Under the pieces are notes generated by a model. It was not told the origin of the DNA and ran no database searches. It saw nothing but the letters and a program-made list of their open reading frames with translations. Shown here in pieces: positions 1 through 57,672 of a DNA stretch of 57,672 nt. The first letter of the stretch is position 1, and each line of letters starts with the position of its first letter. Origin of the DNA: Candidatus Peregrinibacteria bacterium (GTDB taxonomy: Bacteria > Patescibacteriota > Gracilibacteria > Peribacterales > Peribacteraceae); assembly GCA_018648865.1 (NCBI GenBank), contig JABGQH010000008.1:1-57672 (forward strand), in the 5' to 3' direction. A program made the translations under genes and the position numbers.

Positions 1-10
1 GGTATTATCC

Positions 11-38
11 TTGACATATGCGTATATTTTATTAAAAT
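11..38 (+). promoter_or_regulatory. Sigma-70 type promoter for the sigma-region-4 gene
   Basis: TTGACA at 11-16 and TAAAAT at 33-38 are 16 bases apart. The predicted transcript starts near 45, leaving a leader of about 145 bases before the ATG at 190. No ribosome binding site is visible in that leader. Confidence 0.6.
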
Positions 39-189
39 ATATTCCTTTGTTCTTTATGACTATATATTAAGAGATTTGTATTAAACAGATGTACAACATC
101 TCTAAGGTTTGTCTACACAAACCGCGCATCTAACTTTTTTTTCTGTCAATATTCTGGTAAAACAAAGGTTGTACTTCCCATTTCGAACT

Positions 190-1293
190 ATGTCTGATCT
201 AGCAACGCAAACCACAACTTCCCAACAGCAGGGATCTAAGCAACTCTCAATCGATTTAGATGAGCTGCTTAATAATCTGTTTCTTGTTCTAACGGAAAAA
301 GAAGCAACTGTTATAAAGCGACGTTTTGCATTGCAAGGCAATCAAAAGCAAACACTGGAAAAAATTGGGAAACACTTTGATGTTACAAGAGAAAGAATCA
401 GACAGATCGAGAGTATCGCACTATCTAAATTACGTCGTACTGTTCGCACAACTCGTTTAGAGGAAGTGAATGAAATGGCAAAGATGATTTTACAAGCTCA
501 TGGAGGACTAATGTCCGAAGATGATCTAGTAAGTGATGTTCTAAAACACATCCAAGGAGGAGCAGAGATCGATGGTGCTGTTCTAAGACTTTCATTCTCT
601 ATTGATAACGAAATGCAACGTGGAAGCAAGAGCCACACATTCAGACCTTTCTGGAGACTTGAGTCTCTTGCTATGCAAGATATTCAATTGATTGTTAATA
701 GTGTTGTTAAGATTTCTAAGAAAAGAAGATCTTGTATGCAGACAGAAGAGATAGTTTCTGCCATACAATCACTTAATCTATTCGAAGGCCGTGTACCAAG
801 CGCAGAACTTATTAAGAGCTGCCTAACAGTAGACGAAAGACTAAGAGAAATTGCTGATGGTTGGGGTCTAACAGAATGGAGATTTGTTAAGCCAAGAAGT
901 ATTAGAGATAAAGTAGAAATTATTTTGAAGAAGTTCGGTGAACCACTTCACTTTATGGATATTGCTAACAAGATTCGTGAAGCAGATTTTGATCACAAGA
1001 ACGTAACAGTTCAAGCTGTTCACAATGAGTTGATTAGATATCCTCAGTTTGTACTTGTTGGTCGTGGACTCTATGCATTAAAGGAATGGGGTTACGAGCC
1101 TGGCACAGTCGCAGATGTTATAGAGAAGATCCTTACAGAAAAAGGTCCTCTATCAAAGAGAGATATAATTGCAGAAGTTGCAAAACAACGAACTGTAAAG
1201 GTTGGAACAATCTCTCTTAACCTTCAGAAAATGCCATACTTCAAACGTGTTGGTAGAGCTGTGTATGCATTTGATGAAAGTGCAAAGAACTAG
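190..1293 (+). CDS. Sigma-70 region 4 / HARE-HTH domain transcription factor
   Basis: Predicted 367-residue DNA-binding regulator. Residues about 30-85 match sigma-70 region 4, including the region 4.2 helix-turn-helix signature VTRERIRQIE followed by ALSKLRR. The rest contains winged-helix-like segments; the C-terminal one (LSKRDIIAEV ... GRAVYAF) looks like the HARE-HTH/RpoE-delta fold. Regions 1, 2 and 3 of a true sigma factor are absent, so it cannot melt a promoter by itself. It more likely binds core polymerase or -35-like DNA as a regulator. An in-frame TTG at 109 exists, but ATG 190 gives the conserved start. The lipoprotein gene follows after 21 bases. Domain assignment is firm; the role is inferred. 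Confidence 0.8.
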   Translation: MSDLATQTTTSQQQGSKQLSIDLDELLNNLFLVLTEKEATVIKRRFALQGNQKQTLEKIGKHFDVTRERIRQIESIALSKLRRTVRTTRLEEVNEMAKMILQAHGGLMSEDDLVSDVLKHIQGGAEIDGAVLRLSFSIDNEMQRGSKSHTFRPFWRLESLAMQDIQLIVNSVVKISKKRRSCMQTEEIVSAIQSLNLFEGRVPSAELIKSCLTVDERLREIADGWGLTEWRFVKPRSIRDKVEIILKKFGEPLHFMDIANKIREADFDHKNVTVQAVHNELIRYPQFVLVGRGLYALKEWGYEPGTVADVIEKILTEKGPLSKRDIIAEVAKQRTVKVGTISLNLQKMPYFKRVGRAVYAFDESAKN

Positions 1294-1314
1294 AGGTATT
1301 AAATATTTAGTACT

Positions 1315-2154
1315 ATGAATAAAACAAGAATATTCTTGGCTAGTATTGTAATTCTACCTTCCTTGGTTTTTCTATCCTCTTGTATTGGGAATGGAAATCC
1401 ACTCCCCTTACCAGAAGAAAATTCTATTGATGGTGTTCTTCATTCTGCAGAAATTTCATTATTACGCCGTGGTACACATGTTATTTCTAAACAAGGTGTA
1501 GACATTGCGTATATTGAAAGTTCTACGGTCAATTTAAGGTCTTTTGAGGGCCAGCAAGTTACCTTGAGTGGTTCTTATCAATATAATACTGAGCCTGCTA
1601 AGCAGCTGCCTGTTTTTGTAGCAGTAGATGTAACAGAGTCAGAAGTTAGAACTACTGAAACTGTTTTGCCAGAGATAGATATAACTGTAGAAATTCCTCA
1701 TTCTTGGATTAGAAAAAGCACTCCAAGTATGGTTCATTTTCATTTGGATGAAAATGAAGATCCAATTGTAACTTTGTATAGAAAGGATCAACCAGATTTA
1801 AAAGTAGAGGGTGTGTCTATTGTTGTAGATGGTAAACCAGCAATTAGAATATCTGATGAACAATCAGATAGTCAGATTGTTCATGTTCTTGTAGGAAACG
1901 ATGATGTTTTAACATTAATGTTATTTATTCCAGAGGATCAGGGATCTAATTCTCTTAGAGAAGATTGGTTGTATCTACTTTCTACTCTTGTCTTTGATGA
2001 TAAGGATTCCTCTTTGTCTAATTCTGTTTCTTCAGGTTCTGGATCAATAAATGGAATGCCTTGTGGAGGTCCAGCTGGAATACTTTGCCCAGATGGTAAA
2101 TATTGCGATATATACGATATTGAATCAGATATTGGTAGATGTGTTTCGCTCTAA
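1315..2154 (+). CDS. Lipoprotein with one copy of a repeat domain shared with the 39629 gene
   Basis: Predicted 279-residue exported lipoprotein. A hydrophobic signal ends in the lipobox LSSC, placing the lipidated cysteine at residue 23. Residues about 38-105 form one unit with the pattern GVL...RGTHVI...YIESS...V.LSGS that recurs four times in the lipoprotein at 39629. The middle (about 120-225) resembles that protein's C-terminal domain in general layout only. The C-terminus is a small Cys-rich patch (CGGPAGILCPDGKYC) like Kazal/follistatin-type tails. It may be cotranscribed with the regulator upstream. Function is unknown; surface location is inferred from the lipobox. Confidence 0.7.
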   Translation: MNKTRIFLASIVILPSLVFLSSCIGNGNPLPLPEENSIDGVLHSAEISLLRRGTHVISKQGVDIAYIESSTVNLRSFEGQQVTLSGSYQYNTEPAKQLPVFVAVDVTESEVRTTETVLPEIDITVEIPHSWIRKSTPSMVHFHLDENEDPIVTLYRKDQPDLKVEGVSIVVDGKPAIRISDEQSDSQIVHVLVGNDDVLTLMLFIPEDQGSNSLREDWLYLLSTLVFDDKDSSLSNSVSSGSGSINGMPCGGPAGILCPDGKYCDIYDIESDIGRCVSL

Positions 2155-2160
2155 ATAAGA

Positions 2161-2178
2161 GGTGTACGAGTATACACC
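2161..2178. promoter_or_regulatory. Palindrome upstream of recA
   Basis: GGTGTA and TACACC are perfect inverted half-sites separated by six bases, just after the lipoprotein stop and about 110 bases before the recA ATG. No T-run follows, so it does not look like a terminator. It could be an operator. It matches neither the E. coli LexA pattern (CTG-N10-CAG) nor the Gram-positive one (GAAC-N4-GTTC). Confidence 0.35.
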
Positions 2179-2212
2179 ACAATAAATATAATCTCCTAGC
2201 AAGTTTGATATT

Positions 2213-2240
2213 TTGACTTAAAACAGAAATTAAGTAGATT
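2213..2240 (+). promoter_or_regulatory. Probable recA promoter
   Basis: TTGACT at 2213-2218 and TAGATT at 2235-2240 are 16 bases apart, giving a predicted transcript start near 2247. A GTG at 2239 that would extend RecA lies inside this promoter, which favours the ATG at 2287. Confidence 0.5.
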
Positions 2241-2286
2241 GGTGTACATTCATTCACCTTTCACATTTCTTTCCCATTCAACTATC

Positions 2287-3402
2287 ATGCCAAAAGCATC
2301 CTCATTACCCACAGCTACTATGCAGCATCCTTCAGACAAGACTGTATCACCTACTAGTACTACTAAAAAAACACAATCCAATCCAGCAACTCAGGATCCT
2401 AAAAAAGCAGAAGCAATTAACACTGCTCTAGAACAAATAGAAAAACAATACGGAGTTGGTGCTGTTATGAAAATGAACGACATGCATTCAGCAAACATTG
2501 GTAGATTTTCATCTGGTTCCCTATCTTTAGATATCGCTCTTGGTGGAGGAATTCCAGAAGGTCGTATTATTGAAATCTTTGGCCCAGAAAGTTCTGGAAA
2601 AACAACACTAGCTCTTCATGCAATTGCAGAGAATCAGAAGAAGGGAGGAAGAGTTGCGTTTATAGATGCAGAGCATGCACTAGATATTCAATATGCAAAA
2701 AAGATTGGAGTAGATATTGATGAGCTTTTGGTTTCTCAACCAGATAATGGAGAACAGGCATTAGAAATAACTGAAACTTTAGTTCGTAGCGGAGCTATAG
2801 ATGTAATAGTTGTTGATTCAGTTGCTGCACTAACTCCACAAGCAGAGATAGATGGAATGATGGGAGATAGTCATATGGGTTTGCAAGCTAGACTAATGAG
2901 CCAGGCTTTAAGGAAACTAACTTCTGTAGTTAGTAAGGCAAATTGTACTGTTATATTCATTAATCAGATCCGAATGAAAATAGGAGTTATGTTTGGTAAC
3001 CCAGAAACAACTACAGGAGGAAACGCACTTAAGTTTTATTCCTCACTCCGTTTAGATGTTCGTAGGATAGATAAGATTCTAGAAAAGACATCAAGTGCGG
3101 ATGGTAATAAGGATCAAGATATTGTTGGTAATAGAACTAGAGTTAAAGTTGTAAAAAATAAGGTTGCTCCCCCATTTCGCAAAGCGGAATTCGATATTCT
3201 TTATGCTAAAGGTATAAGCAAAGAGGGCGATCTAATAGATCTAGGTGTTAAGTATGGAACATTGCAGAGATCTGGTGCCTATTACAGATATGGTGAAGAT
3301 ACAATTGGACAAGGCAGAGAACAAGCAAGACTATTCTTAATAGAGAATAAGAAAATCGCACAAAAGATTGAAAAGGAAATTAGAAAAGAAGCTCAGATAT
3401 AA
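2287..3402 (+). CDS. recA: Recombinase RecA
   Basis: RecA binds single-stranded DNA, hydrolyses ATP and performs strand exchange; it also triggers LexA-type cleavage where a SOS system exists. The 371-residue protein has Walker [10 protein letters not shown], Walker [11 protein letters not shown], the L1/L2 regions ([36 protein letters not shown]) and the C-terminal domain. The first 45 residues are a low-complexity Ser/Thr/Pro-rich extension before the conserved KAEAINTAL start, longer than in E. coli. An upstream GTG is excluded because it overlaps the promoter. No lexA or recX is adjacent. A strong terminator follows, so it is probably monocistronic. Confidence 0.98.
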
Positions 3403-3414
3403 TTTTTTAGAAAT

Positions 3415-3451
3415 AGCTGTCTCAAATTAAACAATTGAGGCAGCTTTTTTT
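3415..3451 (+). terminator. Rho-independent terminator after recA
   Basis: An 11-bp stem (AGCTGTCTCAA with TTGAGGCAGCT, one G-T pair) with a short AT loop is followed by seven T residues, directly after the recA stop. Confidence 0.9.
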
Positions 3452-3488
3452 ATATGTTCCAATAAAAAATTAGCTTGTATTCAACATG

Positions 3489-3529
3489 TTTTCCACATTA
3501 GTTTAACATTCAATAAATATTTTTCCACA
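3489..3529 (+). promoter_or_regulatory. Two DnaA-box-like sites upstream of dnaB
   Basis: TTTTCCACA occurs at 3489-3497 and again at 3521-3529 in the same orientation, in an AT-rich stretch. Each differs from the DnaA box TTATCCACA at one position. They sit about 130-170 bases before the dnaB start. This is suggestive only. Confidence 0.3.
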
Positions 3530-3539
3530 ATGGGATGGC

Positions 3540-3578
3540 TTGAAAGAGCCATTTTATGAGTTTTAAAGGTTCTTTCAA
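3540..3578. repeat. Inverted repeat upstream of dnaB
   Basis: TTGAAAGAGCC (3540-3550) and GGTTCTTTCAA (3568-3578) pair over 11 positions with one G-T pair and a 17-base loop. No T-run follows, so it is more likely an operator or RNA structure than a terminator. Confidence 0.4.
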
Positions 3579-3619
3579 CTTATAGGATAATACAATTAAT
3601 TATTGCATAGTTCTACTAG

Positions 3620-3649
3620 TTGTACTTACATAGTCCTCTATCTCATACT
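3620..3649 (+). promoter_or_regulatory. Probable dnaB promoter with a near-zero leader
   Basis: TTGTAC (3620-3625) and CATACT (3644-3649) are 18 bases apart. The -10 ends 10 bases before the ATG at 3660, leaving a leader of only a few bases. It also argues against any upstream start for DnaB. Confidence 0.5.
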
Positions 3650-3659
3650 GCTTGTCCTT

Positions 3660-5033
3660 ATGACAAACCCAGCAATATCTAAATCTCCAATAGCTGAAAG
3701 TATCCAGACACAACCTCATTCAAGTGAGGCAGAAAGAACAGTTTTGGGAGCACTATTGCTAGATCCAGATGCGATTATTAAAGTATCTGATTTTTTAAGA
3801 GTAGAAGATTTTTATGATCCAACATACAGAAGGATATATTCTGCAATTTCAGACTTACATCAAAATCATGAACCAATTGATTTTGTTACTGTAACTGCCA
3901 GGTTAGCCAATGATGAAAAAATCCAAGATGTAGGTGGTAGTGCTTTTCTAGCAGAAATTGCTGCTGAGGTTCCAACCTCATCTCATGTTTATCAATACGG
4001 ACAAATCGTAAAAACAAAGTCAATCCACAGAAGAATTATAGAGGCGGGTGAACAAATAAAGGGTTTAGGATTTGAAACGGATAAATCTATTCCAGAGTTA
4101 CTAGAAAAAGTTGAGAAGAAAGTTTTTCAAATATCTAATACATTCTTAAAAGAAAAATTTATTCATATCAGAGACGTTCTGCAGGAAAGGTATGAAAAGT
4201 TCGCAGAAATGCATGAATCTGATGATAGCGACGCTGTAAAAGGTGTTCCTACAGGATTCACTACTTTTGATAATAAGATATCTGGTTTCCAGCCTAGTGA
4301 TTTAATTATCATTGCAGCTAGACCCAGTATGGGTAAGACAAGTCTTGCCTTAAATTTAGCCCAGAACGCCGCTATAAAGCACGGTAAGAGTATCGGTATA
4401 TTCTCACTCGAAATGAGTAAAGAACAGCTCGTAGATCGCTTGTTTGCATCTATGCTTGGTGTTGATTCTTGGAAGCTCCAAAAAGGAAAATTAGATGACA
4501 CAGATTTTCAAAATATGGGTCCAATTATGGATGAACTTAATAAAGCAAACATATTTATAGATGATTCTGTTGCCTCTTCTCTTCCAGAGTTACGTGCCAA
4601 GGCACGCAGGCTCCAAATGGAGCATGGGCTAGACCTATTGATAGTGGATTATATTCAGTTAATGAGTACAGGTAATCCTCATTACGCTGGTAATAGGGTT
4701 CAAGAGATTTCTGAAATCTCTAGATCACTTAAGCAACTTGGTAGAGAAATTCATGTTCCAATCATTGCACTTTCTCAGTTATCTAGGGCTGTAGAAAACA
4801 GGCCAGGAAATATTCCTCAACTTTCTGACCTTCGTGAATCTGGTTCTATTGAGCAAGATGCTGATTTGGTATTAATGATGTACAGAGAAGATTATTACGA
4901 GGAGGACAGTGACAGACCTGGTGTAACAGACATCTATATAAGAAAGCATAGAAACGGTCCTACAGGTAGAGTTGAACTTCTCTTTAAAAAAGAACAAATG
5001 AGATTTTATGATATTGATAAGGTGCATGGTTAA
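3660..5033 (+). CDS. dnaB: Replicative DNA helicase DnaB
   Basis: Hexameric helicase that unwinds DNA at the replication fork. The 457-residue protein has the N-terminal primase-interaction domain (SEAERTVLGALLLDPD) and the RecA-like motor with Walker A ARPSMGKTS, SLEMSKEQL, Walker B LLIVDYIQLM, and the H3/H4 motifs LSQLSRAVENR and DLRESGSIEQDAD, ending with the arginine-finger region IRKHRNGPTG. No intein is present. The stop overlaps the mraY start by one base (TAATG), so the two are probably translationally coupled. A DciA-like candidate loader is encoded at 14199. Confidence 0.97.
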   Translation: MTNPAISKSPIAESIQTQPHSSEAERTVLGALLLDPDAIIKVSDFLRVEDFYDPTYRRIYSAISDLHQNHEPIDFVTVTARLANDEKIQDVGGSAFLAEIAAEVPTSSHVYQYGQIVKTKSIHRRIIEAGEQIKGLGFETDKSIPELLEKVEKKVFQISNTFLKEKFIHIRDVLQERYEKFAEMHESDDSDAVKGVPTGFTTFDNKISGFQPSDLIIIAARPSMGKTSLALNLAQNAAIKHGKSIGIFSLEMSKEQLVDRLFASMLGVDSWKLQKGKLDDTDFQNMGPIMDELNKANIFIDDSVASSLPELRAKARRLQMEHGLDLLIVDYIQLMSTGNPHYAGNRVQEISEISRSLKQLGREIHVPIIALSQLSRAVENRPGNIPQLSDLRESGSIEQDADLVLMMYREDYYEEDSDRPGVTDIYIRKHRNGPTGRVELLFKKEQMRFYDIDKVHG

Positions 5034-6103
5034 TGTGCTATTCTGTTTTTATGCTAATCCCACTTTATCCTCAACTCTCATTCTTATCTCTTTTAGGTTA
5101 TGCCTTTTTCGCGTTTGTATTTGGCGTGAGCATGACTCCTTGGTTTTTAAGATTCTTAAAGAAGAATCGTTTAGGCAAACAACTCAGAGTAGAAACAGTT
5201 GATGGTAGAGAGGCAACAATTTTTAGGAAATATCATAAGGACAAATTTGGAACACCAACAATGGGCGGTCTTTTAATTTGGGGATCAATCTTATTTACTA
5301 TTGTTTTATCTAGAGTTCTTTCATACGCTGGAGTTGTAGATTTCTCACTTCTGCAAAGAAGGGAGGTTTATTTGCCACTATTTACGTTAGTTTCATTGGG
5401 ATTACTGGGGCTAGTGGATGATTATTTTAATATTATGGGAATGGGTAAAAAGAAAGGTTTGGATGTACTTCCAAAAATAACAACTTTACTAGTAATTAGT
5501 TTAATTGGAGCATATTGGTTTTATGTGAAACTTGGATACGATCAAATCCATGTTCCATTCTGGGGCGATATAGAACTTGGAATTTGGTACATCCCAACCT
5601 TCATGTTCATATTAGTAGGTACAGCTAATGCGGTAAATGTTACAGATGGCCTAGATGGTTTAGCTGGGGGGTTATTGGTATTAGCTTTCGGTTCTTTTTC
5701 GTTACTCGCATATTATAATGGAATGTATGTTCTTGCTGGATTTTGTGTTGTAACAGTTGGTGCCATTGCAGCATTTTTGTGGAACAATGTCCCGCCTGCT
5801 TTGTTTTTTATGGGTGATACAGGTTCCTTGGCTCTTGGGGGTACACTTGGTGTAATTGCATTAATGACAGATACGATATTGGTGCTGCCATTTATTGGGT
5901 TTGTATTTATGATCGAAATGCTTTCTGTAATAATTCAGTTAACAAGCAAAAAACTTCGTGGTGGTAAAAAGGTATTTAAAGCAGCTCCAATCCATCATCA
6001 TTTTGAAGCACTTGATTGGGGGGAAAGCAAAGTTACCATGAGGCTTTGGATTACAGGATCATTCTTTGCATTCATTGGTGTATTGATTGGTTTATTTGGC
6101 TAG
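5033..6103 (+). CDS. mraY: Phospho-N-acetylmuramoyl-pentapeptide-transferase MraY
   Basis: Integral membrane enzyme that transfers phospho-MurNAc-pentapeptide from UDP to undecaprenyl phosphate, making lipid I for peptidoglycan. The 356-residue protein has about ten membrane segments, the DDY motif (LGLVDDYFNIMG), the catalytic NVTDGLDGLAGG and FMGDTGSLALGG loops, and the diagnostic histidine cluster APIHHHFE. The start ATG overlaps the dnaB stop (TAATG); a second in-frame ATG at 5051 would trim six residues. Coupling to dnaB rather than to a mur/fts cluster is unusual but typical of shuffled small genomes. Confidence 0.96.
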   Translation: MCYSVFMLIPLYPQLSFLSLLGYAFFAFVFGVSMTPWFLRFLKKNRLGKQLRVETVDGREATIFRKYHKDKFGTPTMGGLLIWGSILFTIVLSRVLSYAGVVDFSLLQRREVYLPLFTLVSLGLLGLVDDYFNIMGMGKKKGLDVLPKITTLLVISLIGAYWFYVKLGYDQIHVPFWGDIELGIWYIPTFMFILVGTANAVNVTDGLDGLAGGLLVLAFGSFSLLAYYNGMYVLAGFCVVTVGAIAAFLWNNVPPALFFMGDTGSLALGGTLGVIALMTDTILVLPFIGFVFMIEMLSVIIQLTSKKLRGGKKVFKAAPIHHHFEALDWGESKVTMRLWITGSFFAFIGVLIGLFG

Positions 6104-6136
6104 ATTTAAGGAAAAAAGTTAATTTAAAAAAGATGG

Positions 6137-6164
6137 TTGCAGACATTTTTTTCTTCCGTAGTAT
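6137..6164 (+). promoter_or_regulatory. Leaderless-type promoter of the first GAPDH gene
   Basis: TTGCAG (6137-6142) and TAGTAT (6159-6164) are 16 bases apart. Only six bases separate the -10 from the ATG at 6171, so transcription would start at the start codon. Confidence 0.5.
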
Positions 6165-6170
6165 ATATAC

Positions 6171-7187
6171 ATGATACAAGTCGCAATTAATGGATACGGT
6201 CGAATCGGTAGAAATGTTCACAGACAGTTCTTGGAACGTTTTTCAGATGAAGTAAAAGTTGTTGGAATAAATGCTTCATCTACAGCAGAAATGCGTGCTT
6301 ATCTTCTTAAGTATGATTCTCTTCATGGAGCAATTGATGAAGATATTCATGTAGTTGATGACAATACAATTTCTGTGAATGGAAGCAACGTTCGAGTTGT
6401 AAAAGAAAAAGATCCTTCCAAGTGTCCTTGGAAAGAACTAGGTGTAGATATTGTAGTTGAATCAACTGGACATTTTACTACTTATGATTCTGCAAAGGCA
6501 CACATAGATGCTGGAGCAAAAAGAGTAATAGTAACTGCTCCAATGAAGGACGACACACCTACATTTGTTTTAGGTGTAAATGATGAGGGGATCACTGCTG
6601 ACCTAGAAATTGTTTCTAACGCCTCATGTACTACTAATTGTATTGCTCCAGTGATGAAGATTATTGATGATAACTTTAAAATAGAGCACCTACTTGTAAA
6701 CTCAGTTCATGCATATACAGCGACACAAAAGTTGTTAGACAACAAAGCATCTGGAAGTGATCTTAGAAAAGCTCGTGCAGCCACTCTTTCTATGATTCCT
6801 ACAAAGACAGGAGCAGTAAAAGCTTGTGGTGACATCTTCCCTCATTTGAAAGGAAAAATGGATGGAATGGCTTTTCGTGTACCAGTTCCAACTGTTAGTT
6901 GTTCCTATATGGCGTTTACAGTCAACAAACCAACAACCAGAGAAGAAGTTATAGAAAAAATGCATCAAGCAGCTTCATCTGAAAGAATGAAAGGAATACT
7001 TAATGTTTCTGCAGAACCTCTTGTATCTATCGATTACATGACAAATCCTAATTCATCTATTGTGGATGAAGAATTTACAAAGGTTATAGATGGTACAGCG
7101 TTACAAATCTTGAGTTGGTATGACAATGAATGGGGATACGCTATGAGAGTAACTGAGATGACAATTAGAATTGCTTCGATGCTTTGA
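6171..7187 (+). CDS. gap: Glyceraldehyde-3-phosphate dehydrogenase, predicted NADP type
   Basis: Interconverts glyceraldehyde 3-phosphate and 1,3-bisphosphoglycerate. The 338-residue protein has the Rossmann start INGYGRIGR, catalytic Cys153 in SNASCTTNC, and the C-terminal SWYDNEWGY. Two cofactor positions differ from NAD-type enzymes. The Asp that holds the adenosine ribose (IND in most) is Ala35 (INAS), and the Leu-Pro pair after the YT.TQ.LLD motif is replaced by NKASG (191-195). Both changes occur in NADP-using GAPDHs. FBPase begins 18 bases downstream, which suggests a gluconeogenic, NADPH-linked role. The paralogue at 28245 keeps the NAD-type residues. Identity is certain; cofactor choice is inferred. 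Confidence 0.95.
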   Translation: MIQVAINGYGRIGRNVHRQFLERFSDEVKVVGINASSTAEMRAYLLKYDSLHGAIDEDIHVVDDNTISVNGSNVRVVKEKDPSKCPWKELGVDIVVESTGHFTTYDSAKAHIDAGAKRVIVTAPMKDDTPTFVLGVNDEGITADLEIVSNASCTTNCIAPVMKIIDDNFKIEHLLVNSVHAYTATQKLLDNKASGSDLRKARAATLSMIPTKTGAVKACGDIFPHLKGKMDGMAFRVPVPTVSCSYMAFTVNKPTTREEVIEKMHQAASSERMKGILNVSAEPLVSIDYMTNPNSSIVDEEFTKVIDGTALQILSWYDNEWGYAMRVTEMTIRIASML

Positions 7188-7205
7188 TCTCCTCCCCCAT
7201 CATTG

Positions 7206-8150
7206 ATGTTAGATTGCACAGCTCCAGATAAAGACTCCCTAAATTATCACTTGTTTCATAAAGCTAAATGTCCTGATGACCTAAGGCATATAATTATTGA
7301 TATTTCCAGAGCAGCAAAATACATAAGTTATGCAATGCAAACCACAGAAGCTGGTTTACACGGCATTAGTTCATCTTCAATTAATTCCTCAGGCGAAAAT
7401 CAATTGGCACTAGATGTATTAAGTGATGACATACTCAGGCACCATTTATGTGAGAGCGAATTAACTAGGTCTTATGCCTCAGAGGAACAAGGAGAAATAA
7501 TAGAGTTAAAGGCCAATGCTCCATATTCTGTCGTATTTGATCCTTTGGATGGTTCTTCTTTGGTAAACGCTAACCTATCTATTGGAACAATTGTTGGAAT
7601 TTATGAAGGAGATTTTATGGGCAAAACACCACGAGAGCAGGTTGCTTCTTTGTACATTCTATATGGCCCAAGAACATTACTTCTCTACTCTACCGGCGAT
7701 GGTGTTCATCAATTCCTATTAAACGATGTTGGTGAGTATGTACTTTTGCAGGAATATATTGGGATAGGTGATGATGCAAAAAATTATAGCCCAGGAAACT
7801 TGCGAGCAATTACAGAAAATGAAAAATATAAAGATGTAATGATGGGCTGGCTAAATGATGAGCTTACACTCAGATACTCTGGTTGCATGGTTGCAGATAT
7901 TCACCACATTTTTGCAAAGGGTCAGGGTGTTTTCGCAAACGTTGGTGGCGGAGAAAAATATCCAAATGGCAAACTTAGATTAGTATTTGAATGTGGCCCA
8001 TTCGCCTATTTGATAGAGCAAGCTGGTGGCTTAACATCTAATGGAGAAAACAGTGTTCTAGATATTAAAATTGAGGAATTGCATCAAAGAACTCCATTTA
8101 TTGCTGGGTCTTCAAATGAAGTTAAAAGAGTAGAATCTTTGCTTAAGTAG
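7206..8150 (+). CDS. fbp: Fructose-1,6-bisphosphatase, class I
   Basis: Hydrolyses fructose 1,6-bisphosphate to fructose 6-phosphate, the committed gluconeogenic step; related enzymes also act on sedoheptulose bisphosphate. The 314-residue protein carries the metal-binding motif FDPLDGSS with downstream NANLSIGTI and the class signature GKLRLVFECGPFA. It is slightly shorter than the usual 330-340 residues. ATG 7206 is preferred over a TTG at 7203. It follows the NADP-type GAPDH by 18 bases with no promoter seen between, so the two are probably one operon. No ribosome binding site is visible. Confidence 0.93.
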   Translation: MLDCTAPDKDSLNYHLFHKAKCPDDLRHIIIDISRAAKYISYAMQTTEAGLHGISSSSINSSGENQLALDVLSDDILRHHLCESELTRSYASEEQGEIIELKANAPYSVVFDPLDGSSLVNANLSIGTIVGIYEGDFMGKTPREQVASLYILYGPRTLLLYSTGDGVHQFLLNDVGEYVLLQEYIGIGDDAKNYSPGNLRAITENEKYKDVMMGWLNDELTLRYSGCMVADIHHIFAKGQGVFANVGGGEKYPNGKLRLVFECGPFAYLIEQAGGLTSNGENSVLDIKIEELHQRTPFIAGSSNEVKRVESLLK

Positions 8151-8157
8151 GTATCTC

Positions 8158-8460
8158 TTAATTCCAGAATACTTCTTTAGAGGACAATTCCAATGCGTCG
8201 TCTAATGTTTTGTAGTTCTCACTTTCTCTTTCTTTTCCTTCTAGTTTATAGATTCTCTTCATTGTTTTATAGCTCCCCCATGGGTAGTAGTATTTTCTTG
8301 CCCCTTTCCTTTTGATTGCTTTTGGATTTTTAGGTGTAGCTACAATTTCTTTTTCTTTTGGAATTGGATTACCGTTTTTATCAAATTCAACTAACGAAAT
8401 TACGCATCTCTTTTCTGCATCAACATAAACGAAATCTGTATCTTTGTACGTATCACTCAT
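8158..8460 (-). CDS. Hypothetical basic protein
   Basis: A 100-residue protein I do not recognise. It is Lys-rich and predicted soluble, with a short beta-rich start (TDFVYVDAEKRCVISLVEF) and a basic centre (KRKGARKYYYPWGSYKTMKR) that could contact nucleic acid. Its start abuts the stop codon of the membrane protein gene upstream (8461), so the two are likely cotranscribed. It converges with fbp, with seven bases between stops. Coding is supported by the tight packing and clean frame; function is unknown. Confidence 0.55.
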   Translation of the reverse strand: MSDTYKDTDFVYVDAEKRCVISLVEFDKNGNPIPKEKEIVATPKNPKAIKRKGARKYYYPWGSYKTMKRIYKLEGKERESENYKTLDDALELSSKEVFWN

Positions 8461-9051
8461 TTAAATGGATTGGGAATGTATTGAATGCTTTTCTGGTTCG
8501 GATTGAGGGGGATGATTCATAATCTCTACACTTTCATTTTTTATATTGTTATCTTTTGTATCTGGATAGTGGAACATTTCTCTTACATCTTTTTTTCTAT
8601 GGTCTTGGAACCGAAGGTAGGAATACAGGCTAGACACTAAACAGCCAATAATTGTTAGGTAAATTCCAAATCTAATCTGCATTCTTGTGAACTCTAGAGT
8701 TGCCCTAGTTATTACAGACAGAGCAGCAATAGATAGGATTGTTGCTTGGCATGTAATTATTAGTCTTACAATATCTTTTTTGGACTTTCGTAATAACTGA
8801 GGCCCACCACTAATAGGCACTACAAATAACAATAAAACAAAGGCTTGAAGCAGGAAAATAGTAATTCCTAAATATCCTGTATAAAACTTAAAACCAGAGT
8901 AAGTAACGGTTTCTCCTCCTAGCCATTCTCCCCCTACCCAAGGTAAAAAAACGCTTACCACTGATATGAATGATCCCAAATTTAGTATTTGCTCTTCCAT
9001 ATCTAGTGCAGCCATATTTTTAATAGATTTTCTAATCATGAACTTGAGCAT
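8461..9051 (-). CDS. Four-helix membrane protein of unknown function
   Basis: A 196-residue protein with four predicted membrane segments: about 25-42, 58-80, 92-113 and 122-145. A hydrophilic C-terminal tail of about 50 residues is rich in Asp, Asn, Pro and Ser. I recognise no family. Alternative starts exist at internal Met residues within the first 18 positions. It is divergent from the glycosyltransferase at 9086, with 34 bases between, and is followed directly by the small basic gene. Confidence 0.6.
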   Translation of the reverse strand: MLKFMIRKSIKNMAALDMEEQILNLGSFISVVSVFLPWVGGEWLGGETVTYSGFKFYTGYLGITIFLLQAFVLLLFVVPISGGPQLLRKSKKDIVRLIITCQATILSIAALSVITRATLEFTRMQIRFGIYLTIIGCLVSSLYSYLRFQDHRKKDVREMFHYPDTKDNNIKNESVEIMNHPPQSEPEKHSIHSQSI

Positions 9052-9085
9052 AGCATTCTTCTATTCGTACATCTAGACTGACAGC

Positions 9086-10147
9086 ATGCATTTTGCGATT
9101 GATATTAGAGAGGCATGCAGATCCAAGCGTACTGGCAAAGGTCAGTGGGTTTATGGATTTGTAGATGAATTGTTGTCTAGAGATGTTGATATAACATTGC
9201 TCAGTAATACTCCCCCACCAGAGCATTTTTTATCTAGAGCAAAGAATGTTGTTTTGTTCCCCTCAGGAATCTCTTGGCATTTTAGAGCTGCACATTATAT
9301 TAGGAGAAATAGAGATATCAATATGTATATAAGTCCTACAAGCTTCTTGGTTCCAGGTCTTCTACCTCAAAATATCCATAGTACATGTGTAATTCATGAT
9401 TTAATTGCATTTAGAGGAGATCCTCATCAATTAAAGGCAACTCTAATAGAACGATTAACCCTAAGGCATTGTCTTAGAAGTTCTAGAATTGTTTTGGCTG
9501 TCAGCCAAAGTACAAAGAATGACTTATTAAGTAGATATCCATTCTTATCAAAGGAATCTGTTGTAGTTATTTATGCAGGACCTTTTAAATCTAGCGCACC
9601 ACTTAATCAGCCAGATGGTAAAACAATTCTTTGCCCTGCAACACTGTCTCCCCGAAAGAACCAAAAAAATCTAATACTTGCATATAGACTTTTACCAAAT
9701 GACTTAAAAGAAAAATATAAGCTACTACTTATTGGGGCTAGTGGTTGGCATGATCAAGATATAATTGATTTAATTAATGAGACGGATGGTGTTTCTTGGC
9801 TTGATTTTGTACCTAATGATGATTATGAGAGATTGCTTAATACATGCGATGTATTAGCTCTGCCTTCACTTTATGAAGGATTTGGTATGCAAATCTTAGA
9901 TGCCTTGCAGCGTGGTATCCCTGTTCTAACTTCAAATAGAGGTAGTTTGTATGAAGTTACAGATAAATGTGCAGTTCATGTTCATCCAGAAATCGTTGAA
10001 GATATACTAAGAGGCTTAGTTGATATTCTTACTAAAGATAAAATCAGGAAAAAATTAAGAGAAGATGGACCAGAGCAAGCATCCAATTTTTCATGGAAGC
10101 GTACTGTTGATGAGTTTATAAAATCAACCGATAAAATACCTTGGTAA
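9086..10147 (+). CDS. GT4-family glycosyltransferase
   Basis: Predicted 353-residue GT-B fold glycosyltransferase that moves a sugar from a nucleotide donor to a lipid-linked or surface glycan. The C-terminal donor-binding half shows LSPRKNQKNLILAY, VSWLDFVPNDDYERLL and the EX7E-type motif YEGFGMQILDALQRGIPVL followed by NRGSLYEV. The N-terminal half begins IDIREACRSKRTGKGQW, like the family's acceptor domain. The substrate cannot be read from sequence. It is related in layout to the glycosyltransferase at 13140. Probably cytoplasmic face of the membrane. Confidence 0.85.
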   Translation: MHFAIDIREACRSKRTGKGQWVYGFVDELLSRDVDITLLSNTPPPEHFLSRAKNVVLFPSGISWHFRAAHYIRRNRDINMYISPTSFLVPGLLPQNIHSTCVIHDLIAFRGDPHQLKATLIERLTLRHCLRSSRIVLAVSQSTKNDLLSRYPFLSKESVVVIYAGPFKSSAPLNQPDGKTILCPATLSPRKNQKNLILAYRLLPNDLKEKYKLLLIGASGWHDQDIIDLINETDGVSWLDFVPNDDYERLLNTCDVLALPSLYEGFGMQILDALQRGIPVLTSNRGSLYEVTDKCAVHVHPEIVEDILRGLVDILTKDKIRKKLREDGPEQASNFSWKRTVDEFIKSTDKIPW

Positions 10148-10184
10148 ATAAGCATTGTTTTTCCTATTTTTTTTAAAAACGAGT

Positions 10185-10190
10185 TATACT
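10185..10190 (+). promoter_or_regulatory. Leaderless-type -10 box of nadK
   Basis: TATACT ends six bases before the nadK ATG at 10197. No strong -35 is seen. The geometry puts the transcript start on the A of the start codon. Confidence 0.5.
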
Positions 10191-10196
10191 TAGGTT

Positions 10197-11078
10197 ATGG
10201 ATAAGTACAAGCGTGTTGGTATTACCGCTAAATCTGGGCTTGAATATAAAAGTGAAGCCGTAAAGCACATCTTGTCTATTTTAGATGAACTTGGAGTAGC
10301 AGTATTAATTGACCCAACAAGGATCAAAGATCCTACAGAGCTTGGTTCACTGAAGCCTTTTACAAATGAGAATGATATTGATCTATTGATAGTTGTAGGT
10401 GGAGATGGAACTGTTTTAAGAGCTGTAAGAGAATTTCATTGTTTTAATGTTCCAATTTTAACAATCAATAAAGGAACTGTAGGTTTTTTGAGTGAATTGG
10501 AACTAGATGAGCTGGATGAATTACTTCCAGATATTTTAAATGGAAATGGAAAAGTCGAAGAAAGAGGAATTTTAGATATTTCTGCTTTCAGAGGTAAGAA
10601 AAAATTATTTAGTGGATATGCACTAAATGATGCAGTAATTGCACAGGGTACAATAGCAAGACTTGTAGATTTACATACAACTGTTAATGATGAAGAGCTA
10701 ACAACATTTCATGCAGATGGACTAATTGTCTCTACTCCTACTGGTTCTACTGCATATTCATTGGCTGCAGGTGGTCCAATTGTTCATCCTAAACTAGATG
10801 CAATTATCCTCACACCTATTAATCCTCATAGCTTTAGCCAAAAACCAATACTTATTTCTAGTTCTTCTAAGGTAAATATAGAAGTAGCAACAAAACAGAA
10901 TAAATTTAGAGACACAGAGGTAATACTAACAATAGACGGTCAGGAATATGTTTCACTTAAGCATGGCGACCATGTTTTGGTTTGTGGCTGTAATGATACA
11001 GTTCAGTTTTTACGAAGAAAACAAGACACATTCTTTGGTACATTGCGTCAAAAACTTAAATGGGGAGAACAATTATAA
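10197..11078 (+). CDS. nadK: NAD kinase
   Basis: Phosphorylates NAD to NADP and is the only known route to NADP, which the NADP-type GAPDH at 6171 would need. The 293-residue protein has the phosphate-donor motif GGDGT (VVGGDGTVLRA), the conserved LNDAVI segment, and the signature DGLIVSTPTGSTAYSLAAGG. Length matches the bacterial family. It converges with purA, with eight bases between stops. The start is supported by a -10 box six bases upstream; no ribosome binding site is present. Confidence 0.95.
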   Translation: MDKYKRVGITAKSGLEYKSEAVKHILSILDELGVAVLIDPTRIKDPTELGSLKPFTNENDIDLLIVVGGDGTVLRAVREFHCFNVPILTINKGTVGFLSELELDELDELLPDILNGNGKVEERGILDISAFRGKKKLFSGYALNDAVIAQGTIARLVDLHTTVNDEELTTFHADGLIVSTPTGSTAYSLAAGGPIVHPKLDAIILTPINPHSFSQKPILISSSSKVNIEVATKQNKFRDTEVILTIDGQEYVSLKHGDHVLVCGCNDTVQFLRRKQDTFFGTLRQKLKWGEQL

Positions 11079-11086
11079 TAGAAATA

Positions 11087-12334
11087 TTATCTAATAATTA
11101 TATCGCTTCTACCTTGTCCTGTTCCAATTAAGGCTACGGGAACTTTTGTTACCTCTTCAATAAACTCGATATATGCTTTTGCCTTTTCTGGCATATCATC
11201 GTAGTTACTTAAATTCTCTGTTGATGATTGCCATCCTTCTAGTTCCTTATATTTAATTTTCCCATCTATTTCATTTATTGCTACAGGAATCATTTCTTCG
11301 TCGTCTAGTACATCGATCTTGGTTATATTCCAGTGAGTTATTCCATTCAGCTTTGCACCAAATTGAAGGTCTCTTAGGTCTAACCATCCACATCTTCTTG
11401 GTCTACCTGTAGTTGCGCCAAATTCTCCACCTTTTGTTCGTAGTCTTTCTGCTGTTTCTCCTTCTGCTTCTGTAGGAAAGAACCCTGAACCAACACGTGT
11501 GCAATATGCCTTGGCTATTCCAACGCAAGTTGTGCAAGAGCTTGGAGCAAGTCCTAGTCCCTGCAACGCTCCAGCCAATGTAGTTGAGCTGCTTGTTACA
11601 AATGGATATGTTCCATGGTCTGTATCTAAAAGTGTTGCCTGTGCTCCTTCTACTAAAATATTTTTCTTTTTCTCTAAACTTTCATTTAAAAACATTGGTC
11701 CATTATCTACTACTCTGGATCCTAATAGTTTCTTTGCTTCTATTAAGTTTTTTACTTCTAGTTTTCTATCTACTTTAATTCCATATCTTTTCTCTACTAC
11801 TTCTGCTCTTTCAGCAATATATTCTTTCAAAGTAGCTTCGGAGCTCTTTAAGCCTTCAGCTCTTAGCCCTACTCTTTCTGCTTTATCCATGTAGGCAGGT
11901 CCTATTCCCCTCTTTGTTGTTCCAATTACTCCTTCCTTCTTCTTTGATCTTTGCTCTTCTAATGCTCCGTCTATTGTTTTATGAAAATCGAGTAGAATAT
12001 GTGCTGAATTAGCGATATATAATCTTGGTACAATATCAATTCCAATTTTGTTTAATCTATCTATCTCTTCTAGAAGTGTAGGTAGATGAATTACCATTCC
12101 TGATCCTAGGAAAATTATTTTCTTATCATGCATGCATCCAGATGGAAGCAAATGGAATACATGTTTTTCATCATTTACAACAATGGTATGACCAGCGTTT
12201 GCTCCTCCGCATGCTCTTGCAATTATATCAAATTGCTCCGCGAGTATATCCGTTGCTTTTCCTTTCCCTTCGTCTCCCCATTGTGATCCGATAACAGCTG
12301 TTACTTGTCCTAAATTTGATATTAGATTAATCAT
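11087..12334 (-). CDS. purA: Adenylosuccinate synthetase
   Basis: Joins IMP and aspartate with GTP to make adenylosuccinate, the first step from IMP to AMP. The 415-residue protein has the N-terminal QWGDEGKGKATD GTP/IMP loop, ANAGHTIV, GTTKRGIGPAYMDKAER, and the C-terminal TTGRPRRCGWLD. Its start lies three bases after the prmC stop, and an extended -10 box within the end of prmC may give it its own transcript. No other purine gene is adjacent; purQ is about 37 kb away. Confidence 0.96.
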   Translation of the reverse strand: MINLISNLGQVTAVIGSQWGDEGKGKATDILAEQFDIIARACGGANAGHTIVVNDEKHVFHLLPSGCMHDKKIIFLGSGMVIHLPTLLEEIDRLNKIGIDIVPRLYIANSAHILLDFHKTIDGALEEQRSKKKEGVIGTTKRGIGPAYMDKAERVGLRAEGLKSSEATLKEYIAERAEVVEKRYGIKVDRKLEVKNLIEAKKLLGSRVVDNGPMFLNESLEKKKNILVEGAQATLLDTDHGTYPFVTSSSTTLAGALQGLGLAPSSCTTCVGIAKAYCTRVGSGFFPTEAEGETAERLRTKGGEFGATTGRPRRCGWLDLRDLQFGAKLNGITHWNITKIDVLDDEEMIPVAINEIDGKIKYKELEGWQSSTENLSNYDDMPEKAKAYIEFIEEVTKVPVALIGTGQGRSDIIIR

Positions 12335-12336
12335 GT

Positions 12337-13119
12337 CTAAATTGTAACATGATCAGTTCTACACTCCATACAAAATCCTACGCAGTATGGATTTTTATTT
12401 GATTCATAAATTAATTCTTTAATTAAATCACCACCATCACTACCGCTAAACAAAGCAATGTGTGGTTCGTATGAAGATACATCTATTTGGACTTCCTCAT
12501 TCTTTGGGATGTATGGTGGATTAGATACTAATACAAACGGCTCTGTTAAGCCAGATACTGCACTTATCCCATCCCCTTCTCTCAATTTTATTCTAGATTC
12601 CATATTATGTTTTTTTATATTTTGTTCAGCACACCTTAAAGCGTTTTTACTTATGTCAGTCGCAATTATATTCAATTTTGGGAATTCATAGGCCAGAGTA
12701 ATTGCAATGCATCCACTCCCAGTTCCAATATCAACAATCGTGGTTGGAACAGTATCTGAATATCTTTTGCTCCAAATAACTATGTCTGTATCTGCATCTA
12801 TTGTTTTACTTTCTTTATTATTTATAAATTTCATTGTTGCTTCTATCAGATATTCCGTAGATGGTCTTGGGACTAAAACATCGTTCGTAACAATAAAGGG
12901 CCTCTCATAAAATTCTTTCTCTCCTGTTATGTATGCAATTGGTTCATTATCTTTTCTTCTATTTATATACATATCTAACTGATTCATCTCTTGTTCGTTT
13001 AAATCAGAATCATTATGCGCAATTACCCACGTTTTATCTTTTTTTAGAATAGAAGAAAGTAAAATCTCTATTTCACTGCGAGGAATTTCTCCTTTGTTAA
13101 GTGCATCTTGTATTCTCAT
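12337..13119 (-). CDS. prmC: Release factor glutamine methyltransferase
   Basis: Methylates the GGQ glutamine of peptide release factors. The 260-residue protein has the helical N-terminal domain, the SAM-binding motif IVDIGTGSGCIAI, and the catalytic NPPY (VSNPPYIP) that holds the glutamine. The C-terminus ends slightly early compared with E. coli HemK (277 residues). A 20-residue segment between the PRPSTEYL helix and the SAM motif is longer than usual. It is divergent from the glycosyltransferase at 13140, with only 20 bases between start codons. prfA is not adjacent. Confidence 0.9.
   Translation of the reverse strand: MRIQDALNKGEIPRSEIEILLSSILKKDKTWVIAHNDSDLNEQEMNQLDMYINRRKDNEPIAYITGEKEFYERPFIVTNDVLVPRPSTEYLIEATMKFINNKESKTIDADTDIVIWSKRYSDTVPTTIVDIGTGSGCIAITLAYEFPKLNIIATDISKNALRCAEQNIKKHNMESRIKLREGDGISAVSGLTEPFVLVSNPPYIPKNEEVQIDVSSYEPHIALFSGSDGGDLIKELIYESNKNPYCVGFCMECRTDHVTI
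12341..12349 (-). promoter_or_regulatory. Extended -10 of purA inside the prmC 3' end
   Basis: Read on the minus strand, TGT-TACAAT ends six bases before the purA ATG. The box lies within the last codons of prmC, so it may be partly coincidental. The spacing matches the other leaderless-type boxes in this window. Confidence 0.4.
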
Positions 13120-13122
13120 ACG

Positions 13123-13130
13123 AGTATAGT
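13123..13130. promoter_or_regulatory. Overlapping divergent -10 boxes between prmC and the glycosyltransferase
   Basis: TATAGT (13125-13130, plus strand) and TATACT (13128-13123, minus strand) overlap within the 20 bases separating the two start codons. The plus box is nine bases from ATG 13140. The minus box is only three bases from ATG 13119, which is closer than normal. Confidence 0.4.
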
Positions 13131-13139
13131 GCCAGAGTT

Positions 13140-14189
13140 ATGGTAAATATTGGTATAGATTGTAGGCTTGCTTCTTCGCCAACTGGTCTTGGAAGATACA
13201 CGCGAGAGATAGTAAGTGAGCTAGTCTTGCTAGATTCTGGCGTTAAATGGACGTTATTTGTAAATGAATCTATTGATTGGATACCCAAATCAGAATTTAT
13301 TTCTAATATCGTAACTACAAATATTCCACATTATTCGCTGTCTGAGCAAATCAAGTTCCCTAGGATTATAAAAAAACAAAACCTGGATCTCTTATTTGTT
13401 CCGCATTTCAATGTTCCACTTAATTGCCCAGTCCCTTTTGTGGCAACTGTTCATGATTTGATTTTGCATTCTTATCCCAATCAGTCTTCATTAATTAAAA
13501 GGTTGGCATATAAAAAGTTGCTTTTATCCACTGTAAGAAAATCAAAGTCCTTAATTGCAGTTAGCAAGTACACTGCAGACGAGATAGAAAAAGCATATGG
13601 ATCTGAAGCATTTAAAAAAACTACTGTAGTTTCAGAGGCTGTTAATCCTATATTTAAAAAACAAAGTGAAGAAGATTCTAAATCAATATTAAAAAAATAC
13701 GGGATAGACAAACCATTCTTTATGTATATAGGTAATGCAAAGGAGCATAAGAATGTTAATACTCTAATTCAGGCTTTTGCTGATGCGAAAATTAAAGATA
13801 CTGAATTAGTTTTAATATTATCTGGCCCAGAGGCAGAAAAACTTAAATCCCCTGCTGAGGTGAAGAAGATAAAGAATGTTGCAGATTCAGATTTACCACA
13901 TATATATTCGCAAGCTAGAGCATTTGTTACTGCATCTTTGTATGAAGGTTTTTGTTTGCCAATATTAGAGGCTAGATCTTGCGGATGTCCTGTTATTGCA
14001 AGCAATTCAACTGCAATAAAGGAACTTGGTGCGCCAGGTGTTTTATTGGTAGAACCAAATATTGCTGCTTTTGCTGAAGCCTTTAAAAACTTTGTAGCTC
14101 CCGATTTTGTAGAACCATCTAATAGATTGTGGAAAGACGTCGCATTAGAGACTCAATCTATATTGTTACAAGCAAACCAAGTACAATAA
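13140..14189 (+). CDS. GT4-family glycosyltransferase
   Basis: Predicted 349-residue GT-B glycosyltransferase. The N-terminus IGIDCRLASSPTGLGRYTRE carries the glycine-rich acceptor loop, and VATVHDLILHSYP is typical of mannosyl- and rhamnosyl-type GT4 enzymes. The C-terminal half has MYIGNAKEHKNVNTLIQAF and the EX7E motif LYEGFCLPILEARSCGCPVIASN. The start is set at ATG 13140; an in-frame GTG at 13101 would overlap the prmC start and the promoter. Ten bases separate it from the DciA-like gene, so they are probably cotranscribed. Substrate unknown; surface polysaccharide is a reasonable guess. Confidence 0.87.
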   Translation: MVNIGIDCRLASSPTGLGRYTREIVSELVLLDSGVKWTLFVNESIDWIPKSEFISNIVTTNIPHYSLSEQIKFPRIIKKQNLDLLFVPHFNVPLNCPVPFVATVHDLILHSYPNQSSLIKRLAYKKLLLSTVRKSKSLIAVSKYTADEIEKAYGSEAFKKTTVVSEAVNPIFKKQSEEDSKSILKKYGIDKPFFMYIGNAKEHKNVNTLIQAFADAKIKDTELVLILSGPEAEKLKSPAEVKKIKNVADSDLPHIYSQARAFVTASLYEGFCLPILEARSCGCPVIASNSTAIKELGAPGVLLVEPNIAAFAEAFKNFVAPDFVEPSNRLWKDVALETQSILLQANQVQ

Positions 14190-14198
14190 ACTCAAACT

Positions 14199-14489
14199 AT
14201 GGAACATATACGATCATTAATGCCGAAAGTCCTAAATAAGCGCGGACTCCATAAACATGCTCAGGCTGCTCATGTTTGTTGGACAGTTCAAGAATGGTTT
14301 TCGGATAATCATCAAGATATTGCTCTATATTTAAAAGTTGTTTCATTTAACAATGGCATTGTTTCTATAGTTTCAGAGCATTCCTGTGCATCTCAGGAGT
14401 GCAGAGACAATTTAGCTGAACTTAAAATATATTTGAAATCATCCATGCCAGACATACATATTGAGGATATTCGTATAGTAAGATCTTGA
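14199..14489 (+). CDS. DUF721 / DciA-like protein
   Basis: A 96-residue protein whose C-terminal half (LKVVSFNNGIVSIVSEHSCASQECRDNLAELK) has the DUF721 layout: a beta-hairpin, an S.A.SQELR-like helix, then a basic strand ending IEDIRIVR. DciA proteins of this family help load DnaB in bacteria lacking DnaC or DnaI, and no such loader is seen here. It is short for the family and lacks a long disordered tail. The assignment rests on pattern recognition, so moderate confidence; the loader role is inferred. Confidence 0.6.
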   Translation: MEHIRSLMPKVLNKRGLHKHAQAAHVCWTVQEWFSDNHQDIALYLKVVSFNNGIVSIVSEHSCASQECRDNLAELKIYLKSSMPDIHIEDIRIVRS

Positions 14490-14568
14490 TGCAATTTCAA
14501 GAAATTACTAAAAAATACGCATTTCCACTTGCACAGTTTCGCCTGATTGGTAGACTTTGCGAGCTCTT

Positions 14569-14598
14569 TTGCACTTTTGTAATTAAAGAGTTCATAAT
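14569..14598 (+). promoter_or_regulatory. Candidate rpsP promoter
   Basis: TTGCAC (14569-14574) and CATAAT (14593-14598) are 18 bases apart, but the box ends only three bases before the ATG, which is tight. An alternative TTTGCG (14556) and TGTAAT (14578-14583) pair would give a leader of about 12 bases. Confidence 0.35.
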
Positions 14599-14601
14599 TT
14601 T

Positions 14602-15222
14602 ATGCTTGTAATTCGACTTCAGAGAACCGGCAAAAGGAACAGCCCATCATACAGATTGGTAGTTGCAGAGAAATCCAACCCTGTAAAAGGAAAGTTTATT
14701 GAATTACTTGGTCATTACCTACCAACCAGAGATCCATCTGTTTTTGAATATAAAGAAGACAGAGTAGCTAATTGGATTTCAAATGGTGCTACACCTAGCA
14801 ATACAGCAGCTCGTTTGCTTAATAACGCTGGTATGAAAGGTTTAGAGAAATACATTGATACATATACTAAGAAGAAACCTAAAAAGGAACCAGAAGAGAA
14901 GCCAGAAGAGGCACCAGCTCCAGCACCAATTGCAGAAGAGCCAAAGGAGGAAGTTAAAGAAGAGCCAGTTGTTGAAGAAAAAGTAGAAGAAGCTCCTGCA
15001 GAAGAACCAAAAGAAGAAAAGAAGGAAGAGGTTCCTGCAGAGGAAACTCCAGCTGAGGAGGTAAAAACAGAAGAAGAGCCAAAAGAAGAAGTTAAGGAAG
15101 AGCCAGCAGCCGAGGAAAAGGTTGAAGAAGCTCCAGTAGAAGAAGTAAAAGAAGAGCCAGTGGCTGAAGAAAAAGTAGAAGAAGCTCCAGCTGAGGAAGA
15201 AAAGAAAGAAACCGAAGCTTAA
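14602..15222 (+). CDS. rpsP: Ribosomal protein S16 with a long acidic repeat tail
   Basis: Small-subunit assembly protein. Residues 1-90 are a normal S16 (MLVIRLQRTGKRNSPSYRLVV through NNAGMKGLEKY). Residues about 91-206 form a disordered tail of Glu, Lys, Pro, Ala and Val built from imperfect units such as KEEPVVEEKVEEAPAEE. Most S16 proteins are 75-120 residues, so the tail more than doubles the length. The reading frame stays open to the natural stop, and khpA follows after 44 bases, the usual rpsP neighbour. rimM and trmD, often next, are absent. Identity is certain; the tail's role is unknown. Confidence 0.95.
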   Translation: MLVIRLQRTGKRNSPSYRLVVAEKSNPVKGKFIELLGHYLPTRDPSVFEYKEDRVANWISNGATPSNTAARLLNNAGMKGLEKYIDTYTKKKPKKEPEEKPEEAPAPAPIAEEPKEEVKEEPVVEEKVEEAPAEEPKEEKKEEVPAEETPAEEVKTEEEPKEEVKEEPAAEEKVEEAPVEEVKEEPVAEEKVEEAPAEEEKKETEA

Positions 15223-15266
15223 AATCGCATAATAAACTTAATCGTCTCACTTCCCCCCGCACTGAC

Positions 15267-15548
15267 ATGGACGATACATCTACAAATAATGATGCACAGC
15301 TCCCAGGTGAGGAGTTTCTTAAATATGTTCTAGGTAACTTAGTAGAAGAACCAGATAGTGTCTCTCTAGAATCTAGAGAAGATGATCTAGGAATCTTGCA
15401 TACTATAAAAGTAGCTGACGCAGATATGGGTAAGCTGATCGGTAAAGGTGGACAAACCATCAAGGCTCTGCGTACACTGTTAAGAGTAATAGGAAGTGAT
15501 TCAGCTAAACGCGTGAATTTAAAGGTAGAAGAACCTTCTCAAGTTTGA
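15267..15548 (+). CDS. khpA: KH-domain RNA-binding protein KhpA
   Basis: A 93-residue type II KH protein with the RNA-binding GxxG loop in MGKLIGKGGQTIKALRTLL. KhpA proteins bind RNA broadly, often with KhpB/Jag, and influence cell size and division in Firmicutes. The N-terminal 17 residues are a short acidic extension; the last residues EEPSQV are also a little longer than usual. Its position after rpsP is conserved in many bacteria. The membrane gene at 15567 follows after 18 bases, so this is probably a three-gene unit. Confidence 0.88.
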   Translation: MDDTSTNNDAQLPGEEFLKYVLGNLVEEPDSVSLESREDDLGILHTIKVADADMGKLIGKGGQTIKALRTLLRVIGSDSAKRVNLKVEEPSQV

Positions 15549-15566
15549 TCCATTCCCCTCATATTT

Positions 15567-15884
15567 ATGCTTAGAGAAATGCTAGAAAATGCAAGCATTG
15601 TAGAAATGGTTGGTACATTTGTAGCCCTAGGACTCATCGCTGCAACCATCCTATCGCTTGTTTACATCATATTTGGCGGAATATCCTTCATTCTTTCTGC
15701 AGGAAATGAGGAGAAGATAAAGAAATCAGTACAAACTATACGATTCGCAATAATCGGTTTGTTTGTATCCTTTATCGCTTATTTCTTAGTTCGTTTTATA
15801 GCAAATTTATTAGATATTCCTTTTGAATTAGACTTTTCTACTATTGTAGATCTAATGAGAGATATCTTCTCTGCTATTCAATAA
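15567..15884 (+). CDS. TrbC/VirB2 (T4SS pilin)-like two-helix membrane protein
   Basis: A 105-residue protein with two membrane helices (about 13-40 and 55-80) separated by a short loop carrying SAGNEEKIKKS. The layout GGISFILSAGNEEKIKK...AIIGLFVSFIAYFLVRFI is typical of the small pilin-like proteins common in CPR genomes and grouped with TrbC/VirB2. No other type IV secretion gene is in the window. It converges with the DUF11 gene. The family call is from pattern; assembly into a pilus is not shown. Confidence 0.65.
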   Translation: MLREMLENASIVEMVGTFVALGLIAATILSLVYIIFGGISFILSAGNEEKIKKSVQTIRFAIIGLFVSFIAYFLVRFIANLLDIPFELDFSTIVDLMRDIFSAIQ

Positions 15885-15900
15885 GCGTTTGTTAATCCTT

Positions 15901-17688
15901 TTAGGATAGAAGGTATAGCTTCTTTTGCATTGCTGTAACTGCAATTCCTAGTAGCCCTGTAATGCTTACGAATATTTCACCGAATCCTGCTCCTGTAGGA
16001 GGCAAGCTTGTCATTACTCCTGTACTTCCTGTTTGGACTCTCTCTGTTAAAGAGAATGTTTCTAGACCCTCTCCGCTTACAGAAACAACATTGTTCATAA
16101 TTATTCCATGTGGAACACGGGATGAAACTTGAACGGTATATCTAACTTTCCATTCTTCCCCTGGGCTTAGTGATGGAATGTTCCATACAAGTTGATCACC
16201 TTCCATATTTCCATAGGTAGATCCTAGTACTCTCATGTATCTAGTATCCATTTTGTCTCTTACTAATACGTTTTTGAACGTTTGCTTGGTGTTGTTCTTT
16301 AAATAGATTGTGTATCCAAGTGATTCACCTGGCTGTACCTCGCTACTATCTGCAATCTTCCTTAGAACAATTCTAGAAGAAGTTGAGATTAATTGGTTAT
16401 CTGAAGATACAAGTGACTCAGTGTGAACTCTAGTTGAGTCAACTGCGGTATTACCTCTTACCTCTACTCTGTTTTTTAGAACTTCTCCAAGAGGTGCATC
16501 TTTTCTTATCCTTGCACTGACAGTTAGTGTTCTTTCTCCATTTGGACTAATTGTTAGTCCCTGCCATCTAATATTTGTACCTGTCCAATATCCTCCTTCT
16601 GATGCAGAAACAAATTCTGTATAGCTTGGAAGTGCGTTGTTTACATCTACTTCTGTTGCTAATTTAGATGTTCTGTTTTTAACAAATATCTTATAAGTAA
16701 CAATATTTTCACTGGTAATTGTTGAGTAACCGTCTGTTACGTGAACATTAAATGCAGTGTCTAGCAGACCCTTGTTTATACTTGTTGTATCACTTGCAAA
16801 TCCTTCTGCTGTAGAAACACGCAACTGTACTGGGATTCCATCCTGAACGTCTCTATCTACTGTTGCTGTTAGGATATATTCATGCATGTCTCCTGCACTT
16901 ATAGTTGTTTCTGGCCATGTAACGTTTTTTGATTTCTTTTCTGGGTTACCACTAGCACTATTATATTCTAAGTGAGAAGGCACAGTAGCTTGTAGTCTGT
17001 ATTCCTTTGTCTCTCCTGCACTGTTGTCTACAACTATTTTATAAGTTAGTTTTTCTCTTGGTTCTGCATACGCTCTGCCATCACTAACAGAAAGCTTAAC
17101 TGGATGTAGGTTTTGTTGTGCCTTCCCTTCTACAACTCTAGTTGTATCAAATACTTTCTGTCCTTCAGAAACAACTTCTGCAACAACTAGTAGATCAATT
17201 GGTGTTCTTGGTTTTACAGAGACATTCACATATAGCTCTCTTTCTCTACCTGAATAGACTGTTACGTTTCTCCATATAACATAGTCTCCATCTCTGTACC
17301 CTCCATTACTTGCAGATAGATAATTTGTTTGATGAGGAATAAACAATCTAACATCAATTTCTCTCTGCTTAATTCGTTCGTTCTGGAGCTTAATAGTATA
17401 CGTAATATTTCCTGATTGTTTTACTGTATCTAGACCGTCATATACTTCAATAAATAATCCACGACCAGTAGGGCCTTCTGAATTGTCATGTAAAGAAAGA
17501 CACTCAGAGTCTTGAGGATAATCTATAAGTCCGTCGAAATCATTGTCTATACCATCTGCACATTCTGTGGATGCTGCATTTACGCTATATGCTGGAACAG
17601 ACACAGTTGCGCTGTGCATAACTGTTATTACTGCAGATACGATTAGTAATGCTGATACTGTTTTTAGGCGGTTTATTAAGCGATCCAT
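15901..17688 (-). CDS. DUF11-repeat surface protein with LPPTG sorting signal
   Basis: Predicted 595-residue surface protein. An N-terminal membrane/signal segment (about 8-32) is followed by a calcium-binding-like motif (CADGIDNDFDGLIDYPQDSEC). Four or so DUF11-type beta-sandwich repeats follow, each with the pattern YTI.LKN....V.....LP....F.SAS.GG. The C-terminus has LPPTG at 562-566, a hydrophobic stretch and a short basic tail, the arrangement of a sortase substrate. No sortase is encoded here. The start is set at ATG 17688: the upstream ATG at 17742 lies in the -35 box of a strong promoter, so it cannot be on the transcript. Confidence 0.85.
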   Translation of the reverse strand: MDRLINRLKTVSALLIVSAVITVMHSATVSVPAYSVNAASTECADGIDNDFDGLIDYPQDSECLSLHDNSEGPTGRGLFIEVYDGLDTVKQSGNITYTIKLQNERIKQREIDVRLFIPHQTNYLSASNGGYRDGDYVIWRNVTVYSGRERELYVNVSVKPRTPIDLLVVAEVVSEGQKVFDTTRVVEGKAQQNLHPVKLSVSDGRAYAEPREKLTYKIVVDNSAGETKEYRLQATVPSHLEYNSASGNPEKKSKNVTWPETTISAGDMHEYILTATVDRDVQDGIPVQLRVSTAEGFASDTTSINKGLLDTAFNVHVTDGYSTITSENIVTYKIFVKNRTSKLATEVDVNNALPSYTEFVSASEGGYWTGTNIRWQGLTISPNGERTLTVSARIRKDAPLGEVLKNRVEVRGNTAVDSTRVHTESLVSSDNQLISTSSRIVLRKIADSSEVQPGESLGYTIYLKNNTKQTFKNVLVRDKMDTRYMRVLGSTYGNMEGDQLVWNIPSLSPGEEWKVRYTVQVSSRVPHGIIMNNVVSVSGEGLETFSLTERVQTGSTGVMTSLPPTGAGFGEIFVSITGLLGIAVTAMQKKLYLLS

Positions 17689-17718
17689 CTGAAAAAGTAT
17701 GGTAATAAATTGGAGAGT

Positions 17719-17747
17719 ACTATAATAACTTATCAAACTCATGTCAA
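17719..17747 (-). promoter_or_regulatory. Strong promoter of the DUF11 surface gene
   Basis: On the minus strand TTGACA (17747-17742) and TATAGT (17724-17719) are exactly 17 bases apart. The transcript would start near 17712, giving a leader of about 24 bases without a ribosome binding site. A weaker CATACT box lies seven bases from the ATG. Confidence 0.75.
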
Positions 17748-17825
17748 GTATATTAGACTAATATTGAAAGCTTTAAGTAATTTACTTGGAGTTTTGCCTA
17801 AAATTTGATTAAATACCTTCGCTTG

Positions 17826-17912
17826 AGGGCGGCTAGCTCCCACCTACGTTCCGCTTCCACCTTCGCCCTTCGGGTCTTCGGTGGATAAGACGCGGAATCT
17901 TCGGTCGGCAGG
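17826..17912 (+). repeat. Truncated tRNA-Val 5' copy fused to a GC-rich repeat (copy 1)
   Basis: AGGGCGGCTAGCTC at 17826-17839 repeats exactly the base before tRNA-Val plus its first 13 bases (17955-17968). It is followed by a GC-rich element that begins CCACCTACG (17840-17848) and ends CTTCGGTCGGCAGG (17899-17912). Inside are nested inverted repeats TTCCGC/GCGGAA and CCACC/GGTGG. The flank before each copy is also similar (TTGAT..., then TCGC before AGGGCGGC). Confidence 0.75.
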
Positions 17913-17955
17913 AAGCAGCAGCACTTGATCCTTTAATAACCCGTATCGCATTTTA

Positions 17956-18033
17956 GGGCGGCTAGCTCAGTTGGTTTAGAGCGTCCGGTTTACACCCGGA
18001 AGGTCATAGGTTCGATTCCTATGCCGCCCACCA
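17956..18033 (+). tRNA. tRNA-Val (anticodon TAC)
   Basis: Full cloverleaf of 78 bases. The acceptor stem GGGCGGC/GCCGCCC is perfect; the anticodon stem TCCGG/CCGGA encloses the loop TTTACAC, and the T arm is ATAGG-TTCGATT-CCTAT. The CCA end is encoded. The CCA tail is also the start of a palindrome (ACCAT...ATGGT), and a truncated copy of its 5' end lies 129 bases upstream. Confidence 0.95.
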
Positions 18034-18065
18034 TTCGACTCGGCACTTTGTGCCTCGCTCATGGT
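18030..18065. repeat. ACCAT...ATGGT palindrome at the tRNA-Val 3' end
   Basis: The element starts in the tRNA CCA tail: ACCATTCGACTCG, a GGCAC-TTT-GTGCC hairpin, then TCGCTCATGGT. The same frame with a different central hairpin follows tRNA-Ile at 23207-23247. No T-run follows directly, but seven T residues occur about 20 bases later. Confidence 0.65.
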
Positions 18066-18098
18066 TAACCATTTCGACTCTATTTTTTTGCTCATTTA

Positions 18099-18186
18099 TC
18101 CTGAGCTTGTCGAAGGATGGTAAACCATTCTCTTTCATAAAGACTCGAATGATCCTGAGTGAAGCGCGTAGCGCTGAATCGAAGGA
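18099..18186. repeat. Pair of REP-like palindromes
   Basis: TCCTGAGCTTGTCGAAGGA (18099-18117) and a longer relative at 18153-18186 share the ends TCCTGAG and TCGAAGGA; the second has an inner hairpin AGCGC-GTA-GCGCT. Such palindromes are common dispersed REP-type elements in many bacteria. They lie between tRNA-Val and the GIY-YIG gene. Confidence 0.6.
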
Positions 18187-18196
18187 CCTTTTTATG

Positions 18197-18202
18197 TATA
18201 CT
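18197..18202 (+). promoter_or_regulatory. Leaderless-type -10 box of the GIY-YIG gene
   Basis: TATACT ends eight bases before the ATG at 18211, right after the second REP-like palindrome. Confidence 0.4.
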
Positions 18203-18210
18203 AAAACGCT

Positions 18211-18465
18211 ATGTCTTGGTATGTATATATAGCAAAGTCTCGAACCAATAGATATTATGTTGGCATAACTACTGATCCACAAAAAAGAATTATCAAGCAT
18301 AATTCTGGTAATGGCTCTAGATTTGCAATAAATCAAGGCCCGTTTGAGCTTTTGTATACTTCAGATCCATTTATTGAAAAATCTGATGCAAGGAAAAGGG
18401 AAATACAAATTAAGAAATGGACACAAGAAAAGAAAGAGAATCTTATTAATGGAGAATGGAAATAG
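18211..18465 (+). CDS. GIY-YIG domain nuclease-like protein
   Basis: An 84-residue single-domain GIY-YIG protein. It has the two signature triplets as WYVYIAKS and YYVGITT, the arginine region PQKRIIKHNSG, a glutamate in PFELLYT, and the final DARKREIQIKKWTQEKKENLI helix typical of the YhbQ/UPF0213 branch. Members are small putative DNA endonucleases, some linked to repair; few are characterised. It is bounded upstream by REP-like palindromes. The next gene starts 58 bases later. Confidence 0.88.
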   Translation: MSWYVYIAKSRTNRYYVGITTDPQKRIIKHNSGNGSRFAINQGPFELLYTSDPFIEKSDARKREIQIKKWTQEKKENLINGEWK

Positions 18466-18523
18466 CATTAATATATTGTTAGCCCATTTAAAACTCTTCC
18501 ATCTATATTTCCCTCCAATACCA

Positions 18524-19060
18524 ATGAAAAGAAAAATAATCCTTAATTTGGCAATCAGTATAGATGGCTTTATTGCTGATGAAGATGGAGGATTTGCTTG
18601 GATAATTGGAGATGGAGACAATAAAACAAATACTGAAAATCAATTTGATTTCCCTGAATTTGTAGATTCAGTAGATACAATTGTAATGGGCAAGAATGCA
18701 TATCTAGATTGCCCAGCGGAATCATTGGATGTATTCAAAGATAAAAAAATCTATGTCGCATCATCTAAGGAACTCAAAAACACTAAAGATAATGTTGAAC
18801 GTATTAATGGAGATATTTGCAGTAAGATACTCGAAATAAGAGAAGACGAAGGCAAGGATATCTGGTTATGGGGCGGGGCTGGTCTGACAGACCCTTTCTT
18901 GAAAGAGGATATAGTTGATGAATTTGTTATTGGGGTTATCCCTATTATTTTAGGTAGTGGCAGGCCATTATTCCTAAAAGACAATCCAACAATCAAACTA
19001 CATTTAGATACATTCTCTTCCGCAGAAGGAATTGTTATATTGCAGTATTCAAAAAGATAA
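18524..19060 (+). CDS. RibD C-terminal / dihydrofolate-reductase-like protein
   Basis: A 178-residue protein of the RibD C-terminal domain family, distant relatives of dihydrofolate reductase that bind NADPH. It shows KIILNLAISIDGFIAD at the start, DTIVMGKNAY, KKIYVASS, IWLWGGAGL and the end VIPIILGSGRPLF. Proteins like this (YyaP/YwjB type) have no proven substrate. The start ATG 18524 begins the conserved core; a longer frame from 18344 overlaps the GIY-YIG gene and is not supported. Identity at family level is strong. Confidence 0.85.
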   Translation: MKRKIILNLAISIDGFIADEDGGFAWIIGDGDNKTNTENQFDFPEFVDSVDTIVMGKNAYLDCPAESLDVFKDKKIYVASSKELKNTKDNVERINGDICSKILEIREDEGKDIWLWGGAGLTDPFLKEDIVDEFVIGVIPIILGSGRPLFLKDNPTIKLHLDTFSSAEGIVILQYSKR

Positions 19061-19093
19061 TTGTGAATGATCCTATAAATTAGTTAAAATCTC

Positions 19094-19798
19094 CTATTTA
19101 ACAGAACATTCTAGAATTTCCTTAGTCAGAATTTTTATGCTGGTCTCTGCATTACAATATTTAATCAAATATTCAGATAATTCATTCAAAGCTTGTTCTA
19201 AGTCTTCTTTGGCAAAAGGTGAGAACCCTTCTAGGACAATAAGAGCATTTTTTGTTCCATCAGTGATCTTTGTTCGATCCCCTTCTCTCCAATTTAACTT
19301 ACGACAAATTACTCCAATATCATCTTTGTAAACTAGCTCTCCTTCTTTTGGAGGATCTTCGACATTTTCTCCTAATGGAATGAATGATTCTGTTCCATTC
19401 GCATAGTCCAATTGTATGTCACCTGAGCAAGTATCAAAATCTTCTGCGCCAGCACATACGAGGTGTCGCAATGAAATTATGTTATACAGATCAACAATAG
19501 GATTAATAATCGGCAGTGATCCGCCCTTTAATATTCTTTTAACAAGTCCCTGGATTGATGGTGGGAACTTATTTGGATTATTGCCAAAAGATCTGTGCAC
19601 TTCTTGCAGTGCTGATAGTTTTGGATTATCTCTATAGGAATCAATATCTAGTCTTTTTGTTATTGATTCTTCTTCATTTCGGAGCATTTCTTCAATTTCT
19701 GGAGATTTACAAGAGTTATCTATATCTGTAGCAATAATTACACCTACAGATAGATCGGGGAAGTTTTCAAATACTTTTGGATTAATTACAAAATTCAT
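19094..19798 (-). CDS. B3/B4 tRNA-binding domain protein
   Basis: A 234-residue stand-alone B3/B4 protein, homologous to the editing domain of phenylalanyl-tRNA synthetase beta. Recognisable stretches are ALQEVHRSFGNNPNKFPPSIQGLVKRI, SLPIINPIVDLYNIISL and LGENVEDPPKEGELVYKDD. Such proteins may hydrolyse mischarged aminoacyl-tRNA, but most are unproven. It converges with the RibD-like gene. A CATACT box lies four bases before the ATG, which is closer than in other genes here. Confidence 0.82.
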   Translation of the reverse strand: MNFVINPKVFENFPDLSVGVIIATDIDNSCKSPEIEEMLRNEEESITKRLDIDSYRDNPKLSALQEVHRSFGNNPNKFPPSIQGLVKRILKGGSLPIINPIVDLYNIISLRHLVCAGAEDFDTCSGDIQLDYANGTESFIPLGENVEDPPKEGELVYKDDIGVICRKLNWREGDRTKITDGTKNALIVLEGFSPFAKEDLEQALNELSEYLIKYCNAETSIKILTKEILECSVK

Positions 19799-19908
19799 AA
19801 GTAGTATGGAATATTGTAATTATTCTAACTATTTATTCCCTTTATTTGAAGTTTTTCTTTTAATCTCCTTTCATCTCTTTTTTTCTCGTTCTTTATAAAC
19901 TAATTCTG

Positions 19909-19914
19909 TACAAT
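19909..19914 (+). promoter_or_regulatory. Leaderless-type -10 box of secG
   Basis: TACAAT ends seven bases before the secG ATG at 19922. No good -35 is seen. Confidence 0.45.
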
Positions 19915-19921
19915 CTCTTTA

Positions 19922-20134
19922 ATGATTACAGTAATCCAAATCATAGTTTCTATTCTTCTTATCGGATGCATTGTTGTTCAGCACAGAGCATCTGGACTAT
20001 CTGCAACTTTTGGAGGTAGTGGAGAACTAGCAGTAATTCAACGCAGAGGAGCAGAAAAGCTCATTTACAATCTAACCATTGTATTGAGTATTTCTTTCTT
20101 CAGCTTGAGTGTTCTTCAATGGTACGTCGGCTAA
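19922..20134 (+). CDS. secG: Protein translocase subunit SecG
   Basis: Small partner of SecYE in the protein export channel. The 70-residue protein has two membrane helices (about 2-22 and 48-68) and the conserved loop between them, LLIGCIVVQHRASGLSATFGGSGE, with the GLSATFGG core. Length matches the family. The solute-binding protein gene follows after 37 bases. Confidence 0.92.
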   Translation: MITVIQIIVSILLIGCIVVQHRASGLSATFGGSGELAVIQRRGAEKLIYNLTIVLSISFFSLSVLQWYVG

Positions 20135-20171
20135 TTAAAACTTGTATTGATCTACATTAACCCTTTTTAGC

Positions 20172-22358
20172 ATGCCGAGAACCTATTCATTGTCGCGCTA
20201 CATACTTCCTGCTTTATTATTACTCTTTTTTTTAAGTGGTTTAATTTTGCTTAGGAAGTTCTACGTACAAAACACAATATTGGTACCGGCAGAAGGTGGA
20301 ACATATATTGAGGGCTCTGTAGGGCAACTGCAGCCGCTAATGCCTTGGTTTACCGTAAAGAATGATGTTAACAGAGACATTGTTTCTCTAGTTTTCTCTG
20401 GATTGCAAAAATATAATCCATCTACTGGTAAAATTGAGGATGATCTAGCGACTTTAACAGTAAGTGATAATAAGAAAATATTCACAATAGAGTTACTGGA
20501 AAATCTATATTGGCATGATTCTACGTTAGAGTCCCCTCACCCAGTTACAGCTGATGATGTTATCTATACATTTACTACTATTCAAGATGAAGATTTTTCT
20601 AACTCACTTTTAAGGCAAAACTTCTTGGGAGTAGAAATAGATAAATTGAGTGACAGAAAAGTTAGATTCTCTTTAGTCGAACCTTATAGATTCTTTGCAA
20701 GTAACTTAACTATCGGCTTATTGCCAGATGGAGCTTTTGAAGGAGTCCCAATATCTAAACTAGATCAAGCCTTAGATTTTGGATTTAATCCAATAGGAGC
20801 AGGCCCTTATAAATTTAAAGGAATGGTTCAAACAGAACTATCTACAGAGGTAACACTAGAAAGGTTCCCAAGAATGTTTGGAGATGAGTTTCATCTAGAA
20901 AGAGCAATATTCCGTATATTCCCAGACTATACGACATTATTATCGGATATCAGGAATCTGGATGGAGTCAGATTGGTTCCTAGGAATGACCAAGGTGATC
21001 CAATAATCCCAAAGAACTTTACAGCTGCGCAATATACATTGCCTCAATATGTCGCACTCTTCTTTAATGTAAACAATCCTGTCTTACAAGATTTGAAACT
21101 TAGGTTGGGATTACAACTTGGAACAAATAAACAGGCAATTGTAGATTCAATTAACGAGAAAATAATTATAGATACTCCATTGCTAGAGATTGATACTTCA
21201 GACTGGAGGTATCAGTTTGATTCTAATTCTGCCCAAGGTGCTTTGTTTAGTTCTGATTGGCATCTTCCTCAAAAGGTTAGATTGCAACGTGCGTTGGAAC
21301 AGCGAGAAGTAAATGCAGTAGGTGCTTTACAGGTTGAGCCAATTGCGTACCTAGCCACTGGTGCGGCATTAATTCTAACAGGATCTACTTTAGATACAGA
21401 TGAAGGATCAACACTTAATGATGTTCTTCTGGAGCCACACCCATCAATGACTGGTGCATGGATTGTAGCTTTGCCAACTAATGGTCAAACAGGAAGCATT
21501 TTACCGGGTGAAAACTTGTTAAAATTAGTAGATAGCAAAGGTAATGCGATTGATTCTGCATATTTGTGGAGAACAACAAATTCAAAGTCTTTTAAGCGAG
21601 CTGCAGAAGAACAACGATTACTAGCTCATTTTATTGAATCTAGAGATGGGAGCGTTCCTTTTGAAGATAGAATTACTACCGCAGATCTTTATATAGAAGA
21701 TGGAATGTTAAGAAGAAGGTTAAGTACAGATCCTTATGACATAAGAGTTAATGATAAAGGCGAAAAGCTTTCATTACGTTTACTTACGACCGAAAATCCT
21801 CCTCAATATAAAGAAATTGCAGAATTGATTAAAAAACATTGGGAGCCACTAGGTGTTCATATTGGAATTGATGTACCTAAAACCAGATCTAAGTTTGAGG
21901 AAAAACTTATAGATAGGGATTACGACATCTTATTGTTCGGACAATCATTACTAGATAATTTAGATAGTTACGCATATTGGCACAGTAGCAATATGCAGCA
22001 ATTTACAGATAAGCGATCAGACCTACGCATAGATGCATATAATCTCTCACAATACTCATCCTTAGAGGCGGATTCTCTACTGGAACTAATTCGTAAGTCA
22101 GATACAGATGAAGAGCTACAAGAGTCCCTAGATGAGCTAGATGAAGTATTAAAACAAGATGTACCAGCAATATTCCTATACTCACCTCTATATACATTTG
22201 CATACGTAAAGAACCTGCAAGGAGTAGAGCTTGGATCCCCTTCTCTCCATTCAGATAGATTCCTAACTCTCCAACGTTGGTTTCTAAAGGAAGAGAGAAC
22301 ATTTATTGCCAATAAAAGCTGGATATCGTTCATCCCATGGCTTTTTTCATTGATATAA
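20172..22358 (+). CDS. Family 5 extracellular solute-binding protein (peptide transport type)
   Basis: A 728-residue protein anchored by an N-terminal helix (about 9-27, ILPALLLLFFLSGLILL) with no lipobox. The body follows the SBP family 5 layout: an opening with LVFSGLQKYNPSTG and DDLATLTVSDNKKIFTIELLENLYWHD, then PVTADDVIYTF, GAGPYKF, and the second lobe with RLLTTENPPQYKEIAELIKKHWEPLGV. It is longer than typical OppA/DppA (about 540), with an inserted segment around 330-480. No permease or ATPase gene is adjacent, so partners must be elsewhere, or it acts as a binding or chaperone-like protein. Confidence 0.82.
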   Translation: MPRTYSLSRYILPALLLLFFLSGLILLRKFYVQNTILVPAEGGTYIEGSVGQLQPLMPWFTVKNDVNRDIVSLVFSGLQKYNPSTGKIEDDLATLTVSDNKKIFTIELLENLYWHDSTLESPHPVTADDVIYTFTTIQDEDFSNSLLRQNFLGVEIDKLSDRKVRFSLVEPYRFFASNLTIGLLPDGAFEGVPISKLDQALDFGFNPIGAGPYKFKGMVQTELSTEVTLERFPRMFGDEFHLERAIFRIFPDYTTLLSDIRNLDGVRLVPRNDQGDPIIPKNFTAAQYTLPQYVALFFNVNNPVLQDLKLRLGLQLGTNKQAIVDSINEKIIIDTPLLEIDTSDWRYQFDSNSAQGALFSSDWHLPQKVRLQRALEQREVNAVGALQVEPIAYLATGAALILTGSTLDTDEGSTLNDVLLEPHPSMTGAWIVALPTNGQTGSILPGENLLKLVDSKGNAIDSAYLWRTTNSKSFKRAAEEQRLLAHFIESRDGSVPFEDRITTADLYIEDGMLRRRLSTDPYDIRVNDKGEKLSLRLLTTENPPQYKEIAELIKKHWEPLGVHIGIDVPKTRSKFEEKLIDRDYDILLFGQSLLDNLDSYAYWHSSNMQQFTDKRSDLRIDAYNLSQYSSLEADSLLELIRKSDTDEELQESLDELDEVLKQDVPAIFLYSPLYTFAYVKNLQGVELGSPSLHSDRFLTLQRWFLKEERTFIANKSWISFIPWLFSLI

Positions 22359-22401
22359 TGCAATAAAAGTGCTGTTTGAATACATAATTGCATAACTGGT
22401 G

Positions 22402-22430
22402 TTGACAAGGAGCCTTTACTTGATTAACAT
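22402..22430 (+). promoter_or_regulatory. rplI promoter
   Basis: TTGACA (22402-22407) and TAACAT (22425-22430) are exactly 17 bases apart. The transcript would start near 22437, leaving a leader of about 23 bases with no ribosome binding site. Confidence 0.7.
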
Positions 22431-22459
22431 ATCGCGGCTTTAATTTTCCAAATATTTAT

Positions 22460-22906
22460 ATGGAAGTTCTACTATTACAAGACGTACCGGGGATCGGAAA
22501 GAAAGACGACCTTCTAGTCGTAGGAGACGGATATGCCCTAAATAGACTATTACCTAACAGAGAAGCTATTGTTGCAACTCCAACTGTTCGCAGAAGATAT
22601 GCAGATCAGATTAGACACAGAGCAGAACAGAATGCTAAGGAATTAGCAGTTAAGCAGTCTGCAGCTAACGTATTACAAGGTAAAGTTCTTAAATTCGCTC
22701 GTAAAGCTACAAAGACAGGAAAGCTATATGCAGCTCTTACAGAGAAATGTATTGTAGACGAGCTTAAGAAAGAACATTCAATCGAAGTAAAAGAAGATGC
22801 AATTTCTATCTCTGATCAGATCAAGTCTATTGGAACTCACAATGTAGAGATCAAACTAGCTGATACTAACCAAAAGATGGAAGTAGAGGTAGTTTTAGAA
22901 AAATAG
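22460..22906 (+). CDS. rplI: Ribosomal protein L9
   Basis: Large-subunit protein made of two globular domains joined by a long helix. The 148-residue sequence has the N-terminal domain MEVLLLQDVPGIGKK with the family signature GYALNRLLPNREAI (usually G.aRNyLiP), the connecting helix rich in Ala, Lys and Gln, and the C-terminal domain (GKLYAALTEKCIVDELKKE, IKSIGTHNVEIKL). It has its own promoter and terminator, apart from rpsF, rpsR and dnaB, its common partners elsewhere. Confidence 0.95.
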   Translation: MEVLLLQDVPGIGKKDDLLVVGDGYALNRLLPNREAIVATPTVRRRYADQIRHRAEQNAKELAVKQSAANVLQGKVLKFARKATKTGKLYAALTEKCIVDELKKEHSIEVKEDAISISDQIKSIGTHNVEIKLADTNQKMEVEVVLEK

Positions 22907-22930
22907 TCACTAGTTCACATTTAGATTAAA

Positions 22931-22959
22931 TCCCCTTCTGTATTGGAGGGGTTTTTATT
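22931..22959 (+). terminator. Terminator after rplI
   Basis: CCCCTTC and GGAGGGG form an imperfect stem around a TGTATT loop, followed by a run of five T residues and further AT-rich sequence. Confidence 0.75.
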
Positions 22960-22985
22960 TTATTTACTAATTTTATTAATTTAAA

Positions 22986-22991
22986 TACTAT
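22986..22991 (+). promoter_or_regulatory. Leaderless-type -10 box of the 61-residue gene
   Basis: TACTAT ends seven bases before the ATG at 22999, with a TTTACT 17 bases further up (22963-22968). Confidence 0.4.
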
Positions 22992-22998
22992 TATTAAC

Positions 22999-23184
22999 AT
23001 GAATAATTTCAAAGTTCATCGTTTAGATGTAAAACGTGACAATATGCAGCAAAATCTGGAGCAATTCTTAAATAGCCTTCATGAAGAGGTTATTTCCATA
23101 ATTCCGAATGTTAAACCAACATTTCAATTTATGGGTGCAACAGCAAAGGTTGATTTTCTCTTAATTGTAGAGAGGATAGGTTAG
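22999..23184 (+). CDS. Small hypothetical protein
   Basis: A 61-residue protein I do not recognise. The second half (PTFQFMGATAKVDFLLIVERIG) reads like two beta-strands and the first half like an amphipathic helix. It has a promoter-like box at the expected place and sits between the rplI terminator and the tRNA-Ile palindrome, so it would be transcribed alone. Coding status is plausible but not certain. Confidence 0.45.
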   Translation: MNNFKVHRLDVKRDNMQQNLEQFLNSLHEEVISIIPNVKPTFQFMGATAKVDFLLIVERIG

Positions 23185-23206
23185 ATATAGTTTTTGTTAA
23201 TGGCTT

Positions 23207-23247
23207 ACTATGAGCGAGTACCGCACTTGCGGTACGAGTCGAATGGT
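23207..23247. repeat. ACCAT-type palindrome at the tRNA-Ile 3' end
   Basis: Read on the minus strand it begins in the tRNA CCA tail: ACCATTCGACTC, a GTACCGC-AAGT-GCGGTAC hairpin, then TCGCTCATAGT. The outer parts match the element after tRNA-Val while the inner hairpin differs. It may also act as the tRNA's terminator; TTAACAAAAAC follows on the minus strand. Confidence 0.65.
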
Positions 23248-23320
23248 GGGCCACCTGAGATTTGAACTCAGGACCGCCAGTTTATAAGTCTGGTGCTCTG
23301 ACCAACTGAGCTAGTGGCCC
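23244..23320 (-). tRNA. tRNA-Ile (anticodon TAT)
   Basis: Cloverleaf of 77 bases with acceptor GGGCCAC/GTGGCCC, D stem AGCTC/GAGC, T arm CTGAG-TTCAAAT-CTCAG and an encoded CCA. The anticodon loop CTTATAA gives TAT (UAU), which reads AUA as isoleucine without lysidine modification. The base next to the loop in the anticodon stem is an A-A mismatch. Most bacteria use a CAU tRNA modified by TilS instead. Confidence 0.85.
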
Positions 23321-23407
23321 ATTTTTGTCTGCAATGATATAAGGATCTGATTTATTTAATATTACCAAAAAATAATCTTTGCTACATATGTATTGTAGCA
23401 ATACTTA

Positions 23408-23677
23408 TTACAAATTTGCTATAACCAATTGCGATATTGGGTCGATTTTTAAAGGGAGTCTATAAATAACATTCATTCCCCTTCTTTTAGCTACTAATAC
23501 ATTTGCGTCTTCCATCTGCTTAAGGTGCTCTGAACATGCAGGAATACTTATTTGTAACCATTCTGAGATTTCCGTAACGTTTGCACTTTGTTTATGCTTT
23601 AATTCTTTAAGTATTTTCAGCCTTTTATCATTTGATACTGCTTTAAGTATGCTTAATTGAGAAATTGAATCTTCCAT
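23408..23677 (-). CDS. ArsR-family transcriptional regulator
   Basis: An 89-residue winged-helix repressor. It has the ArsR layout: SILKAVSNDKRLKILKEL, then the recognition helix region VTEISEWLQISIPACSEHLKQMEDANVLVAKRRGMNVIYRL. The metal-binding ELCVCDL-type motif is absent, so it probably senses something other than arsenic or cadmium by that site. The start ATG 23677 is fixed by a -35/-10 pair ending six bases away; a longer frame to 23695 would include the -10. A perfect palindrome between its promoter elements is a likely autoregulatory operator. Confidence 0.85.
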   Translation of the reverse strand: MEDSISQLSILKAVSNDKRLKILKELKHKQSANVTEISEWLQISIPACSEHLKQMEDANVLVAKRRGMNVIYRLPLKIDPISQLVIANL

Positions 23678-23683
23678 ACACAA

Positions 23684-23712
23684 AGTATATATCAATCTGA
23701 TATACCTTTCAA
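23684..23712 (-). promoter_or_regulatory. Leaderless promoter and operator of the ArsR gene
   Basis: On the minus strand TTGAAA (23712-23707), 17 bases, TATACT (23689-23684), six bases, ATG. The perfect palindrome TATATCA-ATC-TGATATA (23688-23704) lies between the boxes and touches the -10, where a bound repressor would block polymerase. Confidence 0.7.
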
Positions 23713-23741
23713 CCTTTTAGTTAAAACCCTTAAAGGTATAT
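23700..23741. repeat. Inverted repeat in the ArsR upstream region
   Basis: ATATACCTTT (23700-23709) and AAAGGTATAT (23732-23741) are perfect 10-base inverted repeats 22 bases apart, next to the ArsR operator. They could be a second binding site between the two divergent genes. Confidence 0.4.
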
Positions 23742-23793
23742 TGAGGCTTAGAATAGATAGAATGCACTGTTTAAGTTAATAAAAGTTAAGAGA

Positions 23794-23821
23794 TTGACAT
23801 ATCTTGATAAATCATTACAAT
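23794..23821 (+). promoter_or_regulatory. Promoter of the 23843 gene
   Basis: TTGACA (23794-23799) and TACAAT (23816-23821) are 16 bases apart. The predicted start is near 23828, with a leader of about 15 bases. Confidence 0.7.
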
Positions 23822-23842
23822 ATACCAACTTACTTTTAATAC

Positions 23843-24631
23843 ATGCTTATTTCACCAATATCATCAGGCTACGTTGTCGCCTTCCCAAGAGACTTTACGT
23901 CTGATAGGGATCCCTCTGATGTACGAAGAGAAAAGGAAGCTATTAATATGCTTTTGACTAGGTCTAATCCTAGTAATTCAAGAAAAATTACTCAGGGTGA
24001 ATATGTAGGTGTAGTCGCAAGTCTAGCTAAGGAGCACCCAGAATTAGTATTAAGAATTTCTGCAGCAGTGTCTGCTGCGCTTTTTGCAGTTACAATAGAT
24101 AACCCTGATGTTTCGCATAGAGCTACGTTATTTTCTTCTGATGGTGAACAACATAAAGTAAATAGTGATAGAATATCTGGATCAGAAATATATAAAAGAG
24201 TCTGGACTGATGTTATCCCAAAAGAATTTATGGAGGGGTTAGAAAAACCCATAATACTTGAGAGTTCTTTTAACTCTGTTGATCAAATGAGGACTCTAAT
24301 GGATTACAAAGGAAGGGACCATGTTAAATTAATTGTTGATGGATTTAGTCGTAAAAGAATGGCAAGCCTACTAAAAGAAAGCACAATAGATCGAACCAGA
24401 GTAGAAAAACCAATGACTCCGCTCGATGTAGTTAAATTAGATAAAGAAGAAACTCCCTTTCAGGAATTTGCAAAGGAAATTGAAGAGGCAGCTAGACCAG
24501 CACTTTCATTTAGACTTGCAAAACAGATGCAGGAAAGAATGCTGTATAGACCTCTTCATAGACTTTCTAGGTGCATGAAATTCTTTAGTCGAAAAGACTT
24601 CGATCTAGAAGATTGGTACAATAGTCTATAA
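23843..24631 (+). CDS. Hypothetical protein
   Basis: A 262-residue soluble protein I do not recognise. It is mixed alpha/beta with no membrane segment or clear motif; the last 60 residues are basic and Arg-rich (RLAKQMQERMLYRPLHRLSRCMKFFSRK). It has a strong promoter and is divergent from the ArsR gene, which may control it. The acidic gene at 24671 follows after 39 bases and is likely cotranscribed. Confidence 0.55.
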   Translation: MLISPISSGYVVAFPRDFTSDRDPSDVRREKEAINMLLTRSNPSNSRKITQGEYVGVVASLAKEHPELVLRISAAVSAALFAVTIDNPDVSHRATLFSSDGEQHKVNSDRISGSEIYKRVWTDVIPKEFMEGLEKPIILESSFNSVDQMRTLMDYKGRDHVKLIVDGFSRKRMASLLKESTIDRTRVEKPMTPLDVVKLDKEETPFQEFAKEIEEAARPALSFRLAKQMQERMLYRPLHRLSRCMKFFSRKDFDLEDWYNSL

Positions 24632-24670
24632 AGTTTGCATTTCTTGAGTAATAGTTATTTACTTGTTGAA

Positions 24671-25198
24671 ATGCGAGCTGTTAAAGAAGCACAGGATTGC
24701 TACATTAAAAATATAGACTCTACAAGTTATTGGTCAGATACAGATTCTGATGCCAGATTATTGCAATCTGCTATCCGAGAAAGGGTTCAAATATGCGCAG
24801 AGGTGAAAAGAGTTATTGCCCCATATGCTGTAAACATTGCTGAATCACATGAACCTCGAATAACAATTGCCCTAATGAGAAATGATATTTTTAGAGAAGA
24901 TATTAGATTGCTTGGAATTAACTTACATGATTTAGTAGATGGAAAGGAGGTTGAACTAGCTGTTCACAAAACAAAGATTGGAAATAAGGTTATTACTTAT
25001 CAAATGGGCGAAGCTTTATCAGTTGATATGGTTTTAGGTACAGAGGAAGAAGACGGTGAATTATCAGATATAGCAAATGGTCTTGGAACACTATCATTTG
25101 AAATGGGTGAATTCCCATCAGATGATGAAATTGCAAATATTAATGAAGAAGATACTGGTCCTTATGTTTTTCCCGATGAAGACGATAACTTGAGCTAA
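24671..25198 (+). CDS. Hypothetical acidic protein
   Basis: A 175-residue protein of unknown family. The N-terminal 110 residues look helical (AVKEAQDCYIKN, ARLLQSAIRERVQICAEVKRVI); the C-terminal 50 are very acidic (EEEDGELSDIANGLGTLSFEMGEFPSDDE). ATG 24671 is chosen over an upstream TTG at 24635. It converges with the CCA-adding enzyme gene, with two bases between stop codons. Probably cotranscribed with the gene at 23843. Confidence 0.5.
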   Translation: MRAVKEAQDCYIKNIDSTSYWSDTDSDARLLQSAIRERVQICAEVKRVIAPYAVNIAESHEPRITIALMRNDIFREDIRLLGINLHDLVDGKEVELAVHKTKIGNKVITYQMGEALSVDMVLGTEEEDGELSDIANGLGTLSFEMGEFPSDDEIANINEEDTGPYVFPDEDDNLS

Positions 25199-25200
25199 GT

Positions 25201-26553
25201 TTATTTCTTTAGATTTTCTAAAAACTCGGTTGCCTCTTTTTTAGATGTTACTTCTTTATTAATCTGTGCGTCATATAAAAGTTTCATTATCTCCCCTACT
25301 CTTTCACCTGGTTGGATTCCAAGGATCTCCATCACGTCTTTGCCAGTTAGTATTGGTTTTGGTGGTAATGGGTGTTCGTCCAGAAATTTGTTGTAGTCTT
25401 TAATTATACTTTCGTAAAAACTGAAGTCCTCTGTTACTCCACCGGCGATATCTAGCCAGAATATTTGGAGTAGCTCCATGAACCATGGGTGATAGTACCA
25501 ATGGGACTTTCTTTCTACACTTAGATCCTCAAAAGTAGCCATCATCATGTGATGAGCTATAAGCCAGCTGATTTTATCTTTCCTTTTTGAATTACATTGC
25601 AATTTACTTAAAAGATTAGAAGTGAGTTCAGCCCCAGTTTTAGCGTGATTATTAAAGTGGATACGGTCATCTTCTATGCTAAATGTAGCTGGCTTTCCTA
25701 TGTCATGAAGTAATGCTGCCCAACGTACGTCTGCATTGTGATCGTCTGTAAAAGAGGCTGCTGTTGCCATGGAGTGCTCCCAGACGTCTCTGGTGCCGTG
25801 CCATTTAGACGGTTGCCCTACACCTTTGCATGCATGTAGCTCTGGAATTAAATATTCAATAATGTCTGTTTCCCAAAGGTCTTCGAATGCAATTTCTGGA
25901 TGTGGGCCAAGTAACATTTTTTCTAACTCCTTAAATCTCCTCTCGCCAGAAAGAATTAATACACTTTTAGCATTAAGATGGAGTGCTTTAAAAGTATCTG
26001 GATGATACTGACCATTAATTTGAGATCTGAACCTGATTACTCTAAGTAGTCTAAGAGCATCTTCTTTTATCCTAGTATTTGGATCACCTATAAATCTAAT
26101 TAACTTTTCATTTAAATCTTTCTTCCCATCAAATGGATCGTAGAGTTCACTACTAATTGGATTCCAATATAAAGCGTTAATTGTAATGTCTCTTCTTTTT
26201 GCGTCTTCTTCTCTACTACAAAAATTGATTGATTCAGGCAATCGCCCATTACTTGCATCAGCATCTTCTCTAAAAGTAGTAACCTCATATGTCTCTCCTT
26301 TTAATGAGACTATTACAGATCCTAGGTTTGCTGCATGTGAATCATTCTTTGGAAAGAGTTTTATTACATCTTCTGGAGTTGCATTAGTTGCAATATCTAC
26401 ATCCTTTGGAATCTCATCTAGTAATAGATCTCTTACGCATCCCCCAACCCACCATGCCTCGAAGCCTGCATCTAAAAGTATTTCACATACACGAAATCCT
26501 TGCTCCCCTTGCGGGCTGTGGAAGGTTCTATCGACAATATCCTGAGGCAACAT
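25201..26553 (-). CDS. cca: CCA tRNA nucleotidyltransferase with HD domain
   Basis: Adds or repairs the 3' CCA of tRNAs. The 450-residue protein has the class II polymerase-beta motif WWVGGCVRDLLLDEIPKDVDIATNA, the template-reading region RRDITINALYW, RFIGDPNTRIKEDALRLLRVIRF, and a C-terminal HD domain (HSMATAASF, AALLHDIGKP, HHM) which may act as a phosphatase or phosphodiesterase. It is directly relevant here: two tRNA-like genes at 37027-37195 lack an encoded CCA, while the others have it. A TACGAT box lies six bases before the ATG. Confidence 0.92.
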   Translation of the reverse strand: MLPQDIVDRTFHSPQGEQGFRVCEILLDAGFEAWWVGGCVRDLLLDEIPKDVDIATNATPEDVIKLFPKNDSHAANLGSVIVSLKGETYEVTTFREDADASNGRLPESINFCSREEDAKRRDITINALYWNPISSELYDPFDGKKDLNEKLIRFIGDPNTRIKEDALRLLRVIRFRSQINGQYHPDTFKALHLNAKSVLILSGERRFKELEKMLLGPHPEIAFEDLWETDIIEYLIPELHACKGVGQPSKWHGTRDVWEHSMATAASFTDDHNADVRWAALLHDIGKPATFSIEDDRIHFNNHAKTGAELTSNLLSKLQCNSKRKDKISWLIAHHMMMATFEDLSVERKSHWYYHPWFMELLQIFWLDIAGGVTEDFSFYESIIKDYNKFLDEHPLPPKPILTGKDVMEILGIQPGERVGEIMKLLYDAQINKEVTSKKEATEFLENLKK

Positions 26554-26559
26554 ACAAGT

Positions 26560-26589
26560 ATCGTAGCATGTATTTACTGCTTACGTCAT
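26560..26589 (-). promoter_or_regulatory. Leaderless-type promoter of cca
   Basis: On the minus strand ATGACG (26589-26584), 18 bases, TACGAT (26565-26560), six bases, ATG 26553. Both boxes are moderate matches. Confidence 0.4.
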
Positions 26590-26629
26590 TTATGAATTAT
26601 AAGCTATTTATATTAACTAATATGGAACG

Positions 26630-26635
26630 TATGCT
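26630..26635 (+). promoter_or_regulatory. Leaderless-type -10 box of the Nfo-like gene
   Basis: TATGCT ends six bases before the ATG at 26642. Confidence 0.35.
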
Positions 26636-26641
26636 GTTGCT

Positions 26642-27463
26642 ATGTTACGAATTGCTGCTGCTGGGTCACCAATGTCTACACCAAGCCCTGGTGGCACTGT
26701 AGAGGGCATAAAACAGGCACATTCCCTTGGAATAAATGCATTGGAGGTAGAGTGGGTACAACGCGTTCCATCTAATCTGGAGCGAATGGAACAGATACGA
26801 AAAACCTCGCAAGAATTAGATGTAAAACTAACAGTACATGCACCTTATTTTATAAATCTAAATGCAGACGACCCCTCTAAATTAGAAGCAAGTAAGCAGC
26901 GGATCTTAAATGCATTAAGTATGGCAGAGCTGTGCGGAGCAGTTTCTGTTTGTGTGCATCCTGCTTTTTATTTAAAGAACACACCAGAGGAAGCTTTTGA
27001 ATCAGTTCGTACTGCAACTGCAGAAATTATGTCTTTTAAAGATTCACTCTTCCCAAATACTAATTTGGCATATGAAACAATGGGGAAACGTACTCAATTT
27101 GGAACATTAGAAGAAGTTCTAAAAATAAGTAAGGAGTTTGGAATTTACCCATGTGTAGACTTTGCTCACTTACATGCTCGCTCTAATGGTGAGCTAAACT
27201 CAGTTGATGAGTGGGACGAGATGCTAGATATGTATAAAGAATATTTAGGAGATAACTCGCTAAGCGAAATGCACATTCATTATTCTGGTATCGAATACAC
27301 AGAAAAAGGTGAAAGAAGACATTTGCCTTTAAAAGACAGCGATGCCAACTGGCAAGATTTTGTACAGGTTTTAAAAGAAAGAAAAGTTGGTGGAGTTTTA
27401 GTTTGTGAAAGTCCTGTAATGGAACAAGACACTTTGTTGATGATTGAAGAATACGATAAATAG
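26642..27463 (+). CDS. AP endonuclease family 2 (Nfo-like) TIM-barrel protein
   Basis: A 273-residue TIM-barrel protein of the endonuclease IV / xylose isomerase-like superfamily. Metal-ligand-like positions appear in order: the His of VHAPYFINL, His of VCVHPAF, Glu of AYETMG, Asp and His of CVDFAHLHA, His of EMHIHYSG, His of GERRHLPL and Glu of VCESP. Endonuclease IV cuts at abasic sites in base excision repair. Some family signatures are altered (for example ERRH rather than DRH), so activity on abasic DNA is likely but not certain. Confidence 0.78.
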   Translation: MLRIAAAGSPMSTPSPGGTVEGIKQAHSLGINALEVEWVQRVPSNLERMEQIRKTSQELDVKLTVHAPYFINLNADDPSKLEASKQRILNALSMAELCGAVSVCVHPAFYLKNTPEEAFESVRTATAEIMSFKDSLFPNTNLAYETMGKRTQFGTLEEVLKISKEFGIYPCVDFAHLHARSNGELNSVDEWDEMLDMYKEYLGDNSLSEMHIHYSGIEYTEKGERRHLPLKDSDANWQDFVQVLKERKVGGVLVCESPVMEQDTLLMIEEYDK

Positions 27464-27508
27464 TGTTGTTGAAATATCAGTATTTATTTAGAAATAATTT
27501 GTGATTAT

Positions 27509-27586
27509 CACTCCCCGTCCAGCCTACGCCAACAGTCGTCGCTAAAGCTATGCCCGTCAAGAGGCTTCGGCCGGCAGGCGGGAGTG
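27509..27586 (+). repeat. Solo copy of the GC-rich repeat family (copy 4)
   Basis: A GC-rich island in AT-rich DNA, bounded by inverted ends CACTCCC (27509-27515) and GGGAGTG (27580-27586). It has the family's left block CCAGCCTACG (27519-27528) and right block CTTCGGCCGGCAGG (27565-27578), as in the elements before tRNA-Val, tRNA-Pro and tRNA-Arg, but no tRNA is adjacent. Confidence 0.7.
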
Positions 27587-27677
27587 GAGGAATCTCACTA
27601 ATCTCATATTTTCCATTAGTAGTAAATAATTAATTCAAAATCTTAAACTGATTTGTACTCATGCTTCTGTTCACCAT

Positions 27678-27716
27678 CTTCTCCCATTGGGAGAAGAAAG
27701 AGATGAGGGGGTCAGT
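27678..27716 (+). repeat. Left inverted repeat and hairpin flanking the DUF559 gene
   Basis: A perfect 8-bp hairpin CTTCTCCC-ATT-GGGAGAAG (27678-27696) is followed by TGAGGGGGTCAGT (27704-27716). Twelve bases of the latter recur inverted at 28109-28120 on the other side of the gene. Confidence 0.65.
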
Positions 27717-27723
27717 ATTTTGG

Positions 27724-27729
27724 TATACT
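27724..27729 (+). promoter_or_regulatory. Extended -10, leaderless-type, of the DUF559 gene
   Basis: TATACT preceded by TGG (extended -10) ends six bases before the ATG at 27736. Confidence 0.5.
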
Positions 27730-27735
27730 TAGAAC

Positions 27736-28113
27736 ATGCTCAGGAATTCCGTTTACAATACTCATAAGCCAAAGATTTCTTTTGCAAAAGGATTGAGAAA
27801 AAGCCAAACCCCTGGTGAGAAAGTAATGTGGAAGAAGCTTCGATCCAAGCGATTCCATAATCTTAAATTTAGGAGGCAAGTGCCGATTGGACCATATATT
27901 GTTGATTTTCTATGTTTTGAAAAGAAATTGGTTATTGAAATTGATGGATATACTCATTTTGAGTCTGATTCGAAAGAGCATGACGATAAAAGAGATAAAT
28001 ATCTGAATAATGAAGGTTTTTATGTACTACATATATTAAATGGTCTTGCTGTTGACGATGGAGATATTGCTTTAGAAAAAATTGCATTGTTTCTAAATAG
28101 TTACACTGACTGA
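27736..28113 (+). CDS. DUF559 endonuclease-like protein
   Basis: A 125-residue DUF559 protein, related to very-short-patch repair endonucleases. The core motifs are present: FAKGLRKSQTPGEKVMWKKLR, then FRRQVPIGPYIVDFLCFEKKLVIEIDG with the catalytic D...E.D pattern, and a final helix. These proteins are predicted DNases of unclear role, often scattered in genomes beside repeats. Here the gene is bracketed by inverted repeats, and its stop codon lies within the right one, so gene and repeats look like one unit. Confidence 0.85.
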   Translation: MLRNSVYNTHKPKISFAKGLRKSQTPGEKVMWKKLRSKRFHNLKFRRQVPIGPYIVDFLCFEKKLVIEIDGYTHFESDSKEHDDKRDKYLNNEGFYVLHILNGLAVDDGDIALEKIALFLNSYTD

Positions 28114-28147
28114 CCCCCTCCCCTCAATCCCCTCCCGCCAGGAGGGG
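28109..28147 (+). repeat. Right inverted repeat and hairpin flanking the DUF559 gene
   Basis: ACTGACCCCCTC (28109-28120) is the inverted partner of the left repeat and overlaps the DUF559 stop. The hairpin CCCCTCC-CGCCA-GGAGGGG (28129-28147) follows. Confidence 0.65.
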
Positions 28148-28187
28148 AGGTAGTTTGTTTTAAATCAATTTTCATTTAATAAATTAG

Positions 28188-29228
<1,041 letters not shown>

Positions 29229-29234
29229 TCTAAC

Positions 29235-29681
29235 CTAACTATCCTTTTTAAGTTGTCTCCAATGGAATATGAATAGTGGTACTGATACTAGTATCATTGC
29301 AATCCCCCTACTCATTGTGTCAGCAAAATTATAGCGGTTCTGTTGCTCTATTTGAATCTCTTGTTTTGCTACACAATGGTCAAAAGACTTTTGACGCTCT
29401 TCTGGTGTCATGTCTGCAATGTTATTTGTGGATACGTCAGCTGGAATAGTCCCTCTTATTATATATTCTCTTTTATCAATTGGTTCGCCCATTATTATAT
29501 ATTCACATGCTGATTCTGGGTTTTGGTACCAGCTTCCTTGTACATCAAAAACATATTCTCTAATTATTAAATTAATTATAGTTACGCTACCAACCATAAT
29601 AATTATTAGGGTAATTATGCTTACTAGATATAAATAAATTGGTTTTACCCAAGATAGTATGAAATTTGAATTTTTAGACAT
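29235..29681 (-). CDS. Small membrane protein downstream of dnaK
   Basis: A 148-residue protein with two membrane helices (about 13-36 and 125-142) around a roughly 85-residue external or periplasmic region containing one Cys pair (ESACEYI, FDHCVAK) that might form a disulphide. I recognise no family. It lies 60 bases downstream of dnaK, with a probable terminator between. No promoter of its own is clear. Confidence 0.55.
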   Translation of the reverse strand: MSKNSNFILSWVKPIYLYLVSIITLIIIMVGSVTIINLIIREYVFDVQGSWYQNPESACEYIIMGEPIDKREYIIRGTIPADVSTNNIADMTPEERQKSFDHCVAKQEIQIEQQNRYNFADTMSRGIAMILVSVPLFIFHWRQLKKDS

Positions 29682-29688
29682 AAAGAAG

Positions 29689-29717
29689 ATGGGAAGCGAT
29701 TACTTATCGCTCCCCAT
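29689..29717 (-). terminator. Probable terminator after dnaK
   Basis: On the minus strand a 12-bp stem (ATGGGGAGCGAT with ATCGCTTCCCAT, one G-T pair) has a five-base loop and is followed by CTTCTTT. The T-run is weak, so some readthrough to the membrane gene is possible. Confidence 0.65.
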
Positions 29718-29741
29718 ACTACTTGTTTACTTTATTTTAGT

Positions 29742-31676
29742 CTATTTCTTATCTTCGTCCTTTTTTGTTTCTTCTTCTTTCTTAGCATCTTCCTCCTTTT
29801 CATCTACAACTTCAGCGTCTACTACGTCATCCTTTTTATTTTCTTCTCCCGCTGCCTGAGATTCTTTTTGTGCTTCTTCGTAGATTATCTTTCCAATTTC
29901 TTGAGCTTCTACTGCTAGTTCTTCTGTAGCTTTCTTTAATTCCTCTGAATCCACATCTTCTTTTTTAAGTAGCTCTTTAACCTCTTCTACTTTTGTATTT
30001 ACCTTCTTCTTTATCTCATCAGAGAGTTTTGCGTCGTGTTCTCTCATTTGTTTTTCTGTATTAAATACAAGGGAGTCTGCGTTATTCCTTGTCTCAATTT
30101 CTTCTTTCTTTTTCTTATCTTCTTCTGCGTGTTCCTCTGCATCTTTTTTCATCTTTTCTATTTCATCATCACTTAATCCAGTTGATCCTTGAATTGTGAT
30201 GTGTTGTTCTTTTCCTGTCCCTTTATCTACAGCTTTCACATGCAAGATACCATTTGTATCTATATCGAATGTTACCTCTACTTGAGGCATTCCACGTGGA
30301 GCTGGAGCGATCCCATCTAATATAAATCTACCAAGAGATTTGTTATCACTGGCCATCTCTCTTTCACCTTGAACTACGTGAACTTCTACAGATGGTTGAT
30401 TGTCTGCAGCAGTAGAGAAAATTTGGCTCTTACTTGTTGGGATCTTTGAGTTTCTTTCAATAATTTTAGTAGATACTCCACCAAGTGTTTCGATTCCTAG
30501 TGTTAAAGGTGAAACATCAACTAGAACAATATCTTTATCTATATCACCAGACATTACTCCTGCCTGGATTGCAGCTCCTATTGCTACAACTTCATCTGGA
30601 TTTACTCCTTTGTGTGGCTCCTTTCCAAAGACCTCTTTAACCTTAGATTGTACTAGTGGCATACGTGTCATTCCTCCAACTAATACTATTTCATCAATAT
30701 CACCTTTCTTTAGCCCAGCATCCTTAATTGCATCTTCACAAGGCTTCATGGATTTATCTATTAGTTCTGAAACTAGTGATTCTAGCTTTGACCTACTCAT
30801 TTTTATATTTAAATGTTTAGGGCCAGAAGCATCTGCTGTAATGAAAGGAAGATTAATATCTGTCTCTGTTTGAGAAGATAACTCAATCTTAGCTTTTTCT
30901 GCACCTTCTTTAAGTCTTTGTAGTGCAATGGTGTCTTTGCTTAGATCTACACCTTGGTCTTTTTTAAATTCTTCTAAGATCCAATCAATAATTACTTGGT
31001 CGAAATCGTCTCCACCAAGTTTTGTGTCTCCATTTGTTGCCATAACTTCAAACACTCCATCTGCCATTTCTAACACAGAAACATCAAATGTGCCTCCTCC
31101 TAGATCGTAGACAACAATCTTATGCTCTTGTCCTTTTTCTAGTCCATATGCAAGTGACGCTGCAGTTGGTTCGTTAATTATTCTAATAACCTCTAGGCCA
31201 GCAATCTCCCCTGCTTCCTTTGTTGCTTGGCGCTGAGAATCATCAAAATAAGCAGGAACAGTAATTACTGCTTTTTCAACTGAAGTGCCTAAATAGCTTT
31301 CTGCATCCTTCTTTAATTTTTGTAGAACTTTTGCACTAACTTCCTGAGGCATCATGTCCTTCCCATTAATTTCAATAACTGCTCTACCTCCTTTTTTACC
31401 TTCTTTTAAATTGAAAGGCATTTGAGCTGCCTCTTTTTTTAGTTCTGATAGACGTCTTCCTATAAATCTTTTGGCAGAAAACACAGTGTTTTCTGGATTA
31501 GTGACTGCTTGTCTTTTGGCAGCAACACCTACAAGTGTCTCTTTGCCTGTGAATCCAACTACAGATGGTGTTGTTCTGTTCCCCTCTGAATTAGGTATAA
31601 CCACAGGTTCTCCACCCTCTATAACGGCCATACAGGAATTTGTTGTTCCTAAATCGATTCCAATAACTTTTGACAT
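29742..31676 (-). CDS. dnaK: Chaperone protein DnaK
   Basis: Hsp70 chaperone that binds exposed peptide stretches in an ATP-driven cycle. The 644-residue protein has [18 protein letters not shown], the second signature [15 protein letters not shown], the third signature [14 protein letters not shown], the linker [14 protein letters not shown], the substrate domain and the helical lid. The tail after about residue 605 is a Glu/Lys/Asp-rich extension. dnaJ and grpE are not adjacent. The promoter overlaps a CIRCE operator, so expression is predicted to be under HrcA; hrcA itself is not in the window. Confidence 0.98.
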
Positions 31677-31699
31677 ATTAAATTTGAGAAATTTCTAAA

Positions 31700-31726
31700 T
31701 TAGCACTCACAATTGTAGAGTGCCAG
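31700..31726 (-). promoter_or_regulatory. CIRCE operator (HrcA site) of dnaK
   Basis: The plus strand reads TTAGCACTC, nine bases, GAGTGCCAG. It matches the CIRCE consensus TTAGCACTC-N9-GAGTGCTAA except for two bases in the right arm. It covers the -10 box of the dnaK promoter, ideal for repression. Confidence 0.9.
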
Positions 31727-31740
31727 TTTTACTTCGTCAA
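31712..31740 (-). promoter_or_regulatory. dnaK promoter
   Basis: On the minus strand TTGACG (31740-31735) and TACAAT (31717-31712) are exactly 17 bases apart. The transcript would begin near 31705 with a leader of about 29 bases and no ribosome binding site. Confidence 0.8.
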
Positions 31741-31811
31741 CACTATTTGTGCCTTTAAATAGTCATTTGTGATCAAAAAAGATACTATGCCTCACACTTA
31801 ATTACTTAAAT

Positions 31812-33110
31812 ATGTTTGTTGACGAAGCTAATATAGATGTAACCGCTGGAAAAGGCGGAGGGGGCTGTATAAGTTGGAGACGGGAGAAGTTTATACCCAG
31901 AGGTGGCCCAGACGGAGGCGATGGCGGCAGAGGCGGCAATGTTGTATTAATTGTGGATGAAAACACAGATACATTGAGTACATTCCATTCGCGAAAGGTA
32001 TTTAAAGCTAAAACTGGCGAGAATGGTGCTAAAAGAAATAGACATGGAAAAGATGGAGCTGATTTGTTTTTAAAGGTTCCACCCGGAACTCAAGTTAAAG
32101 ATGGAAGCATAGTAATTGCTGATTTAACTAACGTAGAGAACAAAGAGTTCATTATTGCCTCCGGTGGCAGAGGCGGCTTTGGCAATGCTCATTTTAAGTC
32201 ATCTGTACGTCAGCGCCCAGATTTCGCAGAGCTTGGTGAGCCAGGAGAACAAAAAAAGCTCAGCTTAGAACTGAAACTTGTAGCAGATATTGGAATCATA
32301 GGATTTCCTTCTGTAGGTAAATCTTCTTTAATTGCTGCAATTAGTAGTGCCAAACCAAAGATAGCAGAATATGAATTTACGACTCTTGTTCCAAATCTTG
32401 GTGTTGTAAAAGTGGATGATAGGAACTTTGTTGTATGTGATGTCCCTGGAATTATAGAGGGCGCAAGCGCTGGTAAAGGTTTAGGACACAAATTCCTAAA
32501 GCATATTGAGAGGTGTGGAATCCTAATTCATATATTAGATATTTCTAAGGCCTTGGAAGATGGAAAAGTAGATTTAGATGTTCTGACCAATGATTATAAA
32601 ATCATAAGAGAAGAGCTAATTAAATACTCCCCTACTCTTGCAGATAAAAAAGAATTTATAGTTCTAAACAAATGTGATTTGATCCCAGAGTCGGAATGGG
32701 ATTCTTTACCAAAGAAAATAGATGGAAAGCCGGTATTTGCAAATATTTCTGCAGCTACAAAAACAGCAACAGATAGTTTAGTTGTATCTATGTTGCCAGA
32801 GGTATTAAAAGCAAGAGAAGAAATTAAGAATCAAGCTCCAGAGGAGGAAGAGATAACGGTCTTAAGGCCTCACGAAGAATCCAATGAAATGAGCAGCTAC
32901 ACAGTTGAAGAAAGCTCTGATGGAACAATCAACGTAACTGGCAAAAGACTAGAGCAGCTAGTTGTTATGACTGATTTTAATAATGAAGGTAGTGTAAGAC
33001 GCTTTAGAGATATTACAGAAAGGATTGGTCTTCGTAGAGCACTAGAAAAATATCGCTCAGAAGAACACTCTATAAAAATTGGAGAGATTGAAGTTACTGA
33101 TCATTTATAA
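31812..33110 (+). CDS. obg: GTPase ObgE
   Basis: Conserved GTPase involved in large-subunit maturation and stress signalling. The 432-residue protein has the glycine-rich Obg fold (DVTAGKGGGGCISWRREKF, GGDGGRGGNV), the G domain with GFPSVGKSSL, DVPGIIEGAS and NKCD motifs, and a C-terminal OCT domain (about 345-432). Its start is 135 bases from the dnaK start, divergently. It converges with the small gene at 33112, one base between stops. rpmA and rplU, its frequent partners, are absent. Confidence 0.96.
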   Translation: MFVDEANIDVTAGKGGGGCISWRREKFIPRGGPDGGDGGRGGNVVLIVDENTDTLSTFHSRKVFKAKTGENGAKRNRHGKDGADLFLKVPPGTQVKDGSIVIADLTNVENKEFIIASGGRGGFGNAHFKSSVRQRPDFAELGEPGEQKKLSLELKLVADIGIIGFPSVGKSSLIAAISSAKPKIAEYEFTTLVPNLGVVKVDDRNFVVCDVPGIIEGASAGKGLGHKFLKHIERCGILIHILDISKALEDGKVDLDVLTNDYKIIREELIKYSPTLADKKEFIVLNKCDLIPESEWDSLPKKIDGKPVFANISAATKTATDSLVVSMLPEVLKAREEIKNQAPEEEEITVLRPHEESNEMSSYTVEESSDGTINVTGKRLEQLVVMTDFNNEGSVRRFRDITERIGLRRALEKYRSEEHSIKIGEIEVTDHL

Positions 33111-33111
33111 A

Positions 33112-33372
33112 TCAAGATCCTGCTTCAAATACTGCGTTAATCCTTTGCCTTACTTGCTCGACCTCGTATTCTGGATGAGTAGTTTTGCATAATAATTCAT
33201 GTGCAACTCTGATCGCTTTTTCTAATCTAGAAATCTCTGGTTTATTTTTAGCATCATTCCTTTCTAAAGCTTCCAGCTGATCTATTAAACCGTTTATATA
33301 TTCAACACCGCCTTTTGCTTGATGTTTTGCTTTTGGTTTTTCTTTTCCCTTAAATCGATCTAGTAAACCCAT
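33112..33372 (-). CDS. Hypothetical small helical protein
   Basis: An 86-residue, basic-start protein (MGLLDRFKGKEKPKAKHQAKGG) followed by two predicted helices (YINGLIDQLEALE, ISRLEKAIRVAHELL). It looks soluble with coiled-coil tendency. I do not recognise the family. It is the last of several unknown genes on this strand (33112-35363). Confidence 0.5.
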   Translation of the reverse strand: MGLLDRFKGKEKPKAKHQAKGGVEYINGLIDQLEALERNDAKNKPEISRLEKAIRVAHELLCKTTHPEYEVEQVRQRINAVFEAGS

Positions 33373-33458
33373 AATATTGAATGTGTAGGATATAAAATCT
33401 TTATATTTTATTTATTGTTGAGAATATTATTATTAAATATAAAAGCAAATTAATTATT

Positions 33459-33935
33459 TTATGCTGGGGCGTGTGTACCTGATTCATTGTTTCCCGTTAG
33501 CAAATTCTTTCTTATCTCAGCAGCTTCTGCGGCATCTGCAGATGCAGGTGTTGCTTCTAAACTAGCTTCTACTTTTCTATTTTCATTACTTAAAACAGTT
33601 TGCAGGTCAATTTCAGCTTCGTCTAAGCCTTCTAGTCCCTCTGTAGCTATAAACATTTGCTCCCTTGTTTGTTCCTGCGTTAATGGACCTTCTATTTCTT
33701 TTCCGATTGAGGACTCTATTGCTGTTAAATCAGTAATCTCTTCTTCTAGTAATTTTTCTTGTGCAGAGAATATTTCTGCTAATCTTGGTCTTAATTCCAC
33801 ACTAATTCCAGATTCAGATACCTCCTTAATAATTTCCCCTTTTTCATCACTAGTTAATAACTCTTCATCAACTCCTTCTATTAGCTCAAGTAATTCTGCT
33901 AAGTAATCTGCCTGTGAATTTACTCTTTTTATCAT
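33459..33935 (-). CDS. Hypothetical acidic protein
   Basis: A 158-residue, strongly acidic, probably helical protein with no membrane segment and no recognised motif. The C-terminal 30 residues are Ala/Glu/Ser-rich and likely disordered. Its start lies two bases after the stop of the gene at 33938, so the two are cotranscribed and probably translated by reinitiation. Confidence 0.5.
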   Translation of the reverse strand: MIKRVNSQADYLAELLELIEGVDEELLTSDEKGEIIKEVSESGISVELRPRLAEIFSAQEKLLEEEITDLTAIESSIGKEIEGPLTQEQTREQMFIATEGLEGLDEAEIDLQTVLSNENRKVEASLEATPASADAAEAAEIRKNLLTGNNESGTHAPA

Positions 33936-33937
33936 TT

Positions 33938-35017
33938 TTATGCGGAAACGGAGAACATAGTTTCTGTTAATACAGCATCATGAATTACAGATTTATTATC
34001 TCTATATGTAATTGCATTATCATTTAAATCCATTACTAAATATCCCCTAGATGATTGATCCCTGAGTATTGCTACTCCATTTTCAATTTTCAATATTCTA
34101 GAAATTATTTCTAATCCCAACAATTTAAATTCAACTCTCATTCCTGGAAATCCATTGTTAGTTACATAATTCACTCTATCCCTCAGCGAACCTATATTTG
34201 GATCTGATTTTGATAATTTATCTAATTTGTACTTAGTTGAGTTTTTAATTTTTAAGTTATTTGCAGCTCTAATTAGTACATTTTTAAAGGCACGTCTTGT
34301 TTTTCCTCTTAATGCTGGTGAATTCTTAATCCTATCTAGTAGTTCTTTGTTTCCATTTCTATGAGAATCAAGTAGATCATCAAATTCATCTGGCTTTACT
34401 ATTTCTAAACTAATCAGTTGGTCTCGCAGCATTGTTTCTGCATTTTGACTTTCTTTGCTATCGACTAATGTTCTCTCTTTCTTTTTGCTTAATCTATCTT
34501 CTATATTTCCTAATACTTGTAGTTGTTTGCTTCCTTGTTTTAACTCTTCAACAGAAATTGAGTTTCCTCCTGATGCTAAAAATCTAGCCCATTTCCCATA
34601 TTTATCTTGTTTTGCCTTTAGGGTTTCAATGTCTTTTTGTATGTATTTCTTTAGATCGATTAGTATTGCTTTTTGAATTTGTAATAGTCTAGTTTTTCTT
34701 TCTGCTCTGCTCATATGTAGTTTTACTTTTCCTTTAAGTTTAAATATTTCGTCATCTAATCGAGTTTTTGCTTCTTTCATAAGAATTCCTTCTACATTCC
34801 TATTTGTTGTATTTAGCACAGTACTTAAAAACCTGCCCTTCTCTGTATCTATTTTGCTTAGTAGTCCATCAGTCTTATTTCGAAGATCTTGCATTGGATC
34901 TACCTCAGATTTCATATTGCCATCTGTATTCTCTGCTTCTTCTAAAGTATGAGATCTTTGTCCTTCATTTAGGAAAACAAGTCTAGATTCCCCGAATTTG
35001 ATATTAAATTTATGCAT
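33938..35017 (-). CDS. Hypothetical coiled-coil protein
   Basis: A 359-residue soluble protein. Residues about 45-215 are Lys/Glu/Leu-rich and predicted coiled coil; the C-terminal 80 residues (MRVEFKLLGLEIISRILKIENGVAILRD...) look beta-rich. The short opening MHKFNIKFGESRLVFLNEG begins with beta-like residues and appears in other CPR proteins of unknown role. An extended -10 box precedes it. Function is unknown. Confidence 0.5.
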   Translation of the reverse strand: MHKFNIKFGESRLVFLNEGQRSHTLEEAENTDGNMKSEVDPMQDLRNKTDGLLSKIDTEKGRFLSTVLNTTNRNVEGILMKEAKTRLDDEIFKLKGKVKLHMSRAERKTRLLQIQKAILIDLKKYIQKDIETLKAKQDKYGKWARFLASGGNSISVEELKQGSKQLQVLGNIEDRLSKKKERTLVDSKESQNAETMLRDQLISLEIVKPDEFDDLLDSHRNGNKELLDRIKNSPALRGKTRRAFKNVLIRAANNLKIKNSTKYKLDKLSKSDPNIGSLRDRVNYVTNNGFPGMRVEFKLLGLEIISRILKIENGVAILRDQSSRGYLVMDLNDNAITYRDNKSVIHDAVLTETMFSVSA

Positions 35018-35039
35018 TTATTTTTATTTATTTCTTAAT

Positions 35040-35048
35040 ATTATAGCA
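35040..35048 (-). promoter_or_regulatory. Extended -10 promoter of the 33938-35017 gene
   Basis: On the minus strand TGC-TATAAT is a perfect extended -10, 22 bases before the ATG. No clear -35. The predicted leader is about 16 bases. Confidence 0.55.
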
Positions 35049-35102
35049 GAAAATAGGACTTTAGGACAGTTTCTGTAAACTCTAACAAAATATTTAAGCT
35101 AA

Positions 35103-35363
35103 TTAGGATAGCGCATTAAATTCTTTTCTCAGATTTAATACATCCTGACTATTACTTCTAGTCGCACAAATAGCTACTAAACTAGCTTGGATTGTTATTC
35201 TGCTTGTATTTACACTAGGGTGATCAGGGCCATGTTGGCTTAATAGAATCCCAAATCTATTTATGGATTCTCTAACTCCTTCCAGAATTGGGTCATGCTT
35301 TGGAGCTTCAAGTGCATTTGGTTTTAGTTCATCATTTGCGAAATATTCCCATAATCTGCTCAT
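35103..35363 (-). CDS. Hypothetical small protein
   Basis: An 86-residue helical protein of unknown family. HGPDHPSVNTSRITIQASLV is the most distinctive segment. It stands alone, 85 bases upstream of the coiled-coil gene. The 444 bases beyond its start hold tRNA-Phe and its duplicated 3' end. Confidence 0.45.
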   Translation of the reverse strand: MSRLWEYFANDELKPNALEAPKHDPILEGVRESINRFGILLSQHGPDHPSVNTSRITIQASLVAICATRSNSQDVLNLRKEFNALS

Positions 35364-35469
35364 AATAAATTCTTGAAAAATTTATAAAAGTTTTGAAAAC
35401 GAATTTTACTTACAAATAGGAATTCGGCTAGTATTTTCAGGTTTAAATTATTTGATTATGTTTATAAAA

Positions 35470-35521
35470 ACCATCTCGGAGTAGTTCCGTTATTGCGGAA
35501 CGTAAACGGATGGTGGCCCAG
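35470..35521 (-). repeat. Duplicated tRNA-Phe 3' end with hairpin (copy 2)
   Basis: Positions 35501-35521 repeat exactly 35589-35609, that is the last bases of tRNA-Phe, its CCA and the first bases beyond. The copy runs into its own hairpin, ACCATC/GATGGT (35470-35475 with 35509-35514) around an inner GTTCCG/CGGAAC stem, followed by a T-run on the minus strand. It looks like a second terminator with an attached tRNA end. Confidence 0.7.
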
Positions 35522-35561
35522 TCCGGCTTCACTGCGTTTCGCCGTGACTAAGGACAATATT

Positions 35562-35602
35562 AAAAAACCATCACGGTGTAGCCGAAGGCGTAAACGGATG
35601 GT
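35562..35602 (-). terminator. Terminator-like palindrome of tRNA-Phe
   Basis: On the minus strand ACCATC (starting in the tRNA CCA) pairs with GATGGT around a GCC-TTC-GGC inner hairpin, then six T residues follow. Confidence 0.65.
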
Positions 35603-35674
35603 GGCCCAGGACAGGCTCGAACTGTCGACACCTCGCTCTTCAAGCGAGTGCTCTACCAACTGAGCTACCGGGCC
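35599..35674 (-). tRNA. tRNA-Phe (anticodon GAA)
   Basis: Cloverleaf of 76 bases. Acceptor GGCCCGG/CTGGGCC (one G-T pair), anticodon stem CTCGC/GCGAG with loop TTGAAGA, T arm GACAG-TTCGAGC-CTGTC, CCA encoded. Its 3' end and downstream terminator are duplicated 88 bases further along. Confidence 0.95.
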
Positions 35675-35772
35675 ACGGTAAATCTCTGTGACACATGATA
35701 TGTATACAGAGAGAAATGTAAATAAAGAATATTGAATAATGATTGTTAATAGTGATTTATCATTGTAAGTAA

Positions 35773-35801
35773 TTGACGGCATAACACTAAAATGTCATAG
35801 T
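35773..35801 (+). promoter_or_regulatory. Leaderless promoter of the 35808 gene
   Basis: TTGACG (35773-35778), 17 bases, CATAGT (35796-35801), six bases, ATG. One of the clearest leaderless arrangements in the window. Confidence 0.65.
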
Positions 35802-35807
35802 ATATTT

Positions 35808-36935
35808 ATGGGTAAACGTAATAGAACTCCAGCGGAGGAATATGAAAGGCTTAAAAAAAGAGCTGAGGGAGGAAGGGCTTCAGATAATCAACTAAAACGA
35901 TTAGAAGAGGCAAGGATTGCATTGGGTATTGGACAAGATGAAGTACGAACACAAGTTAGAAAATCACTTTCTTCATTTGCTCCACCTAATAATGTAGAAA
36001 ATCTATCTGAAAATGAAAAAATTGATCATGTTTTAGCTTATGCAAAGTCTAGGGGTTTAGTAAATGTATCTGAGTATGGTAATCCATCGTCCAGCAAACG
36101 ATGTGTTTTATTCGGTTCTAGCCATAGATCCGTTAATAGATCGGAAAATGGGCCAATTATGAATTCAATGCCAGAAGCACATTATCAGTTATTTTGTGTT
36201 ATGAATTTTCTTAGAATTTCTGGTGTTAATACTCAGCTATTAGTTGAAGGTCTAGAGAGGTCTAAATCTCCACATGATGATTTAAGTTTAGATTTAGGTG
36301 GAAAAAGATTGTTAGATGTAAGGACTAATGAAGGACAAAACTATATGGTTGATAATCCATCAATTTTTAAACAAGCTATTATTCAAATGCTAAGGGATGG
36401 TAAAGATGTAACATTTTTTTCATTATCAAATTATCCAAATATTAATGGGGCCCATTCACCTGAAATTTTGAATGATTTAGATGATGTAATTAAAGAAATA
36501 GGATTTTCTACGAAATTTTCTGAAAAATATCAACCAAGGAATACTGAACTACAAACAGTGAAAGTTGAAATGGTTTCTGGAAGATGGCAAATCCTTATAA
36601 ATGGCAATTGGGTATACCCTAAAGTGCTTCTAGATGATTCTAAAAAAGTTATAGATGCTTATAATGATTTAGATAGACTATCTGCAGCTAGAGAAAATGA
36701 GGTTTTGAATCACTTCAAAAATGGATCACCCGACTGTATGCCAATTTCATGGACTGGATTACAACATTTACCTCCTATTCGTGATGCATGTATTGCAAAT
36801 GGAATGTCGGTTTGTGAAGTAGTGCCAAAAGCCGAAGCTGATATAAATATTCATGCTAAATCTATAAGACATAATGCAATAGAGTTTCATACTTTAGCTC
36901 ATGCTTATAATGAGCTAAATAAAGCACTTAATTGA
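35808..36935 (+). CDS. Hypothetical protein, faintly TraB/ChaN-like
   Basis: A 375-residue soluble protein. The N-terminal 90 residues are basic and helical. The middle has KRCVLFGSSHRSVNRSENGP and LFCVMNFLRISGVNTQLLVEGLE, whose GSSH...LLVEGLE spacing recalls the TraB/Tiki/ChaN superfamily (GE.H ... EGL). The end has MPISWTGLQHLPPIRDACIANGMSVCEVVP, again like a late motif of that group. The match is weak and several acidic positions differ. It stands alone between tRNA-Phe and the tRNA pair. Confidence 0.45.
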   Translation: MGKRNRTPAEEYERLKKRAEGGRASDNQLKRLEEARIALGIGQDEVRTQVRKSLSSFAPPNNVENLSENEKIDHVLAYAKSRGLVNVSEYGNPSSSKRCVLFGSSHRSVNRSENGPIMNSMPEAHYQLFCVMNFLRISGVNTQLLVEGLERSKSPHDDLSLDLGGKRLLDVRTNEGQNYMVDNPSIFKQAIIQMLRDGKDVTFFSLSNYPNINGAHSPEILNDLDDVIKEIGFSTKFSEKYQPRNTELQTVKVEMVSGRWQILINGNWVYPKVLLDDSKKVIDAYNDLDRLSAARENEVLNHFKNGSPDCMPISWTGLQHLPPIRDACIANGMSVCEVVPKAEADINIHAKSIRHNAIEFHTLAHAYNELNKALN

Positions 36936-37026
36936 GCAGCTAACTAGACATTATCTTAATAATCTTCTTTAAATAGTCATTAATATTCATTAATGTCTTT
37001 TTAAGTTTACTTTATAAGTAAGCAAT

Positions 37027-37099
37027 GTCGGTGTAGCTCAGATGGTAGAGCGCTTTCCCAGTAGGAGAGAGGTCGTTGGTTCAATCCCAGCCATCGACA
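37027..37099 (+). tRNA. tRNA-like gene, anticodon position AGT, C33, no CCA
   Basis: Full cloverleaf: acceptor GTCGGTG/CATCGAC, D arm with GG, T arm GTTGG-TTCAATC-CCAGC, discriminator A, no encoded CCA. The anticodon stem CTTTC/GAGAG holds the loop CCAGTAG. The body resembles bacterial tRNA-Thr, and AGT would be Thr, but base 33 is C where almost all tRNAs have U. The charge identity is therefore uncertain. Confidence 0.65.
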
Positions 37100-37123
37100 C
37101 TCAGGTTCACTTGAACTTGATTA

Positions 37124-37195
37124 TCCCGTTTAGCTCAGTGGTGGAGCACTTCCCCGTACAGGAAGCGGTCACTGGTTCGATCCCAGTAACGGGAG
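37124..37195 (+). tRNA. tRNA-like gene, anticodon position GTA, C33 and C37, no CCA
   Basis: Cloverleaf with acceptor TCCCGTT/AACGGGA, T arm ACTGG-TTCGATC-CCAGT and anticodon stem CTTCC/GGAAG. The loop CCGTACA has C at 33 and C at 37, both unusual. GTA would be Tyr, but the long variable arm of bacterial tRNA-Tyr is missing. No CCA is encoded. It lies 24 bases after the preceding tRNA-like gene and is followed by a strong terminator, so the two share a transcript. Confidence 0.6.
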
Positions 37196-37230
37196 CTTCC
37201 CCTTCACATTCGTGTGAGGGGGCTTTTTTT
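37195..37230 (+). terminator. Terminator after the tRNA pair
   Basis: A 10-bp stem (CCCCTTCACA with TGTGAGGGGG-type partner) closed by a TTCG tetraloop is followed by C and seven T residues. Confidence 0.92.
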
Positions 37231-37247
37231 AATGTAATTAACCCTAT

Positions 37248-37275
37248 TTGATTAATTAAACAAATATGTTATAAT
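37248..37275 (+). promoter_or_regulatory. vanW promoter
   Basis: TTGATT (37248-37253), 16 bases, TATAAT (37270-37275) preceded by TGT (extended -10). Predicted start near 37282, leader about 25 bases. Confidence 0.7.
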
Positions 37276-37306
37276 ATAACTCTAAACAAACATTCAAATA
37301 TCATAT

Positions 37307-38698
37307 ATGCGTTACTCCAGAAAACAATATTTATCATCTTATGCGACTTTGCTTTTATTGCTTTTAGTATCGCTCTCTATAAGTAAATCAGGAACAGGTT
37401 CAGTAGATTTGGTAATTAGGAATACTCAAACTGCTTACGTATTACACGGTTCTGCTTGGGAAAGACAAATAAAGCAACCAACAACTATGATATCTAGGAT
37501 TGCAACTAGATTGTTTGTTAGATTAAGAAAAAAGGGAATACCAAGCCCATCTGTAGATGTACTTTCTAGTGCTATTGAGCAGAGACAAGAATATTTAAGG
37601 AGACATACATTGGTTAGTATTACTCATCCAGATGGGACTGAGTTTTTAGATTGGGAAGCATCAATACATAAATATCCTCAGTGGTTAAAACCAAGCATAA
37701 GTTTGTTACATGCTAGATTTATTTTGGATGATGATGAAATACGTAAAACAATAATGCTGGAAGTTGATTCTAAAATTGTTAAGCCATCAAATATTTCTAT
37801 AGAGGGAACAGGTAATGAAGGAAATGTTTTAAAGGTTAATACTTCTGGACTTGCTAAAAAAGGAGAAGAGATAGATATAGATGCATTAGTAGATAATGTT
37901 AAATTTGCTTTAGAGTCTGGCTCAGAAATTGTCCTTGCTAGTCTTTATAATTCTGATCCTATAATTGATAATATTGGAGATGAAAATTTGGGTTCTTTTG
38001 AACTAATAGCTTCTGGTAAATCTAATTTTAAAGGCTCTACTTATAATAGAAGTTTTAATGTACGAAAAGCTTTAAGAGAACATGTAAATAATACTTTGGT
38101 TCCTCCTGGAGCTACGTTCTCTTTTAATGACACATTGAATGGTCCTGTTTCACTTGGAAACGGATGGGCAATGGCAAAGGTTATTTATAATGGAAATGAG
38201 CTAAAACCTGCACCAGGCGGAGGTATTTGTCAGGCATCTACTACTGTATACAGGGCAGCAGTTATGGCGGGGTTACCTATAGAAGATCGTAGAAGTCATA
38301 GTATGTATGTTAGTTATTACAAGGCATATGGAGTTGGGATAGATGCAACTATTTACCCAGGGACTCAGGATCTCTCATTTGTTAATGACACAGGTAATTA
38401 CATTCTGATCCAATCATATGATGATGGATATGACGCTGTAGTTAATATATATGGAACACCAGATGGTAGAACTGTAGAACTAGAAGGACCTTATTTTACA
38501 ACTAACTCCCCTACTGACTTAAAAGTAAATGGAAGACATATAATGGGTAACGAGATTGCATGGATCCAGTACGTGAATAGGGTAAACCAAGAGCAAGAAA
38601 AGAATATGATTGTTTCTAGATACAATGCATTGCCGTCTTATGTTAAAAATCAATATGAGACACTTCATGCAAGTGGACCAGTTAGTTTAAGAGACTGA
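37307..38698 (+). CDS. VanW family protein
   Basis: A 463-residue exported protein with an N-terminal membrane helix (about 10-27). The VanW domain spans about 255-390, with FNVRKALREHVNNTLVPPGATFSFNDTLNGP, PGGGICQASTTVYRAAVMAGLPI, RRSHSMYVSYY and GIDATIYPG. A preceding domain (about 60-240) is typical of CPR members. VanW was named from vancomycin-resistance clusters but its biochemical role is unknown; a cell-wall function is presumed. The gene has its own promoter behind the tRNA terminator. Confidence 0.88.
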   Translation: MRYSRKQYLSSYATLLLLLLVSLSISKSGTGSVDLVIRNTQTAYVLHGSAWERQIKQPTTMISRIATRLFVRLRKKGIPSPSVDVLSSAIEQRQEYLRRHTLVSITHPDGTEFLDWEASIHKYPQWLKPSISLLHARFILDDDEIRKTIMLEVDSKIVKPSNISIEGTGNEGNVLKVNTSGLAKKGEEIDIDALVDNVKFALESGSEIVLASLYNSDPIIDNIGDENLGSFELIASGKSNFKGSTYNRSFNVRKALREHVNNTLVPPGATFSFNDTLNGPVSLGNGWAMAKVIYNGNELKPAPGGGICQASTTVYRAAVMAGLPIEDRRSHSMYVSYYKAYGVGIDATIYPGTQDLSFVNDTGNYILIQSYDDGYDAVVNIYGTPDGRTVELEGPYFTTNSPTDLKVNGRHIMGNEIAWIQYVNRVNQEQEKNMIVSRYNALPSYVKNQYETLHASGPVSLRD

Positions 38699-38779
38699 AG
38701 CGATAGACACTGATTTTCTATGAAGTCTATAGACTTCGAATTCTCTATAGTGCAAGCTATGTGGGCTATTTTACTTGTT

Positions 38780-38785
38780 TACACT
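38780..38785 (+). promoter_or_regulatory. Leaderless-type -10 box of the DsbA-like gene
   Basis: TACACT ends seven bases before the ATG at 38793. Confidence 0.35.
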
Positions 38786-38792
38786 TATTTTT

Positions 38793-39509
38793 ATGAGTAC
38801 AAATCCTACTGTACAACAGAAATGTAACCCATGGTTTGGCATTTCTATGATGCTTCTTGGTTTAATTGTTGGATATGGCCTAGCCTTATATTTCGGAGGA
38901 GACTTTTTACCAAGTAAACAACCTGCCCCTAACCAACCACAAGCTCAAGATCAACAAGCTCCAGAATTAGCTGACCTAGTTCCTTATGACAAAAATGTTG
39001 ACTACGCATTTGGTAACCCAGATGCAAAAGTAATATTAATTGAATATTCTGATATTGAGTGTCCTTTCTGTAAAAGACATCACCCAGTAACAAAGCAACT
39101 TGTAGCTGATTATGGCGAAGATTTAGCTTTGGTATTGCGTCATTTCCCTCTTAATAATCATCCTAATGCTAAGCCTTCTGCAGAAGCAGCAGAATGTGTT
39201 GGTAGTATTGCAGGTGCAGCAAAATATTGGGAATTTATAGATATTCTATTTGATAAAGGCCCATCTGTTGCTAATCACCTTAGCTATGCACTAGAAATTG
39301 GAATTGATGAAAATGAATTTACTACTTGTGTTGAGAACAAAACATTTGAAGAAAGAGTTCAAAGACAACTTTCAGAAGGAGCAGCAGCAGGAGTTCGTGG
39401 AACACCTGGTAATTTTGTATATAACACAGAGACAAAAGAATCTGTATACGTAAGTGGCGCTCAACCAATCGATAAGTTTAAAGCTGTAATAGACGAAATG
39501 TTGAAATAA
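38793..39509 (+). CDS. DsbA-like thioredoxin-fold protein
   Basis: A 238-residue membrane-anchored oxidoreductase-like protein. A helix at about 15-35 precedes a Pro/Gln-rich linker and a thioredoxin fold with the active site CPFC in YSDIECPFCKRHHP and the cis-Pro loop GVRGTPGNFVY. This is the layout of DsbA/Thioredoxin_4 proteins that form disulphides outside the membrane. Substrates could include the very Cys-rich surface protein at 53058. ATG 38793 is favoured over an upstream in-frame start by the nearby -10. A terminator follows. Confidence 0.88.
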   Translation: MSTNPTVQQKCNPWFGISMMLLGLIVGYGLALYFGGDFLPSKQPAPNQPQAQDQQAPELADLVPYDKNVDYAFGNPDAKVILIEYSDIECPFCKRHHPVTKQLVADYGEDLALVLRHFPLNNHPNAKPSAEAAECVGSIAGAAKYWEFIDILFDKGPSVANHLSYALEIGIDENEFTTCVENKTFEERVQRQLSEGAAAGVRGTPGNFVYNTETKESVYVSGAQPIDKFKAVIDEMLK

Positions 39510-39521
39510 TTAGATTTAATT

Positions 39522-39556
39522 AGAGGAGAGTCATTAATTTGATTCTCCTCTTTTTT
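39522..39556 (+). terminator. Terminator after the DsbA-like gene
   Basis: AGAGGAGA pairs perfectly with TCTCCTCT and is followed by six T residues. Confidence 0.85.
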
Positions 39557-39628
39557 AGTATTTCCTTATATTTAACTTTGATTGTTTGTTGCGAGTTGTA
39601 TACTAAAATCCACTTTTCTACCTGACCT

Positions 39629-41227
39629 ATGAATACACAACGATTTGCACTTTTAGTAGCTGCCTTACTTACTGTTTCTTGTACAACAACAACTGAACCT
39701 TCAGAGACAGATGAATCTTCTTCCTCTGAAAAGAGTATCTCTTCTGTTGCAGAAATGCAGGAGACAAAGAATGTAACCTATAGTGGTACTGTTAGACCTG
39801 CTGGAATAAGTATTTATATGGAAGGTACGCACCGCCTGGAGTTAGAAGATGGACGTTTTATTTTATTAGAAAGTGATTCTATTGATCTAAACGGATATGT
39901 AGATGAGCAAGTTGATTTATTTGGATCTATAAGACCAACAATAGAATCTGATGCTGTAATAATGAGGATTGATGAAATTGTTTTACAGGAAACCGAAGAA
40001 GGTGAGGATACGTTTAGTGGTATCCTTCTACCATTAGGAGGTAGTTTTGCAATGCAAGGATCGCACAAAATAAACGCTGAGGATGGATCATCCATGATTC
40101 TTGAGAGTAATTTATTAGATCTAGATGAATATATTCGTAAAAATGTAAAAGTAACAGGTTCGGTACGTCCAACAGTTGAGATGGGCGCAGAAATAATGGA
40201 AGTTGTAGAAATAGACTTACTAGGAGGTGCTGTTACATTAGATGGTCTCCTTATCCCAAAGGGAAATAATTCTCAAGCACAAGGAACACACATACTTGAA
40301 CTTGAAAATAAAAGTATTGTTTTTATAGAGAGTGATTTAATAGATCTTGAAGATCATATTCGCAGAAATGTTGAGTTACTTGGAGCTACTCGCCCTACAG
40401 ATGATGGGAATGCGGAAATAATGAAAGTGGTAGAAGTCGTCTCAGAAAATGGCAATCTAATGTTAGATGGTATTCTTGTATTAAAGGGGAATAACCCTCA
40501 AATACAAGGAACACACATGCTCAATTTTGATGATGGAAGTAGTATGTTTGTAGAAAGTACTTATGGAGCAATAAATGATTATTTAAATAAAAAAGTTTTA
40601 GTATTTGGTACTGCACGTCGTACAGATGATGGGAATGCGGACATAATGAAAGTAAGATCATTTATGTTACTACCAGATGATGAGAGCTCATCTAGTTCAG
40701 AGAACTTAGAACCTGTTTCATCTGAGACTATAGAAATTGAATCAAGTGAATCTTCTGATGAAGAGACTTCTTCTGTAGAGGAATCATCAGCTACTTCCTC
40801 TATTGATCAATTATTGCAGGAATACACAGCAGAGTTTGAGGCAAGAATCGTAAGCATGTCAGCAGATGACATTGCTGAGGGTAATTGGGTTAGAGACTAT
40901 TGCACAGGTCATATTGGATTCTGTGTTCCTGTTCACAAAAACTGGTGGTTCCAATCTTTTGGAGCAACATCATCTGAACTATGGCATGTAGAAATGAACA
41001 GTGCTCCGCTAGAAACACTAAATGATGGACCGATCGCAGTTAGACTCGTCTCTGGATCAATAGAATCAATTGGTGCTACTGATGGCCAAGTTGTACGTGA
41101 AGGAAGCATCGTTATTGGATATAGATCTTGGACAGACAATAGGCATTTCGAAATAACTGCAGACGCAAGATTAGAATCTGCAATTAGGCATATAACAGAA
41201 AGCCTTTCTGTATATACAGAGGAATAA
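39629..41227 (+). CDS. Lipoprotein with four tandem 75-residue repeats
   Basis: Predicted 532-residue lipoprotein; lipobox TVSC puts the lipidated Cys at 18. After a Ser/Glu-rich linker come four repeats of about 75 residues (roughly 50-118, 128-198, 206-275, 280-350), each with the pattern G.L...G....GTH.L......I.IESD..DL..YI...V.L.G..RPT..AEIM.V. A second acidic Ser/Glu linker leads to a C-terminal domain (about 400-532). Repeats 3 and 4 are nearly identical in DNA at one spot: a 20-base match at 40396 and 40621, 225 bases (75 codons) apart, showing recent duplication. One repeat copy also occurs in the lipoprotein at 1315. Function unknown. Confidence 0.8.
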   Translation: MNTQRFALLVAALLTVSCTTTTEPSETDESSSSEKSISSVAEMQETKNVTYSGTVRPAGISIYMEGTHRLELEDGRFILLESDSIDLNGYVDEQVDLFGSIRPTIESDAVIMRIDEIVLQETEEGEDTFSGILLPLGGSFAMQGSHKINAEDGSSMILESNLLDLDEYIRKNVKVTGSVRPTVEMGAEIMEVVEIDLLGGAVTLDGLLIPKGNNSQAQGTHILELENKSIVFIESDLIDLEDHIRRNVELLGATRPTDDGNAEIMKVVEVVSENGNLMLDGILVLKGNNPQIQGTHMLNFDDGSSMFVESTYGAINDYLNKKVLVFGTARRTDDGNADIMKVRSFMLLPDDESSSSSENLEPVSSETIEIESSESSDEETSSVEESSATSSIDQLLQEYTAEFEARIVSMSADDIAEGNWVRDYCTGHIGFCVPVHKNWWFQSFGATSSELWHVEMNSAPLETLNDGPIAVRLVSGSIESIGATDGQVVREGSIVIGYRSWTDNRHFEITADARLESAIRHITESLSVYTEE

Positions 41228-41243
41228 GATTTAATTGCTAGAC

Positions 41244-41272
41244 TTCACATATTTAGATAATAAAAGTACACT
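41244..41272 (+). promoter_or_regulatory. Leaderless promoter that fixes a GTG start
   Basis: TTCACA (41244-41249), 17 bases, TACACT (41267-41272), six bases, GTG 41279. Both boxes and spacings fit, which supports GTG as the start. Confidence 0.65.
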
Positions 41273-41278
41273 CCTTTC

Positions 41279-41869
41279 GTGCCATTATTTTTCTACATTG
41301 CAAAAAACGAATACGGCCAAAAGATTAGAGGTACTATTGACTCTATTAGTACTCAAGCTGCAAGAGCAGCACTTAAACAGCTACATTTAGAAGCCGTAGA
41401 ACTGCATGAAGCAACTATGGCAGAAAGAAAAGAGTTTGGAGAAAGTGTAGAAGAAATTAAAGAAATGAAGAGTTATGAAAAAGAAGTAGCTGTTGCTAAG
41501 CAGGAAACCATTCCTGAAAAGAAAGCAAAAAAGACCAAGAAGAAATTATCAAAAAAGAAAAGCACAAATAAAAAATATTTCCCTTTAATAGAAACTATTA
41601 GGCTATATGCAGGGTGGTTACTAGCTTGGTACATACTTGTTTATGCATTAGGTGGATACCAAAATAGCAGAGACTTGCCATTCTCTATTCCTTATGTAGA
41701 AGCACTTCTGCCGCCTTACTCTAGTATTGTATTTAGTTTTACGATTGCTAGTTTCCTTTTTCTTTTACTTACAACATTAATAAAAGAAATTGGTGCAGGA
41801 AAAAAGAAGAGTCTTGGTATTTTGGGTCTAGGACTCCTCTTATTCACTTTATATAGAATTAACGTTTAG
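41279..41869 (+). CDS. Membrane protein with a GspF/PilC-like N-terminal motif
   Basis: A 196-residue protein with a GTG start. Residues 1-45 (PLFFYIAKNEYGQKIRGTIDS ... ALKQLHLEAVEL) match the short cytoplasmic opening motif of GspF/PilC type II secretion and pilus platform proteins. The T2SSF helical bundles are missing. Instead a long Lys/Glu-rich region (about 46-98) leads to three membrane helices. It may be a fragment of the platform family or a separate use of the motif. It converges with the gene at 41871, one base between stops. Confidence 0.6.
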   Translation: MPLFFYIAKNEYGQKIRGTIDSISTQAARAALKQLHLEAVELHEATMAERKEFGESVEEIKEMKSYEKEVAVAKQETIPEKKAKKTKKKLSKKKSTNKKYFPLIETIRLYAGWLLAWYILVYALGGYQNSRDLPFSIPYVEALLPPYSSIVFSFTIASFLFLLLTTLIKEIGAGKKKSLGILGLGLLLFTLYRINV

Positions 41870-41870
41870 C

Positions 41871-42551
41871 TTATAAGCCAAGTTGTTTGCGGATTTCTTC
41901 TGCTTGTTCTTGCTCTTGGTTTTTTGCTCCTTCCTGAACATTTATACTCTGAAGATCTTTCCAATCTTCTGAGTGCTTCTGTTCTAGCTTCATTAGTTGT
42001 AATAAATGTTTAGGACTTAAGAGTGAGAACTTGTTTCTCTCTTCTTGAAGAATCTTTTGCAATTCATCAATTTGAAATTGGCTCAACTTTGGAATAGCTT
42101 GAATAATTCTCCACTTCTCATCCTTAGTTAAGGAGATACTTCCTCTTAATAAACCTAAGAAAAGTTGTTCATCGAACTGAACCTCCCCATGTGTTGGGAC
42201 AGGAATATTCTCGTTTGTTAGATGCTGAGTAATTGATCCGAATCTAAAGTCCTTAATTTCTTTTAAGATTCTTATGTCTTCTTCGTCAAATCCCTGCTCT
42301 TTTAATTGTTCATCAGTAAACTGATGTCCTACAGGTGGTGGAGGTGGCCCACTATCTTTTGGTGCAGCTGTAGAATCACCTTGCCCTGCTTGTGGTTTTG
42401 GAGGCTGAGGCGGTGAAGCGAATACTTGAGTTGGGTCAATTCCGCCTTGTGGAACACTGTCCCCAGGGCGAATAGGTTTTGCATCTGGATCGGCTGGTGG
42501 GTTTGATCCACTACCAGTTTGTCCTTGTGTTGGGTCTGCTTGATCTGTCAT
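41871..42551 (-). CDS. Hypothetical protein with Pro-rich N-terminus
   Basis: A 226-residue protein. The first 80 residues are disordered, rich in Pro, Gly, Gln and Asp (PPQPPKPQAGQG, SGPPPPPVGH). The rest is helical, with LTKDEKWRIIQAIPKLSQFQIDELQKILQEE as its most regular segment. I recall this kind of segment from other CPR hypothetical proteins but know no function. No membrane segment. Confidence 0.5.
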   Translation of the reverse strand: MTDQADPTQGQTGSGSNPPADPDAKPIRPGDSVPQGGIDPTQVFASPPQPPKPQAGQGDSTAAPKDSGPPPPPVGHQFTDEQLKEQGFDEEDIRILKEIKDFRFGSITQHLTNENIPVPTHGEVQFDEQLFLGLLRGSISLTKDEKWRIIQAIPKLSQFQIDELQKILQEERNKFSLLSPKHLLQLMKLEQKHSEDWKDLQSINVQEGAKNQEQEQAEEIRKQLGL

Positions 42552-42610
42552 GTTTTTGAGGTGAAATACTTTATATTAGTCTATCAGTACAGTAATTATT
42601 CACAAATACA

Positions 42611-42796
42611 TTATTCTGAAATTTTATCGGCTTCATCCTTCTTTGGGGCAATCCTAGGGAATCTTCTTTTGAATTCTTCAATGGTAAGTCCTACTCTTTC
42701 TGCAACTTTTGGCTGAGTTCTATTGTCTTGTAGCTCAAGTTGGTTTACTTGAAAAGGTTTTCCATCTTTCCCCTTTAATGTGAGTATATTTACCAT
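42611..42796 (-). CDS. Small hypothetical protein
   Basis: A 61-residue basic protein with VNILTLKGKDGKPFQVNQLELQD (beta-like) and AERVGLTIEEFKRRFPRI (helix). No recognised family and no clear promoter. It lies between the Pro-rich gene and recG on the same strand. Coding status is plausible. Confidence 0.4.
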   Translation of the reverse strand: MVNILTLKGKDGKPFQVNQLELQDNRTQPKVAERVGLTIEEFKRRFPRIAPKKDEADKISE

Positions 42797-42880
42797 ATAT
42801 GTAGGTTGAATTCATTAATAAAATAATATTTGAATAAGAGGTTAGTATTATTCTAGGAATTGTCAATTATTGGAGCAAAA

Positions 42881-44902
42881 TTATACATTCAAAACTTCCT
42901 CTGCAGCTTGCCTAGCCCTAACTACAAGTTCTGGATTAAGCAAGCTTGCGAAATGAAGATCTGGCATACCACTTTGTCTAAAGCCATACATTTCACCTGG
43001 GCCTCTTATTTTTAAATCAATTTCTGCAAGAGTGAATCCAGAATCATGTTTTTCCATTGCTTTTAGTCTTGGTGATTTTGCTTGTTGCGTAGTAGTAGTA
43101 AACAAGAAGCAATAGCTCTTGTGATCCCCTCTGCCAACTCTACCTCTAAATTGATGCAATTGAGCTAATCCAAATCTTTCTGATCCTTCTATAATAATTA
43201 TTGAGGCATTCGGGACATCTATGCCTACTTCTATAACTGAAGTTGAAACTAAGATATCGGATTTTTTGTCCTTAAAGGCTCGCATTACTTCTTCTTTTTC
43301 AGCTGGAGGCATTTTTCCATGTAATAGAGCAATATTTCTGCTTAAGAAACCTTCTTTTAGTCGCGCGGCTTCTGATGTTACATTTTTTATTTCTGCAAAG
43401 TCTTCGTTCTCTGACTCCTTAATCAACGGGCAAACTACAAACACTTGTCTGCCTTCATCTATTTGATGATTTATGAATCCTTCTACAGTTTTCCTATCAT
43501 TGGGAGACACCACCTTTGTCTCGATTGGTTTTCTGTTCCCTGGTTTTTCTAGTAGAACAGAGAGGTCATGATGCCCATATCCAGTTAATGCGAGGGTTCT
43601 AGGAATAGGTGTAGCAGTCATTGATAGAAAGTGTGGATTCCCCTTATCTTTTAGTCTTTGCCTTTGGTTCACGCCAAAGCGATGTTGTTCGTCTACTATC
43701 ACAAAACGTAAATCTTTAAACTGAACACCTTCCTCTATCAATGCATGTGTTCCTATTATTAAATCTATATTACCTGTTGCCAGCTTAGTTTTAATCTCCT
43801 CTGCCTGCGTTTTTGGTACTGATCCAGTTAAGTATGAAACTCTTGGAATATGCATATCAATATTAAATTCCTTACTTGTTTCTAAAAACTTTTTAAATCC
43901 AATTAACATCTTTGCAATACTTTCTGAGTGCTGCCTCGCAAGAACCTCTGTAGGAACCATAAATGCACATTGACCACCATTCATGATTACATTCGCAAGC
44001 ACAGCAGTAGCTACAAGTGTCTTACCTGATCCTACATCCCCTTCTAATAGTCTAGACATTGCTTTGCCTTTTTCCATGTCTTTTAGAATTTCATAAATAG
44101 CAATCTTTTGGCTACCTGTAGGGCTGAACTTTAATGAGGCAAAGAATGCTTTTATTAGTTCTACATTCATAGGCATCTTTAGTCTCTCTTGTGTTTCCCC
44201 CTGCCACTCCTGCTTTCTTTCTAGTGCTTGCTTTTGAATATTGAACATCTCCTCAAAAGCCATTCTGCTTTTGGCAGCTTCTAATTCTTCTCCATCTTTT
44301 GGCATATGCAAAATTCTGATTGCTTCTGTTTTTGGAATTAGCTTCTGCTCTTTGATAACACTTGCAGGTAGTGATTCTACAAATTCGTTTGATGCATCTA
44401 TTACTAGATTTATTTTTTCCCTTAGCCATTTACTATTAATTATTTCATGCTGTGGGTAAACAGGAACTATCCTGCCTGAATGTAATGGAATGTCTCTACC
44501 TGCAGATTCAAACACAGGACTTTGAAGTTGTAATTTATAACCCTTCTCTACTAATTTCCCCGTTAGAATTACTTCGTCTCCGTTTTTCAACATTCTAAGT
44601 ATATGCGTTTGATTAAACCATATAACTTCTGCTGAAGCGCCTTCTGTATCTATAAACACTCCTTTTACGAATTGCTTCTTGGTTCTTGTTCTAACTAGCT
44701 TCAAATTATCTATGGTTCCTTGCAGCGTAACCTTTTGATTGATTGGTGCATCAAATAATGTCCTCACGTCAGAAAGATCCTCATATCCCCTAGGGAAATA
44801 AAGTAATAAATCTTCTACAGTTTTCATTCCCATACTTTCAAGTACATCTAAATACTCTTGTTTCGTACTAAGTACTTTGCCAAGCGCTGTTGATAGATGC
44901 AT
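42881..44902 (-). CDS. recG: ATP-dependent DNA helicase RecG
   Basis: Branch-migrating helicase that remodels stalled forks and D-loops. The 673-residue protein has the N-terminal wedge/OB domain (SDVRTLFDAPINQKVTLQGTI), helicase motif I LEGDVGSGKTL, motif II DEQH (VVDEQHRFGVNQRQRL), motif III MTATPIPRTLAL, motif VI QFRGRVGRGDHKSYC and the RecG-type end (GPGEMYGFRQSGMPDL). An extended -10 box sits six bases before the ATG. Confidence 0.96.
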   Translation of the reverse strand: MHLSTALGKVLSTKQEYLDVLESMGMKTVEDLLLYFPRGYEDLSDVRTLFDAPINQKVTLQGTIDNLKLVRTRTKKQFVKGVFIDTEGASAEVIWFNQTHILRMLKNGDEVILTGKLVEKGYKLQLQSPVFESAGRDIPLHSGRIVPVYPQHEIINSKWLREKINLVIDASNEFVESLPASVIKEQKLIPKTEAIRILHMPKDGEELEAAKSRMAFEEMFNIQKQALERKQEWQGETQERLKMPMNVELIKAFFASLKFSPTGSQKIAIYEILKDMEKGKAMSRLLEGDVGSGKTLVATAVLANVIMNGGQCAFMVPTEVLARQHSESIAKMLIGFKKFLETSKEFNIDMHIPRVSYLTGSVPKTQAEEIKTKLATGNIDLIIGTHALIEEGVQFKDLRFVIVDEQHRFGVNQRQRLKDKGNPHFLSMTATPIPRTLALTGYGHHDLSVLLEKPGNRKPIETKVVSPNDRKTVEGFINHQIDEGRQVFVVCPLIKESENEDFAEIKNVTSEAARLKEGFLSRNIALLHGKMPPAEKEEVMRAFKDKKSDILVSTSVIEVGIDVPNASIIIIEGSERFGLAQLHQFRGRVGRGDHKSYCFLFTTTTQQAKSPRLKAMEKHDSGFTLAEIDLKIRGPGEMYGFRQSGMPDLHFASLLNPELVVRARQAAEEVLNV

Positions 44903-44908
44903 AGAAGA

Positions 44909-44917
44909 AGTATACCA
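44909..44917 (-). promoter_or_regulatory. Extended -10, leaderless-type, of recG
   Basis: On the minus strand TGG-TATACT ends six bases before the recG ATG at 44902. Confidence 0.5.
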
Positions 44918-44925
44918 AGTATTTG

Positions 44926-45366
44926 TTAATTAAAACGTATTGGGACCGATATTTTTTCATCATTTGATCCATCTACAGATGATTTTTCAAATATCTCTAA
45001 AATGCCACTTCCTGTTTTAGCTTTTTTCTCTATAGAAATCTCAGACGAAAATGATCTAGCTTCTCCAAATATAGATGCTTGAACATATAAATAGCCACCA
45101 GCGATCATATTACCTAAGTTGTCTTTCACATTGAAATTTAATACTGATGCTCTAGATCTACTAGTTCCTTTTACTATAAAACTAGTCTCTACAAGGTTGT
45201 TCGGCTTAGGGCTATGGATAGAAAACATTTCACTACTTTTTAGTAGTTCGCCATTAAGCTTTGGAATCCTGGAACTAATTAATGAACAATTTTCCTTATA
45301 ACAAATGAAAATCATTGGTACTGATCCAAGAATTGCCAGAAATATCAACGATATAAGCTTCTTCAT
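44926..45366 (-). CDS. Gmad2-domain exported protein
   Basis: A 146-residue protein with an N-terminal signal or anchor helix (about 4-22) and one Gmad2 immunoglobulin-like domain. Key positions are FSIHSPKPNNLVETSFIVKG, the middle DNLGNMIAGGYLYV, and the end GSGILEIFEKSSVDGSNDEKISVPIRF. Gmad2 was described in Firmicute spore-germination proteins but is frequent in CPR. Extracytoplasmic. The recG gene follows after 23 bases, with its own -10. Confidence 0.78.
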   Translation of the reverse strand: MKKLISLIFLAILGSVPMIFICYKENCSLISSRIPKLNGELLKSSEMFSIHSPKPNNLVETSFIVKGTSRSRASVLNFNVKDNLGNMIAGGYLYVQASIFGEARSFSSEISIEKKAKTGSGILEIFEKSSVDGSNDEKISVPIRFN

Positions 45367-45372
45367 GTGTCT

Positions 45373-45381
45373 AGAATAGCA
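45373..45381 (-). promoter_or_regulatory. Extended -10, leaderless-type, of the Gmad2 gene
   Basis: On the minus strand TGC-TATTCT ends six bases before the ATG at 45366. Confidence 0.45.
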
Positions 45382-45431
45382 CTATTAATTATATTTCATG
45401 TTTTTGACTATAAATAACTTCGTTATAAATA

Positions 45432-45551
45432 TATGTACTTTCTATTAGTATTGATCTAAAGTTTTGTAGTAGTCGGGGCGTAGCTTCCACCTACGTCAGC
45501 CTTTGCCTTTTTGTGTAACTGTAGACAGGTCGGCTGACTACGGTCGACAGG
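45432..45551 (+). repeat. Truncated tRNA-Pro upstream copy fused to a GC-rich repeat (copy 2)
   Basis: TCGGGGCGTAGCT at 45473-45485 repeats the first 12 bases of tRNA-Pro plus one upstream base (45616-45628). The upstream flank is duplicated too: TATGTACTTTCT at 45432 and again at 45576, the same distance within one base. The truncated copy continues as the GC-rich element CCACCTACG (45487-45495) ... CTACGGTCGACAGG (45538-45551), with an inner perfect inverted repeat GTCAGCC/GGCTGAC. Confidence 0.75.
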
Positions 45552-45616
45552 CAGTTTCCAACTTCGCTATTAAAATATGTACTTTCTGTTTAGTTTCTTC
45601 TAATATTTTCCTATAT

Positions 45617-45693
45617 CGGGGCGTAGCTCAGTTGGCTAGAGTGCGTGCTTTGGGAGCATGAGGTCGCTGGTTCGAGTCCAGTCGCCCCGACCA
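45617..45693 (+). tRNA. tRNA-Pro (anticodon TGG)
   Basis: Cloverleaf of 77 bases. Acceptor CGGGGCG/CGCCCCG with the C1-G72 pair typical of tRNA-Pro, anticodon loop TTTGGGA, T arm GCTGG-TTCGAGT-CCAGT (with one G-T pair), CCA encoded. A truncated copy of its 5' end and flank lies 143 bases upstream. Confidence 0.95.
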
Positions 45694-45709
45694 AAAAGAA
45701 TCATCTAAT

Positions 45710-45738
45710 ATGACAAAAACTGATTTCTAGAGCACAAT
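45710..45738 (+). promoter_or_regulatory. priA promoter, leaderless-type
   Basis: ATGACA (45710-45715), 17 bases, CACAAT (45733-45738), eight bases, ATG 45747. Transcript start is within a base or two of the start codon. Confidence 0.55.
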
Positions 45739-45746
45739 AGACCTCC

Positions 45747-47870
45747 ATGTCATTTGTTAAAGTTCTTGTAAATTCTCGGTCCCCTGCTCTGGGTAATGGG
45801 CTAACTTATCAGGTAAAAGATGAAGATAAGGTAGAAATCGGATCATTGGTACGAGTACCACTTAGAAAACAGACACTAGAAGGAATAATAATTGAACTAG
45901 ATACTAAACATGACGACAGTTACGATGTTAAATTTGTAGCTGAAGTCATTAGTAATGCTCCTCTATTAATTGAATCAAGTATAGAAACTGCTAAATGGAT
46001 GTCTACGCACTACATGTGTACTTTAAGGCAATCTATAAGCCCCTTCCTGCCAGTTAAACGCTGGAGTGATCTGCTACCAAGGAATATCAAGTTCATTCGA
46101 CTATCTGATTTAGATAGTTTCGAAAATATAAAAGGTAAGAGACAGATTGAATTAATAGAATATTTAAGAGAAGAAGAATGGGTTCCATTAAATAAATTAA
46201 GGAGTGATATTGATACTCCACTAGCTACAATTAAAAAGGCAGAAGAGTCTGGGATTATTTTTTTAGAAGAAAGGTCAGAAGCAGATCAACTCAAGTCTTC
46301 CTCTAAATTTGTTGAGTATCCCAAATTAACTGATGCACAGAAGGATGCATATGCAGTAGCTAAAAAATCTACCAATCCATCTTTGCTCTTTGGTGTTACT
46401 AGCTCTGGTAAGACAGAAATTTATGCAGCAATGATTGCCGATGTAGTCTCTAATGGAGATCAGGCTATATTGCTAGTTCCAGAGATTCTACTCACAGAGC
46501 ATTCTATAACTAGGTTTCAGCAGCTTTTGCCACCTGAACGTATTGCTGTAATACATAGTAGGTTAACTCCAAGTGAGAGAAGGCACATGTGGAGAGAATG
46601 TAAAAACGGTTCGATTGATTTAGTTGTTGGTTCTAGAAGTTCCTTGTTCTCACCTCTCCCATCATTAAAACTGGTTGTTATGGATGAGGAGCATGAATGG
46701 ACGTATAAGAATGAGCAAACACCTAGATATCATGCCAGGAGTGTTGCTGAAGAATTGTGTAAAGAGTCAAAAGCAAAACTTTTGCTGGGATCTGCGACTC
46801 CATCTATAGAGTCTTGGAACAAGGCGCAGAATAATGAATATACATTAATTAAACTAAGTGAGAGGTATAATAATCAGCCTTTTCCAGAAGTCACTGTTGT
46901 TGATTTAGCTGTTCAAAGTTTCGAAGACCATTACCCATTTTCACCTGATTTACTTAGAGCTATAAAGAAAACACTAGATGCTGGTGAGCAATCTGTATTA
47001 TTTCTTAATAGAAAGGGGCATGCCTCTGCATTACTTTGTATGGAATGTAGAAGACGAGTTGTTTCACCTGATTCACAACTTCCGTTTACTGTTTACAAGA
47101 ATTCTAATGGAGCCTTGCGGTTAGTTGATCATACGACTAACTTGCAATTGGACGCCCCAACCAATTGCCCACATTGTGGATCAATTAAACTACAAGCTGT
47201 TGGTGCTGGGACTCAAAAAGTAGAAAAGATATTAGAAGACATATTCCCAAATGCCAGACTGCTAAGAGCAGACAGTGATACCTTAACTCACCCCGAGCAT
47301 ATGAGGTTGTTGCTAAAAAAGATGAAAGAAGGGCACGCAGACATACTGCTTGGTACACAATCTGTTGCTAAAGGATTAGATCTGCCTAATGTTACTCTTG
47401 CAGCAGTTTTAGTTGCTGATGTAGGGCTCTCTTTACCGCATTTTCGTGCAGGTGAAAGAATATTTCAAATGCTAACTCAGTTAACAGGTAGAAGTGGCAG
47501 GTCTAAGTCTGGGCAGGTAATTATCCAAACATTTAGGCCAGACTGCCAAGAGGTTCGATTCTCCTCTGTTCATGATACCGAGGGGTACCTAAAAGCAGAA
47601 ACAGCCCTAAGGACAAAGCTAAAGTACCCACCAGCTTCATCTATGATTAGGCTCCTATTTAGAGGACCAGATTGTTCCAGAATGGCACTATCGATTCAAA
47701 AGAGTTTGAAACAAAATAGTAATGGTCATCAAATAACTGCGTCCCCTACTCTATTTGGAGGAGGAAAAGTTTGGCACATATTAATAAGAGGTGATAATCC
47801 CAGAAGTGTAATAGAAAATATCAGCCTAGAAGGAATTGTAGTAGATATTGATCCAATTGAATGCGTGTAG
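45747..47870 (+). CDS. priA: Primosomal protein N' (PriA helicase)
   Basis: Restarts stalled replication forks by recognising branched DNA and loading the helicase. The 707-residue protein has the N-terminal 3'-DNA-binding domain, motif I GVTSSGKTE, motif II DEEH (VVMDEEHEWTYKN), GSATPSIES, LFLNRKGHASALLC, and the C-terminal half with QLTGRSGRSKSGQVIIQT. The zinc region is reduced: only CMEC and CPHC are present, separated by about 38 residues without cysteine, where most PriA proteins have eight Cys binding two zincs. It converges with trmH, six bases apart. Confidence 0.95.
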   Translation: MSFVKVLVNSRSPALGNGLTYQVKDEDKVEIGSLVRVPLRKQTLEGIIIELDTKHDDSYDVKFVAEVISNAPLLIESSIETAKWMSTHYMCTLRQSISPFLPVKRWSDLLPRNIKFIRLSDLDSFENIKGKRQIELIEYLREEEWVPLNKLRSDIDTPLATIKKAEESGIIFLEERSEADQLKSSSKFVEYPKLTDAQKDAYAVAKKSTNPSLLFGVTSSGKTEIYAAMIADVVSNGDQAILLVPEILLTEHSITRFQQLLPPERIAVIHSRLTPSERRHMWRECKNGSIDLVVGSRSSLFSPLPSLKLVVMDEEHEWTYKNEQTPRYHARSVAEELCKESKAKLLLGSATPSIESWNKAQNNEYTLIKLSERYNNQPFPEVTVVDLAVQSFEDHYPFSPDLLRAIKKTLDAGEQSVLFLNRKGHASALLCMECRRRVVSPDSQLPFTVYKNSNGALRLVDHTTNLQLDAPTNCPHCGSIKLQAVGAGTQKVEKILEDIFPNARLLRADSDTLTHPEHMRLLLKKMKEGHADILLGTQSVAKGLDLPNVTLAAVLVADVGLSLPHFRAGERIFQMLTQLTGRSGRSKSGQVIIQTFRPDCQEVRFSSVHDTEGYLKAETALRTKLKYPPASSMIRLLFRGPDCSRMALSIQKSLKQNSNGHQITASPTLFGGGKVWHILIRGDNPRSVIENISLEGIVVDIDPIECV

Positions 47871-47876
47871 CTCCAC

Positions 47877-48326
47877 TTACCTGCATAAGTGATGCAGCGC
47901 TATCCCCGTAGCTACAGAAACATTAAGTGATTCCTTTTTCCCATGCATTGGGATGTAGATAATATCATCAGATATTTCTAAAACTTCTTCAGGAACTCCC
48001 AGGACTTCGTTTCCAAGTACTAAACATATTTTTTCTGGTGCTTCATAGTCAAATACATTTATTGCGGTGTCACTTAGCTCAAGTGAAACGATTTTATACC
48101 CCTCACTCTTAATTTTAGTTAAAGCAGAAAAGTCTTCTACCTTTTCCCATGGAATCCATTCCTCAGCTCCTATAGCTGTTTTACTAATTTCTCTTCTTGG
48201 AGGCGTTCCGGTATAGCCACTAAGATAGATTTTATCTACACCAAAACAATCGGAGCTACGAAAGAGAGATCCAACATTCCATAATGATCTAATGTTATGT
48301 GCAAATATGATTATACTTTTATCCAT
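47877..48326 (-). CDS. SpoU/TrmH-family RNA 2'-O-methyltransferase
   Basis: A 149-residue SPOUT methyltransferase consisting of the knotted catalytic domain alone. Motif 1 is NIRSLWNVGSLFRSSDCFGV, motif 2 LVLGNEVLGV, motif 3 IPMHGKKESLNVSVATGIALH, together the SAM-binding knot. It lacks an N-terminal RNA-binding extension, as in TrmL-like enzymes, so the target (tRNA or rRNA) cannot be told. The start ATG 48326 lies five bases after the purQ stop; a longer frame to 48434 overlaps purQ and is not supported. Confidence 0.9.
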   Translation of the reverse strand: MDKSIIIFAHNIRSLWNVGSLFRSSDCFGVDKIYLSGYTGTPPRREISKTAIGAEEWIPWEKVEDFSALTKIKSEGYKIVSLELSDTAINVFDYEAPEKICLVLGNEVLGVPEEVLEISDDIIYIPMHGKKESLNVSVATGIALHHLCR

Positions 48327-48331
48327 ATAAA

Positions 48332-49561
48332 TTAATTTAGCGTCCAAAGTGTGGATGCATGTGGGTTTCCAAATATCTCTAAAGTTTTTTGATTCATAAT
48401 TTGATCCATGCTCACGTTTGAACATGCATAGCAAATACCTGTTTGCCCTCCTCCAATTGCACTAGCTCCTGTATCTGGTTGATCTACTCTTAATATCATA
48501 ACTGGTGTAATAAGTTCATGATTTGTTGGCTCCTCTTGCTTAGTATCTGCATTCCAACGGAATACATCTTTGCCTCTGCGGATGTATGCCTTTTCTTTAT
48601 TTGAATTGAATAAAGATATAGTTTGCAATACTTCCACAGGATCTTTGTTACTTGGGGCAAAGTACTTTAATTGATTTATAGATATGGATGGAACAGTCTT
48701 TTTTGCAGCTTGCTCTACTGTTCGTTCCTCATTATTTGTAATAATGTTTTCTATAAATATCTCTACTCTAGTTTCGGGGAGAGTATTAACTATTATTTCA
48801 TTTGATCTTTCGCTCTGTGTACCAGCGTTTACTGAACTGGTATTACCTTCTAGCCATTCTTTCATAGAAACAAAGTATGGATCCCCTTCTACTGTACGTT
48901 CTGGGTGAGGCATTAATGCGATAACATTACCTGCGGGATTACATATACCTGCTATAGCAAATTCTGATCCATTTGGAGTTATTGATGAATCCTCTGAAGC
49001 AATTCCGTCTTTATCACAATATTTAAAGGCTATCTGATCATTTTTCTTTAGTTCATCAAATAGATCCTTATCCTTTGTTGTAAATCTGCCTTCTCCATGA
49101 GCAATAGGCATTTGCATTGCTCCACTCCAATTGGATACTGCACAGCGATCGTTTTTACATGCTGGCGTAATCCAAATCCATTCATTTAAGAAACCAGTTG
49201 ATTCTTCCCCCAAAGCATTTCTAGCTAGACTCATGGAAAGTTGATTACCTAGAGGTATCAATCCACTTTCAATAAGAATCTGTGCTCCATTACAGTGTCC
49301 TATGATTACCTTTCCTGCCTCTGCCTCCTTTCCTATAAATTCTATTAAAGGATCTCTCGCAGCTACCATTCCAGCCCTTCCTCTATCCTCATAGCTAAAT
49401 CCACCTGCAATAAAGTAACCATCAACATCTGCTAATTTCGCTGTGTCATCATTCCACTTAAAGAACATAGGATCCATTCCAGCTCGTTCTATTGCTCGAA
49501 TAGATTCGATTTCGTTATTAGTACCCGGAAATGAAATAACAGCAATTTTCTTCTTATTCAC
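48332..49561 (-). CDS. purQ: FGAM synthase glutamine amidotransferase PurQ with a C-terminal extension
   Basis: Supplies ammonia from glutamine for phosphoribosylformylglycinamidine synthase, with PurL and PurS. The 409-residue protein begins with the GATase domain: IAVISFPGTNNEIES, the nucleophile Cys90 in GHCNGAQIL, and the His-Glu pair in MPHPER (219-221). Stand-alone PurQ is about 225-265 residues; this one has some 145 extra (about 265-409). The extension opens with RVEIFIENIITNNEERTVEQ, which weakly resembles the start of PurS, and ends LEIFGNPHAS. The GTG start is fixed by a TACAAT box six bases upstream. purL is not in the window. Confidence 0.85.
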   Translation of the reverse strand: MNKKKIAVISFPGTNNEIESIRAIERAGMDPMFFKWNDDTAKLADVDGYFIAGGFSYEDRGRAGMVAARDPLIEFIGKEAEAGKVIIGHCNGAQILIESGLIPLGNQLSMSLARNALGEESTGFLNEWIWITPACKNDRCAVSNWSGAMQMPIAHGEGRFTTKDKDLFDELKKNDQIAFKYCDKDGIASEDSSITPNGSEFAIAGICNPAGNVIALMPHPERTVEGDPYFVSMKEWLEGNTSSVNAGTQSERSNEIIVNTLPETRVEIFIENIITNNEERTVEQAAKKTVPSISINQLKYFAPSNKDPVEVLQTISLFNSNKEKAYIRRGKDVFRWNADTKQEEPTNHELITPVMILRVDQPDTGASAIGGGQTGICYACSNVSMDQIMNQKTLEIFGNPHASTLWTLN

Positions 49562-49567
49562 AGGAAT

Positions 49568-49573
49568 ATTGTA
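49568..49573 (-). promoter_or_regulatory. Leaderless-type -10 box of purQ
   Basis: On the minus strand TACAAT ends six bases before GTG 49561. This rules out the longer frame reaching 49612. Confidence 0.5.
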
Positions 49574-49612
49574 CGGGAACAAATTTATACATAAAAATAA
49601 ATTCTCTCTCAA

Positions 49613-50152
49613 CTACACCTGCATTACATCTTCTTCCTTCTTCTTCATTAGTGTTTCAATACTATCATTCGCATTCTTTGCTGCTTTATCTAGTTGTTCT
49701 TGCAGCGTGTAACGCAAATCCTCGTCCTTTTCTTCTTTTATACTATCGTTAACTTCTTGCCTCTGTTGCCTTATGGTAATTCTAGCTTCTTCTGCTAATA
49801 CGTGAACAACTTTAACAAGATCCTTTCTTCTTTCCTCTGTCATTGGTGGTAGATTAAGACGAATTACACTTCCATCATTTACAGGACTTGTTCCTAGATC
49901 AAGTGCAGTAATAGCTGCTTCTACCTGATTTAGAATTCCATTATCCCATGGTTGAATAACTATAGTTCGAGCATCTTGCACAGATACACTTGCAACTGCT
50001 TTTAGTTCTTGCTTTTGCCCATAGGCAGTAACAACTGTGTGATCAACTAGAGCTGCATTTGCCCTACCTGTTTGTAGTTTTGCGTATTCTTTATGTAGAA
50101 ACTCTTCAACTTTTGCGACTTCTGCGTTAAATGATTCTATTCGGACATCCAT
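49613..50152 (-). CDS. frr: Ribosome recycling factor
   Basis: Splits post-termination ribosomes together with EF-G. The 179-residue protein shows the conserved LQTGRANAALVDHTVVTAYG, IVIQPWDNGILNQVEAAI, VIRLNLPPMTEERRKDLVK and the long C-terminal helix. Length is normal (about 185). It lies 31 bases downstream of pyrH, the classical pyrH-frr order. Confidence 0.97.
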   Translation of the reverse strand: MDVRIESFNAEVAKVEEFLHKEYAKLQTGRANAALVDHTVVTAYGQKQELKAVASVSVQDARTIVIQPWDNGILNQVEAAITALDLGTSPVNDGSVIRLNLPPMTEERRKDLVKVVHVLAEEARITIRQQRQEVNDSIKEEKDEDLRYTLQEQLDKAAKNANDSIETLMKKKEEDVMQV

Positions 50153-50183
50153 ATTATTAGGGTGTAAAAGATTTAAAGAAGGG

Positions 50184-50894
50184 TTATTTAGATACTAGTG
50201 TTCCAACATCTTTACCAAGTGCTGCCTTTAGCAATACTCCTTTTTCGCCAAAGTTAAAGACTCTTATTGGTACTTGTTGTTCTCTGCATAAACTAAATGC
50301 AGCTTGATCCATAATCTTAAGATTTTTCTCTATTGCTTCTTCGTATGTAATTGAGTCATATCTAACTGCATCACTATGCTTGTTTGGATCTTTATCGAAC
50401 ACTCCGTCTACATTTGTAGCCTTAAACAAAGCCTCACAATCCAGCTCAGATGCTCTAAGAGCAGCAGCACTATCTGTTGTGAAGAATGGATTACCTGTTC
50501 CACCAGCACAGATCACTACCCTACCCTTCTCTAAATGTCTTAATGCTCTTCTTCTAAGATAAGGTTCAGCTAGTTGTGGAATATTAATTGCGGAACAAAC
50601 TCTGGTATAAACACCAATTGACTCCAATGTAGATTGCAATCCAACACTATTCATAATAGTTGCCATCATTCCAATGTAATCACTAGATGTTCTTTCTATT
50701 CCACTTTGTTCGTTGTCTCTAAACCTCCATATATTTCCTCCACCTACTACTACAACTACTTGAATCCCCTTATCCATTACTGTTTTTATCTCATTTGCTA
50801 CGTTTAATATAATATCTTGGTTCATACCAAATTCACCCTCTGAGGTCATTGCCTCACCAGAGAGTTTAAGCAGAATACGTTTGTAAGATTTCAT
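50184..50894 (-). CDS. pyrH: Uridylate kinase
   Basis: Phosphorylates UMP to UDP. The 236-residue amino-acid-kinase-fold protein has KRILLKLSGEAM, VVVVGGGNIWR, RTSSDYIGMMATIMNS, ICAGGTGNPFFTTDSAAALRA and KATNVDGVFDKDP. Length matches. It begins a run pyrH-frr-purQ-trmH on the minus strand. A good -35/-10 pair ends eight bases before the ATG. No ribosome binding site. Confidence 0.97.
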   Translation of the reverse strand: MKSYKRILLKLSGEAMTSEGEFGMNQDIILNVANEIKTVMDKGIQVVVVVGGGNIWRFRDNEQSGIERTSSDYIGMMATIMNSVGLQSTLESIGVYTRVCSAINIPQLAEPYLRRRALRHLEKGRVVICAGGTGNPFFTTDSAAALRASELDCEALFKATNVDGVFDKDPNKHSDAVRYDSITYEEAIEKNLKIMDQAAFSLCREQQVPIRVFNFGEKGVLLKAALGKDVGTLVSK

Positions 50895-50902
50895 CGGGTG
50901 TT

Positions 50903-50931
50903 ATCCTACTGTTAGTGCTACTCTTTGCCAA
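50903..50931 (-). promoter_or_regulatory. pyrH promoter, leaderless-type
   Basis: On the minus strand TTGGCA (50931-50926), 17 bases, TAGGAT (50908-50903), eight bases, ATG 50894. Confidence 0.6.
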
Positions 50932-50989
50932 GCAAATGTGTGCCAAATGCTATTTTTTAGATATAATAGTTACAACTGTTCGTTAAATA

Positions 50990-51066
50990 CATCGCCCCGG
51001 TAGCTCCAACCTTCGCCCGTCTTCATCCCGCAGTTGCGGGATTCCGCCGTGGCTTCGGTCGGCAGG
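50990..51066 (+). repeat. Truncated tRNA-Arg 5' copy fused to a GC-rich repeat (copy 3)
   Basis: CATCGCCCCGGTAGCTC at 50990-51006 repeats the last four upstream bases and first 13 bases of tRNA-Arg (51106-51122). It continues as the GC-rich element CCAACCTTCG (51006-51015) ... CTTCGGTCGGCAGG (51053-51066), with a perfect inner hairpin ATCCCGCA-GT-TGCGGGAT. A TATAAT lies about 27 bases before the truncated copy. Confidence 0.75.
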
Positions 51067-51109
51067 AATATGGATGCTACTATTGCGATAATGATCATTT
51101 TATACCATC

Positions 51110-51186
51110 GCCCCGGTAGCTCAGCTGGATAGAGCGACGGCCTTCTAAGCCGTAGGTCACAGGTTCGAACCCTGTCCGGGGTACCA
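51110..51186 (+). tRNA. tRNA-Arg (anticodon TCT)
   Basis: Cloverleaf of 77 bases. Acceptor GCCCCGG/CCGGGGT (a terminal G-T pair), anticodon stem ACGGC/GCCGT with loop CTTCTAA, T arm ACAGG-TTCGAAC-CCTGT, CCA encoded. A truncated copy of the 5' end lies 116 bases upstream. Confidence 0.95.
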
Positions 51187-51202
51187 ATAACATTCAAATA
51201 TG

Positions 51203-51211
51203 TGATAAAAT
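51203..51211 (+). promoter_or_regulatory. Extended -10, leaderless-type, of the HNH gene
   Basis: TGA-TAAAAT ends seven bases before the ATG at 51219. Confidence 0.4.
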
Positions 51212-51218
51212 TCATTCT

Positions 51219-52322
51219 ATGAATCTTGTATGCATATATTGCAAAAGAGAAAAGCCTAAAGACCAATTTAATAAAGAGCATGTCCTTCTTAGTGCATTTG
51301 GAAATTTCCCAACTAAAAATTCATCACCTCAACTAAAAAAAGAAGTGTGTACTAAATGTAATCAATTTTTTGGTGATGGAATTGATAATTTTTTTGCAAG
51401 ACAATCTTTCGAGGGCTTGAAGCGTCTAGAATATGGGAATGATTCAGAAGCTAAGGGTTTACATAAACAAGTATACTTTAAAATGAAGTCATACAACGAC
51501 GATCAAAAAACTCCAAGTCCAATATTCTATATGGACAGGGAAAGAAAGAAACTTGATATTGCATATGGGATTTGCCTATTTAAAAAAAATAATGAGAATA
51601 TAATTGCTGATCTTTTTTTGGACACAAGAGATCCAAGAAGTCCCACACTTACAAGCATCGATCCAAGTACCCCTTTTAATCACTCAGAGTGGATTGATTC
51701 TATTGAAAGATTCGAAATTTGCTGCAAGGGCGACACTCAAAGAAATCTTATACAATCAATATTACATGATTGGGGCATAGAAATAGATTTGTCAGATGAA
51801 AAATTAATTTCAGCAAAGAGTACCCATGGACCAATGAAGGGAAATGCAGAATTTATAATAAATGCTTATATAAATAATGATATTTACAGGGCTGTATCAA
51901 AAATATTATTTAATTATGCAACATACATTTTAGGAGCAAATGAAGTTATTCGCAAAGAGTGGGATGACTGCAGAAGCTTTATTAGATTTAATGATGCAAA
52001 AATAGAAATTAATATAGACACTGACCCATTTTGGGATAGTGACCCACAAAATATGCGCTTTGAGAAGAATTCTATTGATTTGCGCTTTGAAAACTTCAAA
52101 GGAAACATAATTGGTAAAATATGTTTTTATGGTTACTGGACTTATAATATTGTATTAGCAAAAAATAGAACTGTTAAAGATAATCTATTATCTGGTCATT
52201 ATTTTATTAATGGCTGTAAGCCACAAAATGCATTCAAAATTAAAAAGGGGCTAGGAATATATGTACCTACAATAGGTATAAATGAGGTTGGTCAGTATTT
52301 TAAAAAATATAGGAAACTTTAA
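51219..52322 (+). CDS. HNH-type endonuclease-like protein
   Basis: A 367-residue protein whose first 65 residues form an HNH-like zinc domain: CIYCKREKPKDQFNKEHVLLSAFG, then EVCTKCNQFFGDGIDNFFAR, with two CxxC pairs, the EH pair and the downstream Asn. This resembles the HNH_5 group. The remaining 300 residues are not recognised. The base composition looks more AT-rich than its neighbours (many AAA, AAT and ATA codons). It starts 32 bases after tRNA-Arg, a common site for acquired genes. A defence or mobile role is a guess. Confidence 0.7.
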   Translation: MNLVCIYCKREKPKDQFNKEHVLLSAFGNFPTKNSSPQLKKEVCTKCNQFFGDGIDNFFARQSFEGLKRLEYGNDSEAKGLHKQVYFKMKSYNDDQKTPSPIFYMDRERKKLDIAYGICLFKKNNENIIADLFLDTRDPRSPTLTSIDPSTPFNHSEWIDSIERFEICCKGDTQRNLIQSILHDWGIEIDLSDEKLISAKSTHGPMKGNAEFIINAYINNDIYRAVSKILFNYATYILGANEVIRKEWDDCRSFIRFNDAKIEINIDTDPFWDSDPQNMRFEKNSIDLRFENFKGNIIGKICFYGYWTYNIVLAKNRTVKDNLLSGHYFINGCKPQNAFKIKKGLGIYVPTIGINEVGQYFKKYRKL

Positions 52323-52339
52323 ACAATCAGCACATTTAT

Positions 52340-52699
52340 CTATCCATCAAGCAAAGCCTTTATAGCTTCTGGGGTTCCTTCGAGGATTTGTCTACCATCC
52401 GGATAATTTGTTACACGGACAGATTCAATTTCTGCGAGTCGTTTGCTAGCAGAATCCATTTCTGCTTGGTTTGCTTCTATGCTTTTTTCTGCATAGACAA
52501 CTGCGATGTCTGGATCTTGCTGCTCTTCCATTTTCTCTATTACAGCTTCTGGATTCCAACCTTGATCCTCTAAAATATCCTGAATTCTATCTGCTGCATT
52601 ATCTATCATCTTCATCTTCTCCTTATTTGCTGCACCTTTCTCCGACAATGATTCTTGTGGAGCTTCGGTTGGGCCTTGGTTGGCAGCTGGGTTATTCAT
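52340..52699 (-). CDS. Hypothetical small acidic protein
   Basis: A 119-residue acidic protein, helical in the middle (MKMIDNAADRIQDILEDQGWNPEAVIEKMEEQ, AEKSIEANQAEMDSASKRLAEIE), ending in a short beta-like unit (VTNYPDGRQILEG). Unknown family. Its ATG overlaps the stop of the preceding gene by one base (TAATG), indicating coupled translation with it. Confidence 0.5.
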   Translation of the reverse strand: MNNPAANQGPTEAPQESLSEKGAANKEKMKMIDNAADRIQDILEDQGWNPEAVIEKMEEQQDPDIAVVYAEKSIEANQAEMDSASKRLAEIESVRVTNYPDGRQILEGTPEAIKALLDG

Positions 52700-53058
52700 T
52701 ATTGATCTAATAAGGAATTTATTTCCCCTTCTAGAGATTTCATCTGTTCTTCGTCTACTTCATTTGATTCCTGTATAACTTCTTCTCTTCTAGATAAAAC
52801 TGCAGAGTCTAGCTTTTTAAAGAACTCTTTTTCTGCTTTGTCATACTTAACTATTGCTTCTTTATATCTAGCTATCCTCATTTTCTTCTCTCCTTCCGTT
52901 TCATTTATATATTGCTGAGCAAGATTTGGTAAATTAGCTGAAGTTAGATCTGGTTCAATAGGTGCCATTAATTTGTCGTGCACCTCTACTCCTGTAGGAA
53001 GTAAAGAAGAGAACCTCTTGGTTATTTCTGCCAATGAAGCATGAGTATCTTCTGACAT
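52699..53058 (-). CDS. Hypothetical small coiled-coil protein
   Basis: A 119-residue helical protein (YINETEGEKKMRIARYKEAIVKYDKAEKEFFKKLDSAVLSRREEVIQE). Unknown family. Its ATG overlaps the stop of the large surface protein gene (TAATG), and its own stop overlaps the next start in the same way, so the three genes form one tightly coupled unit. Confidence 0.5.
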   Translation of the reverse strand: MSEDTHASLAEITKRFSSLLPTGVEVHDKLMAPIEPDLTSANLPNLAQQYINETEGEKKMRIARYKEAIVKYDKAEKEFFKKLDSAVLSRREEVIQESNEVDEEQMKSLEGEINSLLDQ

Positions 53059-55604
53059 TATTTTAGGTTTTTATGTTTTTTACGTTGCCAAATTAATCCG
53101 CTTGATGCTCCAGCTGCTAATACAATTACAGCTGCAGGACCTGTATCACCTACTGGTCTGTGTCTTGGTACTTGATGAGTAATTACAGAAGCTACTTGAG
53201 TATTTGGCCTAAGATCATTAGCTATTGGTGCAAGTGTAAATATATTTGGCTCATCTACTTGATAATTGCTAGTTGCTGATGAAGAACTAACAGGTTCTAC
53301 AATTGGTACAGATGAAACAGTTTCTTGGCTTGATTCCATAGAACTAATTATTGATGATGCCACACTTGAGCTTACTTGCTCTATTGAACTAGATGAAGAG
53401 GATGAGGAGCTGATACCTGTCCTTAGGATTGGTTGTTTCTTACATTCTGGACTGCATCCATCATTTGCAAGAATGTTTCCATCATCGCATTGCTCATTAA
53501 TTTGAAGAACACCATCACCACAAACATCAATTGATACAAAAGTACAATCTTGCTGACAGCCAGGTTCACCATCACATTCCTCTGCGGAATCTCTAACTAA
53601 GTCTCCACAATATGGAATAGTACAATCAGCTCTGCAGCTATCTGGGCTTGTGTCAGAATTCTGCTCCCCTGAGTCACATTCTTCATCGGAGTCTATTACT
53701 GAGTCACCACAAATAGGAAATGTGCAGTCTGTTCTACATGCATCGGAGTCTGTATCGGAATTTAATATTCCGTTATCGCATTCTTCATTTCCTTGTTTTA
53801 TAAAATCTCCACAAGATGTTTCCTCTAAAACTTCTGATGATTGAGAAGAAGCAGCAGAAGATGAATATTCCTGTGGAAAAGATATTGGTGGCTGGTGTAC
53901 CAGTAATAATTTACATTGATTTGTACATGTTTCATCAAAGTCATAATCATAATCACAAGTTGTACCTTCTATGCAGTTAGAATCAGATCGACAAATAACA
54001 TCGTCTTCATCTGAACAATAACTTCCATTGTCGCAACTCTCATCATCATCTGTTCCTTCTATTCCATCAGCTCCAAAGGGTTGAACAATAGAGTCTCCAC
54101 AAAATGATATGTAATCATCGCCCTCGCCTTCTTCATACTCTTCCTCTTCTGCATCATCCTCAGATTCATCTTCTACTGATTCTGCTGAAGATGACGATTG
54201 CTCAGGTATTTCTATATTACAAGGTTGAAGAAATAATCTTTGGCATCCACCCGTGTAGCTTTCTGCTGATTGATCATAGTCTGGGATAGAACATGTATCA
54301 CCACATGTTGGTTCTTCAAAAATTGGTAATCCATTTACATATGTAATTGGAGTTGGTTCACATTCTTCATTAATTTCAGCAGAAATTATATCATCTCCAC
54401 AATATAGCTCTGTGCAGTATTCTGAACAAAAGCTAGTTCCATTTAGGTGTCCCTCATCACATTCCTCTCCTTCATCTTCTTCAATTTTTCTATTCCCACA
54501 ATTTTCTGGGATTGTTAGTTCTCCATCGTCTGAGTCATCTTCTTCTCCAGAGATTGTTGTACAGTCAAAAGCACAGGTTTCAGTTCCTGGAGGTTCACAT
54601 GTCTCATCATTTCCAGATTGAACATATCCATCACCACATCGCAATGTTGTACAAGAATTGGTACATGAATCTGAATTTTCTGCATTACCATCGTCACATT
54701 CCTCTGGTGGTTCAATTTCTCCATTACCACAACTACATCCTCCTAAATCGTCATTGCCAGTAAATAATGCAAGTACCTGATCACTTGTTAATGCTTTGTT
54801 GTATATACGGACATCATCAATTGCTCCATTAAATGCAGTGAGTTGAATATCACTTTTATCTGCTCCGATAGAAAGAGTTCCTCCAGTCCCTCCAGAAGGG
54901 ACAATAGTATAAGGAATTACGGATCCTAACATCTGTCCATCAGAATAAAATTTTACTTCCTTATCAAACGAATCTCTTGTTACAACTAAATGTCTCCATA
55001 CACCTGCGGTTAAAGGAGCTGCGATAGTTGATTCAGAAATTACATCTCTAGAGTCAGTTCCATTCTCCCACATCATTCTTAATTTTTTATCTGAGCCTCT
55101 TATATTTAAACTATAAAGAATATTATCTATTCTTTCTTCCTCAATACCTCCATAAGAGATTAAAACATTTGAATCATCTGCAGAATTTAGAGTCGCATAA
55201 TTAACCCACATAGAAATAGATAAGTCATCATATTGGTTAATTACAGATCCAGTTGATCGAATATAAGATATTCCATCGAGTTCCAATGAATTCTCGTTCC
55301 AGAATTCAATATTATTTGGGACATCATCAGACCAAGAAATACTATCTGTATCTACAATTTCTGCGTCTTGATCATATCCAGAGATATCTGAAAGTATACT
55401 GCCTGTTCCTTCGTCTAATTTCCAATATGCTACTAAGTCACTACATAATTCATTCTCTGAATCCATGTATCCAAACGCCAGTTCTGGCGCTCTGATTTGG
55501 AACTTTCCTGATTGAAAGTCCAAGCCAATTTGATAGAAAAATAGTAACGATAACACCGCAGTAAGCGCTGCAGTTGCTAACCAATGTTTTGTGTGTATTT
55601 TCAT
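53058..55604 (-). CDS. Large surface protein: LamG domain, Cys-rich repeats, C-terminal anchor
   Basis: Predicted 848-residue exported protein. An N-terminal helix (about 8-28) precedes a LamG/concanavalin-like domain (about 55-285: LVAYWKLDEGTG, MWVNY, GAIDDVRIYNKALT). Next come at least five DUF4215-type Cys-rich repeats of the pattern CGDG.....EECDDGN...D.C...C (about 290-740), with an acidic Ser/Glu linker between. A Ser-rich stretch leads to PVGDTGPAAV (about 817), a hydrophobic helix and the basic tail RKKHK, a sorting-signal-like end. The many disulphides may depend on the DsbA-like protein. An adhesive role is inferred. Confidence 0.82.
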   Translation of the reverse strand: MKIHTKHWLATAALTAVLSLLFFYQIGLDFQSGKFQIRAPELAFGYMDSENELCSDLVAYWKLDEGTGSILSDISGYDQDAEIVDTDSISWSDDVPNNIEFWNENSLELDGISYIRSTGSVINQYDDLSISMWVNYATLNSADDSNVLISYGGIEEERIDNILYSLNIRGSDKKLRMMWENGTDSRDVISESTIAAPLTAGVWRHLVVTRDSFDKEVKFYSDGQMLGSVIPYTIVPSGGTGGTLSIGADKSDIQLTAFNGAIDDVRIYNKALTSDQVLALFTGNDDLGGCSCGNGEIEPPEECDDGNAENSDSCTNSCTTLRCGDGYVQSGNDETCEPPGTETCAFDCTTISGEEDDSDDGELTIPENCGNRKIEEDEGEECDEGHLNGTSFCSEYCTELYCGDDIISAEINEECEPTPITYVNGLPIFEEPTCGDTCSIPDYDQSAESYTGGCQRLFLQPCNIEIPEQSSSSAESVEDESEDDAEEEEYEEGEGDDYISFCGDSIVQPFGADGIEGTDDDESCDNGSYCSDEDDVICRSDSNCIEGTTCDYDYDFDETCTNQCKLLLVHQPPISFPQEYSSSAASSQSSEVLEETSCGDFIKQGNEECDNGILNSDTDSDACRTDCTFPICGDSVIDSDEECDSGEQNSDTSPDSCRADCTIPYCGDLVRDSAEECDGEPGCQQDCTFVSIDVCGDGVLQINEQCDDGNILANDGCSPECKKQPILRTGISSSSSSSSSIEQVSSSVASSIISSMESSQETVSSVPIVEPVSSSSATSNYQVDEPNIFTLAPIANDLRPNTQVASVITHQVPRHRPVGDTGPAAVIVLAAGASSGLIWQRKKHKNLK

Positions 55605-55655
55605 AGTATTCCTACTATTCTACCATTTTTTAGAGCTTTTGTCCTTCCTCCAACA

Positions 55656-55684
55656 TTGTCTAAACATGTGAATTATGGTATTAT
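55656..55684 (+). promoter_or_regulatory. Pyruvate kinase promoter
   Basis: TTGTCT (55656-55661), 17 bases, TATTAT (55679-55684). The predicted start near 55691 gives a leader of about 57 bases. Confidence 0.5.
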
Positions 55685-55747
55685 AATACTATTAAAAAGT
55701 ACCCTGTCTTACTCTTTATAAAGTGATATGCTTTGACTGAATTACCT

Positions 55748-57181
55748 ATGGACTTTGTTGATCTAAATCAGCACAGGCTTACTAAAATCGTGTGTACATT
55801 AGGACCTGCTTGTTTTGGCCCAGAAAAGATTCTAGAACTTGCTAAGTGCGGGATGGACGTAGCAAGACTAAATGTTTCACATGGAGGTAGAGAAGAGCAT
55901 ATTCAAGTTCTAAAAGATATTGATGAAATTAATGAGAAAAATGATCTCTGTATTGCTGCTCTAATTGATACTAGAGGAGCTGAAATAAGAACTGGAGATG
56001 TACAAGATCCAATAGTTATAACTAAGGGTGTAGAAGTAATATTTGCTCCAACAACTCTAGAAGGAAAATTGAAATACGATAAGCAGATCATATTTGTTGG
56101 ATACGATGGTTTTAGTTCTGACGTTGGGGAAACAGATAAAATCCTGATAGATAACGGTGAAATATCTTTCAAAATAGTTTCTATTAATGAAGATGGAAGT
56201 GTTTTAGGTAAAGCAGATCAAGATGGCAGCGTAGGTAGTAGAAGGCATATTAATTTGCCTGGTGCAGATATAGATCTGCCATCAATTACAGATAAAGACT
56301 GGGATGATATTAGATATGCAGCCGAAAATAATATCGATTATGTTGCTCTTTCGTTCATCCGTAACGCAGAGGAAGTCAATCAAGTAAGAGCAGTTATAGA
56401 TAAGGCAAATAGTACAACTCAAATAATTACAAAAATTGAAACTCAGAAGGCAGTAAAAAACCTAAAAGAAATTGTAGAGGCTTCCGATGGAATAATGGTT
56501 GCAAGAGGAGACTTAGGAGCAGAGGTTCCATTTGAACATTTGCCTGTAATACAGAACGAAATTATTTGGAGGTGTAGAGACGCTGGTAAACCTGTAATAG
56601 TTGCTACTCACATGCTAGAAAGCATGAAAGAGCATCCAATTCCAACTAGAGCAGAAGTTACTGATGTAGCTTACGCAGCAATGGAAAGAACTGATTCAAC
56701 AATGCTTTCTGGCGAAACAGCTAGTGGAAAACATCCACCAGTTGCTGTTTCTGCAATGGATAGAATATTAAGGGCAACAGAGACTCAACTTAGTAGATTC
56801 CCACTAGAGGAGGCTGCAGTAAGGGATGATGCGGATGCTAAAGCACAATCTGCTGTTAATTTAGCAAAGTCGTCTCATGCAAAAGCTATTTTAGTATTTA
56901 CTAGGCAAGGGTTCTCTGCACGTCGAGTTAGCAAGTTCCGTCCTTATGTACCAATTGTTGCACTTTGTGAGGATTTATCTGTGCTAAGGAAATTAAAACT
57001 GGTTTATGGAGTGATGCCAATTAAAATCAAACTTGGAGACATAGAAGAAACAGTTCATGAAGGTATGAAGAAAGCTAAAGATGCAGGGATACTACAAAAA
57101 GGAGATAACATAATTGTTATCTCTGATACTCGCACAAAAGGCGAAGCAGTTACAAGTATTCAGATGCGAACAATAGAATAA
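55748..57181 (+). CDS. pyk: Pyruvate kinase
   Basis: Transfers phosphate from phosphoenolpyruvate to ADP, the last step of glycolysis. The 477-residue protein has TKIVCTLGPACFGPEKI, DVARLNVSHG, DTRGAEIRTG, the catalytic KIETQKAVKNL, GIMVARGDLGAEVP, the MLESM and ETASGKHP segments, and the C-terminal domain. A TTG at 55733 is in frame but ATG 55748 gives the conserved start. It converges with the gene at 57196, 14 bases between stops. Confidence 0.96.
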   Translation: MDFVDLNQHRLTKIVCTLGPACFGPEKILELAKCGMDVARLNVSHGGREEHIQVLKDIDEINEKNDLCIAALIDTRGAEIRTGDVQDPIVITKGVEVIFAPTTLEGKLKYDKQIIFVGYDGFSSDVGETDKILIDNGEISFKIVSINEDGSVLGKADQDGSVGSRRHINLPGADIDLPSITDKDWDDIRYAAENNIDYVALSFIRNAEEVNQVRAVIDKANSTTQIITKIETQKAVKNLKEIVEASDGIMVARGDLGAEVPFEHLPVIQNEIIWRCRDAGKPVIVATHMLESMKEHPIPTRAEVTDVAYAAMERTDSTMLSGETASGKHPPVAVSAMDRILRATETQLSRFPLEEAAVRDDADAKAQSAVNLAKSSHAKAILVFTRQGFSARRVSKFRPYVPIVALCEDLSVLRKLKLVYGVMPIKIKLGDIEETVHEGMKKAKDAGILQKGDNIIVISDTRTKGEAVTSIQMRTIE

Positions 57182-57195
57182 TATATCCGATTGAT

Positions 57196-57597
57196 TTAGT
57201 TCATATCATCTGCACAAAAAAAGCTTAAAGCAATTGGATTCCAAATAATTCTACTTATTTCTTCCTTAGTTACTTTTCCACTTTTAAAAGCATCAATAAA
57301 GCCATACTCCTTAATGGCAGATAGAGCTTCTTCTAGCTCTAAACATATATCTACATCATGCATCAAATCCATATCAGGAAGTAATACTCTTTGCGATGCT
57401 TCAAGAAATTTAATTCTGGCTTTCAAAATTTCGATATCTACAAAAACTCTGTTTGTATTGTTTAACGCATCATCAAGCTCAGACTCTGTGATATCAATTT
57501 CATCTGGAGGCAGATCAATATCTAAAGAATTCATAACATTATCAAGAAAGTTATTAACTCTTTCATTATTTCTTCGGTCAGGACCATTTATAGACAT
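57196..57597 (-). CDS. Hypothetical acidic protein
   Basis: A 133-residue acidic, mostly helical protein of unknown family (VNNFLDNVMNSLDIDLPPDEIDITESELDDALNN; GKVTKEEISRIIWNPIAL). The start is set at 57597: the longer ATG at 57624 overlaps the -10 box of a strong promoter and so would not be transcribed. Confidence 0.55.
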   Translation of the reverse strand: MSINGPDRRNNERVNNFLDNVMNSLDIDLPPDEIDITESELDDALNNTNRVFVDIEILKARIKFLEASQRVLLPDMDLMHDVDICLELEEALSAIKEYGFIDAFKSGKVTKEEISRIIWNPIALSFFCADDMN

Positions 57598-57622
57598 AAT
57601 AATAAATAGAAATGATAAATTC

Positions 57623-57650
57623 ATTTTAGTACATATACTTATTGTGTCAA
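57623..57650 (-). promoter_or_regulatory. Promoter of the last gene
   Basis: On the minus strand TTGACA (57650-57645), 16 bases, TAAAAT (57628-57623). The predicted start is near 57616, leader about 18 bases. Same spacing and boxes as the promoter at 11-38. Confidence 0.65.
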
Positions 57651-57672
57651 GTATTAGATTTACATATTTTAT

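Follow-up and report, generated by a model that had tools for sequence, protein, structure and literature searches.

Partial copies of tRNA genes interrupted by REP-like hairpins next to intact tRNA genes in a Candidatus Peregrinibacteria genome

The stretch of DNA analyzed here, hereafter called the window (57,672 nucleotides), constitutes a single contig in a 23-contig assembly of a 1.13 Mb genome. It carries an intact tRNA-Pro gene preceded by a second copy of its own leader and of its first 12 nucleotides, the latter being referred to below as the decoy. The features of this locus are as follows:

45416..45473 (+), leader copy 1, located 5′ of the decoy (50 aligned nucleotides at 45416-45465, plus 8 nucleotides)
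45474..45485 (+), tRNA-Pro decoy, with the same letters as the intact gene over nucleotides 1-12 (CGGGGCGTAGCT)
45486..45551 (+), REP-like hairpin TCCACCTACG-stem-CTACGGTCGACAGG, located between decoy nucleotides 12 and 13
45486-45501/45532-45547, inverted arms of this hairpin, the consensus of which also occurs in the decoys of other tRNAs and in dispersed copies
45552..45556 (+), what is left of the decoy's D-loop (CAGTT), agreeing with its own tRNA from nucleotide 13
45560..45616 (+), leader copy 2, immediately 5′ of the intact tRNA-Pro
45617..45693 (+), intact tRNA-Pro, anticodon TGG (ARAGORN; Rfam RF00005, 63.8 bits)

The repeats TATGTACTTTCT (45432 and 45576) and TCGGGGCGTAGCT (45473 and 45616) each occur only twice in the whole window, and their spacing of 143-144 bp matches the positions and the offsets of 144 and 143 bases given in the preliminary description. 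The two leaders (45416-45465 and 45560-45609) can be aligned without gaps at 76% identity, with an alignment score of 58 versus a median of 16 for the leaders of different tRNAs, and none of the cross-pairs scores as high. This identity, together with that of nucleotides 1-12, bears out the proposal that the leader and the tRNA 5′ end were doubled as one unit. The GC-rich element which had been noticed in the upstream copy is the hairpin at 45486-45551: base 13 of the decoy already belongs to its stem, and GTCAGCC (45495) pairs with GGCTGAC (45532) to form the inner stem. Since the copy resumes after the hairpin with its own D-loop start, CAGTT, the hairpin interrupts the copy internally and does not terminate it.

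The preliminary description had mentioned the same decoy at other tRNAs, and the architecture was found to be far more general than this. When a 5′ decoy was defined as a tRNA's own first 13 nucleotides, with at least 12/13 matching, at a distance of no more than 300 nucleotides from the tRNA, the own 5′ end was present upstream of 16 of the 42 tRNAs in the genome and downstream of none; conversely, the own 3′ end (the last 16 nucleotides) was present downstream of five of the 42 and upstream of none. No middle segments and no reverse-complement ends of these 42 tRNAs occur as decoys in the same genome, and the swapped-tRNA control gave 11/1718. This orientation (5′ ends upstream, 3′ ends downstream) is that expected if each surviving rearrangement must retain one intact tRNA. 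In the partially sampled relatives, few exceptions to this rule were observed, and decoys accompany 8/34 tRNAs in G123, 4/10 in G273, 3/20 in G001, 2/15 in G014, and 1/31 in G005. Searching the genome contigs for a coding relative via the ORF neighboring the locus yielded none. Further examples in the window are as follows:

17827..17838 (+), tRNA-Val(TAC) decoy, nucleotides 1-12, followed by nested hairpins up to about 17912 and by the intact tRNA at 17956-18033
50994..51005 (+), tRNA-Arg(TCT) decoy, nucleotides 1-12, followed by a hairpin at 51006-51066 and by the intact tRNA at 51110-51186
35511..35526 (-), mirror-image 3′ decoy of tRNA-Phe, consisting of a copy of the 3′ end and CCA with a hairpin before it, 72 nucleotides past the gene (13/16 nucleotides identical)

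The usual pattern of organization is GCT, then the hairpin YCCRCCTTCG-stem-CTWCGGYGGRCARG, then CAGTTGG, the hairpin being located between nucleotides 12 and 13 in most tRNAs. The sequence after the hairpin often continues with the D-loop of the own tRNA, a rule seen at many loci, and the piece retained in the 5′ decoys nearly always extends from nucleotide 1 to nucleotides 20-30. The 3′ decoys mirror the 5′ ones and consist of a hairpin, the T-arm 3′ strand, the acceptor 3′ strand, CCA, and the trailer. Nested hairpins occur in the decoys of Val, Lys-CTT, Gly, and Met, and tandem multi-unit repeats at loci L092, L136, L214, L229, L242, L270, and L279. The Ser and Leu decoys carry different hairpins, located at the 5′ and 3′ borders of the D-loop, respectively, and a single element therefore does not explain all the cases. 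The duplication, the hairpin, its insertion point, the orientation rule, and their recurrence can all be read directly in the letters of these loci.

An assembly artefact seems most improbable. Such an artefact is suggested at Lys(TTT), where a perfect 55-nucleotide repeat is found, and near Arg(TCG), where there is a comparable one; both adjoin N-gaps and have the appearance of k-mer artefacts, but the same architecture recurs in dozens of independent assemblies, and at tRNA-Pro the leaders differ at about a quarter of the positions (24%) in a vicinity free from N-gaps, which makes a scaffolding or k-mer artefact unlikely there. The perfect repeat at Lys(TTT) was rejected as a fresh insertion because it adjoins an N-gap and resembles a k = 55 artefact. 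The perfect repeats of about 55 nucleotides located beside N-gaps at G000:C20:71809-72040 (L098) and on the 3′ side of Arg(TCG) (L024) are probably k-mer assembly artefacts, and the length of the Lys(TTT) array is uncertain.

The GTDB species genomes were then scanned with a pattern consisting of TAGCT, the hairpin ends, and CAG, without the acceptor strand. The scan gave 86 matches in the 80 loci fetched, of which 79/86 were followed, on their own strand and at a distance of at most 400 nucleotides, by a tRNA. Since the pattern includes D-arm sequence, this near-exclusive return of decoys is partly built in, and the independent part of the result is the match in the acceptor strand: nucleotides 1-12 are identical in 54 of the 80 decoy-tRNA pairs and differ at one position in 11 more, and the acceptor 7-mer is the same as that of the own tRNA in 54/80 pairs versus 11/6212 cross-pairs. 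Among the record titles, Peribacteria and Peregrinibacteria are the most frequent, and Parcubacteria, Magasanik-, Uhr-, Falkow-, Kerfeld-, Buchanan-, Doudna-, and Dojkabacteria also occur, along with single bins labelled Verrucomicrobia, Bacteroidetes, Kiritimatiellales, and Ignavibacteria, labels which may be wrong. With a related pattern, 11 of 288 genomes of the class matched, 10 of them in the family to which the window belongs, and the reversed-pattern control gave 0. In the open-licence literature, which is weak evidence in this respect, no published account of the architecture was found under tRNA-linked repeats in Patescibacteria, tRNA pseudogenes, or palindromic elements. A Peribacteria genome paper reports 46 tRNA genes, and its passages on tRNAs and repeats do not mention this architecture (PMC4736985). 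Partial tRNA duplications combined with inserted REP-like hairpins are general in candidate phyla and, as it appears, so far undescribed.

At locus L228, near position 5831, a decoy with a doubled leader of 60 nucleotides is followed by a 5′ half resembling tRNA-Thr(GGT), which diverges just past the anticodon loop and at which neither ARAGORN nor Rfam calls a tRNA; this gene perhaps contains an intron or is broken.

To account for these data, we regard it as probable, if only modestly so, that a hairpin entered the D-arm of a tRNA copy produced by tandem duplication and was tolerated because the intact copy follows further downstream. The REP-like hairpin, short and dispersed, would insert at Y^CA sites, for which the D-arm of most tRNA genes (GCT^CAG) would provide a target. 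In the sole copy of an essential tRNA, the hairpin would be lethal; the events that survive would be those in which the leader and the first 20-30 nucleotides of the tRNA are tandemly duplicated, the interrupted 5′ fragment keeping the original promoter and the intact tRNA being placed downstream. Transcription would begin just before the decoy and read through it, and RNase P would free the intact tRNA. The mirror-image cases, with the hairpin at the T-loop and the 3′ fragment downstream, may have arisen by the same route. We infer the order of events, the read-through transcription, and the cleavage from the arrangement of the parts, and the mechanism of origin as a whole is moderately supported. 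In these reduced genomes, the tRNA genes are not only short but also essential and as a rule present once, so that a repeated D-arm insertion that survived via partial duplication would be an unexpected trace of hairpin mobility, and one that can still be read. This trace supplies Y^CA as the target site, leader divergence as a measure of age, and a testable correlation with transposases.

The hairpin was also found away from tRNAs in several relatives, and the strict copies number 1 to 35 per genome, the reversed-pattern control giving 0. The non-tRNA hairpins L305 and L319 are located at similar Y^CA targets. Only 3/27 non-tRNA hairpins have duplicated flanks (z>4), versus 54/82 near tRNAs, and flank duplication was therefore rejected as a general product of hairpin insertion, since it is missing away from tRNAs. 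Copies L305, L312, and L319 sit within short repeats such as CATAACTCATAAC or AAGCTCAAAGCTC. In a comparison between seven genomes, those carrying Y1_Tnp (PF01797) genes (G123, G273, and G258) harbor 17, 35, and 29 hairpins, respectively, whereas those without Y1_Tnp (G000, G005, G150, and G187) harbor 12, 3, 3, and 5. The encoded proteins read as REP-associated-type transposases, and a RAYT-type transposase may thus have mobilized the hairpin. Among the findings that speak against the insertion account, besides the different hairpins of the Ser and Leu decoys, no Y1_Tnp gene is present in the genome of the window itself (G000), and a hairpin lies near only one of the six Y1_Tnp loci, at a distance of about 310 bp, and none adjoins the other five.

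The element resembles the REP/REPIN sequences associated with RAYT (Y1_Tnp) in that it is a short, imperfect, dispersed palindrome and in that the copy-rich genomes carry Y1_Tnp. It differs from them in that the transposase is usually not adjacent and is missing from the window's genome, and in that the hairpins cluster in the doubled 5′ ends of tRNAs, a context for which no description was found in the open-licence literature. The GTAG ahead of the hairpin in the decoys is tRNA sequence (GTAGCT), and the tetranucleotide tag GTAG/CGTC is missing at the palindrome foot in the non-tRNA copies L305, L312, and L319. The element is dispersed as REPs are, but its copy number is below the more than 100 copies per genome usual for REPs (PMC2817692). 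Because it fits a REP/RAYT-like type but fails the tag test, it is called here REP-like, and not REP. The nesting, the GC-rich hairpins, and the insertion within genes are shared with other elements, namely Rickettsia palindromic elements and the hairpin elements of organelles (double-hairpin elements, sponge RHE, and the GC clusters of yeast mitochondrial DNA). The difference is that the hairpins studied here accompany a target tRNA that has been partially duplicated in tandem, and that they occur in candidate-phylum bacteria. Group I introns in tRNAs provide no parallel, since no intron model matches in the window and the intact tRNA lies downstream.

It is unlikely that the decoys are ordinary partial tandem tRNA duplications undergoing passive decay, in which hairpins were later acquired by chance. 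The tandem arrays with near-identical units (Asn of G273 at L136, L242, L279, and L270) are consistent with this process, as is L205, where an apparently full-length copy of tRNA-Thr, bearing a hairpin at each of the D-loop and T-loop positions, precedes the intact tRNA-Thr(CGT) gene. However, the type-a hairpins share a single junction (nucleotides 12/13), the 5′ decoys nearly always retain the same piece, and no hairpin-free decoy was found among the unbiased decoys read by eye. This last absence also counts against the insertion account favored above, as independent duplication predicts that some should exist. The L205 copy, which is in keeping with that account as well, may represent a stage between complete and partial duplication. 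It is very unlikely that the decoys are relics left by an integrase which inserts site-specifically into tRNA genes and is borne by a phage or an integrative element: elements of this kind also target a tRNA gene, restore it intact on one side, and leave a fragment, but the inserts here measure tens to a couple of hundred nucleotides and contain no genes, it is mostly the 5′ end with its leader that is doubled, each tRNA matches its own copy, and tandem arrays occur. The distance between decoy and tRNA (roughly 50-390 nucleotides) leaves no room for an integrase gene or cargo between the duplicated ends.

Under the insertion into a duplicated copy favored above, the decoy should occupy the original start of the tRNA. 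The combined -35/-10 score peaks 5-20 nucleotides upstream of the decoy, with the same spacing as for undecoyed tRNAs and above the shuffled sequences, and at some loci (L218 and L211) the decoy-tRNA spacers are too short for a promoter; judging from this motif score and these short spacers, the decoy does occupy that start and is probably transcribed within the pre-tRNA leader. Many candidate-phylum tRNAs may therefore be transcribed with a long structured leader in which their own 5′ strand is present a second time; this has a bearing on RNase P processing and annotation. The RNase P RNA (RF00010) is present in all six genomes tested, and the loss of RNase P was thus rejected as the cause of these odd leaders. 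A boxA-like motif (TGTTCTTT, GATCCTT, TGCTCCTT) was observed about 20-25 nucleotides before the tRNA in the window (17930-17955) and at L204 and L266; TGTTCTTT occurs in 13/80 spacers versus 1/34 controls, yet also in 17/80 decoy leaders.

It is also possible, though this is a tentative view, that the decoy and hairpin form a functional part of the pre-tRNA leader regulating tRNA yield, the tRNA part being kept identical by selection. The decoy 5′ strand might rival the real 5′ strand in pairing with the 3′ acceptor strand; alternatively, antitermination or processing might be steered by the hairpin and the leader following it. The decoy comes first in the predicted transcript, which is consistent with this idea, as is the predicted pairing with the 3′ acceptor strand (0.73 for the decoy versus 0.12 for the real strand). 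The predicted pairing of the decoys was just as strong when the spacers were shuffled (0.78), so that this preference is due to the energy model and the hairpin and not to any tuning; it was not used as evidence of function, and an RNA switch inferred from folding was rejected on these grounds. The excess stability of the decoy RNA is modest (mean z -1.39 versus -0.30 in controls), and anti-D-arm complementarity in the spacer was rejected (6.53 versus 6.48 in shuffles). The likeness to T-box and similar leader RNAs lies in the upstream structured RNA and in any regulation being in cis, the difference being that the target here is a tRNA gene; in the Rfam search of the window for T-boxes or other catalogued leader RNAs, only tRNAs reach the gathering score.

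The pattern of conservation bears on the same alternative. Among the decoys located by their hairpin and not by a tRNA match, identity to the own tRNA is 12-13/13 in 19/23, and over positions -1 to -12 of the leader it drops to 0.2-0.65, i.e., nucleotides 1-12 are retained and the leaders are near background within a few bases 5′ of nucleotide 1. The leaders are clearly homologous at 9/33 and 16/75 loci in two sets, with 100% identity at some loci (e.g., L235 and L242); at most loci they are no longer alike while nucleotides 1-12 still are, a pattern not predicted by neutral decay and one that also counts against the insertion account. The 15 loci with a clearly doubled leader show one decoy mismatch versus 9.2 expected from the leader divergence, a test which is biased by the match threshold used for finding the decoys. 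The Lys(TTT) decoy is common to G000, G001, and G273, with an altered inner stem and altered leaders. On the other hand, acceptor mismatches show no pair-preserving bias (6/25 preserve pairing, with 25 mismatches in 679 positions), and orthologous tRNAs carry decoys patchily: the tRNA-Pro decoy is absent in the relatives G001 and G014 and is therefore lineage-specific, and that of G022 has a different type of hairpin. Taken with the sharing at Lys(TTT), this means that some decoys are old and many are lineage-specific.

The divergence of the tRNA-Pro leaders by about 24% agrees with the earlier statement that the event is not recent. That the structure has been kept, as was also stated, does not follow from divergence by itself, which gives an age; this part of the claim is only suggestive, the scarcity of decoy mismatches being in its favor, while the unchanged fold with shuffled spacers, the mismatches that do not favor pairing, and the absence of the decoy in G001 and G014 are against it. 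Selective constraint on the decoys is suggested but not proven, and it is doubtful that the decoy-hairpin unit is a selected leader element across many candidate phyla, controlling tRNA maturation in that two 5′ strands of the same sequence compete to pair with a single 3′ acceptor strand. If selection does keep the decoys, they would constitute a new mode of tRNA regulation.

Two further observations were made in the window. A predicted tRNA-Thr with the anticodon AGT (37027-37100), which has the lowest score in the genome and no encoded CCA, adjoins tRNA-Tyr, and this pair is possibly foreign or decayed. Lastly, hairpins starting within CCA (CCA...TGG) are located directly 3′ of many tRNAs (35540-35600, 23200-23250, and 18034-18075), and some of them end in a T-run, as if a terminator had CCA as one of its arms.
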